DNA from: a virus
Reading direction: 5' to 3' (one strand)
Virus record (IMG/VR): IMGVR_UViG_3300047471_000528
Span: 1-42,923 of that record
Length of the DNA stretch: 42,923 nt
This document shows, one piece after another, positions 1 through 42,923 of this stretch. How positions within the stretch are numbered: position 1 is the stretch's first letter; every line of letters begins with the position of its first letter. The position numbers and the translations under genes were made by a program. The notes under the pieces were generated by a model that did no database searches, was not told the DNA's origin, and saw nothing but the letters and a program-made list of their open reading frames with translations.

Positions 1-127
1 TATTTCAAAATCCTTCGCGAGGACCGCATCGACGCGCGCTTCAGCCTGTGATAAATCACACTCAACAAAATCATATCCAGGGCTAGGGACGAACATTGAA
101 CGTATATCTTTTCCATATTCCTCTCCT
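1..127. repeat. Terminal direct repeat, left copy (circular closure)
   Basis: These 127 bases are identical to the last 127 bases of the window (42797-42923). The polymerase frame is open through both copies, so joining them restores one gene. Exactly 127 bases is a common assembler k-mer overlap, so this most likely marks a circular contig (circular or circularly permuted DNA) rather than a true phage terminal repeat. Confidence 0.95.
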
Positions 128-1773
128 TCAACGGTGAATCCGTGTTTCGCGATTGTTTGAAACGACCTGCCTATGTTTTCGAGTTTGAAGATAATTTTCT
201 TCTTCTTAGGATCTCGTTTGAGATAGTAGTCAGTAGTTTCCGCAGCATTCGTTCTTCCATTTTTAGTGCCGACAAGGTTGTACTCACATCGGAGCCGTCC
301 GTCAGGATGAAGTGTGGATTCAAGATACTCAATAACTTTGTGTATTTTTCGACATGCAATAACCGTCTTGATAATTTCATTTCCATCTCGCCAAGATGGG
401 CATTCTCCAATCCATGCAAGAAGTTCAAGACTTTCTTCATCTGTACTCCAGGCTCCAGACTTAGTTTTCTTAACTCCTCTAACGGGTTTGAACTTGAGTT
501 CATCATAAATCATCCGATTTACTTGCTTATCAGAAAGAGGATTTATTGCTTCCCCACAGAGAATCTTCAATTTATAGAGTTGGGTGTCGAAGATATTCCA
601 GTATTTATAGAGGAGTTTGTTTCGCTCGGTTTGGTCAACCAATAATCCGGTTTCTTCCATTCCTTTATAAATAGGCATGAGTTGGATGAGCTTATCGTAG
701 ACGGCGCGGCAGCCCTTTTCATCGAGTTCTTCGAGTTGCTGTGGATAAATCTGATGGACCGCGAGAGAATCTTTCGCATTGTAGATATAGAGCTGTTCGC
801 GTTTATACTTAGCCGGATCATACTCTTTTCCTTCGTCTTTGAAGTAAGGCATATCCGTATAAAGTGATGTGAGGAATCCGAGATTCTTTGGAAACTCTGA
901 ATACAAACATCCCGCCGCGAGCATCGTATCTCCAACCACATTAACAACTTTAAGTCCGACTCTCTCACATTTTCTCCAATCAAACTTTATGTTCTGATTT
1001 ACTTTTGGAAGTGGGGTTGCGAGCATCTTAGCGACTTCAGCGAACATTAGAGCGCGTTCATCTAATGATATCGAATAATCAATAAGAGGGATGCAACAAG
1101 ACTCAAGACCATCAAAGCAAAAAGAAATACATGTTGGTAAATCCGCATAGGTCTCAATATCAAAAACGACAAACTTAGCAGTCCCGTACTGACGAGCAAA
1201 GAAATTTCTAACAGCTTCAGCAGATTTAGCCCACCAAACATTTCCTATCTCCTCTATTGGTCCTTGAATATACATTACCCGCTGAATTTTACCGAAATCG
1301 GCGCGGGTGATAAACTTCATTTTCACATCTTCATTAAGATATGGGTGTACCCCAAGGGTTGGGAGGACACGAATTGGACGTAAAGAAATTCCGTGTTTAA
1401 GAGGAAGAACAGACCCTCTAAATTTTCTGATTCCATTAAGACCAGTAAGGAAGTTGAAAGCCAATTCTGAAAGTGGGACGATGACATTTGGTTCGATATC
1501 TGTGATCTCTCCCTGCAAGATCTCTTTATATCTGACACCATTTTCTCCTTCCAGCAATGGACGATTAAAGTCTGGTTTAATCAAGTTTATCCTCTCCTTG
1601 ATTAAAGCGGTTCGCCAACAAGCATCAAGACTGAAATTATTGTCTTTACAAAATGCACGATAGATGGATTCAGCGTAACCTGTAATGGCGTACTCGGAGG
1701 AAACATCCTCAGACGAGGCGCCATCGGCGACGAACATTACTTGTGCGCTATCAGAACCGTGACCTCTAATCAA
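1..1773 (-). CDS. DNA polymerase I (family A) with N-terminal UDG-like and 3'-5' exonuclease domains (5' part; gene continues at 42796)
   Basis: The minus frame is open from the stop at 1777-1779 down to base 1 and continues at 42796-42122, giving an 815-residue protein. I chose a TTG start at 1771-1773 because GAGGAG lies 6 bases upstream, within the end of the previous gene. Residues about 1-150 look like a uracil-DNA-glycosylase fold: a strand followed by ADGASSED where active enzymes have GEAPG, then EPNVIVPLSELA and a late PTLGVHP. The altered first motif suggests lost or changed catalysis (inference). Residues about 200-345 are a DEDDy exonuclease: D205 and E207 in FDIET, D265 in NIKFDW, and Y331/D335 in YNAKD. 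The polymerase palm begins near residue 545. I recall UDG-like domains in SPO1-type polymerases. This is the replicative polymerase of the leftward unit. Confidence 0.93.
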   Translation of the reverse strand, partial: MIRGHGSDSAQVMFVADGASSEDVSSEYAITGYAESIYRAFCKDNNFSLDACWRTALIKERINLIKPDFNRPLLEGENGVRYKEILQGEITDIEPNVIVPLSELAFNFLTGLNGIRKFRGSVLPLKHGISLRPIRVLPTLGVHPYLNEDVKMKFITRADFGKIQRVMYIQGPIEEIGNVWWAKSAEAVRNFFARQYGTAKFVVFDIETYADLPTCISFCFDGLESCCIPLIDYSISLDERALMFAEVAKMLATPLPKVNQNIKFDWRKCERVGLKVVNVVGDTMLAAGCLYSEFPKNLGFLTSLYTDMPYFKDEGKEYDPAKYKREQLYIYNAKDSLAVHQIYPQQLEELDEKGCRAVYDKLIQLMPIYKGMEETGLLVDQTERNKLLYKYWNIFDTQLYKLKILCGEAINPLSDKQVNRMIYDELKFKPVRGVKKTKSGAWSTDEESLELLAWIGECPSWRDGNEIIKTVIACRKIHKVIEYLESTLHPDGRLRCEYNLVGTKNGRTNAAETTDYYLKRDPKKKKIIFKLENIGRSFQTIAKHGFTVEGEEYGKDIRSMFVPSPGYDFVECDLSQAEARVDAVLAKDFEI

Positions 1774-1776
1774 AAT

Positions 1777-1953
1777 TTACTCCTCGTCATATTCAGTATC
1801 AATGAGTGTATAACTACCACCATTTTGAATATGCTCACAAGCATCATCAAGTGGTTCAGAATCTAATAATCCTGCTGCATTTGTATCAAATTCTTCCCAA
1901 CCTTTAGCCCATCCGGTTTGACCACATATATCACATTTATATTGATGTCTCAT
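1777..1953 (-). CDS. Small acidic protein with CxxC knuckle, hypothetical
   Basis: A 58-residue protein. Its ATG overlaps the stop of the upstream gene as ATGA (1950-1953), and its own stop lies 3 bases before the TTG of the polymerase, so it is translationally coupled on both sides. It begins MRHQYKCDICGQTGW: a CDIC knuckle with a further Cys and His near residues 39-41 that could complete one zinc site. The second half is acidic and ends in EYDEE. The last codons carry the Shine-Dalgarno sequence of the polymerase. Function is unknown; a zinc-stabilised adaptor is only a guess. Confidence 0.75.
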   Translation of the reverse strand: MRHQYKCDICGQTGWAKGWEEFDTNAAGLLDSEPLDDACEHIQNGGSYTLIDTEYDEE

Positions 1954-2177
1954 TCAGCTTTCTTCTCCTTACCTTCGGCAAATCCGTTGATTCGCATTTC
2001 AATCTCGAATTCATCTTTGTCATGATCCGCGCCGACATTCAAGGAAGTAATTTTCATATTTACTCCTTTTGAACAAAGATGTGCCATTTCTTCTAAAACA
2101 GCTTGTTCAAGTGGATCTTCCGCGCGGAGCCGAATCCGTCTAGCACCAGTGTCGAAATTAAAGCTGACTTTCATCTT
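1950..2177 (-). CDS. Hypothetical protein (75 aa)
   Basis: The frame stays open up to 2210, but I prefer ATG 2175-2177 (MKVSFNFD) because AAAGGA lies 8 bases upstream and the overlap with the preceding gene is then only 20 bases. The protein has short alternating hydrophobic stretches (KVSFNF, NMKITSLNV, EFEIEMRI), suggesting a small alpha/beta or beta fold. I recognise no family and no catalytic motif. The stop overlaps the next start by ATGA, so it belongs to the early operon just upstream of the polymerase. Confidence 0.65.
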   Translation of the reverse strand, partial: KMKVSFNFDTGARRIRLRAEDPLEQAVLEEMAHLCSKGVNMKITSLNVGADHDKDEFEIEMRINGFAEGKEKKAE

Positions 2178-2490
2178 TGGGTTCCTTTTGAATTTGAGGT
2201 CTACGACCATCTGAGAATGGGAATTTGAATGGGGAATCTTCGACCATTAGAGGACAAAGAATCTTTGAGCAAATCGCAGTTTTACTTTCATTCTCGTAGT
2301 TACATGCATTACACGTTCCTAAAAGCATCATACGATCTTTATTCTCCTCGGCAACGACCCATCTTCTATTCTGAGAATCTCTTGGTGTAGTTTTACCATT
2401 CTTATGTCTGCCATCAGGATGTGTTAGTCTGAGTATTTTACGTTTAGTTCGGAACCAAGCATTACGATCTTCCTTATTTTTATAAGGCAT
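2158..2490 (-). CDS. Zinc-ribbon protein, hypothetical
   Basis: A 110-residue protein from ATG 2488-2490 (MPYKNKEDRNAWFRTKRK); a TTG at 2530-2532 is an in-frame alternative 14 codons upstream. The opening MPYKNKED-type helix is common at the start of small phage HNH or DNA-binding proteins. Residues about 60-80 hold TCNACN followed by IC and LCP, a four-cysteine zinc ribbon. The HNH catalytic histidines are not evident, so I do not call an endonuclease. The C-terminus is Lys/Glu/Gln-rich. It is basic overall and probably binds nucleic acid. Confidence 0.65.
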   Translation of the reverse strand: MPYKNKEDRNAWFRTKRKILRLTHPDGRHKNGKTTPRDSQNRRWVVAEENKDRMMLLGTCNACNYENESKTAICSKILCPLMVEDSPFKFPFSDGRRPQIQKEPKDESQL

Positions 2491-2655
2491 TTTAAAATGA
2501 AGTGCGCGTCGGTGGATAACGTCTCCATTCAAATTGGTTATCAGGTGCGACCCAAGCCAACTTGACGAAATTCTTTTTAGATTTCCGATATTAATACACC
2601 TGTTGGAAGCAGGCTATCTTATTCGCGCGCACAATCCTCTTAAATTATCAGAAGC

Positions 2656-3096
2656 CTAAAAAGGCTGTGCTTCACCGCCCTTTCCCTTTGGCACGAAAAC
2701 GGTAATTTTCGGCACAGGGTTTCCATCGACGACATCAATAGCGATTTTCCCATCGAATTCTTTTCCGACGAAAGTTTCGGTATCGAGATCACCAGGTTCG
2801 GTGCGTTTAGGTTTGCCAGTAATGGCTGCCTCAAGATCCATTAAACGAGTAACAGGCTCAAATTGGAGATTCCCCAAAACTGAACCTGCATTCATTCCAG
2901 TATTGAACACGATTTTGTGCTCTTTACCGTGGAATGGACCAGGAGTGCTGACGACCAGTTCGATATCGAAATTCAGAGTTTTCTGGCTCGTCGAGGTTCG
3001 AGCGGCTGGCGCGGCTTTCACACGGAATGTGTAAAAGATTGGATCGAAATTCTTCGATGCCAAAATGTCTGACTGCGTAAATTTAACTATGGACAT
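2656..3096 (-). CDS. DUF669-like / possible single-strand-binding replication accessory protein
   Basis: A 146-residue protein rich in beta strands, with an acidic middle (TEPGDLDTETF), a GKEFDGKIAIDV segment and a basic C-terminal tail (VFVPKGKGGEAQPF). The layout (strands, a central VTRLMDLEAA helix, then a KEFDGK.A.V hairpin) resembles phage DUF669-type proteins that sit beside Sak4 recombinases and polymerases. That match is from memory and is weak. The ATG at 3094-3096 lacks a clear Shine-Dalgarno sequence and follows a long A/C-rich leader. Its position among replication genes supports a ssDNA-binding role by inference only. Confidence 0.6.
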   Translation of the reverse strand: MSIVKFTQSDILASKNFDPIFYTFRVKAAPAARTSTSQKTLNFDIELVVSTPGPFHGKEHKIVFNTGMNAGSVLGNLQFEPVTRLMDLEAAITGKPKRTEPGDLDTETFVGKEFDGKIAIDVVDGNPVPKITVFVPKGKGGEAQPF

Positions 3097-3170
3097 TGTG
3101 TTTTATTGTGCTTTCTTGTATTGGATTTTGTTGTGTTTTGTTTTGTATTGTGGTGATTTGGGTGGATAGG
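3097..3170 (-). promoter_or_regulatory. Strand-asymmetric T/G-rich tract (A/C-rich mRNA leader)
   Basis: Seventy-four bases directly upstream of the 2656-3096 gene contain only two C residues on the plus strand and are almost pure T and G. The leftward transcript would therefore have an A/C-rich leader with little secondary structure. No sigma-70 promoter, terminator or Shine-Dalgarno sequence is clear. It could be an unstructured translation enhancer, a ssDNA-protein loading site or an unwinding element. Confidence 0.4.
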
Positions 3171-3185
3171 CAGACCAGCTCAATG

Positions 3186-3380
3186 CTAATCTGAGAAAAC
3201 CTCTAAAAAGAACTTTTGCGAAAATGGGGAACAATTCTTTTCCATATAAAACCAGATCCATATTAAACAGGATTGCACAGAGTTCCCTTCATCAACCGCA
3301 CGAGTTGGGAATCCTGAATTTAAATGGAATGTCTGAAAAGTCCCCCCATGAGGGTGTCTACGAATTTGGAATTGGGGCAT
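3186..3380 (-). CDS. Doubtful small ORF, hypothetical
   Basis: A 64-residue frame begins at ATG 3378-3380, one base after the stop of the upstream gene (TAATATG), which fits the packing of this operon. The composition is unusual (many Phe, Trp, Cys, His and Ser) and no domain is seen. There is no good Shine-Dalgarno sequence. If it is not real, 3171-3381 is an untranslated spacer between two early genes in which I see nothing else. Confidence 0.3.
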   Translation of the reverse strand: MPQFQIRRHPHGGTFQTFHLNSGFPTRAVDEGNSVQSCLIWIWFYMEKNCSPFSQKFFLEVFSD

Positions 3381-3381
3381 A

Positions 3382-3579
3382 TTATTCAACCGTCAAATAT
3401 TCTATCTCTAATTTAATCAACAATCTAGCCGATACCTTATTTCGAAGCCAATTGTCGACATCTTCAATATGATGAAAAATCAAATTTTTAGTTTTAAGGA
3501 AAGATCTTATAGTTGGATTATAAGATCCTCCTTCAATCGGGCCGAATTCCCAATAAGAATATCGAACAAGGATATTCAT
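3382..3579 (-). CDS. Hypothetical protein (65 aa)
   Basis: The ATG at 3577-3579 overlaps the upstream stop as ATGA. The product starts MNILVRYSYWEFGPIEGG and contains HHIEDVDNWLRNK and a final LEIEYLTVE, consistent with a small alpha/beta protein. No known family is recognised. Its coupling to the 58-residue gene upstream and to the Sak4-like gene before it makes it likely to be a real member of the recombination/replication operon. Confidence 0.6.
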   Translation of the reverse strand: MNILVRYSYWEFGPIEGGSYNPTIRSFLKTKNLIFHHIEDVDNWLRNKVSARLLIKLEIEYLTVE

Positions 3580-3752
3580 ATTTGCTCCGCCACCACAATT
3601 ACTTTCGACACATAAACTACATCAAGCCGATTTCCAGTTTTGAGCGGAGCTTCTTCGGTGTTCCTCACCAAAAGAGTTGGAGGAAAATTCTTTACGAGTG
3701 TTTCAAGACTCATATTTGATTTGACTCGGAGTTGGATTAGGTGTTCTTTCAC
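3576..3752 (-). CDS. Hypothetical protein (58 aa)
   Basis: A GTG start at 3750-3752 overlaps the TGA of the Sak4-like gene (GTGA), and the gene ends in an ATGA overlap with the next start. The protein has 58 residues: an N-terminal amphipathic segment (MKEHLIQLRVKSN), then a beta-rich end (RLDVVYVSKVIVVAEQI). I recognise no motif. The double overlap is the main evidence that it is translated. Confidence 0.6.
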   Translation of the reverse strand: MKEHLIQLRVKSNMSLETLVKNFPPTLLVRNTEEAPLKTGNRLDVVYVSKVIVVAEQI

Positions 3753-4570
3753 AGAGTTTCTCCTTTTAAAAGAGGAATGAGAACTTCCCGATAAAAATCC
3801 TTGCCTGTAATGTCAACTTCCCCGCCGGGTAAAGCAGCGTAGCTGGTGCAGGCTAAATCTCCTCGGAATCTGACGGTGAATCTTTCTTCTCCTCCAATAA
3901 CACGACGGTCGAACCTGAAGATGTGATCGAAATAGATCTTGATGTTCTCTCCAATTTTATCTCTAATTGAGAGTTTTTCTCCAACAACGATACTTTCACT
4001 GTATGGATCGTCTGGATCAGATTTTCCGAATCTGTCAACTGTATGGGCAGTAACAATAACATTTTTGATAGGAATAGTTCGTAAAAATGCCATAATGGAA
4101 TAGGTTGCGGAAGCTTCCATTCCATAATCTTCTGGTCCGGGCATGAAGATTCCACCCATTGTTTTTCCTTTTGCTTTTCCTGATTGGTTTGCGGCATGTG
4201 TTATAGGGAGGGCCTGTTGAATCATCGCTAAACATTCAGCGGTTACAGAGTCTACAATTTCAGTCTCTGGAATGTGTTGTCCAAGATTGGCGGCGGCGAG
4301 CCAACCTGCGAATTTCTTTTCGATTTTCTCCACCATTGCTGGCATTTTCGGAGGATAAAAATCATAATTGAGATTCTTTTTATTGATCCAGGGAGCACCT
4401 AAGATTCCACGGATTCTGCCGTCGAAATCTTCCACTGAAACATGGCCGGGATCTTCGCTTTGTGAATTTGAGCGCACGCTGCAAGCGGCTACAGTTTTTC
4501 CTGAATGCTTTGGACCAACGAAAAGAGCAAAAAATCTTGAATCTGGGCTGAGTTGTTCTGCTGATGGCAT
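3749..4570 (-). CDS. Sak4-like RecA-fold ATPase (phage single-strand annealing recombinase)
   Basis: A 273-residue P-loop ATPase of the AAA_24/Sak4 type. The Walker A motif GPKHSGKT is at residues 19-26 and a Walker B-like TEIVDS at 103-108; the strand NVIVTAHTVD near 172-182 matches the sensor region of RecA-fold proteins. Sak4 proteins anneal or exchange single strands, usually with a phage SSB, during recombination-dependent replication. Neighbours fit: a possible SSB-like protein, an exonuclease-like Cas4 homologue and a helicase in the same unit. The ATG directly follows the stop of the upstream zinc protein (TAAATG), and the downstream gene starts within its TGA. The start residue is well supported because the P-loop is close to the N-terminus, as is normal for the family. 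Confidence 0.82.
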   Translation of the reverse strand: MPSAEQLSPDSRFFALFVGPKHSGKTVAACSVRSNSQSEDPGHVSVEDFDGRIRGILGAPWINKKNLNYDFYPPKMPAMVEKIEKKFAGWLAAANLGQHIPETEIVDSVTAECLAMIQQALPITHAANQSGKAKGKTMGGIFMPGPEDYGMEASATYSIMAFLRTIPIKNVIVTAHTVDRFGKSDPDDPYSESIVVGEKLSIRDKIGENIKIYFDHIFRFDRRVIGGEERFTVRFRGDLACTSYAALPGGEVDITGKDFYREVLIPLLKGETL

Positions 4571-4846
4571 TTAGATGTCCACTCCCATTCCTTTTAAAAT
4601 TTCCATTCTCTGCTTTGCAGTCTTTGATTCTGCCGTATCTTGATGCAAAAGACACTTAGGCTTGGCGCGGCGGAGTGCCTCTGGATTTAGAATAATTTCG
4701 GTTTCGCAACCATCTTCTGCGCAAATTGAGCGTTTCCCTTTGAGAAATAATTTATTTGTACGATACATACAATCAGGATCAGCACACATATAAATGTTGG
4801 GGCTGACACGAATGTATTTATGAATGTGATCTTTTGTTTGGCTCAT
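4571..4846 (-). CDS. Small multi-cysteine zinc-binding protein, hypothetical
   Basis: A 91-residue protein with repeated cysteine pairs: CADPDC near residues 22-27, CAEDGC near 42-47 and a C..H pair at KCLLHQ near 64-68. This looks like one or two zinc ribbons. The start overlaps the stop of the upstream gene as ATGA. Its first five residues, MSQTK, and the first 15 coding bases are the same as those of the upstream gene, suggesting duplication of a translation start. Function is unknown. Confidence 0.65.
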   Translation of the reverse strand: MSQTKDHIHKYIRVSPNIYMCADPDCMYRTNKLFLKGKRSICAEDGCETEIILNPEALRRAKPKCLLHQDTAESKTAKQRMEILKGMGVDI

Positions 4847-5568
4847 AATTTTTCCTCAGATTTTGGTTTAGCGCGGAAAGCGCCTGCGGCGTCGAGAGCG
4901 GCATTAGCATCTTTACACCTATAGCAGCAACACAGCCCATTCAGAATGTTATCGTGTGATCTTCTGTACTCCTCTACGCGCAATATTAGACTATCCGTCG
5001 CCTTGCGCGCCTCGGCCAACTGCTCTTTTAATTGCGCGATTCTTTTCAGTAATTCATCTTTCGTATACTGCCATTCCTTAAATTCTCCAAACTTGGAAGC
5101 GGCCAACTGTGATTCGAGCCGCTTGATTGTTTCCATCGAGACTTCTGCCAACCGCCGATTATCAAGAATAGTTGTAGCTAACTGCGATTCGAGCGCCGAT
5201 TTTTGGCTCCGCAGTTCGTCGCGCTCAGATGCTAGGAATCGGATCTTGTCCCGGTTGGTTGGATTCGCTACGTTTTGTTCTTCCGTAAGTCGTGCGCGCA
5301 AATCTGTCCTTAGTACGAACAGTTCTTGCTCTTTTGCTTGATCTATTCCGAGCAATTCGAGATAGGCGCGGCAGAGACGCTTCCTGAAATCGCTGCAACA
5401 AGGACATACTTCCTCGTGATAAGCTAATTCGATTTCATCAGCATCGTCGGTGATATATGTAGTTCCATGTTTGACTCTGATTGTTCCCGTATCGTGACAA
5501 CGTGGGCAGTATTTCCCGTCTTTGGCATATGCCTCGCACTCCTCGGCCAATGTTTTTGTTTGGCTCAT
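4843..5568 (-). CDS. Zinc-ribbon / coiled-coil protein, hypothetical
   Basis: A 241-residue protein. The N-terminus has CPRCHDTGT near residues 21-29 and CPCC near 55-58, a DnaJ-like four-cysteine zinc site. Residues about 75-205 form a long charged coiled coil (repeated RLTEE, RDELRSQKSALESQLA and LAEARKATDSL segments). CCCYRC near 214-219 is a second cysteine cluster before a KPKSEEKL tail. It could be a scaffold-like DNA-binding or oligomerising factor. It shares its first codons with the gene downstream and is coupled to both neighbours by 4-base overlaps. Confidence 0.65.
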   Translation of the reverse strand: MSQTKTLAEECEAYAKDGKYCPRCHDTGTIRVKHGTTYITDDADEIELAYHEEVCPCCSDFRKRLCRAYLELLGIDQAKEQELFVLRTDLRARLTEEQNVANPTNRDKIRFLASERDELRSQKSALESQLATTILDNRRLAEVSMETIKRLESQLAASKFGEFKEWQYTKDELLKRIAQLKEQLAEARKATDSLILRVEEYRRSHDNILNGLCCCYRCKDANAALDAAGAFRAKPKSEEKL

Positions 5569-5858
5569 TTAAATTCTCTTTCAATAAAAACATGAAAAAC
5601 AAGACCTTGTACATAATGTTCTGTTGGTTGATAAGTACCTACAAAATCCAAATCCTCTGTAATCCAACTAGTTTCATGCCCTGTTCCAAAAGTATGCACT
5701 TTGCGTTCAACTTTTTTTGCAAGTGCATTCACATTTGCCCAAATACAAGCCCTGTCATTTTGCATTTGTAAAGAAAGAATTTGAGCATGTGTAGGAATTA
5801 AAATTAACTGCTCTGGTTCGAGATTTAACGGGAATTTCCAGATTACCACGGCTTCCAA
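5565..5858 (-). CDS. DUF7352-like small protein
   Basis: A 97-residue protein matching from memory a widespread phage family with the pattern WKFPL..., THAQILSLQMQ..., CIWANV and a terminal GTGHE. Those elements appear in that order here (WKFPL near residue 7, ILSLQMQ near 27-33, GTGHE near 58-62). The family is found in many phage early regions but has no assigned reaction. The start overlaps the upstream Cas4-like gene by 16 bases. Confidence 0.6.
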   Translation of the reverse strand: MEAVVIWKFPLNLEPEQLILIPTHAQILSLQMQNDRACIWANVNALAKKVERKVHTFGTGHETSWITEDLDFVGTYQPTEHYVQGLVFHVFIEREFK

Positions 5859-6850
5859 ACCTCTCTTTTCTTAAAGAATTGTTCTTTTACCGCTTGGATC
5901 GAGACGAGATCAAAATTGTCGTTACAAATCTTTGTGAACTCGCACGGATAACCGAATTTGCCAGAACATGCAGATTCCTCTTTCTCAAACGCAGAATGGC
6001 CGATCTTCTGAGCGGCAACTTCCCGATCATGTGCAATTTTTTTGTATTTCTCGATAAGTCTTCGTTTCCAAATCTGCTTTTCGAGTGAGCTGTAATAAAT
6101 CGTGTCACGGACGAAAGTCTTTTCAGAGATTGCTTGGTGGAGTCTGATGTAGTTGACCACAACGTAATTGAAGTCTGAAACCATTGCATAGTTACGGAAT
6201 TGGATTGATTTTCCATACAGAGATCTTTCCCGTCCTTGAAATTTGTGATCTACAATTCCATTTGAACCATTGTTGAGAGTCGCCATTACGTCGATACGAC
6301 CCTCAAGTACAAATAAATATTCGGGAGTGTCGAGAAGTGGATAAGAAAATCCTTGTTCGACTAGAGGTTTTGGGAAAAGTTTTGTTTCAGGATTCTGGGG
6401 GCAAACTCCAAGTGGACCTTGATTAATAACCTGTTCTCGATTCATTCCACATCTGACACAAAATTCATGATCCATACTTGAAAGATGCGGCCCAAACACA
6501 ATACGTTTTTCAGGTTGTCCCATGAGAGGGATAATGTCGTTTTGTGCGTAGACACAAACATATTCCCAACACCGCTTATGGACAAACTCACGCTTTGCGA
6601 TGCTGAGTGGAAAATCCCCTTTTGCATGAAACATATTTGCATCATGCCAAGCATCGGCGGTTTTTAAACCTAATGCGATGTTTGTGTAATAGAGTTCGAG
6701 AAGTTTGTGACCATAAGTTCCTGCGGCCATATCTTCACGAATTTCATTTGATGAGGTTAGATTTTCGTTGTATTTGAGATTCCAGTATTGATTACATTCC
6801 CCCCATGCTGCAATTTGGGAGGAGTCGAGGACTAAGATTTGACGAGACAT
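5843..6850 (-). CDS. Cas4/RecB-like PD-(D/E)XK nuclease with predicted Fe-S cluster
   Basis: A 335-residue member of the PD-(D/E)XK nuclease superfamily. H48 lies in the early helix, D187 in EGRID is the metal-binding acid and D201-x-K203 (VDHKF) forms the D/E-x-K motif. C19 together with C295, C303 and C309 (CSGKFGYPCEFTKIC) matches the four-cysteine 4Fe-4S arrangement of Cas4 and AddB. C131, C134 and C150 form an extra, probably zinc-binding insertion. Such phage proteins act as 5'-end-resecting exonucleases that supply ssDNA to annealing proteins, which fits the Sak4-like gene two kilobases downstream. The ATG overlaps the preceding stop by one base (TAATG on the minus strand). Confidence 0.8.
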   Translation of the reverse strand: MSRQILVLDSSQIAAWGECNQYWNLKYNENLTSSNEIREDMAAGTYGHKLLELYYTNIALGLKTADAWHDANMFHAKGDFPLSIAKREFVHKRCWEYVCVYAQNDIIPLMGQPEKRIVFGPHLSSMDHEFCVRCGMNREQVINQGPLGVCPQNPETKLFPKPLVEQGFSYPLLDTPEYLFVLEGRIDVMATLNNGSNGIVDHKFQGRERSLYGKSIQFRNYAMVSDFNYVVVNYIRLHQAISEKTFVRDTIYYSSLEKQIWKRRLIEKYKKIAHDREVAAQKIGHSAFEKEESACSGKFGYPCEFTKICNDNFDLVSIQAVKEQFFKKREVWKPW

Positions 6851-7311
6851 TATTTTGCCGAATTCAAAGACATTCGCACATTTTCAGTTCTATGATACAT
6901 GCGGGTTGGTCTTTTGGATTTCCCTTGATGATTTTTACGCTTATCTTCTTTTCGGCGTCTCTCTCGCGCATCGAGTGTATTAGATTCACATGGCGCGGAA
7001 AGAGAATATTTTCCAGGTGTAAATCCAGATCCTCTATCAAAACTCACAACTTCACGCGCTATGGATTCAGGAACCTGGAATCTCCGCGCTTTATTGGATT
7101 TGACAAGATACGCGATGGATTTCGAAATAATCACGCCGTCGAGATGAAATTTTCTTTTGCACGCAACGGCCATTGCACATTCTGCGTGCTTTTTCTTTTT
7201 GCTGGAAGAAACATCCTGTGCGGTTACTTCCACGGTTGCGTTGAATTTGGCATCCCGAACTACTTTCACATTCGGGAAAAACTTTCTTACTGTGAGTAAT
7301 GCTGATGACAT
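6850..7311 (-). CDS. Basic hypothetical protein (153 aa)
   Basis: A 153-residue, strongly basic protein. Its first half contains beta-like segments (NVKVVRDAKFNATVEVTAQDV) and a helix (CAMAVACKRKF); its last third is Arg/Lys-rich (ERRRKEDKRKNHQGKSKRP) and probably disordered and nucleic-acid-binding. The start has AAAGGAG about 11 bases upstream. The gene sits directly before the Cas4-like nuclease. No family is recognised; DNA binding is inferred from charge only. Confidence 0.6.
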   Translation of the reverse strand: MSSALLTVRKFFPNVKVVRDAKFNATVEVTAQDVSSSKKKKHAECAMAVACKRKFHLDGVIISKSIAYLVKSNKARRFQVPESIAREVVSFDRGSGFTPGKYSLSAPCESNTLDARERRRKEDKRKNHQGKSKRPTRMYHRTENVRMSLNSAK

Positions 7312-7344
7312 TTGATTTACTGCTCCTTTTTTGAATTTTACTAC

Positions 7345-7614
7345 TCAGCTTTCTGATTTCTCCATCTCCATCCCAATCAAAACTCCTTGGGCTATTGCAT
7401 TTTTGACACAAACTACAATATCATCGAATTGAAAATCTGTGAAACTAACCTGTTCAAGAAGCGTTATTGCAAGCATTCGAGTACCCTCTGAATGGACAAC
7501 TTCCTTGATAACACCTATACTACGAATTTGACGATCCGTTACTTTCTCAGCATCATTAGCGATTCGCCTATCGGCCATACAGACAGATTTGATAGCTTCA
7601 TCGAAGGTTTTCAT
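7345..7614 (-). CDS. Hypothetical protein (89 aa)
   Basis: The frame is open to 7689, but ATG 7612-7614 overlaps the upstream stop as ATGA and gives an 89-residue product starting MKTFDEAIKSV. It is mostly helical, with a central ITLLEQVSFTDFQFDDIVVCV stretch and an IAQGVLIGMEMEKSES end. It has a sequence pattern like small phage proteins of unknown role; no catalytic motif is seen. Confidence 0.6.
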   Translation of the reverse strand: MKTFDEAIKSVCMADRRIANDAEKVTDRQIRSIGVIKEVVHSEGTRMLAITLLEQVSFTDFQFDDIVVCVKNAIAQGVLIGMEMEKSES

Positions 7615-7895
7615 ACTCTCTCCGAACAAACATGAGTTTCGTTTGGTGATTGGGTGATTGTTCCACACCATTCGCAGGTTTCTTTCCAATTTTCAAGTAT
7701 GAATGGCTCGCGCGGATCAAACTTACTCAAGAGTTTCAAATCATGTGATGCAATCTCTTGATCGAGAAATTTGACATACTCTGCAAGGGCTGGCTCAATA
7801 CAAGCAATATGAATGTAAGATCCATCATCCTGAAAGAGCCATCTGTCTTTCAATGTATCAAGCGCAGCTTGGCAGAAATCACATGAGACTATCAT
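7611..7895 (-). CDS. Zinc-finger-like protein, hypothetical
   Basis: A 94-residue protein with CDFC at residues 5-8, a distant H..C (YIHIAC near 28-32), CEWCG near 74-78 and a final HVC. These could make two zinc sites, one at each end, joined by a helical middle. It is coupled by 4-base overlaps with the genes on both sides. Function is unknown; it is one of about a dozen cysteine-knuckle mini-proteins in this genome. Confidence 0.65.
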   Translation of the reverse strand: MIVSCDFCQAALDTLKDRWLFQDDGSYIHIACIEPALAEYVKFLDQEIASHDLKLLSKFDPREPFILENWKETCEWCGTITQSPNETHVCSERV

Positions 7896-8173
7896 TTGTT
7901 ATCCTCCGCACTCTGCAAAGGATCCAATACGTCGATTTTCTTTGCTCTTTTGATAAAATTCCTTTTTGTAATTGTGATAAAATTGATGATTTGCTCCGCC
8001 TCAGTATAATCAAATCGGAGTGCTTTGTATTTTGTCTCACCAATTTGAGAATTGATATTAATTACTTGAATTTCAAACCATGCTTCTCGTTCATCGAATC
8101 CCATTCTAAGGACGCGAGAATCTCTATTTGAAATGATTATTGTTTTGAGAAGTGTTTCATCTTGAGATTTCAT
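7892..8173 (-). CDS. Hypothetical protein (93 aa)
   Basis: A 93-residue protein with a beta-rich N-terminal half (LKTIIISNRDSRVLRMGF, EAWFEIQVI) and a basic helix (IITFITITKRNFIKRAKK-type) near residues 61-78. It lies immediately downstream of the SNF2-type helicase with 14 bases between, and is ATGA-coupled to the next gene. No family is recognised. An accessory or single-strand-binding role for the helicase is possible but unsupported. Confidence 0.6.
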   Translation of the reverse strand: MKSQDETLLKTIIISNRDSRVLRMGFDEREAWFEIQVININSQIGETKYKALRFDYTEAEQIINFITITKRNFIKRAKKIDVLDPLQSAEDNK

Positions 8174-8187
8174 TTGAATTTTCCTTC

Positions 8188-9825
8188 CTAGAGTCTATTT
8201 GATGTTGTTCTTTCGAGCAGCGCGGCAAATGTGTCGGGGTCATCTATCGACCATGAATTGGTGACAGTTTCTCCGAAAATTTGTCGTTTCTGCTCGACCA
8301 TATCGTACCAGTAAAATTCGTCGATCGTGCCTTTCGCTACGATATATTCGTAGTTTGTAACTTTGTCTTTCAATCCACGATCTTCCATAATCTGAGGATC
8401 AGGATTGAAGAATCGGCATTCAAATTGTTCTTCCATCGCGCTGCTCCAACCGCGCTCACAGATTATGACATTCTCAATATAGAGAAAATCCATTCCCTCT
8501 CGAACCGCTGTTGTATTCATTGTTAGAATGCGTTCGGGTGCGGCGCGGAATGAATTCATTATTTCAAATTTCTTTTCAGGACTGTCAGATCCATCAATTT
8601 TCATTACTCCGTATTGTGCGAGATTGAGTTTGAGTAAATCTCTCACAACATAATGATGCAATCCAATTGCGTATTTCGTTTTTGGATCATCGTCTAATCC
8701 AACTTCAATCAGATTGGCGATGAATTTCGCTTTGGCCAATCCCGCAATTTTACGGAGTTCCATGAGATTGTCTTGTTGTTCCATCCAGGACTTTCGTCCG
8801 GCTGCAATCTCTTTGTCCATTTTATCCAATGTCGCATTATACAGTTGCTTGAGTGTTTCATCCTCAACTGTAATCATTGTGAACATTCGGTTTTGTTTTG
8901 GAATCTGAGAGTATACATCTTCCCATTCCCGCCGGAGATAAAATGGAGCAATTGCTTCTTTGAATCTCTCAAGTCTGTAAGGATTGATTCTTGACCATTT
9001 TCCCTTTTCATCCTTGATACACCAAGTTTTCCTGAATGTGTCGAGTGATGGAAATACTTTTGGTGCAACTAAGTTGAGTGGAATGAAATATTCATCGGCG
9101 CGGTTGAGAATTGGAGTTCCTGTTAGTAGAATCTTTCCACAATTCTGTGTGGTTTTCAAAACTTGTGTTCTCACACCAAATACTTCTGTGTCTTGATATT
9201 CAGTTTGGTCAAGAGATTTGAGGAAATTTACTAAAGCCTGAGATCTGTTGGATGAAGTATTCTTGAAATTGTGCGCTTCATCAACAATACAGAGTCCAGG
9301 ATTCAGTTTTGCTAATCTTTCAGCTACATTTCCTTTAGAGAATGTGTCTCTAGAAATAATGTAAGTCTGAAATCCAGGCGGAATGAAACTTTTTGATCCA
9401 ATAATGGGATAAATACCAGATGGATCATCTGTGACCCAATGCTGATGTTCTCCAATCCATTGCCAGAGATTCGCACCACCTACAATTGCGATGCAAGGTC
9501 TGCCATTCAGAAATTTCTGCATCGCAATTCGGAGTCCGCAAAGCGATTGTGGTGTTTTACCCAAACGTTGTTTGTCACCAATTATGCAATTCCATCCAGA
9601 ATCCACGATAAATTGGATTCCATCATACTGATAACCGCGCGGCAAATGGCGACCATCGAGCGAATGTAAATCAATAGAGTGAACATCAAATTTCGGCTTA
9701 TGTTTTTCAACATAAGAGTGTCCACACTTGTAAGCTACCAGAAACGACGTTTCGTCTAACTTAATAGACGAAATCTGTTCCAGAGGTTTCTTACAATAGT
9801 CGCAATGGATGATTAGTTTTGCCAT
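8188..9825 (-). CDS. SNF2-family DEAD/DEAH helicase-like ATPase
   Basis: A 545-residue superfamily 2 ATPase. An N-terminal zinc knuckle (C8, C11, C34, H36) is followed by motif I GDKQRLGKT at 83-91, where SNF2 proteins usually have DEMGLGKT. Motif II is DEAH at 182-185 and motif III is LTGTP at 234-238. The second RecA lobe carries the VREGMDF segment and a late arginine-rich motif (SAMEEQFECR). SNF2 proteins translocate on dsDNA; phage members are linked to recombination, replication restart or remodelling. The start ATG at 9823-9825 puts the zinc knuckle at the N-terminus. Size and order are normal for compact phage SNF2 proteins. The neighbouring gene upstream also begins with cysteine knuckles. 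Confidence 0.88.
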   Translation of the reverse strand: MAKLIIHCDYCKKPLEQISSIKLDETSFLVAYKCGHSYVEKHKPKFDVHSIDLHSLDGRHLPRGYQYDGIQFIVDSGWNCIIGDKQRLGKTPQSLCGLRIAMQKFLNGRPCIAIVGGANLWQWIGEHQHWVTDDPSGIYPIIGSKSFIPPGFQTYIISRDTFSKGNVAERLAKLNPGLCIVDEAHNFKNTSSNRSQALVNFLKSLDQTEYQDTEVFGVRTQVLKTTQNCGKILLTGTPILNRADEYFIPLNLVAPKVFPSLDTFRKTWCIKDEKGKWSRINPYRLERFKEAIAPFYLRREWEDVYSQIPKQNRMFTMITVEDETLKQLYNATLDKMDKEIAAGRKSWMEQQDNLMELRKIAGLAKAKFIANLIEVGLDDDPKTKYAIGLHHYVVRDLLKLNLAQYGVMKIDGSDSPEKKFEIMNSFRAAPERILTMNTTAVREGMDFLYIENVIICERGWSSAMEEQFECRFFNPDPQIMEDRGLKDKVTNYEYIVAKGTIDEFYWYDMVEQKRQIFGETVTNSWSIDDPDTFAALLERTTSNRL

Positions 9826-9834
9826 ACTTCAAAC

Positions 9835-10584
9835 CTATTGAATATTTTTCTCCGCTTCCTTATGCGCTGATCCTAACATTTGTTTTGCCTGTTCCAGAGT
9901 CATTCCCATTGCAAGGAATTGATTGAGTAATTTTCCTTCTGGAGTCTGTTTTGTTAGGAGCTTCTTATTCTTCTTTTTCTCAACTTGTGCCTGCTGCGAT
10001 TCCCGCACATTTTCAGCATCTGCGACGAGATCTTTTGTGCGTTTCTCACGTTCTTTTTCCCATTCGTCACGTCTGAGTTTAACTTCACTCGACTGTTTAT
10101 CATTCGCAATAATCGAAGATATAGTGGCTGTAACAGCTTGCATCATTTTGAGAAATACATACTTTTCCTCATGATTCATGTCTATTACGTTTTTACGCGT
10201 TTGATGTTCGGCGCGGGATTGATTGTGGTCTATCGACTGTGCGAGATTAGGAGTTAATCTCCAATTGTTGAGATAATCCAATAGACCTTGAGTAATTTCG
10301 ACAGGACGTTTCTGCATTTCCGCTTGCATATAGGTATCGTGACAAGTGGAATGCGCGCGTGGTCCTTTGTCTTGTACCCAACGAACCATAATTTCTTTTG
10401 TTATTTCATGGCCGCAATGTTCACAAATGCAACAATCAAAATGATACGAAAGACGCGCTTGAATTTCTAAGAATCCTAGATCTTTTTCACAGACTTTACA
10501 AACCTTTATTTTAGGCTCCGAGTCTAGTGTCGAATCCTGCGCGGCTGCGAAGAAATCATCCATTGAAATGTTTTGGTCACTCAT
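9835..10584 (-). CDS. LIM-like zinc / coiled-coil protein, hypothetical
   Basis: A 249-residue protein. Residues about 29-80 contain CKVC, a HFDCC step, CEHCG and a later H..C, an arrangement reminiscent of a LIM or double zinc-finger module. The middle has a helical MMQAVTATISSIIA segment. Residues about 165-210 are a very charged coiled coil (LRRDEWEKEREKRTKDL, QAQVEKKKNKK). The C-terminus contains a UBA-like helix (FLAMGMTLEQAKQML). It could be an early regulator or an adaptor for the SNF2 protein encoded just downstream (9-base gap). No precise family is recognised. Confidence 0.65.
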   Translation of the reverse strand: MSDQNISMDDFFAAAQDSTLDSEPKIKVCKVCEKDLGFLEIQARLSYHFDCCICEHCGHEITKEIMVRWVQDKGPRAHSTCHDTYMQAEMQKRPVEITQGLLDYLNNWRLTPNLAQSIDHNQSRAEHQTRKNVIDMNHEEKYVFLKMMQAVTATISSIIANDKQSSEVKLRRDEWEKEREKRTKDLVADAENVRESQQAQVEKKKNKKLLTKQTPEGKLLNQFLAMGMTLEQAKQMLGSAHKEAEKNIQ

Positions 10585-10928
10585 TTCACTAACTCCAATT
10601 TACGAATGTCAAATACATTGTTTGTAGATAATGAATCTGCTACCAGTTTTCCCGCTTCATAACGTTCGGCGCGGAATAAAGGACCATTTACATGACCAAA
10701 ACCATAACTGTTACCATTTGAATAACAGCCAACTAAAAACACCATTAAATTTGTAGCATTGGTCAACGAGAGATTGAAGTCAATTCTAAGATTCTTTACA
10801 ATCTCTATTGTGTTTCCTGCTACAAAATCAGCTTTGTGATTATCAGCCCATTGTTTGAAATTCTTAACATCGGCTGAAATTCTCTTAGCTTTACCAGTTT
10901 TGGTATAGAATCGGTTTTCTTTAAACAT
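10581..10928 (-). CDS. Hypothetical protein (115 aa)
   Basis: A 115-residue protein starting MFKENRFYTKTGKAKRIS, with a helical KQWADNHKADFVAG segment, a hydrophobic NLMVFLVGCY stretch near residues 60-69 that is too short to be a clear membrane span, and NGPLFRAERYEAGKLVAD. It overlaps the upstream gene by 8 bases and is ATGA-coupled downstream. I do not recognise the family. Confidence 0.6.
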   Translation of the reverse strand: MFKENRFYTKTGKAKRISADVKNFKQWADNHKADFVAGNTIEIVKNLRIDFNLSLTNATNLMVFLVGCYSNGNSYGFGHVNGPLFRAERYEAGKLVADSLSTNNVFDIRKLELVK

Positions 10929-11247
10929 TCCCTAAATCCTCCTCAAATTTTCTATCTAAACCTACTTCAGATCCCTCTTGTCTTTGCTTTCGCAATTCTC
11001 TTAGCATTTTCCCTTTAGGTCCAAATGCTGATAATTGAAATTGTTCAGCGGGTGTTAAGGTTTTACCCGAATCCGTTTTTACTTGAGTCAAAATAACATG
11101 TCCATCTTTCCCGATTGGATTCCCTTCAGAATCTCTATATGTTTTCCTAATCCATCCTTTCCTACAGGGACGGCGCGGGATGATCTCGACATTAAATTCT
11201 GATTCAATCTGCTTTCGTTTTATTTTCTCTGCAATCTTTTTTTGCAT
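10921..11247 (-). CDS. First gene of the leftward operon: basic hypothetical protein
   Basis: A 108-residue protein if ATG 11245-11247 is used (MQKKIAEKIKRKQIE). In-frame GTG codons at 11295 and 11316 would extend it; 11316 is only about six bases from the predicted transcription start and 11295 lies inside the operator-like element, so a near-leaderless start cannot be excluded. No candidate has a clear Shine-Dalgarno sequence. The protein is strongly basic, with CRKGWIRKTYRDSEGNPI and GPKGKMLRELRKQRQ segments, consistent with RNA or DNA binding. As the first early product it could be a regulator of host or phage transcription (inference only). Confidence 0.6.
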   Translation of the reverse strand: MQKKIAEKIKRKQIESEFNVEIIPRRPCRKGWIRKTYRDSEGNPIGKDGHVILTQVKTDSGKTLTPAEQFQLSAFGPKGKMLRELRKQRQEGSEVGLDRKFEEDLGNV

Positions 11248-11291
11248 ACGTTTGAAAATTTTCGATTTATTTGAGTGATATTCCGTAGACA

Positions 11292-11319
11292 GCACGTTTT
11301 CAACATGCGGGTGCACGTC
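11292..11319 (-). promoter_or_regulatory. 28-bp operator-like element, copy 1 (minus orientation)
   Basis: Read on the minus strand the element begins GACGTGCAC, has a 10-base middle and ends AAAACGTGC. The same 9-base arms with the same total length occur at 11698-11725 on the plus strand, and overall 22 of 28 bases agree. This copy lies just downstream of the predicted start of leftward transcription, where a bound protein would block initiation or early elongation. Confidence 0.65.
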
Positions 11320-11328
11320 TACAGCATG

Positions 11329-11357
11329 AGTTTAGCATACGGGGGTATGGGTGTCAA
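11329..11357 (-). promoter_or_regulatory. Leftward early promoter, sigma-70 type
   Basis: On the minus strand TTGACA (11357-11352) is followed by a 17-base spacer and TAAACT (11334-11329), with TGC just before the -10 box (an extended -10 element). Transcription would start near 11322, immediately before the operator-like element and the first leftward gene. Of the promoters I can find upstream of the early operon this is the only strong one. Confidence 0.8.
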
Positions 11358-11413
11358 GGGCTATATTCCCTTTGGAATGAGTCACTTAGGGTCGTTCGAG
11401 GTCGGCCATGCGT

Positions 11414-11595
11414 GGGGGGTCTGGGTAGGGTATGCGTGCAGCCGTCCATACTACGTGTAACTCACTCATTCTAAAAGATTTATTTCATTTTCAGTATGAG
11501 AAGTGGTCTCTTGAATGTCTTTATTAATATCTCTTAATATATAATAGAATCAACATCTTACCCATACCATGAGCGGCTGCACCCATCGACCCCCC
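11414..11595. repeat. Nested GC-rich inverted repeats around an AT-rich core
   Basis: Two arms pair in order: GGGGGGTC (11414-11421) with GACCCCCC (11588-11595), and GTGCAGCCG (11436-11444) with CGGCTGCAC (11574-11582). They enclose roughly 100 AT-rich bases including TTATTAATATCTCTTAATAT near 11521. The outer and inner arms keep the same nesting order, so the structure could form a large cruciform or bind paired proteins. An origin or a looping regulatory structure is plausible. Confidence 0.6.
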
Positions 11596-11697
11596 CAACC
11601 AGGGTACAACACAGCACGACAATCACTCATAACTCACACATTCTACACTACTTACATATCACAACGTCTACACTACCGTATACATCAAATGTGCATA

Positions 11698-11725
11698 GAC
11701 GTGCACAGACGTGCTCAAAACGTGC
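11698..11725 (+). promoter_or_regulatory. 28-bp operator-like element, copy 2 (plus orientation)
   Basis: It begins GACGTGCAC and ends AAAACGTGC, as copy 1 does on the other strand. In this copy GTGC recurs at 11691, 11701, 11711 and 11722, about one DNA turn apart, so a protein could sit repeatedly on one helix face. It lies about 50 bases upstream of the rightward -35 box, a position that suits activation or a loop with copy 1. Confidence 0.65.
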
Positions 11726-11776
11726 AACCCCATGAAAACAAGCCACTTTTTTATTGATTTTATTTTCATTTTCCTA

Positions 11777-11805
11777 TTGACTCCCCCCATACATAATGTT
11801 ACTAT
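11777..11805 (+). promoter_or_regulatory. Rightward promoter, sigma-70 type
   Basis: TTGACT (11777-11782), a 17-base spacer rich in C, and TACTAT (11800-11805) preceded by TGT form an extended -10 promoter of the same design as the leftward one. The predicted start falls near 11811-11813, at or next to an ATG (11811) that would give a leaderless message. A frame opening at 11796 lies inside this promoter and cannot be the true start. Confidence 0.75.
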
Positions 11806-11810
11806 TACTC

Positions 11811-12401
11811 ATGTCAACAACTAGAACGGCTTTCATAATGACGCAAACACAATCGGATGTAGCGATGCAGGTCGGATCTAGTTTGTTAGTCAAAACACCT
11901 AAAGGAAAACGCAAAATGACACCCTCAGAAGTAACACCCAAGGTCGAAGTCCCTCGCATTAATCGGAATGTTTTCGATCTCGACTCGTTCGATTACGTTG
12001 ACCTGTTCAAGAATGTCCCCTTTCAAAAAGCGGTATCGGTCGAAGAAGCATTGACTCGGCTCGGTGGTGACTCCGCGAAATTGTTGGAAGCTGTCAACGA
12101 TGGTCTTTTGGCAGAAGCAAAGCGGGTTGCATCGCATGATAATTCGATTCCTTGGATGCAGGACGTTGAGGACGAAACTGGTAAAACGGTTGCTGAAGAA
12201 TTTGCCGGAACGGTTGCGGATTCCAAGACGGTTGGCGGAATGGTTCTGAACCTCGCGAAATCCGTCTACGGCTATAATAAAGCGGCTGCCGCGAAGGATA
12301 AAGCGGGCAAAGCGAAAGCCAAAGAACAGGCAATGGCTTTTATCGCTGGAAATGAGGTCATCAAGAACGGCTTGAAGGAAAACGCTGTTCCGCAGGACTA
12401 A
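11811..12401 (+). CDS. First rightward gene: Ala/Lys-rich hypothetical protein
   Basis: A 196-residue protein from ATG 11811, which coincides with the predicted transcription start (leaderless reading); ATG 11838 (MTQTQSD) is an alternative. Neither has a clear Shine-Dalgarno sequence. The N-terminal 50 residues are Lys/Pro/Val-rich and probably disordered. The middle has helices (VSVEEALTRLGGDSAKLLEAV, DGLLAEAKRVAS), and the C-terminus is an alanine/lysine helix (KAAAAKDKAGKAKAKEQAM). Codons look more GC-rich than in neighbouring genes. It has its own promoter and is followed by a hairpin, so it may be strongly expressed by itself. Function is unknown. Confidence 0.72.
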   Translation: MSTTRTAFIMTQTQSDVAMQVGSSLLVKTPKGKRKMTPSEVTPKVEVPRINRNVFDLDSFDYVDLFKNVPFQKAVSVEEALTRLGGDSAKLLEAVNDGLLAEAKRVASHDNSIPWMQDVEDETGKTVAEEFAGTVADSKTVGGMVLNLAKSVYGYNKAAAAKDKAGKAKAKEQAMAFIAGNEVIKNGLKENAVPQD

Positions 12402-12423
12402 CTAAGGTCTTTTTTTCCTTGCT

Positions 12424-12461
12424 AAACCTCCATACTTGGATTATTCTAGGTATGGAGGTTT
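12424..12461 (+). promoter_or_regulatory. 12-bp hairpin burying a Shine-Dalgarno sequence (attenuator or terminator)
   Basis: AAACCTCCATAC (12424-12435) pairs perfectly with GTATGGAGGTTT (12450-12461) around a 14-base loop. The 3' arm contains GGAGG (12454-12458), 10 bases before ATG 12469, so the hairpin hides the ribosome site of the next gene. The four T residues at 12459-12462, and the T7 run at about 12410, also allow weak termination after the first rightward gene. Confidence 0.65.
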
Positions 12462-12468
12462 TATCATT

Positions 12469-12660
12469 ATGACAGAATATGGTGAATTTCGCGTAGTGGC
12501 TGAGAAGTCTGATTTCGCGCAGGAGTTTATTTATGCTCCTGAGTATTCCATGAATGAGGGCGAAGCAACCCACGTGCAATCGGCTTTGTTTTTGGCACTA
12601 CACCAGCAGACTGTGATTCAATACCGTAGAGATTACAACGAAGAATGGCGGAATTGGTAA
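12469..12660 (+). CDS. Small acidic hypothetical protein (63 aa)
   Basis: Starts at ATG 12469 (MTEYGEFRVVAEKSDF), 10 bases after GGAGG, which is held in the 3' arm of a hairpin. An upstream in-frame start at 12436 lies in the hairpin loop and is unlikely. The protein is acidic, with EFIYAPEYSMNEGEATHVQSAL and a Tyr/Arg/Trp-rich end. No family is recognised. Expression is probably controlled by the hairpin. Confidence 0.6.
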   Translation: MTEYGEFRVVAEKSDFAQEFIYAPEYSMNEGEATHVQSALFLALHQQTVIQYRRDYNEEWRNW

Positions 12661-12661
12661 C

Positions 12662-12745
12662 ATGCGCGCCACATTCTACGATCTGGCTTGCGCGGCAATC
12701 ATCGTCTATTTTGTTCAGACGATCCTATTAGCTCTTGGAAAGTAA
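12662..12745 (+). CDS. 27-residue single-pass membrane peptide
   Basis: ATG 12662 is two bases after the previous stop (TAACATG) and the frame ends at TAA 12743-12745. The product, MRATFYDLACAAIIVYFVQT followed by ILLALGK, is one continuous hydrophobic helix with a charged residue at each end. It could be a membrane-active early peptide or a lysis accessory. Such short frames can arise by chance; the tight spacing and clean membrane profile are the evidence. Confidence 0.45.
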   Translation: MRATFYDLACAAIIVYFVQTILLALGK

Positions 12746-12766
12746 TAGTACTAAAGTCCTAATAGC

Positions 12767-12801
12767 AAGTACTGGTACTCCCCGAAAGAGTACTAGTACT
12801 T
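12767..12801 (+). promoter_or_regulatory. 14-bp hairpin upstream of a consensus Shine-Dalgarno
   Basis: AAGTACTGGTACTC (12767-12780) pairs with GAGTACTAGTACTT (12788-12801), with one G-T wobble and the loop CCCGAAA. No T run follows, so it is not an ordinary terminator. AGGAGG at 12807-12812 follows, but the next ATG (12835) is 22 bases away, too far for normal use. It may be an RNA regulatory or processing structure. Confidence 0.55.
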
Positions 12802-12834
12802 CGCCAGGAGGTCGGCCCTACAATCTTTAGATAT

Positions 12835-12963
12835 ATGTCAAAACTCAAACAAATCAAAAAGATTTTAAAAAAGATTCTGAAAAAGAAACCCAAACTCAAA
12901 GATCAAATTTATATGGGAGGTTGGGAAAATCAAGGTGGTAACTATTTCGACAAAAGAAAATAG
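12835..12963 (+). CDS. 42-residue basic peptide
   Basis: From ATG 12835 to TAG 12961-12963. The first half is a lysine-rich amphipathic helix (MSKLKQIKKILKKILKKK) and the second is Gly/Asn/Tyr-rich (MGGWENQGGNYFDKRK). The charge and helix resemble membrane- or nucleic-acid-binding peptides. The Shine-Dalgarno sequence is unclear: AGGAGG lies 22 bases upstream after a strong hairpin. It is a candidate small gene only. Confidence 0.45.
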   Translation: MSKLKQIKKILKKILKKKPKLKDQIYMGGWENQGGNYFDKRK

Positions 12964-13028
12964 TCTTTAGATCCATTCAAAAATAAAAATAAGAACTGTC
13001 AACTTCTTATCAAAAGGAAATTTCTGTT

Positions 13029-13253
13029 ATGAAAACTCCCCCAAATCCAAAGGAAAAAAAATTCCAAAAATTATTTGAAGAATTCCAGCGACTCCACGCC
13101 GAACTTTTAGAATTAGAAGAATCCGCTCGGCCGAATCCCGCGCTGATAATGAAAGTACACGCCGCGCGGGAAAGACTCGAACGGGAACTTCTCATGAAAC
13201 TCCATTTAGTAAAAGATTTCGAAACACTTCAGGAGATCCAAATCAAACCATGA
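13029..13253 (+). CDS. Short coiled-coil protein, hypothetical
   Basis: A 74-residue protein with a good Shine-Dalgarno sequence (AAAAGGAAA, about 8 bases before ATG). It is almost entirely helical and charged: KFQKLFEEFQRLHAELLELEES and AARERLERELLMKLHLVKD form coiled-coil heptads. The stop overlaps the next start by ATGA. It may be a small oligomeric regulator or a chaperone of the exported protein that follows; this is inference. Confidence 0.65.
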   Translation: MKTPPNPKEKKFQKLFEEFQRLHAELLELEESARPNPALIMKVHAARERLERELLMKLHLVKDFETLQEIQIKP

Positions 13254-13606
13254 AACTCAAAAATTTTTTATTTTTTTCCGCTTCACTTCTCTTGGCGCAA
13301 GCCCAGCCAATTTGCCGAATCATCAATTTTAGTACAAATGTAAAAGGAATTTCATTCGGCCCAACAAACACAACTGAACATTGTTTTATTTGGCTAAAAT
13401 CACCTGCACCGAACCAAATACAAATTGCTTGTTATACATCGACGAATCAAATTCTCCATAATGAGATTTCAACTCCAACAAATGGAATGTCAGGAAGTTG
13501 GATTTTCCCTGATGGAGCAATCAGTTGGTTAATTACTTTCAATAACCTTCAGGTGGTCGGCGCGGGATCAGATCATATTGAAGTTACAAAAAGTTGGACT
13601 TTCTAA
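13250..13606 (+). CDS. Exported protein with signal peptide, hypothetical
   Basis: A 118-residue protein with a clear Sec signal: MKLKNFLFFSASLLLAQAQP, with likely cleavage after AQA near residue 18. The mature part is beta-rich, with Cys residues near 22, 45 and 61 that could form a disulphide. Being secreted in infected cells, it could modify the envelope, act in superinfection exclusion or help lysis. It is coupled to the preceding coiled-coil gene. Confidence 0.65.
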   Translation: MKLKNFLFFSASLLLAQAQPICRIINFSTNVKGISFGPTNTTEHCFIWLKSPAPNQIQIACYTSTNQILHNEISTPTNGMSGSWIFPDGAISWLITFNNLQVVGAGSDHIEVTKSWTF

Positions 13607-13609
13607 CGA

Positions 13610-13882
13610 ATGTTAAAATTAAATAAAATGAGAAATCGAAGTGGTCAAAAGAATTTCCAATGTGATTTCTGTCCTACTCGAAATTCTTGGGTCAAACTTA
13701 TCCGAATTAGGGGCGAAGCACATCTGATGTGTCCCGAATGTATTGCAGAACTTGCTAGACAATGTAGATTAGAAAAGGAAAAAACTGATGCAATTAAAAT
13801 CGGCGCCACCAATGGAGCCATTAGCAATAGAGGAACTGGGAATCAGTCCTTACAAACAGAAACTCCTGAGAATGCGTCTTGA
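13610..13882 (+). CDS. Zinc-knuckle protein, hypothetical
   Basis: A 90-residue protein with CDFC near residues 18-21 and CPEC near 41-44, a four-cysteine zinc ribbon. ATG 13628 (MRNRSGQKNF) is an alternative start that would place the ribbon nearer the N-terminus. The C-terminal 30 residues are polar and overlap the next gene in another frame by 95 bases, which suggests that the tail is under weak constraint. Confidence 0.6.
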   Translation: MLKLNKMRNRSGQKNFQCDFCPTRNSWVKLIRIRGEAHLMCPECIAELARQCRLEKEKTDAIKIGATNGAISNRGTGNQSLQTETPENAS

Positions 13883-14039
13883 TGGATTTCTACCAAAACA
13901 AATTGCCCATTTAGAGAATCGTGCTCATGGAACTATTGATAATCATTTTCAACAAATTTTCCATAAGCACGAAACATCCAGCTTACTCGATTTTTTAATA
14001 AAAGTGGGATGGGTTAGAGTTATCTCTAAGCAAACTTAA
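13788..14039 (+). CDS. LuxR/GerE-type helix-turn-helix protein
   Basis: An 83-residue protein starting at ATG 13788 with AAAGGA 9 bases upstream. Residues about 25-70 fit the GerE/LuxR HTH pattern: LLRMRLDGFLPKQIAHLE, then a turn and a recognition helix (RAHGTIDNHFQQIFHKH), then LLDFLIKVGW. No receiver or ligand domain is present, so it is a stand-alone DNA-binding domain. It sits just before the candidate late promoter at 14067 and the packaging genes, so control of late transcription is plausible. The 5' end overlaps the zinc-knuckle gene. Confidence 0.7.
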   Translation: MQLKSAPPMEPLAIEELGISPYKQKLLRMRLDGFLPKQIAHLENRAHGTIDNHFQQIFHKHETSSLLDFLIKVGWVRVISKQT

Positions 14040-14066
14040 CTTATTGAATGGAAAGGAGATTGAGTC

Positions 14067-14096
14067 TTGACAAAGCACAAGCGACTCAAGTATACT
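14067..14096 (+). promoter_or_regulatory. Candidate late promoter, near-consensus sigma-70
   Basis: TTGACA (14067-14072), an 18-base spacer and TATACT (14091-14096) match the sigma-70 consensus at 11 of 12 positions. Transcription would begin near 14103, inside the gene that starts at the same TTG, and would serve the candidate small terminase, terL and the virion genes. It lies just after the LuxR-type HTH gene, a possible regulator. Confidence 0.55.
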
Positions 14097-14318
14097 GGTC
14101 TGTCACCCAAAGTGCAACCCAAATCAAAAGATGAGATTTACGCGGAATCAAGAATAAAAAATTCTCCTCTCCGCTTCGAAAAAACAATTACAGAGGTAGG
14201 AATTTTTGTATCTGATGAATTTCAACACATCAAGGATGCAAAGGTAATAAAACGTGAAACTCGATCCAAGTCAGATTCATCAAGTAGTGAAACAAGCGAC
14301 GCAGGGCCAAAAAGCTGA
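14067..14318 (+). CDS. Basic hypothetical protein with TTG start
   Basis: An 83-residue product. The TTG start is supported by AAGGAG 8 bases upstream. The protein is rich in Lys, Ser and Glu (MTKHKRLKYTGLSPKVQPKS, then a serine-rich C-terminus), so most of it looks disordered. Its first codons double as a near-consensus promoter. It overlaps the candidate small terminase by 65 bases. No family is recognised. Confidence 0.55.
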   Translation: MTKHKRLKYTGLSPKVQPKSKDEIYAESRIKNSPLRFEKTITEVGIFVSDEFQHIKDAKVIKRETRSKSDSSSSETSDAGPKS

Positions 14319-14562
14319 ATCTAAATCTTCTGACTTCAAAGATCTTCTTGAACGAAATGGTCTTTCAGAAGAAGAAGTTTTAGAAAGCATTGGTTCTGTA
14401 ATGCGCGGAGGGGAAACAGATCAGGTGCGTCTCCGCGCAGCCGAATTGGGAGCGAAACTTCATGGATTTATGCAACCTGAAGGATTGAATGTTCCCAATA
14501 TCACAATCGTAATTAAAGATGCGCAACCTGGTTCAATGAATTCCATTCTTATACCTCGATAA
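14254..14562 (+). CDS. Possible terminase small subunit
   Basis: A 102-residue protein from GTG 14254. After a polar leader it has a helix (FKDLLERNGLSEEEVLESI), a second helix (VRLRAAELGAKLHGFM) and a terminal NITIVIKDAQPG strand. This order (helix, R.RA.EL..KLHG, then a short I.I.I.D strand) resembles small terminase subunits, which recognise pac DNA and load the large subunit. The call is from pattern and position upstream of terL, about 2.6 kb away. A TerS normally lies nearer terL, so it could be another DNA-binding protein. Confidence 0.5.
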   Translation: MKLDPSQIHQVVKQATQGQKAESKSSDFKDLLERNGLSEEEVLESIGSVMRGGETDQVRLRAAELGAKLHGFMQPEGLNVPNITIVIKDAQPGSMNSILIPR

Positions 14563-14569
14563 GGAAAAT

Positions 14570-14830
14570 ATGTCAGCTCCTGCACAACCCAAACAAATCG
14601 AAACCTCTTCTCCGAATGCGGATCAGATAATTTACACTTTGCAATATCGGCGCGGGGACAACCCACATCCGATGCAAAAGAATTTCAGAGCATCCTCCGA
14701 GTTGAAGATTCCTCAACTTGTCGAGAGATGTAAAACGTATTGCACCAACATGAACTACAGATTTATTTCTGTGGGTCCTTGGCTTTCTGATCTTGCAATG
14801 GATGAACAGAAACAACAGCAACTTGGTTAG
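14570..14830 (+). CDS. Hypothetical protein (86 aa)
   Basis: The ATG at 14570 follows AAGGAAA closely. The 86-residue protein has a core RASSELKIPQLVERCKTYCTNMNYRFISVGPWLSDL, a pattern I have seen in uncharacterised phage proteins near packaging genes. One GGCGCGG motif lies inside the coding sequence. A small alpha/beta fold is likely; no activity can be assigned. Confidence 0.6.
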   Translation: MSAPAQPKQIETSSPNADQIIYTLQYRRGDNPHPMQKNFRASSELKIPQLVERCKTYCTNMNYRFISVGPWLSDLAMDEQKQQQLG

Positions 14831-14837
14831 GAGACCT

Positions 14838-15182
14838 GTGAAAAAATTATTTTTTATTTCAATTTTGTTTCTCTCAAGTTGTGCCAAACCAACGGTTCAA
14901 CATCCAGGTGCCTTGAATTCTTTCGATAACAATGCTTACGACACATTGCGAGTCGAAGAAAAAACACTGCTTTCAATAAAAGCAGACCTACCTACAACCC
15001 CGCTATTAACCCCAGCCTACAATTTGGCAAAAGAGCAATACAATACTACCATTGCAGCTTACAAAACTTACCATCTGGCTTTGCAAGCTGGTTCAAATCC
15101 TGATACTACTGCTCTTTCTGCCGCAATAACAGATTTAGTGGCTAGAGTTGCTGCAATCTTTAAGGTTGGTCCAACAAAATGA
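14838..15182 (+). CDS. Lipoprotein, possible lysis (outer spanin-like) or envelope protein
   Basis: A GTG start at 14838 with AGGAG four bases upstream gives 114 residues with a lipobox: MKKLFFISILFLSSCAKP, lipidated Cys at position 15. The mature part is helical (a long segment from TLLSIKADL to ARVAAIFKV). A longer in-frame start at 14793 would bury the signal and is rejected. A lipoprotein could be an outer spanin or an exclusion protein; no adjacent inner spanin is obvious. Confidence 0.68.
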   Translation: MKKLFFISILFLSSCAKPTVQHPGALNSFDNNAYDTLRVEEKTLLSIKADLPTTPLLTPAYNLAKEQYNTTIAAYKTYHLALQAGSNPDTTALSAAITDLVARVAAIFKVGPTK

Positions 15183-15373
15183 GAACCTTTGAACAAATAC
15201 TTGCTGATTTACAACTTGCTGCACAAGTCACTGCATCGACTGGAATTCCAGATGTATCACAGGGCGCGGCTATTGCAGCCAGTTTGCTTAAAATTGCGCA
15301 AACCGCAGTGAAAGCACATCAAGATATTATTGGTGAACCTCTGGATTTGAATTTGCTGCAACCAATTGACTGA
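15179..15373 (+). CDS. Small helical hypothetical protein (64 aa)
   Basis: The start overlaps the lipoprotein stop by ATGA and its stop overlaps the next ATG, so it is tightly coupled. The 64 residues are mostly alanine-rich helix (ILADLQLAAQVTAS, GAAIAASLLKIAQTAVKAHQDI). It could be an amphipathic membrane-associated or structural helper protein. Nothing else is recognised. Confidence 0.6.
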   Translation: MRTFEQILADLQLAAQVTASTGIPDVSQGAAIAASLLKIAQTAVKAHQDIIGEPLDLNLLQPID

Positions 15374-15639
15374 TGAAGAAAATTGATCCCATCCTCTATT
15401 TACTCACAGGACTTGTCCTGCTGTATACTGGAGTAATCATCTTTGTAGCTATTTGGCTGAAGAATGATGGGCAAACTTTTCAAATTGTTTCGAATCTCGC
15501 ATCTGGATTTGCAGGTTCTCTTTTAACCCGGATTAATCCGACGCGACCTAACACAGATGCAGTCGATGCTTCTATCAAGAAAATAACAGACGTACACACA
15601 GAATCACAAAGTCCTTTAACTGCTGAAAAGAAGGATTAA
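15373..15639 (+). CDS. Small membrane protein, holin candidate
   Basis: An 88-residue protein with one strong transmembrane helix at about residues 7-28 (ILYLLTGLVLLYTGVIIFVAIW), a short basic turn (LKNDG), a weaker hydrophobic stretch at about 38-52 and a charged C-terminal tail. This profile fits a small holin or holin-like protein, but the lysozyme is 15 kb away, so the assignment is tentative. It is flanked by one-base overlaps on both sides. Confidence 0.6.
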   Translation: MKKIDPILYLLTGLVLLYTGVIIFVAIWLKNDGQTFQIVSNLASGFAGSLLTRINPTRPNTDAVDASIKKITDVHTESQSPLTAEKKD

Positions 15640-16142
15640 TGAACATTCAAGGGATACTAGCAAATCTGATGGGGAGTAAACTTACTCCCACTGTACGCAC
15701 AGAACCAGGCGTAACTTATGGACCTGCGGTATCCCTTGTTTCGCGAACTCCAATTGATTTCGATGAAAATATGCCAGCCAATCGGCAAGGTGAATATTTC
15801 CCAGGCACAAATCGAATTCATGTGAATCCAAATTCTAAAGGATTCCCAACATCACAAGTTTTGAAACATGAACAAATTCATGCAATTTTAAGTCAACTTC
15901 CACAAGGTGGAGCACCTCAGACTACTTCCGCGCCAGGATTTATGGATATTGCAAGACGTATTCAGGGAACTCGCGCGGGAGATGTGCAAGATGAAGTTCC
16001 TGCATATATGGCGCAATCTCCGACTTCTCAGTTTTATGGCGTTTCTGACGATCAACGGAATGCTTATGTGCAAGGTTTGGCAGCGCAACTTCAGAAATTA
16101 GATCCTGGTCTCGCTGCGAGATTTCAGCGACTTTCTAAATAG
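15639..16142 (+). CDS. HExxH zinc metallopeptidase-like protein
   Basis: A 167-residue protein with the zinc-protease motif HEQIH at residues 77-81 (VLKHEQIHAIL) and a downstream acid, E119 (DVQDEVPAYMAQ), that could be the third ligand as in gluzincin-type folds. Upstream strands (GEYFPGTNRIHVNP) precede the motif in the usual way. It could be a maturation protease for prohead or scaffold, or act on cell-wall peptides. Its location before terL and portal favours virion morphogenesis. There is no signal peptide. Confidence 0.7.
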   Translation: MNIQGILANLMGSKLTPTVRTEPGVTYGPAVSLVSRTPIDFDENMPANRQGEYFPGTNRIHVNPNSKGFPTSQVLKHEQIHAILSQLPQGGAPQTTSAPGFMDIARRIQGTRAGDVQDEVPAYMAQSPTSQFYGVSDDQRNAYVQGLAAQLQKLDPGLAARFQRLSK

Positions 16143-16151
16143 GAGTTTGAA

Positions 16152-16403
16152 ATGGCTTCAGTGAATAAAACTGTAAGAGATGTGGCTGCGAAGATGTCAG
16201 CGCCTCCCGCGCCGAAAAAAGGGCAGGGGAAACGAGTTTCTGTGGAGAAAATGAAAGGTGGCTATTTGTCCGAAACCACTTATAAAGGATCTCACGAAGG
16301 TCCCCATTATTACCCACCTGATAAAGCTGTTCACAAAAATCTCAGTTCTGTAAAACAGCATATGGCACACGCATTTAATGATGCTGATGCTGACGAGGCT
16401 TAA
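16152..16403 (+). CDS. Hypothetical protein (83 aa)
   Basis: ATG 16152 has AGGAG about 6 bases upstream. The N-terminal third is basic and Ala/Pro-rich (AAKMSAPPAPKKGQGKR); the rest contains KMKGGYLSETTYKG, HYYPPDKAVHKNL and a final acidic ADADEA. Similar small proteins occur next to the following KHPGFKAVQK-type gene in other phages, from memory. It is probably a minor virion or morphogenesis protein. Confidence 0.6.
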   Translation: MASVNKTVRDVAAKMSAPPAPKKGQGKRVSVEKMKGGYLSETTYKGSHEGPHYYPPDKAVHKNLSSVKQHMAHAFNDADADEA

Positions 16404-16405
16404 AT

Positions 16406-16594
16406 ATGGACAAAATGGGCGCCATCAAAGCAGGATTTAAACATTCTGCAAAACATCCCGGCTTCAAAGCTGTGCAAAAAGGAATTGAAGGCGAAGGATA
16501 CTCGAAAGAAGCCGCCGGAGCAATTCTTGCATCACGTTCCCGACATGCTTCTGCGAAGGCGAAAGCTGCTAATCCGAGATTGAAAAGAGTTTGA
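16406..16594 (+). CDS. Small basic protein of the KHPGFKAVQ...ANPRLKRV phage family
   Basis: A 62-residue protein with the conserved order KHPGFKAVQKGI, then SKEAAGAILASRSRHAS, then a terminal ANPRLKRV. Many phages encode this family close to structural genes, but no function is known to me. It is basic and helical and could bind DNA or act within the virion. It starts two bases after the previous stop. Confidence 0.65.
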   Translation: MDKMGAIKAGFKHSAKHPGFKAVQKGIEGEGYSKEAAGAILASRSRHASAKAKAANPRLKRV

Positions 16595-16598
16595 ATCA

Positions 16599-17009
16599 AT
16601 GCAACTTCAGATTCATCATTATCATCATTCTGATGATGCGACTCAACAGCTTTTAAATAAGTTGTTGTTTCTTGCAACACAAAATCAAACATTACTTAAG
16701 GAGCTAAAAGTGACAGATCAACAGGTAAGTGATCTACTCGATCAGGTAAATGCAACTACCAATGGGATTGCAGCGATTCAAACTGCGGATTCTACCACAT
16801 TGGGAACCGTGAAAACGGAATTGGAAGCTCTTCTCGCAAATCCGACTGTTAATGGTATTTCGGATGCGACAGCTGCGAAATTGCAAACTCTCGCAACTGC
16901 AATTGGTGGAGTGAAAACCAATTCCGACAACAATGCAACTTTGTTGAATGCAATTGCAGCAGAAGGCGCTCCAGTTGTTCCACCGCCGCCTCCTCCGCCC
17001 GCAGGTTAA
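16599..17009 (+). CDS. Coiled-coil protein with polyproline C-terminus
   Basis: A 136-residue protein. Residues about 1-15 are histidine-rich (QIHHYHHSDD), followed by helices (TQQLLNKLLFLATQ) and a coiled coil with Asn/Thr-rich registers. The protein ends in VVPPPPPPPAG. The layout is like small trimeric virion or tail-associated proteins. It precedes a GC-rich hairpin and terL, with no strong Shine-Dalgarno sequence. Confidence 0.6.
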   Translation: MQLQIHHYHHSDDATQQLLNKLLFLATQNQTLLKELKVTDQQVSDLLDQVNATTNGIAAIQTADSTTLGTVKTELEALLANPTVNGISDATAAKLQTLATAIGGVKTNSDNNATLLNAIAAEGAPVVPPPPPPPAG

Positions 17010-17068
17010 TTCAATTTCTCTCACTCCCATTTAAAACTCGCCAGTTTATAAATGGTTAGCTGAGAGAC

Positions 17069-17104
17069 GTGGGGTTGGTTTCATTCAGGTGTTCCCAACC
17101 CCAC
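17069..17104 (+). promoter_or_regulatory. GC-rich hairpin upstream of terL
   Basis: GTGGGGTTGG (17069-17078) pairs with CCAACCCCAC (17095-17104) around a 16-base loop. No T run follows, so intrinsic termination is unlikely. It ends 15 bases before ATG 17120 of terL. It may modulate terL translation, stabilise the 3' part of a processed message or serve as a protein-binding site. Confidence 0.55.
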
Positions 17105-17119
17105 TTCAATTCAAATCAG

Positions 17120-18619
17120 ATGAATCTAGAATTCGGATTTGCCAACGATCAGCAGAGAGAAGTTTTCTACGCGCGGAATAGAAATCAATGCTTCTCAGGT
17201 GGATTCAATAATGGTAAATCTTTCATTGGTTGTGCTAAACTTCTCGTTCTCCTCTCAACATTCCCTCGATATCGAGTAGCAATTTGTCGACAAGTCGGTG
17301 CGGATTTAAAGAAAACTACTCGACAAACCTTTTTCAAGTTGTGCCCAAAAGAGTTGATTGAATCTGACAACCAGCAAGATGGTGTCACGACATTGATCAA
17401 TGGATCTATAATTTTTTGGTTACATCTTGATAAAGTTGATGAATCAACCCTGCGCGGGTTGGAAGTAAATAGTGTTCTGGTAGACCAGGCGGAAGAAATT
17501 GAAGAAAAAGTTTTCGACATTCTCCAAGCGCGCGTCGGAAGATGGGATGATGCTGAGATACCTCAACGGCTCCTTGACGAAAATCCAAACTGGCCGACTA
17601 ATGAAAAAACTGGCAAGCATATCGCCCCATCTTATTTCTTGTTACTCTGTAATCCGGACACACAATTCCATTTCATCTATCGAAAATTCCATCCAGATTC
17701 CCTTGATAGAAATCCAAACTACTTCTTCGCAGAAGGCGAATGGGACGCAGGATTAGGATCTAAAGAAGGATATGAAGATGCTCTCCTTCATGATGATGAA
17801 TGGAAAGAAAAATACATCAAGGGAAAATGGGGAATCTCAAATGCCCAAATTCATCGTCTGCTTTCGGAATCTTTACTCGATTACACACCAGCACTTTTTG
17901 ATGATATCAAACGCAAAGGTAACTTGTTCCGCGCGATGGATCATGGAGAAACCTCTCCAACCTGCTGTTTGTGGGCTGCTTCCTATAAGGGAGTCTACAT
18001 CTTCTACCGAGAGTATTATCTCGCAAATGAAGTCATTAGTAAACACCGTGCTAACATTGTCAATCTTTCTGACCACGAGTCTTATGCTGGGTCATATGCT
18101 GACCCTTCTATTTTTCATGTGGAAAGTCAGAAAAATGGTGGTTTTTGGACAGTTGCTGACGAGTATATAACTCGTGACATTGATGCCCCGCCGATCTCTT
18201 GGATTGCAGCGGACAACAATGAGTTTGCGACACGAAATCGAATTAACGAGCTTTTGAGGGCAAGTGGAAACTTCAAACACCCTATCACAGGAAAAGATGG
18301 GAGTCCGGGTGTTTATTTCATTAAACGATCCGACGATTACCCCAATGGCTGTTACCATTCTATTACACAACTTCAATCTCAGAGAAGAAAACTTATTGGA
18401 TATTTTGAAGGAAAAGCTATCTACGACGATGCTAGAGAAGATTCTCTCACGGACCATGCTTATGATCCGATTAGATATTTCGTAGCAATGCATGGAACTC
18501 AAAAGCCAGCGGAACATCGAAAGATTCCAAAGAATTCGATTAAATGGTTCAAGAATCAAATGAAAAAGACCAAACTCCTAGCGGCTGGCTCTGCCGCAGG
18601 CGGATCTGATGGACTCTAA
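17120..18619 (+). CDS. terL: Terminase large subunit
   Basis: The 499-residue ATPase-nuclease that drives DNA packaging. From ATG 17120 the Walker A motif SGGFNNGKS is at residues 26-34 and Walker B VLVDQAEE at 119-126, giving the usual TerL spacing. The C-terminal RNase H-like nuclease domain starts near residue 270 with RAMDHGE (D274), followed by a later YADPSIF acid. A GTG frame at 17069 adds 17 codons within a hairpin and is rejected. The end overlaps the portal start by 11 bases. Headful packaging is a reasonable guess given the circular assembly, but this was not established from the sequence. Confidence 0.92.
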   Translation: MNLEFGFANDQQREVFYARNRNQCFSGGFNNGKSFIGCAKLLVLLSTFPRYRVAICRQVGADLKKTTRQTFFKLCPKELIESDNQQDGVTTLINGSIIFWLHLDKVDESTLRGLEVNSVLVDQAEEIEEKVFDILQARVGRWDDAEIPQRLLDENPNWPTNEKTGKHIAPSYFLLLCNPDTQFHFIYRKFHPDSLDRNPNYFFAEGEWDAGLGSKEGYEDALLHDDEWKEKYIKGKWGISNAQIHRLLSESLLDYTPALFDDIKRKGNLFRAMDHGETSPTCCLWAASYKGVYIFYREYYLANEVISKHRANIVNLSDHESYAGSYADPSIFHVESQKNGGFWTVADEYITRDIDAPPISWIAADNNEFATRNRINELLRASGNFKHPITGKDGSPGVYFIKRSDDYPNGCYHSITQLQSQRRKLIGYFEGKAIYDDAREDSLTDHAYDPIRYFVAMHGTQKPAEHRKIPKNSIKWFKNQMKKTKLLAAGSAAGGSDGL

Positions 18620-20447
18620 TAAGACAAAACAAGTTGTTGACGATCAAATTTGGGGAAGTCGCATTCAAAGTGCGAATAAGTACCATGACGCATGGGAAAA
18701 TCTCTTCAAATGTAAAATTCTTGAAGATTATTATGAAGGTCGTCAGTGGGCAAATGTAACGGACGGCTACTCGCCGTATACGATCAATAAGTTTTTTGAG
18801 ACAATCGAGATAAAAATCGCTGAATTCATCCCCACTTTCCCGAAATATCAAGTTTCCGCGCGGGAGGCCAACTCCGCCGATGATTTGGAAAGTGCGGCTG
18901 AAGCATCGACGCTCAAACAAGACATTCTAAACACCATAATTATGGACAATAAGCAACATTTCCGTCAAGAAATGGAAATGGCTTATAAAGATTCATATTT
19001 TAGGTTTGGAATGGTCGAAGTTGGTTATGCTGCTGATTGGATTTTGAATCCAAATGCCCAGCGACCTCTTTTAGCCTCAGGAACTGATCCGAATGCTGGT
19101 AAAAAGCATAAAGTGGTTAAAGAACCTGACGAACTCCCCATCAATGAAAGGGTTTATTTTAAACACATTGGTGCTCGTAGGTTTCGTGTTGGTGGTGTGG
19201 ATAATAAGTACCTCAATCGTTGTTCTTGGGTGGGTTATTACGAATTTGTCTACAAGGACGACTTACTCTCATTAAAAGGTGTAAAAAATAAGGATAAAAT
19301 CGAAAGCGCGGTTCCTCAAGATCCCCACAAAGACGTAGTCTATGGAGACAGTGACCACGAGAAAATGAAGAGTGGTGCAGTAAAAATTTGGCATATTTGG
19401 GACATCCGCGCCGGAAACAGACTCATCATTTTAGATTCGCCGTGTACGACGATTTATGAGAAGAAATTTAAAAGACTTAATCTTTTTGATTATCGCCCTA
19501 ATCGTCGCACTTCTACTGAAGGATTCTATCCAGTTCCACCTGCATTCCAGTGGCTCAGTTCGCAGGATGAAATCAATGAAACGCGAGAAAGCCAACGTGC
19601 TCATCGACGCAGATTCGTCAGGAAATTTCAAGTAGTTCAGGATTTCATTGATGATGAGGAAATTGAGAAATTCGAAAATGGTGCCGACGGAGCACTTGTC
19701 AAAGTTAAAAGACCAAACGCAATTCTCCCCATTGATAATGCAAATATGGGTCCAGAGAATAAAGATGCGATGGTTACATCTTCAGATGATCTCAATAAGA
19801 TCAGTGGCACCAGCTCGGAGAGTCGTGGAGTTGCTGATCGAACTACAGCAACACAAGCACAAATTATTAATCAACGATCATCCATTCGTGAGACACATGA
19901 ACGTGATTTGGTGGTTGATTGGTTGTGCAATATCGGGAGAGAAGTGCTTTTGACGGCGCGGGACAAATTTGTTATCGGAGTTTGGGCACGGCTCACATCC
20001 AACATTAAGGAACAGTTTCTCGGTCAAGTTGAACCACAAAATCCTGCTTATCAGTGGGTAAGCTCTGAAAAATTGCAGGATGGGTATGATTTCCGAATTG
20101 ATGTCGATGTAACAAGTTTGAGTGAGAATGCAGCCCAAGATGAAAAACAAAAATTCATTGAGTTTCTTTCCGTTCTTGCTAATTACCCTGCTATCGCTTT
20201 TAGCCCCCTTCTTGTTCGTGAGGCTGCTTATCGTGTCGGATATAGGAATGAAGCAGTTATTAAAGAATTACAAAAGATGGCCCTAATGCAAGAAATGGGC
20301 AGACAACAAATGATGCAACAGCAATCTCAAGTTCAGCCCGGCGCGGGGCCATCAAATGGTGCAACCCAATTGAATCAGCAAATGCAGCCGAACACACAAT
20401 CTCAAATTACTCAACAAATTCAGAAACAAGTTCCTGGGGTTCAATAA
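18609..20447 (+). CDS. Portal protein
   Basis: A 612-residue portal, the dodecameric ring at the capsid vertex. Evidence is position straight after terL, size, an N-terminal helical ANKYHDAWENLFKCKILEDYYEGRQW segment typical of portals, a central stem/crown region and a long Gln-rich C-terminal tail (residues about 575-612). The KISGTSSESRG and TATQAQIINQRSSIRETHERD segments match the conserved region of podovirus-like portals. It overlaps terL by 11 bases. Confidence 0.9.
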   Translation: MDSNKTKQVVDDQIWGSRIQSANKYHDAWENLFKCKILEDYYEGRQWANVTDGYSPYTINKFFETIEIKIAEFIPTFPKYQVSAREANSADDLESAAEASTLKQDILNTIIMDNKQHFRQEMEMAYKDSYFRFGMVEVGYAADWILNPNAQRPLLASGTDPNAGKKHKVVKEPDELPINERVYFKHIGARRFRVGGVDNKYLNRCSWVGYYEFVYKDDLLSLKGVKNKDKIESAVPQDPHKDVVYGDSDHEKMKSGAVKIWHIWDIRAGNRLIILDSPCTTIYEKKFKRLNLFDYRPNRRTSTEGFYPVPPAFQWLSSQDEINETRESQRAHRRRFVRKFQVVQDFIDDEEIEKFENGADGALVKVKRPNAILPIDNANMGPENKDAMVTSSDDLNKISGTSSESRGVADRTTATQAQIINQRSSIRETHERDLVVDWLCNIGREVLLTARDKFVIGVWARLTSNIKEQFLGQVEPQNPAYQWVSSEKLQDGYDFRIDVDVTSLSENAAQDEKQKFIEFLSVLANYPAIAFSPLLVREAAYRVGYRNEAVIKELQKMALMQEMGRQQMMQQQSQVQPGAGPSNGATQLNQQMQPNTQSQITQQIQKQVPGVQ

Positions 20448-20448
20448 T

Positions 20449-20736
20449 GTGCCAGCGAAAAGACTCAACATCGAAACACTCGCAAGTTTGCGACGAGTTC
20501 TTACACCTCGCGAAAGTCGATGTGTTTCAGATTTAATTTTCACTCCAAGTGAATTCGATATCTCAATAGGGGATCTTGATGTAGTTTTTGTAGGTCCCCC
20601 AAATGGCGGCGCGGGAACATGGCGTTATTTCGATGTACCAGCAAGTGAGTATGAAAGTTTTAAGGACGCAGCATCACAAGGAACGTATTTCAATCTCTAT
20701 ATCAGAGACCAATATTCAAATGAGAGGATCAATTAA
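20449..20736 (+). CDS. KTSC-domain-like protein
   Basis: A 95-residue protein from GTG 20449. Its C-terminal half, TWRYFDVPASEYESFKDAAS then GTYFNLYIRDQYSNER, follows the KTSC domain pattern (F.VP...Y..F..A.S.G.YFN..IRD.Y). These domains are small, often fused to or beside phage virion genes, with unknown function. It sits between portal and scaffold, so a minor head role is likely. Confidence 0.65.
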   Translation: MPAKRLNIETLASLRRVLTPRESRCVSDLIFTPSEFDISIGDLDVVFVGPPNGGAGTWRYFDVPASEYESFKDAASQGTYFNLYIRDQYSNERIN

Positions 20737-20738
20737 TC

Positions 20739-21524
20739 ATGGCTGACGAAAATGTTGTAGAAGGTCAAGAAGAAGAAATAGTCGAAGGACAAGAAGGCAC
20801 CGAAGAAGGTGCTGAGGGTTCTGAAGAAGGATCTGAAGAAGGTGCTGAAACTGAAAGTGCTGAGGATCTTGCAGAAGCCAAACGAATTTATAAACTTTTG
20901 CAGAATCCAACAACTGCAAAAAGTTTGGTGCGTGAATTAGCCCGCGCCGAAGGCCTCTTAAAAGAAGATACGCCCACCACTCAAGAAGTCAAAGAGGGTA
21001 AAAAGGCCATCAAAGACATTCTCAAGGATAAACTTGGGGATAAATACGAGTTTCTGATCCCTCAATTGGGTGATGCACTCGAAGCGATACTCGCTGGTGA
21101 GCGAGCTGAAAGCCAACAATCTGTACAACAAATTCAGATTGACGCAACAAAGCGGGAAACGGCAGATGTTTTGTCCAAACTCGCTAAAGAAACAAAAGGG
21201 GAGTCTCGCAAATTAGAATCCCAAATGCTTGAACTAATGAATGAATTCCAGATCGGCCCTGGAGTTTCTATTGAGAAATACCTTCGTGGTCTCTATGCTC
21301 AGGCATCTTCCGCGCGAAATGCCACAACGAGCAGAAACCAGCAAAATGATAGAATTCGTCGAAATGCAAATGATGCAACAAGCCGATTGCAATCTTCCTC
21401 AGGAGCCGAGCCGAATAATCGCGGCGAGCGGCCTGCTGGAGTCGATCCAAATAAAAGGATGTCTGTAAAAGAGGCTGTGCAATTTGCTGCCAGTCAACAG
21501 GAACGTCAGAGCACAAGAAAATAA
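20739..21524 (+). CDS. Scaffolding protein
   Basis: A 261-residue protein placed directly before the major capsid gene. The N-terminus is extremely acidic (repeated EEGAEGSEEGSEEG), the middle is helical (KSLVRELARAEGLL, AIKDILKDKLGDKYEFL) and the C-terminus is polar and basic (SVKEAVQFAASQQERQSTRK). This composition and order match phage scaffolds that bind capsid protein through a basic C-terminal helix and leave the prohead. The metallopeptidase upstream could be its protease (inference). Confidence 0.82.
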   Translation: MADENVVEGQEEEIVEGQEGTEEGAEGSEEGSEEGAETESAEDLAEAKRIYKLLQNPTTAKSLVRELARAEGLLKEDTPTTQEVKEGKKAIKDILKDKLGDKYEFLIPQLGDALEAILAGERAESQQSVQQIQIDATKRETADVLSKLAKETKGESRKLESQMLELMNEFQIGPGVSIEKYLRGLYAQASSARNATTSRNQQNDRIRRNANDATSRLQSSSGAEPNNRGERPAGVDPNKRMSVKEAVQFAASQQERQSTRK

Positions 21525-22601
21525 ATGAGTGTAACTTTCGGGAGCAGTTCAGCTCCTTCAGCAGTAACCTTAAATCTAGATAGTCTTTTTGGACAGTCGC
21601 TCGCGGCTTACAAGAAAACTCTCACGGATAACATCGGCGCCACGAATTCTTTCTTTTTCGAAATGATGAAGAAAGATTTGTACGAATCTCAAGAAGGTTC
21701 GTTCATTCAGATTCCGCTGATGTACGCTTTGGCTCCTGCCGATTCCTACGACGGATACGACGAATTGTCGACTCTGCCAACGGACGGCATCACTGATGCT
21801 ATTTTCCAATGGCGTCAATGTGCTTCTCCTATCGCTTATAGCGAGAAAGAACGCAAACAGAACAAAAACAAAATCATCGACCTCGTTCAATCTCGAATCA
21901 AACAATCTGAAATGGGCTTGCAGGAATATTTCTCGCAATCTCTGCTTTGGGGCGCGGCGGCTGATGGTGGCTCTTTAACCTCAGCTCGCACTTCAAGTGT
22001 TAATGGATCTCTTGGAATTGATCCTTTGACTCTTTTGATTGCTTTCGATCCCACCACTTCAACTTCTATCGGAAATATTAATCAGAATACGTCCACTTGG
22101 TGGCGGAATAAAACCAAAACCAGTGCGGTATCTACTTATGACGGGTTCTTGTTGGAATTGGACAATATTTTCAACAGCACTGCTCTTGGTACTGGTGGAA
22201 AGCCGACTCAAGTTCCAATGGATCAAATCACGTATGAACTTTTTGTTCATGCCCTCTATCAAAAATATCGTCAAATCAAAACGGATGATAATTTCCCATT
22301 TGAGAACACTCTTTATAAGGGTGCTCACGTTGTTATGGACGATAAAGTACCGGACGTTTATTCTGGTACGACTTCAGCCGCAACGTATGGATCTGCATTT
22401 TTCATCAATGCAGCATTCTTCAAACTCATTTATGAAGCAGAAAGCGATTTCGTTCTGCTGAAGGATGAGAATGGGAAATCCTTCCAAAAACCTGTCAACG
22501 GTGATTCTCGTGTTGCGCACATCGCGTGGATGGGAAATACCACTGTCTCGAATCGCCGCAAACAGGGTGTATTTGGGAAAATCGCACGTACTTTGACCTA
22601 A
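21525..22601 (+). CDS. Major capsid protein
   Basis: A 358-residue protein of the size and position of an HK97-fold capsid protein. It is Ser/Thr-rich at the N-terminus, with a helical segment ESQEGSFIQIPLMYALAPAD, a long MGLQEYFSQSLLW spine-helix candidate, and a C-terminal strand-rich region ending DSRVAHIAWMGNTTVSNRRK. It starts one base after the scaffold stop. I did not identify a cleavage site. Confidence 0.85.
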   Translation: MSVTFGSSSAPSAVTLNLDSLFGQSLAAYKKTLTDNIGATNSFFFEMMKKDLYESQEGSFIQIPLMYALAPADSYDGYDELSTLPTDGITDAIFQWRQCASPIAYSEKERKQNKNKIIDLVQSRIKQSEMGLQEYFSQSLLWGAAADGGSLTSARTSSVNGSLGIDPLTLLIAFDPTTSTSIGNINQNTSTWWRNKTKTSAVSTYDGFLLELDNIFNSTALGTGGKPTQVPMDQITYELFVHALYQKYRQIKTDDNFPFENTLYKGAHVVMDDKVPDVYSGTTSAATYGSAFFINAAFFKLIYEAESDFVLLKDENGKSFQKPVNGDSRVAHIAWMGNTTVSNRRKQGVFGKIARTLT

Positions 22602-22646
22602 ACCTCCTAGAGACAAATAGGAAGAAAGAGGAGAGATAAATCCTAG

Positions 22647-23165
22647 ATGAGATTTAAATCAGTCGGAAACAAACAAGACATTGTGGGAGTTGTAGTTCAC
22701 AATGCCGAGGCTAGTGCAACAATTCCTGGCGGAACTCCAGTTTGCTTCGTAATGAATGCAACTGGAGACGGTTTGGATGTTGTACTTCCTGCAACTGGCG
22801 GCGCGGCTAAAGCAACGTCATTTGCTGCTGGAATCGCCCTTAAAACCATGCTCGCCGGAGATTATGGTGAAGCACAGGTTTGGGGATTCTGTCAAAATGT
22901 GGTTCTGTTGCGTCAAACGCGTTCAGATTCCACTGGTGATTGGTCAAGTAATGCAACTGGTTTTGCAACTGGACTTGCATTATTGATTGACACTGTTCAT
23001 AATTGTATGTCAACTGCTGCATCAACTGGAGCAAGTATTTATGCTCCTATTGCAGTATTGGCTGCATCTGTAGCAACTTGGGCATCAACCGCAACATCGA
23101 ATGCAACTGCTGATACTCGCACCATTATTACGGTTGCGACAAAAGCATTCATTCGAATGATGTAA
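22647..23165 (+). CDS. Probable capsid decoration / head-stabilising protein
   Basis: A 172-residue protein directly after the capsid gene, with GAGGAG about 12 bases upstream. It is beta-rich and Ala/Thr/Gly-rich: VGVVVHNAEASATIPGGTP, then GDYGEAQVWGFCQNVVLLR. These are features of small trimeric head proteins that bind the capsid lattice. Its position between capsid and a terminator supports a structural role. Precise family is not certain. Confidence 0.65.
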   Translation: MRFKSVGNKQDIVGVVVHNAEASATIPGGTPVCFVMNATGDGLDVVLPATGGAAKATSFAAGIALKTMLAGDYGEAQVWGFCQNVVLLRQTRSDSTGDWSSNATGFATGLALLIDTVHNCMSTAASTGASIYAPIAVLAASVATWASTATSNATADTRTIITVATKAFIRMM

Positions 23166-23181
23166 AATTCCTCCAACTCAC

Positions 23182-23217
23182 GAGGCCATCTGAAGTTTTA
23201 AGGGTGGCCTCTTATTT
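23182..23217 (+). terminator. Intrinsic terminator after the capsid block
   Basis: GAGGCCA (23182-23188) pairs with TGGCCTC (23205-23211), extendable by a wobble pair, a C-G pair and another wobble pair, followed by TTATTT. It lies between the decoration gene and the glycosyltransferase gene and would raise head-protein expression relative to downstream genes. Confidence 0.7.
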
Positions 23218-23236
23218 CAAATCAAAGGATAATTTT

Positions 23237-24019
23237 ATGAAAATCATGATCGGTATCAACACTCTCACTCAAATGGATCAACTTGCCTATACTAATCATT
23301 GCCAGTTTTGGTATAGATTAGGCAAAGAATTTCCTAATGACACATTTGCTTTCTCCAATCCCCGCCGAGCTTCTATTGATAGAATGCGTAATCAGACGGC
23401 GCGAGTTGCATTGGAAAATGACTTTGATTACGTCATGTTTATTGATGATGACGTGCTTATCCCACCAGATGCCCTTCGCCGACTTTTAGACGCGAAAGCG
23501 GATATAGCGGCGGGTTGGACAATTATACGTGGTTATCCGTATAATAACATGTTTTTCAAGTTTGATTATGAAGGTAAGGACGTTACTTACTACAACGATT
23601 TTGTGCTTAATGAGAAGGGTCTCATTGAGTGTGATGCAGTCGGATTTTCTTGTGTTCTTATTGACTGTAAGTTGTTGAAGAAGGTTCCCCCGCCGTTTTT
23701 CGTAACTGGTATGTTCAATACAGAGGATGTTTATTTCTGTATTAAAGCTAAGAAATTCGTACCAGAAGTGACAATTGTTGTAGATCCTGAAGTCAAGACA
23801 GCGCATATTTTGGGATCTGAAGTAATTGAACCGGGGAATCGGGAAGCATACAAGAAGTTCTACGAAACTACTTATCCTGAGAATCTCCCCAAATTTCCAA
23901 ATTTGACTGAAAACGGAGATAGGGGAACTGAGTATCTCAAATATGTGAAAGAAGCTGCTGACAAAGCTGACATCAATCTGATTCCTTTGGCAGAGGCAGG
24001 GATAAATGAAGTCTCTTAA
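23237..24019 (+). CDS. GT-A family glycosyltransferase
   Basis: A 260-residue protein from ATG 23237, with AAAGGA upstream; a longer frame from 23204 starts inside the terminator and is rejected. The fold begins MKIMIGINTLTQMDQLAY, with PRRASIDRMRNQ at about 42-53 and the metal-binding DDD motif in VMFIDDDVLIP at about residues 67-77. The acceptor region follows (VGFSCVLIDCKLL, EDVYF, TAHILG). GT-A enzymes transfer sugars from nucleotide sugars with a divalent metal. Its place in the virion operon and overlap with a methyltransferase suggest decoration of the virion. The acceptor is unknown. Confidence 0.8.
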   Translation: MKIMIGINTLTQMDQLAYTNHCQFWYRLGKEFPNDTFAFSNPRRASIDRMRNQTARVALENDFDYVMFIDDDVLIPPDALRRLLDAKADIAAGWTIIRGYPYNNMFFKFDYEGKDVTYYNDFVLNEKGLIECDAVGFSCVLIDCKLLKKVPPPFFVTGMFNTEDVYFCIKAKKFVPEVTIVVDPEVKTAHILGSEVIEPGNREAYKKFYETTYPENLPKFPNLTENGDRGTEYLKYVKEAADKADINLIPLAEAGINEVS

Positions 24020-24545
24020 TCTCGGTTGCGGTAACGCCAAAATCGCTGGCGCGGATAATGTTGACATCAACCCCGACTGTAAAGCCGATCTCACATTTGA
24101 CTTCAAACAAACATTTCCTCTAGCGGATCAGATTTATGATGAAGTATATCTCTTTCATGTAATTGAACATATTGAGAAGAAATTTCATCATACTCTTTTT
24201 GGGGAAATCCGACGAGTTCTCAAAGATGATGGCACGTTGTATGTGAGTTATCCTGAATTCAGCCGAATTGTACAGAATTGGCTAATTAATCGAAATACTG
24301 ATCGTCAATATTGGGAAGCCACAATTTATGGTCGTCAATCTTGGCCTTCAGACTATCATGTTTGCGCGATGGATACACTTGATTTCAAACAATTTCTCTA
24401 TGAAAGAGGACTTAATGTCATCTCCTTTCTTCCAGAACCAATTGATCAATTCAATACAATTTGCAAGATCGTAAAGAGTGAAGCTCCGATCATGTATGAA
24501 GAAGTGGTTTTTAATGAGATTTTCAAGGAAAAGGTGCCGAAATGA
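24006..24545 (+). CDS. SAM-dependent methyltransferase (class I)
   Basis: A 179-residue Rossmann methyltransferase. Motif I is LNLGCGN at residues 4-10, motif II is the acidic VDIN at about 19-22, then VYLFHVIEHI and a late LYVSYPEF. It is similar to small UbiE-type or sugar methyltransferases. It overlaps the glycosyltransferase by 14 bases, which points to methylation of the transferred sugar (inference). A DNA methyltransferase signature (NPPY or DPPY) is absent. Confidence 0.8.
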   Translation: MKSLNLGCGNAKIAGADNVDINPDCKADLTFDFKQTFPLADQIYDEVYLFHVIEHIEKKFHHTLFGEIRRVLKDDGTLYVSYPEFSRIVQNWLINRNTDRQYWEATIYGRQSWPSDYHVCAMDTLDFKQFLYERGLNVISFLPEPIDQFNTICKIVKSEAPIMYEEVVFNEIFKEKVPK

Positions 24546-24757
24546 GCCTGGGGACACAAATTGAACGATTCTGTAGTGTTGGTGATACACTCCCGACAAC
24601 TGCAAAAGTAGGGAGATTATTTTTTCTACTTGATTCAGTTAATGGAAACAAGCTCTATGCTTGTAATGTAGCGAATACATGGGATGAGATTATAACAGTC
24701 AGCGAAGGGATTTCAGTCGGTAAAGAAATCAACCCCGCCACAGGACTGTTTAATTAA
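24542..24757 (+). CDS. Small hypothetical protein (71 aa), possible fibre or adaptor component
   Basis: A 71-residue protein that starts with an ATGA overlap. It contains GDTLPTTAKVGRLFFLLDSVNGNKLYACNVANTWDEI, a pattern seen at the N-terminal or C-terminal parts of phage fibre or hinge proteins (a short beta region describing a parameter and value-like loop). The role is uncertain; the neighbours are adaptors. Confidence 0.55.
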   Translation: MSLGTQIERFCSVGDTLPTTAKVGRLFFLLDSVNGNKLYACNVANTWDEIITVSEGISVGKEINPATGLFN

Positions 24758-24759
24758 AA

Positions 24760-25380
24760 ATGACCCGAACTGAACAAGAATTACGTCTTAGGACGTATTT
24801 CGAGAATAACGATTATTACGCGTCTTTTGACATTCTGAACTCAATTCAGGATGGCTATGATGAAGTAATTGCGTTTTCAGGTTGTATCGTCAAAGCAGCA
24901 GTTCTCCCCTTTTTGAATGGATTAACATACTACGATTTATTGACATTACTTCCTGATTACATCGGGATGATTAGTATGTTTAATGTTCTAACAAAAAGGT
25001 GGATGTGCCCGACTGGTGAGAGGAAACTCGATAAATTACGTCCTGATTGGGAAACCTGTTATGGAACTCCTGAATTCTTCTATCCAGTGAATCATCGTTT
25101 CATGGCGATTTTTCGCAAACCGTCAACAGTTGGGTATGGGAATTTCTACATTTACTACATTGCTTCCGCGCCGACGCTTGGTCCAACAGACCAGATTCAA
25201 ATTCCTACAGATTTTGTCAATGCCCTCGAAGATTACTGTATCACAGATCTTCAGGAGCAGGCGCAAGAATTCTCCAAGGCACTCATAAGATTCGAATCTT
25301 ATCAAGAGAATCTCTCTCAACTCCAAAGATGGGCAAAATCATCTCGCCAGCCAGACAGATTGCCTAATCTGAGAGGTTAA
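24760..25380 (+). CDS. Head-tail connector / adaptor-like protein (206 aa)
   Basis: A 206-residue protein between the glycosyl/methyl genes and a second adaptor candidate. It has an N-terminal helix (ELRLRTYFENNDYYASF), an aromatic middle (YYDLLTLLPDYIGMISMF, FYPVNHRFMAIFRKP) and a helical end (ALEDYCITDLQEQAQEF). Connector proteins of podoviruses share this size, helix-rich composition and position. I recognise no specific family. Confidence 0.6.
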   Translation: MTRTEQELRLRTYFENNDYYASFDILNSIQDGYDEVIAFSGCIVKAAVLPFLNGLTYYDLLTLLPDYIGMISMFNVLTKRWMCPTGERKLDKLRPDWETCYGTPEFFYPVNHRFMAIFRKPSTVGYGNFYIYYIASAPTLGPTDQIQIPTDFVNALEDYCITDLQEQAQEFSKALIRFESYQENLSQLQRWAKSSRQPDRLPNLRG

Positions 25381-25382
25381 TT

Positions 25383-26090
25383 GTGAGTACAATTTGGTCT
25401 GATGATTTCTTAGAACAACTCGCAACAGATGCTGAACAGGACATTCAGCAAGCAATTACTTGCATCTATCACCGATTTTTCCTCACAATAACTGCTGGAA
25501 CATCTGTTTATACTCTTGATCCTTTGGTCAGGGGAATTAAACGAATCACCTGGCGCGGAAAGAAAGTTGATCCCTGTTCGTGGGAAGATTTACACGCTCT
25601 CTCACCGCATACAGCAGTTGTAGATGCAGGGGATCGAATAGAAACTTCACAAAGTAGGCCATTTTGGTATGCGCTCCATCCTACTAATATTCATGATATA
25701 CGTTTTTATCCGACTCCAGATGAATCTTTTACTACGAGTGGTGATCCTTTTTCACCAGCCCCGAACGAAGCGAAATGTACTATCAGTTGTTGGCGCAATA
25801 TTGATCTTACTAATCCCTTATATTCGCTTCCTGCTTACATAGATCGGAGAACTCGCAAGGCGTATATTCTATGGAAAGCATTCGAAAAAGAGGGTAAAGG
25901 ACAAAATCTAGCAGCGAGTAAGTATTATGGTCGGAAATACAAATTTCTGATAGAACAATTCAGATCCATTAATCAATCTCCTTATGTCAGCAAGCGGTAT
26001 TCATTAGATGATGGTACACTCAGTACCTTGGAAGCTAGACGATACCCAAAACCGACACTTCCTCCAAATTTTGAAAGGATAATTTATTAA
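25383..26090 (+). CDS. Head-tail adaptor-like protein (235 aa)
   Basis: A 235-residue protein from GTG 25383 with GAGG a few bases upstream. It opens with MSTIWSDDFLEQLATDAEQDI, a helix like those of gp4-type adaptors, and continues with a beta-rich body (VRGIKRITWRGKKVD, HDIRFYPTP) and a helix (ILWKAFEKEGKGQNL). Position and size fit a podovirus adaptor ring between portal and nozzle. The evidence is fold-pattern and context only. Confidence 0.62.
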   Translation: MSTIWSDDFLEQLATDAEQDIQQAITCIYHRFFLTITAGTSVYTLDPLVRGIKRITWRGKKVDPCSWEDLHALSPHTAVVDAGDRIETSQSRPFWYALHPTNIHDIRFYPTPDESFTTSGDPFSPAPNEAKCTISCWRNIDLTNPLYSLPAYIDRRTRKAYILWKAFEKEGKGQNLAASKYYGRKYKFLIEQFRSINQSPYVSKRYSLDDGTLSTLEARRYPKPTLPPNFERIIY

Positions 26091-26581
26091 TGGAAAACAT
26101 CTCTCCCGGACCATCTGAGAAATTAGTTGATGGAATCCGGCTTCGTGGTGCATTACGAATCCATCTTCTTGATCCTGATGGAAAAATTCTCCAAGAACGA
26201 ATACTTAACAATCTAATTGTTCTTGGTGGGCGTTCTTGGGTTCTTGGTCAGTTAGAAACAACTAATCAGGCAACCGCGCGAACCGTTTCGCACATGGGAA
26301 TTGGTTCAGGACTTGTTGCTCCTGTCACTGGAAATACAGGATTGGGTAATGAAGTTACCCGTCTTGCGATTGCATCCTTTGATACAACTCTATTAACTGC
26401 AAATCCGCCGAGTTGGACTGCACAGTGTACTTTTGCAACTTCTGATGCAAACACAACTCTTGGTGAAGTTGCTATGTTTAATTCTTCTGCAGTAGGGACA
26501 ATGCTAAACCGTGCAACCTTTGCATCTTTCGTCAAAGCTACTTCTAACACTCTCGCCATTTCATTTACCATCTCTGCTTAA
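26090..26581 (+). CDS. Tail/fibre-type structural protein (163 aa)
   Basis: A 163-residue beta-rich protein. The order ILNNLIVLGGRSWVLGQL, HMGIGSG and the later TLGEVAMFNSSAVGTMLNRATF with TLAISFTI is typical of small phage fibre or baseplate-type proteins (a phage tail-collar fibre-like pattern). It starts at the last base of the upstream stop (TAATG). A role in the tail tip or fibre attachment is inferred. Confidence 0.6.
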   Translation: MENISPGPSEKLVDGIRLRGALRIHLLDPDGKILQERILNNLIVLGGRSWVLGQLETTNQATARTVSHMGIGSGLVAPVTGNTGLGNEVTRLAIASFDTTLLTANPPSWTAQCTFATSDANTTLGEVAMFNSSAVGTMLNRATFASFVKATSNTLAISFTISA

Positions 26582-26600
26582 TAGGATCGTTGTACAAGAA

Positions 26601-26936
26601 ATGATAGACGATCAAACAGAGCAGAAATACTCACCAACTTTCTTGTTGAGTGAGAGAACAGCGATCAAACTCCAGTTAGGATTCATTGCAGCGATCGTTT
26701 CTGGGATAATAGCAGCCGTATTATTCCTCGCTTCAATGCGCGCAGATGTCATTTCGATGATTACTCGTGTAGCAGTACAAGAGACAATCATTCAAGATTT
26801 ACAACGTCAAATCGTGGAGAATAAGATTCATTCTCAATCAGTTGATGATAACTTGATGTTCTTCAGACAAGCAATTGAAGAAGATCAAAGATGGCATCGA
26901 ACTCATGTCGATGGAGGATTTAAAGATCTCAGATGA
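26601..26936 (+). CDS. Single-pass membrane protein with coiled coil
   Basis: A 111-residue protein from ATG 26601; the open frame back to 26511 overlaps the preceding gene and is rejected. Residues about 23-45 are a transmembrane helix (LQLGFIAAIVSGIIAAVLFLAS) followed by a coiled coil (ETIIQDLQRQIVENKIH). The topology could fit an inner spanin or a holin. The lysozyme is about 3.2 kb downstream. Confidence 0.6.
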   Translation: MIDDQTEQKYSPTFLLSERTAIKLQLGFIAAIVSGIIAAVLFLASMRADVISMITRVAVQETIIQDLQRQIVENKIHSQSVDDNLMFFRQAIEEDQRWHRTHVDGGFKDLR

Positions 26937-27961
26937 TTCAAAAACTTCATTCAGGTCCGGGAATCGTAATTGGGCTTCCCACACTAGGGAGGCCCGTTTC
27001 GATAGATTGGGCACTTTCTTTCAAATCCCTTAATCCCCCAATCAATTTCAACACAGTTTTCCAGATAGTACAAAATCAAGAGGTTGGAGCCGCGCGGCAG
27101 GCAATTGCTGAGATGGCTCTGGAGAAGAAAGCGAAATATCTTTTCTTTCTCGGTGACGATGTTGTTGTACCCTCTCACACCCTTCGAAATTTAATTTATC
27201 GACTGGATCAGGATGAGTCCATCGCTGTAGTGGGGGGTGTCTATTGTGCAAAAGCGACGCCGACATTTCCTCTTGTATTTCGAGGGAACGGCCAGGGCAG
27301 TTATTGGGACTGGAAAATTGGTGAATTTTTTGAATGTACCGGACTGGGAATGGATTGTACTCTTATCCGAGTCTCTGCACTTGAAGGATTATCAAAACCC
27401 TGGTTCAAGACGATAGACACTGACAAGTATTTTGATGGTTTGAATGAAGCAGAGGTTTGGACTGAAGATCTCTACTTCTTTAACAAACTCGCCACTGAAA
27501 AACCAGAATTGAAAGTGTATTGTGATGGTGGTGTAATTTGTGACCACATTGATGTTTACGCAGGGAAGAAATACAATCTCCCTCCTACATCACTTCCTAT
27601 GAGACAGAAAGGTGTTATAAAAGATAAGAAATGCCTCATTATTGGTCCCGCGCTGGATCTCAAAGATGACACTTTTGATGTCACGACATATGGAGATTAT
27701 GATGGCGCGGATTATCGAGGTCCTGTTGGATTAATGCCGTTTGATGCAGGACAATTTGATTTTTGTGTTGTGCAGGGATTGAGTGTCAATTTTCCCAATT
27801 ACATCAAAGAAATTTTGAGGGTAGTGAAGTCGGGTGGGAAAATTTCTATACTTCCAGATGTCTTTATGGATTACACAAAAGTCCAGGAATGGCTTACTCA
27901 AAATCATCAGTTTGCTGCTAACAAGATTGATGGGAATTACGTTGAATTAACCCTACTCTAA
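26933..27961 (+). CDS. GT-A glycosyltransferase fused to a degenerate methyltransferase-like domain
   Basis: A 342-residue fusion. Residues about 1-225 are a GT-A enzyme like the 23237 gene: GLPTLGRPVSIDWAL, QEVGAARQAIAEMAL and the metal site YLFFLGDDVVVP. Residues about 235-340 look like a Rossmann domain: CLIIGPALDL in place of LNLGCG, a FDFCVVQGLSVNF strand, and ILRVVKSGGKISILPDV, which is like motif VI of a methyltransferase. The SAM-binding glycines are mostly lost, so this half may be non-catalytic or bind differently. The start overlaps the upstream stop by ATGA. It is a fused paralogue of the separate glycosyltransferase and methyltransferase pair at 23.2-24.5 kb. Confidence 0.75.
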   Translation: MIQKLHSGPGIVIGLPTLGRPVSIDWALSFKSLNPPINFNTVFQIVQNQEVGAARQAIAEMALEKKAKYLFFLGDDVVVPSHTLRNLIYRLDQDESIAVVGGVYCAKATPTFPLVFRGNGQGSYWDWKIGEFFECTGLGMDCTLIRVSALEGLSKPWFKTIDTDKYFDGLNEAEVWTEDLYFFNKLATEKPELKVYCDGGVICDHIDVYAGKKYNLPPTSLPMRQKGVIKDKKCLIIGPALDLKDDTFDVTTYGDYDGADYRGPVGLMPFDAGQFDFCVVQGLSVNFPNYIKEILRVVKSGGKISILPDVFMDYTKVQEWLTQNHQFAANKIDGNYVELTLL

Positions 27962-27964
27962 ACG

Positions 27965-29743
27965 ATGTCAATCGCCAACGTATTCCATACCCAAGTATTA
28001 TCAACAAGTGGTGGTGGGAGTGGATCTCTCACTACCACTGGTTTGGATTCGTCTGGTTCGACAATTATTCTTGTTTCTGTAGCTTCTTCAGGTGGTACAA
28101 CTACAACAATCACAGATAGTAAAAGTAATACTTGGACTGCATTAGCAACACAAACTGGTGCTAGTTCAACTCAATTACAAATGTGGTATTGTATCAATCC
28201 TACGGTTGGTGCATCACATACATTTAGTTATGCAGGGAATAGTGGTTGTTTTCCTGCAATGGAAGTTGTTGGTTGGAGTGGAGTTTTCACAATTACTCCA
28301 TTTGATCAATTTAAAGTTGATCCAGGAGGTACGAATAGTTCGACGCATACTGCTGGACAACTTTCACCAGGAATTGATAATTCATTATTAGTGTCAGTAA
28401 TGGCATTTAATAATACGAATTTTACTTCGATTGATTCCAGTTTCAGTACATACGATCCACACACTCATGATGCCTCGACTGTAGGTATTGTTTTTGGCTA
28501 TCAAATTCAAACTACTGCAACCAATCGAACTCCAACTTTTACAGTTAGTGGAAGTAATCAGCAGTACGCCATTACAAGTTTTGTACTTCTACCAATAATA
28601 ACTGGAGTTCCTGCTTTACTTGTTCATGCAATTAAGCAATCTACTGATGCAAATGTTGCTACAACTGCTGCAATCGACACAACTGGAGCTAAGGCAATTT
28701 TTGTATTAGCTGCGATTGATTCTTCTTCGTCTGAGGTTATTACAGATTCTGCAAGTAATACATGGACGGCGCGGACAGATACAGCGAATGGTACTCAGCA
28801 TGTTCGTTTGTTTTATTGTATCAATCCAGTCACGAGTGCAACCCATACTTTCACTTGTACTTTAACAAGTGGAAAACCTTCAATTTGTGTAGCGGCATTT
28901 ACTGGGGCAGGTGCATATGATGTTGAAAATAGTTCAACTACAAATAATCCTGGAAATATAACTCCTACTGGATTTACTGAGCTTGCTTTAACAGGGCTTT
29001 CAACAGTTAACACTCTCACTAGTCCACTTACTGTTGATCTTGGTTGGTTACTCCTCAATTCTGCAATCAATACTACAAATGGTAAAGGCATTGGGTTTGC
29101 GTACAAAATTCAGGGTTCAAAGGTTGCAACGACAGTAAATTGGAATGCGAATGATGCAGGCCGTGTTACTAATATTACTGCATTTGTTCAGGATAACTCA
29201 GTTCCTGAAAGTATAACTGCTAGTGATTCTTTGAGTCTTTCAGATTCGCTGATGATAGGTAGAGGACTTCAATTAGCCGATAGTTTCACTCTCACAGATT
29301 TTATTAATTTTGGGCTTTCCCTCCCTGTAATTCAAGCAGATGCGTTGAGTTTTTCTGATGCATTAGTTTTCTTGAGGGGTGTTGGATTTGGGTTTTCAGA
29401 TTCCCTTTCTCTATCAGATGTATTGAAAGTTGCAACACAAGTTGCTAGAGTATTAGGGGATAACATTTTGTTAAGTGATTTCTTGGCAATGTTTCTAGCA
29501 ACCTTCCCATCCTATTCAGATAGTTTTGCTCTATCAGATCAAGCCGCGCTGAACCTTTCTCTTGAACTTAAATCAACCGATTCTTTGAATTTATCAGATA
29601 ACCTCCAATTATTGTTGGAGAATCTTTTGACATTGAGTCAATCGGATACACTGAATCTTTCAGATAGCCTTCAAATCAATCTTAATGGGGATGCAAACTT
29701 TGATTCATATATCAGACACTATTTGAATGACGTTCCGAGATAA
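27965..29743 (+). CDS. Repeat-rich fibre/decoration protein with two beta-sandwich modules and DSLSLSD repeats
   Basis: A 592-residue protein. Residues about 5-212 and 215-415 are two copies of a beta-sandwich module, each containing a D..G..I..V start, an ITDS..NTWTA strand and a CINP...HTF strand. Residues about 418-575 hold eight short repeats with the pattern x-D-S-L-x-L-S-D-x-L, spaced about 20-25 residues apart, followed by DSYIRHYLNDV at the C-terminus. The repeat pattern suggests a beta-rich stalk or Ser/Asp surface repeat. It could be a receptor-binding or virion-decorating fibre and may be the acceptor for the nearby glycosyltransferases (inference). Confidence 0.75.
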   Translation: MSIANVFHTQVLSTSGGGSGSLTTTGLDSSGSTIILVSVASSGGTTTTITDSKSNTWTALATQTGASSTQLQMWYCINPTVGASHTFSYAGNSGCFPAMEVVGWSGVFTITPFDQFKVDPGGTNSSTHTAGQLSPGIDNSLLVSVMAFNNTNFTSIDSSFSTYDPHTHDASTVGIVFGYQIQTTATNRTPTFTVSGSNQQYAITSFVLLPIITGVPALLVHAIKQSTDANVATTAAIDTTGAKAIFVLAAIDSSSSEVITDSASNTWTARTDTANGTQHVRLFYCINPVTSATHTFTCTLTSGKPSICVAAFTGAGAYDVENSSTTNNPGNITPTGFTELALTGLSTVNTLTSPLTVDLGWLLLNSAINTTNGKGIGFAYKIQGSKVATTVNWNANDAGRVTNITAFVQDNSVPESITASDSLSLSDSLMIGRGLQLADSFTLTDFINFGLSLPVIQADALSFSDALVFLRGVGFGFSDSLSLSDVLKVATQVARVLGDNILLSDFLAMFLATFPSYSDSFALSDQAALNLSLELKSTDSLNLSDNLQLLLENLLTLSQSDTLNLSDSLQINLNGDANFDSYIRHYLNDVPR

Positions 29744-30117
29744 TGCCTACTCCAATTACCGAAGCAATAGCAGATTCTTTTAGTTTTAGCGATTCAGTCG
29801 CTATTCAATTGGGAACTCCTGTCTCCCGCGCGGTGGGTGACAATCTCTTTTTATCGGATTCTTTTCAAGCTGAAGTTGATTTACTTTACAATCCTTCGGA
29901 TTCTCTTTCTCTCTCAGATTCTCTCAGAATTCAAAGATCAATTGCACTCTCTCTTTCAGATGTTTTGTCTCTGAGTGATGGTGCAATACCACCTGTTTTA
30001 GATGTTGAAATTCGACTCACACTTTCAGATTCATTAAATCTCTCAGATTCTCAAATTGTCTCATTGTCAACAGCATTGGATGAATATTTGCGGAGATATT
30101 TGAATGACGTTAGCTGA
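29743..30117 (+). CDS. Short DSLSLSD-repeat protein (paralogue of the previous gene's tail)
   Basis: A 124-residue protein that starts at the final base of the upstream stop (TAATG). It consists of about five DS.x.LSD-type repeats and ends YLRRYLNDV, mirroring YIRHYLNDV at the end of the preceding protein. It therefore looks like a duplicated C-terminal region now encoded as a separate gene. The last 14 bases overlap the lysozyme start. Confidence 0.72.
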   Translation: MPTPITEAIADSFSFSDSVAIQLGTPVSRAVGDNLFLSDSFQAEVDLLYNPSDSLSLSDSLRIQRSIALSLSDVLSLSDGAIPPVLDVEIRLTLSDSLNLSDSQIVSLSTALDEYLRRYLNDVS

Positions 30118-30502
30118 AGTGAGTTTTGCTTTTTTGAGTGTTCTTGAAGGATCGAGACTAAAATCCTATAAAGATGCTGTAGGAATTTGGACAATCGGCT
30201 ACGGACATACCGGACCAGATGTTCATGAAGGTCAAGTTATAACACTTGAAGAAGCGAAAGTTTTCTTTGAAACAGACACACAGCACCTATTCCAAATGGT
30301 AAATGGACTTCCCCTAATGAAAGCTGCTGCTTATGTTTGTTTTGGTTATAACTGCGGCGCGGGTGCATTGCATCGAGTTTTGAATGGGCAATCCAAACTC
30401 TTGGATTTTACAAAAGGTGGTAATCCTCCTATCGATATTCCTCAACTTGTGCTTCGCCGCCAATTTGAGAATACACTAATTCAACTCTCCGAGGCCAAAT
30501 AG
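30104..30502 (+). CDS. Endolysin, GH24 (T4-type) lysozyme
   Basis: A 132-residue muramidase that cleaves peptidoglycan between N-acetylmuramic acid and N-acetylglucosamine. The catalytic triad E15, D24 and T30 lies in LEGSRLKSYKDAVGIWTIGYGH with the same spacing as T4 lysozyme (E11, D20, T26). It is shorter than most GH24 enzymes (about 150-165 residues). No signal peptide is seen, so it needs a holin. The start ATG sits inside the duplicated C-terminal end of the preceding gene (TTGAATGACGTT). Confidence 0.88.
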   Translation: MTLAEVSFAFLSVLEGSRLKSYKDAVGIWTIGYGHTGPDVHEGQVITLEEAKVFFETDTQHLFQMVNGLPLMKAAAYVCFGYNCGAGALHRVLNGQSKLLDFTKGGNPPIDIPQLVLRRQFENTLIQLSEAK

Positions 30503-30504
30503 TA

Positions 30505-33500
30505 ATGGGAAATTTAACAAAGTTGAATTGGCCGGGGGGATACTATCCTTCTCAAGATGCCATAAATGGTAACGCCGATACTCTATTGAGAGCTGATAAT
30601 CTTCAGCAGGAACAAGAAGGTTCGCTTGGTTTAGTTAGAGACAATAAGAACATCAGAAGTTTCAATGATGTTATTACTAATTTTCACAGCAAAACGTATA
30701 GTGGAATTGACTATATTTATGCTGGAGTTGGTAATTGTCAGACAGTTCAAGAATTTCTACTTGATGGGACTCAGCGTACAAATGTTAATATTCTTAGTGG
30801 AGCACAAGGTCGTCCTGTTTTTGGGGATGCTTACGGGTTAGTTTTGGCATGTGCTGGAGCACAGCGGAATAAATTCAATGGAGTAACTGTCTACAAACTA
30901 GGGCTTGAAACTCCTCTTATTCCGATTCGATCTAAGAACCCAGTCTCAGGAGTAATCGAGAGTTTCATTGAGAATGCTGCTGAGGCAGAAATTGTACCTT
31001 CTGCACAAACTGGCGCGGCTTGGTCACAAGATGAGGGAACAGCAATTTCCTCTGACGATCATGCTGCTTCTTTTTATCCTGATGCAACTACAAAACGTGG
31101 TGTGGTTTCTTGTACCTTCACTCCCACAATTGACATTCTGAATATAGCCGCGCAGCAAAGTGTGAATCCAGGAAATGATACATTCTTCATGGATGTACAA
31201 CTGGATGATCCTAATGCCTTCTTGTCAATTAGAGTTCAAATCAACCTCGATTCAATCGGAAAGAATTATTTTTGGTATGAATGGGATATTGCAACCTCTA
31301 CTGAATTTAGTCTTTCTAAGGATGCTTGGTCTAAGATCTCTGCTTCCCGCTCTCAATTTAATCGACAGGGGAGTGATGTCACACTTGATTGGAAAACAGT
31401 CAAATCCATACAGATTGTAGTAAATGCTGTATCCTCTACATCTTTTGTGGGCATTGCAACTCCTCGATTTATCGGTGGAATCAGCGGACAACTTCTTGGG
31501 AGTTATCAATACATTTACAGATGGGTAAAGAATATGGGAACTTATGTGGCAAAAAGCCCATTCAGTCCCATTTCCGAAACCTTCACAGTTATCAATGGGA
31601 GTGTTTTCGTCTTACCAGCCAACCCCACAGATACGAGTGAAGCAGGTGGACTCCAATTTTGTACTGTTGAAATTTACAGACGTTCTGTTCCTTCAACCGA
31701 ATCTTATTATAATTCGTTGACAGGAGAATTTGCACTTCTTCCAGATATTCTAGACCAATTCTATTTAGTCTCTGAGGGGGATGTTCCTGGTGCTTATACG
31801 CAGGATACAATAGGAGATGTTGAGACTCTTGAATTAGATACTCCTGCAAACACATTTCTTGATTCAATTCAAAATATCCCTGAACCTATTCAGGATATTA
31901 TTGGTGTCTACAATGACCGGGTGTTGTATCTAACTGCAAGTTCACTTTATCTTAGTGAGAGACTTGATCCTGATTGCTATGATGTCAGATACACACTGAA
32001 ATTCACCGGGGATCCTTTCGATACTAATTTCTGGATCAAATCCATCAACAATGCAACATTGATGCTTGGTACGAATAGGGATCTCTATGAAATCTCAGGA
32101 ACATTATTGGATCTTCCAGATGGAACACTCGACATCAGTGTTTATGCATTTGGAGATGCTTATCCACCAATTTCTTTGGATGTTGCTAAAGTTGATGGTC
32201 TTTTATTTTACGTAGCATCTGATGGAGTACGAACAACTTCCGGCTCGAATTCCAGTTTACTCAGTCCCCATCTCTCTCAATTATTTCAGGGAATCAGTTG
32301 TCACGGAGTTCCTCCTATTGAGATTTTCGCTAATGGAGTTCAGCGCTATTACATCACTGTTGGACATGGAAAATTGTATGTAGCACTTCCTCATACAGAC
32401 GGATTGCGGAGACTTTTCATCTATGATTTGATGAAGAAAATATGGACGATGCGATCCACTTATGTGACTGGTTGCCATACAACTCAGACAGATAAAGTTA
32501 TATTCGCTATTGGTCCACAAGCACTTCTGGCAGATTCTGGTACTTCATACACTAACACCACAAATCAACCAATCAATCTTTTAACAGTCTACGATCATGA
32601 TGGAACGCCGCGGAATCGCAAAGACACAGAAACGCTTAAACTCGTCATTGATACAGGAGGAGCAAATTTAGATGTGTACCTGGGAGTAATGAAGGATGAT
32701 GGAATTCACATGCACTTTGTGGAAACCATCAATCCTAATGGACTCCAGACAATCTTTATTGCACTAGATGATGCAGCTCTCTCGCTTGGATTTCGATACG
32801 CTTTACAACTTATCAGCGCAGGACTTAAAACATTCAAACTCGTAGAATATACAATTGAGTATCTCCCGCGCCCAGAACAAATTAATTACGTTCGGATTCC
32901 CAATTCGAATCTTGGTTCCACCGCGCGTAAAAGATTCATCTCCATCCCATTTGTTATCGACACGATTGGTACTTCTGTTACAATTACTCCAATTGTTGAT
33001 AACATCCAATTAGATGCCCAAGCTCAATCGGGAATGTTGAGTACGGATCAGAAACAAACACTCAATTTCTTTTTCTTGCAAGAAACTGTTGGAACTGACA
33101 TTGGATTCATCATTGAGGGAATTGGCGGGGCACCATTTGAATTAACTGGACCAGACTACGCTAAGGCAATTAGCGAAATGATGCCATCTCCGGCTGAGTT
33201 TCTGCTAATTCCGCCGTCAGATTTTGGAACACCGAATCGTAAAAGAGCAACCTCCATTAAATTTGAACTCAATACTCGTGGACAAAGTGTCTCCTTCATT
33301 CCACGCGTGGATCAAGTGGATTATCCGGAATTGGATATAAACTCAGGGGAGGACAAGAAAAAGATCTTTGAATACTTCTTTGATCCCACGCTGGGCGATT
33401 TCACTTGGTTTCTTTTGGGAGCGAAACTTGCTTCCCGGACACCAACTCCATTTGAATTTTATGGGGATTTGATTCCTCAGAATCTGGAAGCATTTCCACC

Positions 33501-34146
33501 CCGACTTCGATCTCTTTATATTGCGGAGAATAACTATGGCGCGGCTGCTCGAAAACGAATTCGTACTTTACCAATCATTATCAATACTAATGGATCAGAT
33601 GTTACATATCAACCCTATGTGGATGGTGTTGTATATCCTCCTACTGTTCTTAATTCTGCAAAGAAAGCAACTCTTTATCACTTCTTTGCTACTGATTCTT
33701 TTGGTATTGACTATGCTGGGTTTTTGTCTGGATCAAATCCTTTCGAATTCTACGAAATGGCAAGCCCAGCGGGTGTCGAAGTTCTCCCAGTTCCGAAAAA
33801 GTACGATCAATTGGGCCCTTTACGTTTCGACAAAATTGGAAAATTGTTCGCCCTTAGACTTCGTGTGGTTTTGGTGGGCACCACAACGGCTATTCCTTTT
33901 GCTATCTACGGAGATAATCAAGAAATGGATCCAACTTACGATGGAACGCCTCAGTACACAGGAAGTTTCCCTATAACTCCTGGAGAGGATGTTGTGGTTC
34001 AAGCGAATTTACCAAAGTCTGTGAATTCAACAATTTTCCGTGTGACATTAGGGCCGACGATGGATGCTTTTCATCGGTTTGATTTGCAAGCTAAAATTGC
34101 TGTAAGTGGAATGGAGACAGATTCAAAATGGGTTCCGGTACGATAA
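30505..34146 (+). CDS. Large tail nozzle-like protein with C-terminal repeated modules
   Basis: A 1213-residue protein. The first ~100 residues (GYYPSQDAINGNADTLLRADNLQQ..GSLGLV) and the middle (VYNDRVLYLTASSLYLSERLDP and FYVASDGVRTTSGSNSSLLS) resemble podovirus tail-nozzle or tail-tubular B proteins with a beta-propeller-like body. From about residue 795 three similar ~105-residue modules follow, marked NLGSTARKRFISIP, DFGTPNRKRATSIK and NYGAAARKRIRTLP, with a degenerate fourth beginning QLGPLRFDKIGKLF. The repeats may form a beta-rich stalk or fibre-docking site. No enzymatic motif is seen. Confidence 0.72.
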   Translation: MGNLTKLNWPGGYYPSQDAINGNADTLLRADNLQQEQEGSLGLVRDNKNIRSFNDVITNFHSKTYSGIDYIYAGVGNCQTVQEFLLDGTQRTNVNILSGAQGRPVFGDAYGLVLACAGAQRNKFNGVTVYKLGLETPLIPIRSKNPVSGVIESFIENAAEAEIVPSAQTGAAWSQDEGTAISSDDHAASFYPDATTKRGVVSCTFTPTIDILNIAAQQSVNPGNDTFFMDVQLDDPNAFLSIRVQINLDSIGKNYFWYEWDIATSTEFSLSKDAWSKISASRSQFNRQGSDVTLDWKTVKSIQIVVNAVSSTSFVGIATPRFIGGISGQLLGSYQYIYRWVKNMGTYVAKSPFSPISETFTVINGSVFVLPANPTDTSEAGGLQFCTVEIYRRSVPSTESYYNSLTGEFALLPDILDQFYLVSEGDVPGAYTQDTIGDVETLELDTPANTFLDSIQNIPEPIQDIIGVYNDRVLYLTASSLYLSERLDPDCYDVRYTLKFTGDPFDTNFWIKSINNATLMLGTNRDLYEISGTLLDLPDGTLDISVYAFGDAYPPISLDVAKVDGLLFYVASDGVRTTSGSNSSLLSPHLSQLFQGISCHGVPPIEIFANGVQRYYITVGHGKLYVALPHTDGLRRLFIYDLMKKIWTMRSTYVTGCHTTQTDKVIFAIGPQALLADSGTSYTNTTNQPINLLTVYDHDGTPRNRKDTETLKLVIDTGGANLDVYLGVMKDDGIHMHFVETINPNGLQTIFIALDDAALSLGFRYALQLISAGLKTFKLVEYTIEYLPRPEQINYVRIPNSNLGSTARKRFISIPFVIDTIGTSVTITPIVDNIQLDAQAQSGMLSTDQKQTLNFFFLQETVGTDIGFIIEGIGGAPFELTGPDYAKAISEMMPSPAEFLLIPPSDFGTPNRKRATSIKFELNTRGQSVSFIPRVDQVDYPELDINSGEDKKKIFEYFFDPTLGDFTWFLLGAKLASRTPTPFEFYGDLIPQNLEAFPPRLRSLYIAENNYGAAARKRIRTLPIIINTNGSDVTYQPYVDGVVYPPTVLNSAKKATLYHFFATDSFGIDYAGFLSGSNPFEFYEMASPAGVEVLPVPKKYDQLGPLRFDKIGKLFALRLRVVLVGTTTAIPFAIYGDNQEMDPTYDGTPQYTGSFPITPGEDVVVQANLPKSVNSTIFRVTLGPTMDAFHRFDLQAKIAVSGMETDSKWVPVR

Positions 34147-34376
34147 ACAGAAGTTCACAAGAACATGAGCCAACTCCTGATACAAAATATCATGCGAGGC
34201 GGCGCGAAGATATGCGGACGAGGATTAAGCAGTATGGATTTTATACTGTAGCGACTGAACCAGCTCCAGCGGTGCTTTGTACTCAATGTGCCAGGGATTT
34301 GACTGGCTCAGTGAATTGGATTAAGATGAATGGTGATCCGATTTGTGGAGAGTGTCTAGCAAGTGCGCGCAATTAA
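34128..34376 (+). CDS. Zinc-knuckle protein, hypothetical
   Basis: An 82-residue protein whose start lies inside the end of the nozzle gene. The N-terminal half is polar and basic (HARRREDMRTRIKQYG). The C-terminal half has CTQC near residue 51 and CGEC near 73, a four-cysteine zinc ribbon. It is the only zinc-knuckle gene in the virion region, and it overlaps the next gene by 14 bases. Function is unknown. Confidence 0.58.
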   Translation: MGSGTINRSSQEHEPTPDTKYHARRREDMRTRIKQYGFYTVATEPAPAVLCTQCARDLTGSVNWIKMNGDPICGECLASARN

Positions 34377-34968
34377 ATCATTAGCGGATGTTCAGATTAT
34401 TCTGAAACAACTTCTCGATTGGCAATCTCTCAAGGATTCCAAAGATTGGGATTTTAAGGGGCTGCGTATCAAGAATGCATCTCCGTCTAAAGATCCGTCT
34501 GACTATGTGGTTAGAAGTGAATTGCAGCCCACGGCTTTCTCCGCGCCGTCAATTACAGGAGCACCACAAACACAAACTCAAGCATCAAATCCTCCACCAC
34601 CAGCAAATATTGGACAAGCAGATCAGTATTACACTATTGTTTTTTCGACCGATACTCCAACAGATGCTTATGAAACTCCGCCATTTAATGGGGGATTTAA
34701 TCGAGATGGAACATTTGTGGATGTGTGGGTTGCAGCAACAGGGACCCCTCTGACAAATCCCGCGCTGGTGAATTTCAGAGTAAATGGACTTCCATTTCTT
34801 ACAGCAGATATTTCACTTCCAGCGGGATCTCATGGTCCTGTTCATTCATCACTTTTTGTTTCTCCACTTCCTGTTATGGGTAAAGATACTCTCGTAACAA
34901 TGCGAGTTACTACAGCAAGTGGAGTAACACTTTTGAGTGGTGGAATTGTCGTTAAGAGAAACAAATAA
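34363..34968 (+). CDS. Virion protein candidate with helical head and beta-sandwich tail
   Basis: A 201-residue protein from GTG 34363. A helical N-terminus (KSLADVQIILKQLLDWQSLKD) is followed by WDFKGLRIKNASPS, typical of the first segment of phage fibre or adaptor proteins, then a Pro-rich linker (NPPPPANIG) and a beta-rich C-terminus (YYTIVFST.., VNFRVNGLPFLTADISLP). It could anchor a fibre on the tail. The overlap with the previous gene supports coupling. Confidence 0.6.
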   Translation: MRAIKSLADVQIILKQLLDWQSLKDSKDWDFKGLRIKNASPSKDPSDYVVRSELQPTAFSAPSITGAPQTQTQASNPPPPANIGQADQYYTIVFSTDTPTDAYETPPFNGGFNRDGTFVDVWVAATGTPLTNPALVNFRVNGLPFLTADISLPAGSHGPVHSSLFVSPLPVMGKDTLVTMRVTTASGVTLLSGGIVVKRNK

Positions 34969-35639
34969 TGCCTCTCATCATTGCATCTGGGAAAACAACT
35001 GTATCATCTGGAGGGCTTCCTGTTTTAACGCTTGATACGCGAGGAGCTACTGTTATTTATATTTTTGGCTCCTCTGTATTTGGGGTAGCAGAACCTCTCC
35101 CACTTCATTATGACGATCAAGGAAATCATTACACTTTAATGTCAAATCCATTTTCCACTTGCAATGGTGGAATGAATGGGCTTCGCTGTTTTAACCCAAA
35201 CACATCTGCAACTCACACTTTTCGAGTTGGTGGTAACGTCAGTTTCTGGACAGATTTAATTGTCCTTGCAATTGCTCCTGATTTTGCTGGAGATTCTTTC
35301 GTTCATAAGAGAGAAAGATCAGGTCAAATTGATCCAGTAATGCCTGGAAGTTTACCAACCTCAGTTCCGAATTATGTAATGGTTTCTGGTGTTGTAATTG
35401 GTTGTGGATCAGGTGGAATGGGGATTGATTCAGGATTTACCATCATTCAACAAACACTTCATATGGGCGTTGCCCTTGCTGTTCAGGCTTTGCCTACAAC
35501 CATTGATTTAACTTGGACAGGATTACTTGCAGTACCAGGACAACCAAATCCTACTGCTGGTGTAGTTGTTGAAGGTTTTGGAACTTTCTCAAATACTCCT
35601 CCTCCAACTGGTAGTAACACACGAATTTATGAAGCCTAA
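34968..35639 (+). CDS. Third copy of the beta-sandwich fibre module
   Basis: A 223-residue protein that matches the modules in the 27965 gene: LTLDTRGATVIYIFG, then HYDDQGNHYTLMSN, then RCFNPNTSATHTF and a WTDLIVLAIA strand. The copies share the order D..G..I..V, D..G/S.N.(W/Y)T and C.NP...HTF. As a single free-standing module it is probably a trimeric or surface-binding virion protein. It begins at the stop of the upstream gene (TAATG). Confidence 0.65.
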   Translation: MPLIIASGKTTVSSGGLPVLTLDTRGATVIYIFGSSVFGVAEPLPLHYDDQGNHYTLMSNPFSTCNGGMNGLRCFNPNTSATHTFRVGGNVSFWTDLIVLAIAPDFAGDSFVHKRERSGQIDPVMPGSLPTSVPNYVMVSGVVIGCGSGGMGIDSGFTIIQQTLHMGVALAVQALPTTIDLTWTGLLAVPGQPNPTAGVVVEGFGTFSNTPPPTGSNTRIYEA

Positions 35640-35659
35640 CGGCTAGAAGGATTTTAAAA

Positions 35660-36310
35660 ATGGCAACAGCAGTTCTACCATTTCTTACGACAGGAATTTC
35701 AGCATTGGCGGGGTTGTTTGGTTCAAAGAAAACAACTACCAATACAAATTCCACCAACACTATTACTCCAAACATTGGAGCAAACCAGCAGAGTTTAGAA
35801 GATCAGTTTACCCAGGGTATTACAAAACAATTACAGGGAACCGATCTTACTGGATACACTGGACAAGGGTTACAGCAAATTAATCAAACTGCTGGTGTTG
35901 GTGATAAGATGTCTGATAATATTTTGGCGGCGCGGGGGCTTTCGAATTCTCCTTATGCTGCCTTCATGAAAAATCAGAACAACAACAACCGATTGAATCA
36001 GAGTTCTCAATTTCTAAATCAAATTCCTCTACTTCAGCAACAGTTGAGACAGCAAGCAATTCAGCAAGCAATTTCTGGTTCGACAGCGATTCCGTTTGGA
36101 TCTACTCAAACAGGAAGCCAAACTTCTACTCAAACTGGTGGAAGTCCCGTTGCTGGTGCTTTATCTGGCGCGGGAGCCGCGTTGAATGCTCCTATTAATG
36201 GAGTAGGTACAACTGCTGGAGAATCTATTGGAAATTCATTAGCCAATATCTTTGGTGGTGGGGGTAATAATCCCACACAATACTACAGTCCTGGGGGGAA
36301 TAAATTCTAA
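35660..36310 (+). CDS. Gln/Asn-rich internal virion (ejection) protein candidate
   Basis: A 216-residue protein with AAGGA about 8 bases before its ATG. A hydrophobic N-terminal helix (VLPFLTTGISALAGLFG) precedes a long Gln/Asn/Ser/Thr/Gly-rich sequence with no strong fold (SNSPYAAFMKNQNNNNRLNQ). Such sequences are typical of podovirus ejection proteins made together with larger internal proteins. The following two large genes fit that picture. Confidence 0.6.
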   Translation: MATAVLPFLTTGISALAGLFGSKKTTTNTNSTNTITPNIGANQQSLEDQFTQGITKQLQGTDLTGYTGQGLQQINQTAGVGDKMSDNILAARGLSNSPYAAFMKNQNNNNRLNQSSQFLNQIPLLQQQLRQQAIQQAISGSTAIPFGSTQTGSQTSTQTGGSPVAGALSGAGAALNAPINGVGTTAGESIGNSLANIFGGGGNNPTQYYSPGGNKF

Positions 36311-37737
36311 TGCCTGACGCAACAACTTACATTCACCCCATCATCCAAGCGATGGTGGATTCGGCTAATCTGAAATCAAAAGCAATTAGCCAGCAGAATC
36401 AATCTGATCAGGCGAAGGAAGAAGCTAAACTTCGTAGGGATCAATTGGCTGAGACTGTCAAAAGAGCTACTGAAGAACATGATTTAAATGTTCAACATTT
36501 GAATTTAGCTCGGGATCAATATGCTTTGCAACAGCAACAATTCATGCATTTGGCAAAACATGGTGTGTTGGAAGATATTGCATCTGGTATTCAGAGTCCA
36601 GATACACTTCCTTCCGCGCCGACAATTCCGACAGCATTGAATTCTCAACCTGGAAATCCTACAGGAATTGTAACTCCAAATCCTGCTTCAGTTCAACCAA
36701 CTCCGAATTTTTCACAGATGCCTCCTCCGGGACCGAGTGATTCAGAAACTGGAAATGTTGATGTTGCTGGAACTTCGATGCCCCGCGCGGCTGTTGCACA
36801 AATTCCTCAGAATGTTGCAGCGCAAGCAGCACGTATTTCAGAAGCAAAAGCAGGTCCTCAAATTGCTCGTGAGAAAATGATTGAGGATGCGCGTGCCGCA
36901 CGAGAAATTGCTAATGAAAAACAGCGTCATGCAGATGCCCAAGCTCAGTTGACAATGCAAGAGAAATTTCTAGGACATCAAAAAGATTTAGATCGACAAA
37001 ATCATCTAGATGTAATGAATGCCAGAATTGCAGGAGTTCAACATGGTGTAGATCCTGAGGATGTACAGAGTCTAATGGAAGATGCATCCACTGGAAATGC
37101 TGATCTTACAGGAAGTACACGTCCTGTTTTGGCGGCGCGGACTGCAATGCAAGGCGCTGGAAGAAAACCATTTGGAGCAAAAGAAGCAGCTTCATTAAAA
37201 GCATCTGTTGGATTACAAGACTGGATTGACCAACTTCGAGATTTTGCTAATAAAAACCTTGCTACCTCAAAGGTCGGCGCGGCTGTCTCTGGAATTGTAA
37301 ATAAAAATCCTCTCTACAAAACGGATGCAGCTAACCAATATGATGCAATTCAAACAGGATTAATCACGGCGGGGAAGGCACTTGAAGGAATTAGTGGAGG
37401 AAGAATTACAATTCCTCAAATGCAGAAATTAGAGTCGGGTGCTTCTGGTTTGAATATCACCAAAGATCAAGCAAATAAATTAGCAGACAATCTTCAAAGT
37501 CGACTTCATCAACAAGTTGATACAAATCTTCTTGGTGGAATTGGGGAAACTCAACGTCAATTAATTTTCCATGCTCAAGGGGTTACACCTGAACGACTTG
37601 GTTTAACTGGGAGTCATTCCACTAATTTGAATCTTCCTGACTTTCTCAAAATTGCTCCTAAGACAAATAAGAGAGGAACTGCAATTAATGTGAATGAATC
37701 CATTAAAGCTGGGCAACCCGTATATGGAGGTCAATAA
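36310..37737 (+). CDS. Internal virion (ejection) protein, coiled-coil
   Basis: A 475-residue protein dominated by charged helices (SDQAKEEAKLRRDQLAETVK, REIANEKQRHADAQAQLTMQ) with a Pro/Ser/Thr-rich linker near residues 95-150. The C-terminal 200 residues are mixed helical with GITKDQ-type loops. Similar proteins line the podovirus core and enter the cell with DNA. It starts at TAATG and ends at TAATG, in tight coupling with both neighbours. Confidence 0.62.
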   Translation: MPDATTYIHPIIQAMVDSANLKSKAISQQNQSDQAKEEAKLRRDQLAETVKRATEEHDLNVQHLNLARDQYALQQQQFMHLAKHGVLEDIASGIQSPDTLPSAPTIPTALNSQPGNPTGIVTPNPASVQPTPNFSQMPPPGPSDSETGNVDVAGTSMPRAAVAQIPQNVAAQAARISEAKAGPQIAREKMIEDARAAREIANEKQRHADAQAQLTMQEKFLGHQKDLDRQNHLDVMNARIAGVQHGVDPEDVQSLMEDASTGNADLTGSTRPVLAARTAMQGAGRKPFGAKEAASLKASVGLQDWIDQLRDFANKNLATSKVGAAVSGIVNKNPLYKTDAANQYDAIQTGLITAGKALEGISGGRITIPQMQKLESGASGLNITKDQANKLADNLQSRLHQQVDTNLLGGIGETQRQLIFHAQGVTPERLGLTGSHSTNLNLPDFLKIAPKTNKRGTAINVNESIKAGQPVYGGQ

Positions 37738-39008
37738 TGGCAGGTCTTGAAGATGCAAATGGAAATCCGATTCAAACTTCATCTGGTTTAGAAGATTCTG
37801 AGGGAAGGCCAATTCAACCAAATTTGGCTTTACCAAAACCTAATCCCGCGCCAACAAAAGCTAGTCCCTATCCAGACATCAATTACAATACTGCTGGAGT
37901 GGATGCTCAATCCGCGCAGGGATCTTATGGACCAAATGAAAGAAGGACTCTATTAAATTTGTTGCCTCCTGCTGGTGGAGCAATCGGTGCAGAATTTGGT
38001 GGAGTTGGTGCAATTCCCGGCGCGGCTCTTGGATCAATGGTTAAACAAGCATTTTCACCAGATCCCTCCTCTATTCCTCAAGCATTAACTGATACAGCAG
38101 TAAATGGTGTAATTCCGGCGGGGATTGAAGCTGCAATGTCCCCGAAATCCTCAATTGCTAGATTAGTAGCTAAATTTCCTCAGATTGCCAAATTACTTCC
38201 CGGAGTTCAAAAAGCTGACATCATTAATCAGATGGCAGGGAAAATGGTTCCTGAAGCAGATAATGTTGCAGTAGCAGCAGAAAATGCCCGCGCCAATACT
38301 CCATTTCCTTCGCAGGCTCAGAAGGAAGCGACTCATGGATTGTTTGATGTTCCATTTGAGCAAACAGAAATCAATACAACTCGAATCAGACCAATTGTCA
38401 AGGAAATGTTCAAAGATGTTACTGATGTGAGGAATGCAAAATTAAGCGGGGTAAGCCAGCAAAGACTTTCCAGTCTCGCTGCAAGTGATTTGGTAACTCG
38501 AAACTACAGCGCGGCTCAACAAAGTTTCAATGCCCCTCGGATTCTTGAGGAACTGTCTGGTCCAAAAGCAGATGTTTATAAAGAGGCGATGGGGGATGGG
38601 TATAAAACTTTCAAAGAATTAGCTCAATTAGGAACTGACAAAGGTGTCGGTGTCAAAGCAATGAGTCCTGTGCAAACTATGTTTTATGAAGGAAAGAGGA
38701 TTTTCTTCGGCTCATTAGCAGGTGGGGTTTTAGGACTCCCAGCCCATGTTTCGGCGGGGTTGGTACTTGGATCTGATGCTATTGCGCATATTGCAAGTGA
38801 TCCTAAATTGGGGCAGCTTGTAATCCAAGCTATGAAAACTCCTGGAACTGCCCCAGAATCTTCTTTACTGACAAAAGCAATTGTGAGTGGATTACGCGGA
38901 ACTACAGTTTATCTCCAAACTCCAGACGGTCAACGAGATGCAGCGACAATTCAGGTTGATCCGCAGACTGGGGAGCCTCGGCTACAATATTCCCAGAAGA
39001 ATCAATAA
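37737..39008 (+). CDS. Internal virion (ejection) protein, Gly/Ala-rich with hydrophobic hairpin
   Basis: A 423-residue protein, last of the late operon. After a polar N-terminus (residues 1-80) a Gly/Ala-rich hydrophobic stretch (GGAIGAEFGGVGAIPGAALG near 82-101) could insert in membranes, followed by helices and a second hydrophobic region near 325-350 (FFGSLAGGVLGLPAHVSAGL). These features fit a DNA-ejection channel component. Its last 107 bases overlap the convergent minus-strand gene. Confidence 0.6.
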   Translation: MAGLEDANGNPIQTSSGLEDSEGRPIQPNLALPKPNPAPTKASPYPDINYNTAGVDAQSAQGSYGPNERRTLLNLLPPAGGAIGAEFGGVGAIPGAALGSMVKQAFSPDPSSIPQALTDTAVNGVIPAGIEAAMSPKSSIARLVAKFPQIAKLLPGVQKADIINQMAGKMVPEADNVAVAAENARANTPFPSQAQKEATHGLFDVPFEQTEINTTRIRPIVKEMFKDVTDVRNAKLSGVSQQRLSSLAASDLVTRNYSAAQQSFNAPRILEELSGPKADVYKEAMGDGYKTFKELAQLGTDKGVGVKAMSPVQTMFYEGKRIFFGSLAGGVLGLPAHVSAGLVLGSDAIAHIASDPKLGQLVIQAMKTPGTAPESSLLTKAIVSGLRGTTVYLQTPDGQRDAATIQVDPQTGEPRLQYSQKNQ

Positions 39009-39165
39009 TTACATCCCGACCAACTGTGTCGATTGCAGCTGTAATGCAATCTGAATCACATTGTTCATTTAGAACTTGAAACCCTTTGTAAGACTCTGCT
39101 GCCAAAATACTACAGTCTTGCAAATGGTCGAGTCCAACAGGTTCATTACATTCCTTACATCTCAT
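38902..39165 (-). CDS. Last gene of the leftward operon: zinc-knuckle protein, hypothetical
   Basis: An 87-residue protein from ATG 39163-39165, which overlaps the upstream stop as ATGA and has AAGGA 8 bases before it (an earlier in-frame ATG at 39174 is possible). CKEC near residue 3 with C..C later (CDSDC near 36-40) suggests a zinc site. The C-terminal third is read on the opposite strand of the last late gene. Function is unknown. Confidence 0.6.
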   Translation of the reverse strand: MRCKECNEPVGLDHLQDCSILAAESYKGFQVLNEQCDSDCITAAIDTVGRDVIIDSSGNIVAEAPQSADQPELSLHLVDRLEFGDKL

Positions 39166-39398
39166 CGTGGCCATCCTTTTTCTTCTCCTCTCTTTCTTTC
39201 CATCAGTTTTGAACCATCTAAGACGTTATTACCTTCCTTGTAGTGTTCCCTGGGAGGATTTTCGATTCCCATAATACAACCAACCGAGAGTCCTTCAGGA
39301 GTCTCCCAATGCTCAATCTCGACAAAACGATCTTTATCATCCTTCCAAATTCCTTTCCATTTTGAAATTGTTGGTGCTCTTTTTTCTTGAGGTGTCAT
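39162..39398 (-). CDS. Hypothetical protein (78 aa)
   Basis: A 78-residue protein, ATGA-coupled on both sides. It contains SKWKGIWKDDKDRFVEIEHWETPEG and a basic C-terminus (MERKRGEEKGWPR). Aromatic and charged residues suggest a small beta/alpha fold. No family is recognised; it follows the DUF3987-like ATPase. Confidence 0.55.
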   Translation of the reverse strand: MTPQEKRAPTISKWKGIWKDDKDRFVEIEHWETPEGLSVGCIMGIENPPREHYKEGNNVLDGSKLMERKRGEEKGWPR

Positions 39399-40579
39399 TT
39401 CTCCTGATCCTTAAATAGAATGTCAATACACTTCTTCGTGAGTTTGTAACCAATCCCCCCTTCAAACATTGCCCCGCCGATCATTTCCGCCTGCTCCATT
39501 GTTGTGATGAACTTGTCGAAAGTTTCTACGTCAAATTCATTCCAATTCATTCTGAGGAGATAAGCCCTACTTAATCCATGCCCCTCCGCGTCATACAACT
39601 GTTGAAGTACAATCGTCGCTATTGATGAGATAGGAGATTTCCCTCCACTCATTACAAATTGAGTGTAATTTGGTAATAGCCCCGTTGCTTCGGAAATGGC
39701 TTCTTCGATGTGATGTTTCTGAATAATCAAGTTTAAAGAATGATCTGCACATAAAATCATTGCAAGCTTTAAAATTGATGTATGAATTCTTCCTAGGATG
39801 CCTGTCTTATCTTTGACATTCTGTTGAGATGCTCGGAATGGTTTATACCAAGATTCATATTCCTTCCGCGCGGCATCATTAATTTGCATCTCCCCATTCA
39901 GCTTACTGATCGCTAAAAGTGAGTCAGCTATTTTCTGCATCGAAGCTGTTGTATCTGGAAAATCAAACAAGCTATTTGCTTGTCTAAATTCATTCGGTTT
40001 TACTAGAAAAGTCCTACCCAGTAATCCCCCTGTTCTCGCTTTTTCATCATAAAGATCCACCAACAGACTTTCGTTAGAAGCTGCCATCATTGTGAAACAG
40101 ATGTTTTTGATATGGAAAGTTCCCGTTCCACGAAGTCTACTAGTGTACTCCTCTTTGAAATCATAGATATCCGTAAGGATTTTAATGGCTTCTGGGTCGT
40201 TGACAATACCAGCGGATAATTCGGGAGCGGAAAAAAGTGCTGACCCTCCCTTAACAGCTTTGCCCGTCTTAGGATGAGTTTCTCCTCTAGCAAGTTCATC
40301 CAAAATTGCTTGAATGCTAGTGCGTCCGGAAATAACCTTTGTGTTGGCGATTTTACTAGTAAGTTTCTCACAAAATCTGACAGGGTTCCCCTTCCTATGT
40401 ACTGCTGAGTCTGCGAGTAATAGCACATATACATTCGGATACAGGTTTGAATCTCCTTGTCGTATATAGCAACTATCTCGCATAACGGCGGAAACCGTGC
40501 AATAGGCGGCCCACTTCCAAAATGATTCCGGCGATTCATATGGTTTTGTATGCTCCAACAGAAGTTTGATAAATGCCAC
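39395..40579 (-). CDS. DUF3987-like primase/helicase-type ATPase
   Basis: A 394-residue protein of the type annotated as DUF3987 (YfjI/RepA-like), often found in phage and plasmid replication modules. The segment YPNVYVLLLADSAVHRKGNPV replaces a classic Walker A (GPSGxxKS becomes ADSAVHRKG), so nucleotide binding may be altered. A later helical region ends with MIGGAMFEGGIGYKL. No other replicative helicase is evident in the genome, so it may open DNA at the origin. The ATG at 40577-40579 gives the usual start of this family. Confidence 0.65.
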   Translation of the reverse strand: MAFIKLLLEHTKPYESPESFWKWAAYCTVSAVMRDSCYIRQGDSNLYPNVYVLLLADSAVHRKGNPVRFCEKLTSKIANTKVISGRTSIQAILDELARGETHPKTGKAVKGGSALFSAPELSAGIVNDPEAIKILTDIYDFKEEYTSRLRGTGTFHIKNICFTMMAASNESLLVDLYDEKARTGGLLGRTFLVKPNEFRQANSLFDFPDTTASMQKIADSLLAISKLNGEMQINDAARKEYESWYKPFRASQQNVKDKTGILGRIHTSILKLAMILCADHSLNLIIQKHHIEEAISEATGLLPNYTQFVMSGGKSPISSIATIVLQQLYDAEGHGLSRAYLLRMNWNEFDVETFDKFITTMEQAEMIGGAMFEGGIGYKLTKKCIDILFKDQEK

Positions 40580-40606
40580 GCCGCGCGGCTCCTCTACAAG
40601 TATGTC

Positions 40607-40798
40607 TCATTTTTCTTTCATTTCTTTCAATTCGGCTATGAATTGCGAGGCTTCGTGTTTGTAGAGATCTGAAATATGATCTTTTTTGAACCGAAGTTGA
40701 ATCATGTCTTTGCGATGATGATGAAGCCCTACATCATTGAGGAGAATTTCGATGTATTTAAGTTGTTTGTCTGTTAGAGGTTGATTAACGAATCCCAT
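40607..40798 (-). CDS. Small helical protein, DUF1018-like
   Basis: A 63-residue helical protein with the pattern LTDKQLKYIEILLNDVGL, then DLYKHEASQFIAELKEMKEK. This resembles the HTH-like segment seen in small phage DNA-binding proteins of the Mu gp16 (DUF1018) group, a weak match from memory. It overlaps the nucleoside-deoxyribosyltransferase-like gene by 14 bases. Confidence 0.55.
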   Translation of the reverse strand: MGFVNQPLTDKQLKYIEILLNDVGLHHHRKDMIQLRFKKDHISDLYKHEASQFIAELKEMKEK

Positions 40799-41180
40799 AT
40801 TCAGTATTTATTGTCCTTGGGAGAGCAGAAATCAACGATAATACTACAACACCTGGAAGATAATAAAAAATGGAACTCTGGTAGTCTTGCCCATGAAGAT
40901 AAATTTGTTTACCTTTTGCATAAGCATAACCATATTCCATGAATTTTCCTTTTCCAGGAGAATCTCCATATTGATCTGTAAAGAGAATTAGTGCGTCTGC
41001 TTCGTCGATGTCCATAAAATCTTGTAAAGCAAATTTTTGTTCGTCTTCGGGAGTCCTTAGGAGTGGATAATTTTCACTCACCCAACGAGAAGTAACCTCA
41101 TGCCCCATTGATTCTAATAGAGCTTTATAATCTCTCAGCCACCATCTAGCTTTGAAATTGTGTGCTAGATAAATTTTCAT
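40785..41180 (-). CDS. Nucleoside 2-deoxyribosyltransferase-like enzyme
   Basis: A 131-residue protein of the NDT/DNMP-glycosidase fold. It opens MKIYLAHNF, has GHEVTSRWV near residues 26-34, an acidic DID..ADALILFT region at 57-68 and a conserved catalytic Glu, E82, in GKGKFMEYGYAYAKGK. NDT enzymes exchange or release bases on deoxyribonucleosides through a covalent Glu intermediate. It may recycle or remove nucleotides in the phage dNTP pool. The start is shared with the last base of the MazG-like gene stop. Confidence 0.75.
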   Translation of the reverse strand: MKIYLAHNFKARWWLRDYKALLESMGHEVTSRWVSENYPLLRTPEDEQKFALQDFMDIDEADALILFTDQYGDSPGKGKFMEYGYAYAKGKQIYLHGQDYQSSIFYYLPGVVVLSLISALPRTINTEYGIR

Positions 41181-41596
41181 TAGTATTTCTTCCCTCCTTC
41201 CGCGCGGCGATTCTCCAATTTGTGATCCTCCCTCTGTGCGTTGTATGCCATTTTCTCAACAAAGGCGCCGCCCAAATCTAATCCCAACCCTGCTCCAATG
41301 TCAAATATCCTGATTATAGCATCAGCTAATTCAACTTCGAACATTGTGCGCCAAGGCAATTTATCATCTTTGAGAGATTTCCTGTGCCCTTCCATTGCTT
41401 CTGCCAATTCAGATACAACAAGCATAAGCATTTCAGGCACATTTCGTTTTAGTAGAAGTCCACTTTCAAGGTCTACCCACCATTTCTTGTTTGCTTCGTG
41501 AACAGATTCACACAAATTATTGATAGCAAGAATTGCATTTTGCTCACCAATATCAAGTGCTCTTTCACTTAGTCTCTGTATTTCTGGTTTGTCCAT
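41180..41596 (-). CDS. MazG-like nucleotide pyrophosphohydrolase
   Basis: A 138-residue all-alpha NTP-PPase. Metal-binding acids are in SELAEAME (E63, E66) and EVELAD (E89, D92), with GHRKSLKDDKLPWR between and a terminal YNAQREDHK. MazG enzymes hydrolyse nucleoside triphosphates to monophosphates plus PPi. Its neighbours are an NDT-like enzyme and a DUF5664-like protein, so dNTP pool control is the probable role. It overlaps the upstream gene by 32 bases. Confidence 0.78.
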   Translation of the reverse strand: MDKPEIQRLSERALDIGEQNAILAINNLCESVHEANKKWWVDLESGLLLKRNVPEMLMLVVSELAEAMEGHRKSLKDDKLPWRTMFEVELADAIIRIFDIGAGLGLDLGGAFVEKMAYNAQREDHKLENRRAEGGKKY

Positions 41597-42125
41597 TTAA
41601 CCCTTCTCCTTTCAAATCGAAGTATCGTACCACGAGACAGTTCCACGCGACCTTAGACAACTGATTTTCGCTAGTATCGCCATTGCAATATTTATGAAAA
41701 TGATTGCTGGCGTGATTAAGACAATCAATAAGAAAATCTCGACCACCCTTTTTCCAAGAGTCACCATACTTTTCGAGACCCTCCTCAAAAATGCTTGCGA
41801 TTTCATCTAAGAATTCAATGGGGATTAGATCATGGCGCGCACGTTTGATGGTGCGTTTGCCTTGACCTTCTGGATGGATTGTTGGATTCACCCATAAATG
41901 TCGTATAGTCCCTGCTTGATATGCTATGGGTGAAGTACAAAAAGATCCTTCATTACCGGGATCTTTTCTTACTCCACAGTAATCACAAAATTCGACTAGT
42001 TTAGGATCAACCTCCATTTCAGAAAATTGATGTTGTGTTCCTCTTGGGTTTTTGATACAATTTGTGCTATTTACATCACTATACTTAGTATCACCTGAAA
42101 TACCACAGTATGTACATCTCATCAT
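41565..42125 (-). CDS. dATP/dGTP diphosphohydrolase-like (DUF5664) with N-terminal zinc ribbon
   Basis: A 186-residue protein. Residues 1-70 hold CTYCG, a distant C.., CDYCG and C, one zinc ribbon pair; the remainder follows the dATP/dGTP diphosphohydrolase N-terminal (DUF5664) pattern: RARHDLIPIEFLDEIASIFEEG, GDSWKKGGRDFLIDCLNHA and a C-terminal helix. These all-alpha proteins are related to MazG enzymes. The zinc ribbon is not usual and may mediate DNA contact (inference). It overlaps the polymerase stop by ATGA. Confidence 0.7.
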   Translation of the reverse strand: MMRCTYCGISGDTKYSDVNSTNCIKNPRGTQHQFSEMEVDPKLVEFCDYCGVRKDPGNEGSFCTSPIAYQAGTIRHLWVNPTIHPEGQGKRTIKRARHDLIPIEFLDEIASIFEEGLEKYGDSWKKGGRDFLIDCLNHASNHFHKYCNGDTSENQLSKVAWNCLVVRYFDLKGEGLNGQTRNTETK

Positions 42126-42923
42126 TTATATTCAAATCCTTTCAAATTTTTCCAATTCTCACTTGACCATTCTGCTTCCATTGGTATCACTAATCTAAAA
42201 TCTCGCGAGAGAGAGCAATTTGTGAAATCAATTGGCGTAACGACGTTTCGTTCAAAGATTCTTGAATATTCTTCCTTTCTTCCTTTCTCAACTTCTGCAA
42301 GGCAACCGTCATGAGCTTCCACAATTGGGCGTGCCCAACTGCCGCATTCTTCGAAAGTTGATATAAAGGAAAACTTAAGCTGGTCCCCAACAATTCCCTG
42401 CGGAAGTGTGGAAATTGCCTCATTAATAGTATGGTCATCAATTCTTCCGTAGAAATCACGCCTTCTTCCATTAGGGAATATAAGCGTTCGAGTTTCTTTG
42501 ACATGCTTTCCGACTTCACGATGGAATACTCCTCTTATGTTAGGTTGACGATTATGAAAGGTTTTGAGAATTTTCGTACAATCTCGAATAGGTTTGTGGA
42601 GCATCATCATTAGACGATCCTCCTTCATATTCCGTTCCCCCGCGTGTCTTACAGTTTTGCTTGCGTGGTAGCGATCCTCACCTGTTCCTGTTTCAGGGTT
42701 TATCCAGAGTCCTTTTTTTATTTCAGAAGGATCACAATTATAGACCCAACTACCTGTAAGACGGTGAATACCGACAGGCCCATCAAAAACTTCCAATATT
42801 TCAAAATCCTTCGCGAGGACCGCATCGACGCGCGCTTCAGCCTGTGATAAATCACACTCAACAAAATCATATCCAGGGCTAGGGACGAACATTGAACGTA
42901 TATCTTTTCCATATTCCTCTCCT
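42122..42923 (-). CDS. DNA polymerase I (family A), C-terminal palm/fingers part (continues at base 1-1773)
   Basis: This is the 3' part of the polymerase whose 5' part lies at 1-1773. The frame is open through the repeated 127 bases. In the numbering of the full protein, motif A is CDLSQAEAR with D573 binding metal, the O-helix is near residues 636-650 (SKTVRHAG, where many phage enzymes have HA instead of FG) and motif C is VEAHDGC, keeping the H-D pair but with Gly instead of the usual Glu after it. The ORF starting with M at 42892 is an internal methionine, not a true start. Confidence 0.9.
   Translation of the reverse strand, partial: GEEYGKDIRSMFVPSPGYDFVECDLSQAEARVDAVLAKDFEILEVFDGPVGIHRLTGSWVYNCDPSEIKKGLWINPETGTGEDRYHASKTVRHAGERNMKEDRLMMMLHKPIRDCTKILKTFHNRQPNIRGVFHREVGKHVKETRTLIFPNGRRRDFYGRIDDHTINEAISTLPQGIVGDQLKFSFISTFEECGSWARPIVEAHDGCLAEVEKGRKEEYSRIFERNVVTPIDFTNCSLSRDFRLVIPMEAEWSSENWKNLKGFEYK
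42797..42923. repeat. Terminal direct repeat, right copy (circular closure)
   Basis: Identical to bases 1-127. Counting the sequence once, the genome has 42,796 unique bases. The polymerase gene uses either copy and becomes continuous when the two ends are joined. Confidence 0.95.

Follow-up and report, generated by a model that had tools for sequence, protein, structure and literature searches.

Divergent transcription units governed from one short region are familiar from several well-described systems. In phage phi29, the switch between early and late transcription depends on the protein p4, which represses early and activates late promoters; its sites lie between divergent promoters, and one set of them overlaps an early promoter. 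Lambda-type systems place multiple operators around divergent promoters, and in iteron-type origins of replication the repeats lie beside an AT-rich stretch. In the Xanthomonas phage Xp10, a single intergenic region divides the leftward from the rightward genes and holds all six promoters, some of which serve the phage's own RNA polymerase, and an AT-rich tract has been suggested as a possible origin (PMC2248197).

The locus analysed here belongs to the virus record IMGVR_UViG_3300047471_000528, of which the whole stretch of 42,923 bases is referred to as the window; loci compared with it carry L-numbers. Its first and last 127 bp are identical (1-127 and 42797-42923) and a DNA polymerase A gene spans the junction of this end repeat, from which it follows that the map is circular and complete at 42,796 bp. 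A leftward block starts at 11.3 kb, passes through the junction and ends at 39.4 kb; it contains genes for a SNF2-type helicase, a PD-(D/E)XK exonuclease, a Sak4-like protein, a DUF3987-type primase and the DNA polymerase A, while a rightward block extends from 11.8 to 39.0 kb and includes the terminase and portal genes. All leftward genes are divided from all rightward genes by a single intergenic region, the sole point of divergence. The window is a complete phage genome, apparently a lytic one, with two divergent transcription blocks that start at this region. No lysogeny genes were recognised among the proteins scanned, and no phage RNA polymerase gene was found among about 30 of its proteins. 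A search of 50,697 phage records gave no direct DNA match to the window, and none of 84,980 cellular genomes scanned with the terminase contained a relative. The relatives used below were collected via the terminase and the first rightward gene.

By comparison of architectures, the Xp10 regulatory region seems to be the closest known counterpart. Both phages have a single dividing intergenic region with the promoters of both blocks (predicted ones in the window), whereas no description of such a palindrome or of a RACGTGC array was found for Xp10. The likeness is one of layout and carries no sign of a shared ancestry of the sites. What the window has in common with phi29 is that putative regulator sites lie between divergent early and late promoters and that some of them overlap the early promoter; however, the sequences are unrelated and the arrays in the window are direct repeats one helical turn apart. 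Multiple putative operators around divergent promoters also recall lambda, but the window has neither an adjacent repressor gene nor recognised lysogeny genes, and its palindromes are 29 bp long and about 94 bp apart.

We consider it likely that positions 11292-11805 form a central transcription control region that combines divergent promoters, RACGTGC operator arrays and palindromes bound by a second, dimeric protein. Uncultured phages of this type would thus probably run their whole genome from about 500 bp. The predicted leftward promoter P_L (11329-11357, minus strand) reads TTGACA-17-TAAACT with a TG before the -10 element and can be aligned in eight phages. The predicted rightward promoter P_R (11777-11805, plus strand) reads TTGACT-17-TACTAT and is matched in L002 and L003. 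Both were assigned by consensus match plus conservation in relatives; a generic promoter scan also picks them up, but the scan alone does not rise above shuffled sequences, and the two predictions are better supported by conservation. The first rightward ATG (11811) lies only 5 nt past the -10 element of P_R in the window, L002 and L003, and the P_R transcript is probably leaderless in these three phages. Ribosome-binding sites are present in the more distant L024, L034 and L042.

The first-pass annotation had described two 28-bp elements in inverted orientation with 22 bases in common, one on either side of this region, and had proposed them as sites of a regulator that could loop the DNA between them and repress or switch the two operons. 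The pair was recovered as described, and a repeat finder extended it to 30 nt with 24 matches (80%). The left arm (11292-11321, minus strand) contains RACGTGC units at 11320-11313 (AGACGTGC) and 11299-11292 (AAACGTGC), begins just downstream of P_L and spans the start and the first ~30 bases of leftward transcription. The right arm (11696-11725, plus strand) holds three units at 11697, 11707 and 11718, in steps of 10 and 11 bp, and stops roughly 50 bp before the P_R -35 element. The GTGC spacings of 10, 10 and 11 reported earlier are likewise correct (GTGC at 11691, 11701, 11711 and 11722). In a scan of the whole genome, no other inverted pair with at least 24 of 30 matches lay within 700 bp, and the local alignment score of the arms (30) was exceeded by one of 500 shuffles of the region. 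The arms are built from RACGTGC units at steps of 10, 11 or 21 bp. The real region contains a run of three such units, while runs of at least two at 10- or 11-bp steps occurred in none of 5,000 region shuffles and none of 100 genome shuffles. All three exact copies of AGACGTGC in the window fall within the control region, a count that is weak by itself since six of 100 shuffles also reached three. In a search of viral contigs for RACGTGC triplets, 17 matches were obtained; one is the known relative L003, and nearly all others resemble coding microsatellites.

Arrays of this type recur in the control regions of L002, L003, L024 and L026. Phased clusters are present there in L003, L024 and L026, as in the window, and nowhere else in these loci, while L002 has single sites in the same places. 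The right arm is conserved in L002 (in degenerate form), L003, L024 and L026 and the left arm in L002; in L003 the arm units appear in a different order. The refuting outcome named in the first-pass annotation, arms that are missing or unrelated in close relatives, was therefore not observed. The more distant L022, L034, L042, L044, L045, L056 and L057 do not contain the arrays. Measured from the start of the P_L -35 element, the left unit begins at 37 bp in the window and L002, just downstream of the -10 element, and at 15-16 bp in L024 and L026, which places it within the promoter spacer. The offset between the two phage pairs corresponds to two helix turns, as would be expected of an operator that has to keep the same helical face with respect to RNA polymerase. 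The arrays are most likely operators and, since either position would block P_L, we infer that their regulator would repress this promoter. Between the right arm and P_R lie about 80 to 300 bp, depending on the phage, which weakens the case for a direct control of P_R.

As previously stated, no obvious repressor gene flanks the region: neither neighbouring gene matches an HTH family. The first leftward gene (10921-11247, minus strand) has no family match and, used as a probe, found no relative in viral contigs; a start at ATG 11247 is more likely than one at GTG 11316, a position within the left arm. The first rightward gene, R1 (11811-12401, plus strand), adjoins the control region in about 15 relatives, and its product is 31-39% identical to that of the window in L024, L026, L022, L034 and L042. 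R1 was rejected as the binder, because its fold model (pLDDT 71.5, pTM 0.43) matched nothing in the PDB or among viral models and because carriers of the palindrome such as KL1 lack it. The suggestion that a LuxR-type HTH protein could be the regulator can be kept only in a weakened form. The small protein encoded at 13788-14039 (plus strand) is LuxR/GerE-like with a Pfam GerE match below the cut-off, and it occurs in the window, L002, L003, L026 and L022 but is missing from L024, which has RACGTGC sites. It is thus a weak candidate, and its imperfect association with the sites counts against the transcriptional reading.

Motif discovery on the control regions of the relatives (consensus CGTAAGTCCTTNATNATNAAGGACTTACG) revealed a second set of sites that the first-pass annotation had overlooked. 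The control region of the window contains five imperfect 29-bp palindromes of the type TAASYCCTT-N7-AAGGRSTTA: palindrome 1 at 11362-11390 (centre ~11376), palindrome 2 at 11456-11484 (~11470), the weak palindrome 3 at 11534-11562 (~11548), palindrome 4 at 11628-11656 (~11642) and palindrome 5 at 11723-11751 (~11737). Their centres are mostly ~94 bp apart, with spacings of 94, 78, 94 and 95 bp. Palindrome 5 abuts the right arm and lies ~40 bp upstream of the P_R -35 element. Between palindromes 2 and 4 is an AT-rich core (11511-11550) with 85% A+T. With a matrix score of at least 9, four palindromes are found inside the control region and none in the remaining 42.3 kb, a count that is descriptive only because these sequences also contributed to the training of the matrix. 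The palindromes recur in every relative and are more widely conserved than the RACGTGC arms. The centre of palindrome 1 lies ~19 bp upstream of the P_L -35 element in the window (about position -54), and this distance is kept at 18-19 bp in eight phages (the window, L002, L024, L026, L022, L034, L042 and L096), although R1 has diverged considerably in five of them (L024, L026, L022, L034 and L042; see above). It amounts to 31 bp in L056 and L044 and to 42 bp in L057, that is, it changes in steps of one helix turn. Pooled over all carriers, the palindrome-promoter register is only mildly enriched (34 pairs compared to 20.7 expected), and we thus claim it only for the family of the window.

Together, these features are best read as control in two layers. 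Of the two sigma-70-type promoters, one would serve the replication genes of the leftward block and the other the structural genes of the rightward block. In the close family of the window, a regulator would bind the RACGTGC units along a single face of the helix, repressing the early replication genes from its sites over P_L and either repressing or activating from those upstream of P_R. A second, more widely used dimeric protein would occupy the 29-bp palindromes, about nine helix turns apart, and through palindrome 1 could contact P_L in a fixed helical register. This scheme concerns P_L and P_R and leaves room for further promoters inside the blocks. It is drawn from sequence throughout: the sites with their phasing, uniqueness, conservation and register with P_L are shown, whereas protein binding, the direction of control and the proteins involved are inferred.

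To what extent the palindrome is used by other viruses was estimated from its 17-base half AAGTCCTTTAGAATCAA, which at least 120 viral loci contain, compared to five for a scrambled 17-mer of equal composition, in a scan with this one scrambled control and over redundant contigs. The other half, which had not been searched for, showed all five tested bases in 49 of 102 distinct contexts (0.5% expected), although some of these contexts may be related and the counts are not all independent. Full sites lie inside open reading frames in 8.5% of cases, in contrast to a background of 66%. The half-sites vary independently and do not covary, which fits a site for a protein dimer and led us to reject an RNA hairpin or a cruciform. 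Isolated phages of Burkholderia, Stenotrophomonas, Morganella and Aeromonas carry matches in intergenic DNA. Taken singly, these short BLAST matches are weak (E 0.02 to 4), but most of them fall between genes, as in KL1, WTB, Henu15, A1432, BUCT626, 62AhydR11PP, JS26 and others. Matches in Synechococcus phages and ICP1 are inside genes and look like chance, and those in E. coli (E = 2, one short place per genome) were treated as chance as well. A literature search with the palindrome string and its halves returned only primers and unrelated sequences, and no paper was found that names the element.

We tentatively propose that the palindrome could be a control element in general use among bacterial viruses and some plasmids and not described before, through which phages without related genes would use one common, possibly host-encoded, protein to drive or time early expression or replication. 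It is a DNA element common to phages that have no gene in common. Its binding protein, once found, would be a phage regulator in wide use or else a host protein on which phages depend, and the finding would point to the control regions or origins of many uncultured phages.

It is possible, if doubtful, that the binder is entirely a host factor whose site is exploited by phages and plasmids, with no binder encoded by the phage. This would fit the absence of any gene family common to all carriers (the commonest, SF2 helicase, is present in 13 of 59 loci) and the several terminase types among them. A SNF2 helicase was rejected as a partner because it is missing from about half of the long carriers. 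The few plasmid matches (E 0.001-0.01 at best) include two intergenic ones near transfer genes, near the oriT genes of IncW R7K and beside a mobilization gene of Bordetella BPP5P1, which are also in line with a host protein. However, such a protein would be expected to have sites in host genomes, and 257 Gb of cellular genomes yielded only two matches to the 24-base form. Both of these matches (L206 and L207) are on MAG contigs, one of Anaerolineae and one an 8-kb 'Alteromonadales' contig; these contigs may themselves be viral.

Whether instead of or in addition to transcriptional control, a role of the region as replication origin, with palindromes and RACGTGC arrays acting as initiator iterons around an AT-rich unwinding element, seems rather unlikely to us. 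As in iteron-type origins, the repeats adjoin an AT-rich stretch, and an AT-rich core (82-92% A+T) is present next to the repeats in every relative with a complete region. A+T of at least 90% is found near 13% of full sites compared to 3.4% of control intergenic positions, and the leftward block contains the helicase, exonuclease, Sak4-like, primase and DNA polymerase genes listed above. KL1 (L208, 5921-5965) shows an origin-like arrangement, in which the palindrome has tandem ATTAAAAGTCCT-like repeats and an AT-rich tract as neighbours and a primase gene is close by. In contrast to iteron origins, no DnaA box (9-mer, up to one mismatch) was detected from 10632 to 16240 and no initiator family is recognised among the neighbouring genes. 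GC skew stays flat between 11 and 17 kb and tracks gene direction, the palindrome is single in many unrelated carriers, and the strict register with P_L is a demand of transcription and not of initiation. Transcriptional control is the role best supported by the available features, and origin function is possible.

The regulator-type sites of the first-pass annotation, helix-phased and in a divergent control region, were borne out, but the looping proposed between them was not. A single oligomeric regulator bridging 11.3 and 11.7 kb appears improbable: the arms are inverted and ~36 helix turns apart in the window and L002 (~377 and 379 bp), yet the distance is ~322-343 bp in L024 and 341-395 bp in L026, so that no constant helical phase is kept, and L003 differs in unit order. 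A role of the left arm as a leader hairpin in leftward RNA is very hard to maintain. A GUAGAC/GUCUAC stem can form in the window, but z is -1.1 there and -1.3 in L002 with a different stem, no Rfam match was obtained, and in L024 and L026 the left-arm unit is located ahead of the transcribed part.

Two further conserved features were observed downstream of R1. An 86-aa protein encoded upstream of the terminase (14570-14830) is conserved, with 34 matches among the loci of the relatives. A non-coding segment at 12758-12832, for which no overlapping Rfam match was found, is 93% identical over 75 bp to L003 (1153-1227). It contains a 14-bp hairpin (AAGTACTGGTACTC / GAGTACTAGTACTT; z -3.1) followed by a conserved GGTCGGCCCTAC and is a candidate structured RNA.

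Follow-up and report, generated by a model that had tools for sequence, protein, structure and literature searches.

Genomic Context of the Gene 1–Gene 2 Locus

The window analyzed here is the whole 42,923-base stretch of a virus record, and its matches to terminase, portal, helicase, and primase show it to be a tailed phage. A comparison of its first 24 kb with a phage collection returned no near match. The locus under study comprises gene 1, which is conserved in the phage family, an intergenic hairpin, and a small downstream gene, gene 2 (Table 1).

The gene 1 promoter-like sequence has sigma70-like counterparts, read by eye, at the equal position in relatives. In the divergent early promoter region (11,330–11,800), several CCATAC/GTATGG-like words surround both promoters; these words are possibly repressor operators, judging from the sequence. 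At 11,811 of the window, at 845 of L086, and at gene 2 of L159 and L190, transcription is predicted to begin on the ATG or a few bases from it, and leaderless messages are thus suggested for some relatives on sequence grounds.

The AlphaFold model of the gene 1 product has a pLDDT of 87.5, and searches of PDB and BFVD with this model gave no structural match. No gene 1 homologs were found in the genome contigs or in the phage collection. The gene 1 search recovered two close relatives, L003 and L004 (79 and 77% identity), whose contigs are also held in the larger loci L089 and L086. Terminase scans added many further related contigs, and a gene 1 profile yielded 36 homologs corresponding to 30 distinct downstream junctions. 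The genome contigs contained one terminase relative, located in a bacterial MAG, which gives no host.

Table 1. Positions of the features discussed (window coordinates unless a relative is named).
Feature	Position	Strand	Remarks
Gene 1 promoter-like sequence, TTGACT-17-TACTAT, TG before the -10	11777..11805	+	9 of 12 match
Gene 1, up to 201 aa	11796..12401	+	conserved among these phages; possible true start 11811 or 11916
Candidate -35 of the internal gene 2 promoter, TTGCTA	12419..12424	+	in register with TTGACA of L092 and L201; weak alone
Hairpin, terminator-like stem burying the gene 2 SD	12424..12461	+	fold, position conservation, covariation, plus-strand RNA fold
Candidate -10 at the hairpin loop, TATTCT	12442..12447	+	p = 0.07 alone; predicted start ~12454
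Gene 2 Shine–Dalgarno GGAGG, within the 3' arm	12454..12458	+	
T-rich spacer TTTTATCATT, U tract and SD-to-ATG spacer in one	12459..12468	+	T fraction 0.7 vs 0.21 in 321 intergenic controls
Gene 2 (putative), 63 aa	12469..12660	+	slot filled by unrelated small ORFs in relatives
Hydrophobic peptide ORF, 27 aa, 1 nt beyond the stop of gene 2	12662..12745	+	
Second noncoding element	12769-12825		between gene 2 and the next ORF
Second noncoding element in relatives	L086 ~1164-1220; L089 ~1605-1660; L090 ~3409; L094 ~1941; L102 ~4454; L156 ~5966; L159 ~1111; L162 ~765; L166 ~6674		

A Stable Hairpin Buries the Shine–Dalgarno Site of Gene 2

The stretch AAACCTCCATAC (12,424–12,435) is fully complementary to GTATGGAGGTTT (12,450–12,461), forming the perfect 12-bp hairpin reported in the first-pass annotation. 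As RNA the stem is longer, since two G-U pairs extend it by TTGGA/TCTAG to a total of 17 pairs (12,424–12,440 with 12,445–12,461) around a TTAT loop (12,441–12,444). The free energy of the hairpin is −25.6 kcal/mol, and the 81-nt fold at this site has a z-score of −6.0, with equal stability in none of 200 shuffles. Only one other perfect 12-bp inverted repeat with arms within 80 nt of each other exists in the window, inside helicase coding sequence (9484–9529), and each arm of the hairpin occurs once in the window. An Rfam search of the hairpin gave no match.

The Shine–Dalgarno (SD) motif of the 63-residue ORF was correctly placed in the 3' arm, with exactly 10 nt between GGAGG and the ATG. 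It is wholly buried there (unpaired probability of 0.0), and the stem remains the lowest-energy fold at temperatures up to 85 °C. The hairpin is therefore not an RNA thermometer, contrary to the temperature-driven unfolding proposed earlier.

Complete sequestration of the SD, together with the covariation of the stem described below, is in keeping with a regulated translational switch, in which a small RNA, a protein, or a ribosome opens the hairpin and turns gene 2 on. Apart from its thermal stability, three features of the site speak against such regulation, which had formed part of the original proposal. Between the gene 1 stop and the 5' arm there are 22 nt, presumably too far for a terminating ribosome to reach, and translational coupling is therefore unlikely. 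Arms and loop change freely in sequence among relatives, which leaves no conserved protein or small RNA site. Finally, the hairpin has a single dominant fold with no competing stem seen and no Rfam match. We consider a switch of this kind very improbable. The hairpin, described earlier as attenuator-like, is not a classical attenuator either, as neither a leader ORF nor an alternative antiterminator stem was seen.

The stem is followed by TTTTATCA (5 T in 8), a tail that was not flagged by a strict terminator pattern scan. Since the T tract TTTTATCATT is interrupted, termination in the window may be weak.

Hairpins Recur after Gene 1 in Related Phages

A strong hairpin of unrelated sequence follows the gene 1 stop in nearly all of the ~30 relatives, the junctions of L156, L098, and L116 being without one. 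The lowest 45-nt window after the gene 1 stop had a mean of −22.0 kcal/mol, compared with −12.3 kcal/mol at 188 control stops from the same loci (Mann–Whitney p = 9e-14), and z was below −2 in 24 of 30 gene 1 junctions. A near-exact hairpin pattern scan gave 80 matches, which are not counted among the relatives.

In L181, L178, L194, L159, L113, and L124 the site is occupied by a canonical intrinsic terminator (a stem followed by 5 to 8 T), which fits the earlier suggestion that the hairpin may limit read-through from gene 1. These plain terminators, the T-rich tail behind the stem, and the L086 junction, where a terminator-like hairpin without an SD in its arm is followed by a separate promoter, would also agree with an element that is only a terminator; the overlap of SD and arm would then reflect packing, and gene 2 would be silent or weakly expressed from leak-through. 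This reading is difficult to reconcile with the five junctions whose arm-borne SD is normally spaced from the ATG and whose promoter-like hexamers share one register, or with the burial of the SD in leak-through RNA by 14–18 kcal/mol, and we regard it as fairly unlikely.

No clear T tract follows the hairpins of L102, L090, and L110, whose SD is located just 3' of the stem. The feature common to all relatives is therefore the hairpin itself, not SD sequestration or termination, and termination as the sole shared function was rejected. Stems without a T tract could also belong to an RNA processing or stability element, that is, an RNase III site or a 3'-exonuclease barrier splitting the gene 1 and gene 2 messages, and such an element would agree with folding being favored on the plus strand. 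Stems of 12–19 bp, as found here, are short as RNase III substrates, however, and neither the promoter register nor the T-rich tails would be explained; we judge this option quite improbable.

The plus-strand RNA folds better than the minus-strand RNA in 26 of 27 strong junctions, with a mean difference of 5.5 kcal/mol, whereas at strong control stops the plus strand is favored in 28 cases against 17 (mean difference 1.3 kcal/mol). This advantage, as expected of G-U pairing in the transcript, argues against a DNA-level inverted repeat acting as the operator of a phage repressor. Although CCATAC/GTATGG-like words were also seen by eye around the gene 1 promoter, the arm sequences are not conserved among relatives, and an operator is extremely unlikely.

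The junctions of L110, L090, L102, and L086, in which the arm holds no SD, suggest that the hairpin generally serves to keep gene 1 and gene 2 apart and that capturing the SD is one route to this.

SD Capture and Compensatory Changes in the Arms

The 3' arm carries the SD of the next ORF in five junctions, namely those of the window, L089, L092, L094, and L201. In a scan for SDs within stems that covered 1,765 distinct SD-bearing ATG starts from ~120 related loci, these five were among the seven strongest; the remaining two lie in C+G-rich sequence.

Covariation of the arms in relatives, which the first-pass annotation had named as its own refutation test, was analyzed on a MAFFT alignment in which the short arms were aligned without structure information. 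Both sides change in 11 of the 17 pairs in at least one sequence, among five cases that are not surely independent, as L089 and L201 share an arm sequence. None of 500 shuffles reached the observed value for any of five measures, and the signal was lost when the partner was slid by 1–3 columns. Overall, the sequestration, the covariation, and a possible limit on read-through stand from the initial interpretation, while regulated unfolding does not.

On the gene 1 tree the SD-in-arm class needs five changes, at least three of which are forced by well-supported branches, and the arrangement has thus probably come and gone repeatedly. In L201, a second copy downstream of gene 2 retains the flank TAACTGAAACTTTTCG(A/G)TTGACA, and its arms differ yet still pair.

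Further junctions of a hairpin/promoter style were observed in L201 (1967–2025, 2100–2170, and 2420–2480) and L184 (5739–5800). They include the TTGACA-hairpin module that L201 carries a second time, as well as terminator-like hairpins in which TTGACA in the 3' arm serves the next promoter as its -35 (GGCTTGACAAGGGTTTTTT, GGCTTGACAGGGGTTTT).

A Candidate Promoter inside the Hairpin

An element missed by the first-pass annotation is a promoter-like sequence whose predicted transcript would start inside the 3' arm and could not form the hairpin. The best sigma70-like promoter within 110 nt of the gene 1 stop has a common register in all five SD-in-arm junctions: the -35 at the base of the 5' arm, the -10 at the loop, and the predicted start 14–19 nt before the ATG, which places it within the 3' arm in every case. 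Only L092 (TTGACA-17-GATTAT) and L201 (TTGACA-17-TAACTT) are individually significant (p = 0.01 each); the window promoter TTGCTA-17-TATTCT has p = 0.07 when taken alone, and L089 and L094 have p = 0.18 and 0.26. The mean score of the five junctions is 8.9, compared with 0.64 in 321 intergenic SD starts, and none of 100,000 draws was as high, on a hand-entered approximation of an E. coli-type matrix that may not fit the host of this phage. The last 10 nt before the ATG are 60–80% T in the five junctions and 21% T in intergenic controls.

Promoters beside or overlapping the hairpin were also found in L184, L086, and L169 (p at most 0.03). In L184, TTGACA lies in the 3' arm, and in L086 and L169 the promoter comes just after the hairpin.

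The two possible transcripts differ in SD accessibility. Across the five junctions, freeing the SD costs 13.8–18.2 kcal/mol in read-through RNA and 0.4–5.3 kcal/mol in RNA with the internal start. In the window, the sequestration claimed earlier corresponds to 17.1 kcal/mol in any RNA coming from gene 1, as opposed to 0.4–2.5 kcal/mol in the internal-start RNA. In these short RNAs, weak pairing of the SD with gene 2 sequence is still possible, and the site is thus open at little cost without being entirely free.

Gene 2 Occupies a Variable Slot

A search of viral contigs recovered no homologs of the window gene 2, which is consequently treated as a putative gene only. The gene 2 products of relatives showed no mutual similarity by BLAST on the listed pairs, and comparison with Pfam and PHROGs gave only sub-threshold matches and no confident family. 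The slot therefore appears to hold swappable cargo.

Tiny hydrophobic ORFs (~20–27 aa, e.g., MRATFYDLACAAIIVYFVQTILLALGK) directly follow gene 2 in the window, in L089 (after 1498), and in L201 (after 1884), each beginning no more than a few bases from the gene 2 stop. The 26-codon ORF of L089 resembles the 27-aa ORF of the window by eye.

In diverged phages, a second conserved noncoding element follows gene 2 and precedes the next ORF (Table 1). It consists of a near-invariant GGTACTCCCC, often followed by AGTACTAGTAC and GGGCGCC(T/C)TA. The copies of the window, L086, and L089 form a strong hairpin of ~12 bp or more. The window copy had no Rfam match, and RNAalifold returned no common fold and did not recover the individual stems.

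Proposed Mechanism and Comparison with Known Systems

It is very likely that the hairpin separates the expression of gene 1 and gene 2 in some way. The probable form of this separation, in our assessment, is a terminator-like hairpin of gene 1 fused to the promoter and SD of gene 2. From the observed structure, the conservation of position with turnover of sequence, the covariation, the difference in RNA energy, and the register of the promoter hexamers, we infer promoter activity, termination by the hairpin, and translation of gene 2. A transcript from the gene 1 promoter would form the 17-bp hairpin followed by a T-rich stretch, and the hairpin would end much of gene 1 transcription or protect the 3' end of the gene 1 message. 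In RNA that reads through, the gene 2 SD would be locked in the stem and gene 2 would not be translated. Gene 2 would instead be made from its own sigma70-type promoter, with its -35 at the base of the 5' arm and its -10 at the loop; RNA starting at ~12,454 lacks the 5' arm, and its SD would for that reason be free. Such an arrangement would insulate the cargo gene from upstream transcription.

Several known systems share parts of this design. In IS10 and IS200, the transposase start is hidden in read-through RNA but not in RNA from the promoter of the element itself; the present locus, in contrast, has no transposase or IS ends, and what would be protected is a small phage gene. Lambdoid morons are small variable genes with their own promoter and terminator in a fixed slot, whereas in the window promoter, terminator, and SD are fused into ~50 bp.

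In phage T4, RNAs of e (lysozyme), soc, 49, and I-TevI that come from upstream promoters fold and hide the SD, and late promoters just upstream of the ribosome site of gene e give a translated RNA without the 5' strand (PMC3014915). The window SD is likewise paired in RNA from upstream. The T4 switch is temporal because it uses late promoters, while the best match in the window is sigma70-like with a -35 hexamer (sigma70-type scan); the window hairpin would thus work like the T4 gene e type but is not classed as a member. It also differs in having a terminator-like tail, in sitting where relatives have plain terminators, and in the downstream genes, which in the window family are unrelated small ORFs. 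In phage Aeh1, RNA structure lowers translation initiation of the accessory gene mobE, which differs in encoding a homing endonuclease (cited in PMC3014915). Cluster K mycobacteriophages carry SAS/ESAS, repeated conserved sequences in which inverted repeats with 17-bp arms and a mostly 4–13 bp spacer lie beside translation starts, upstream of the SAS (PMC3203893). Arms of the window type, by contrast, are free in sequence, contain the SD, and occur once each in the window. A limited search of part of the literature found no description of an SD-sequestering terminator hairpin that contains a sigma70 promoter.

More tentatively, and a little short of an even chance in our estimate, a widespread phage family uses a ~50-bp fused terminator–promoter–SD hairpin to insulate a swappable cargo slot whose gene runs only on the hairpin's sigma70 promoter. 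If this is true, a sequence-independent design would allow unrelated accessory genes to be hosted at one site without being driven by a strong neighboring promoter, from which the cargo would be cut off at the levels of both transcription and translation. The T4 lysozyme-type trick would then extend from late timing to cassette insulation, and the hairpin would suggest a very short natural insulator for building gene circuits. For this phage family, the cargo slot would be a place to seek anti-defense or host-takeover genes.
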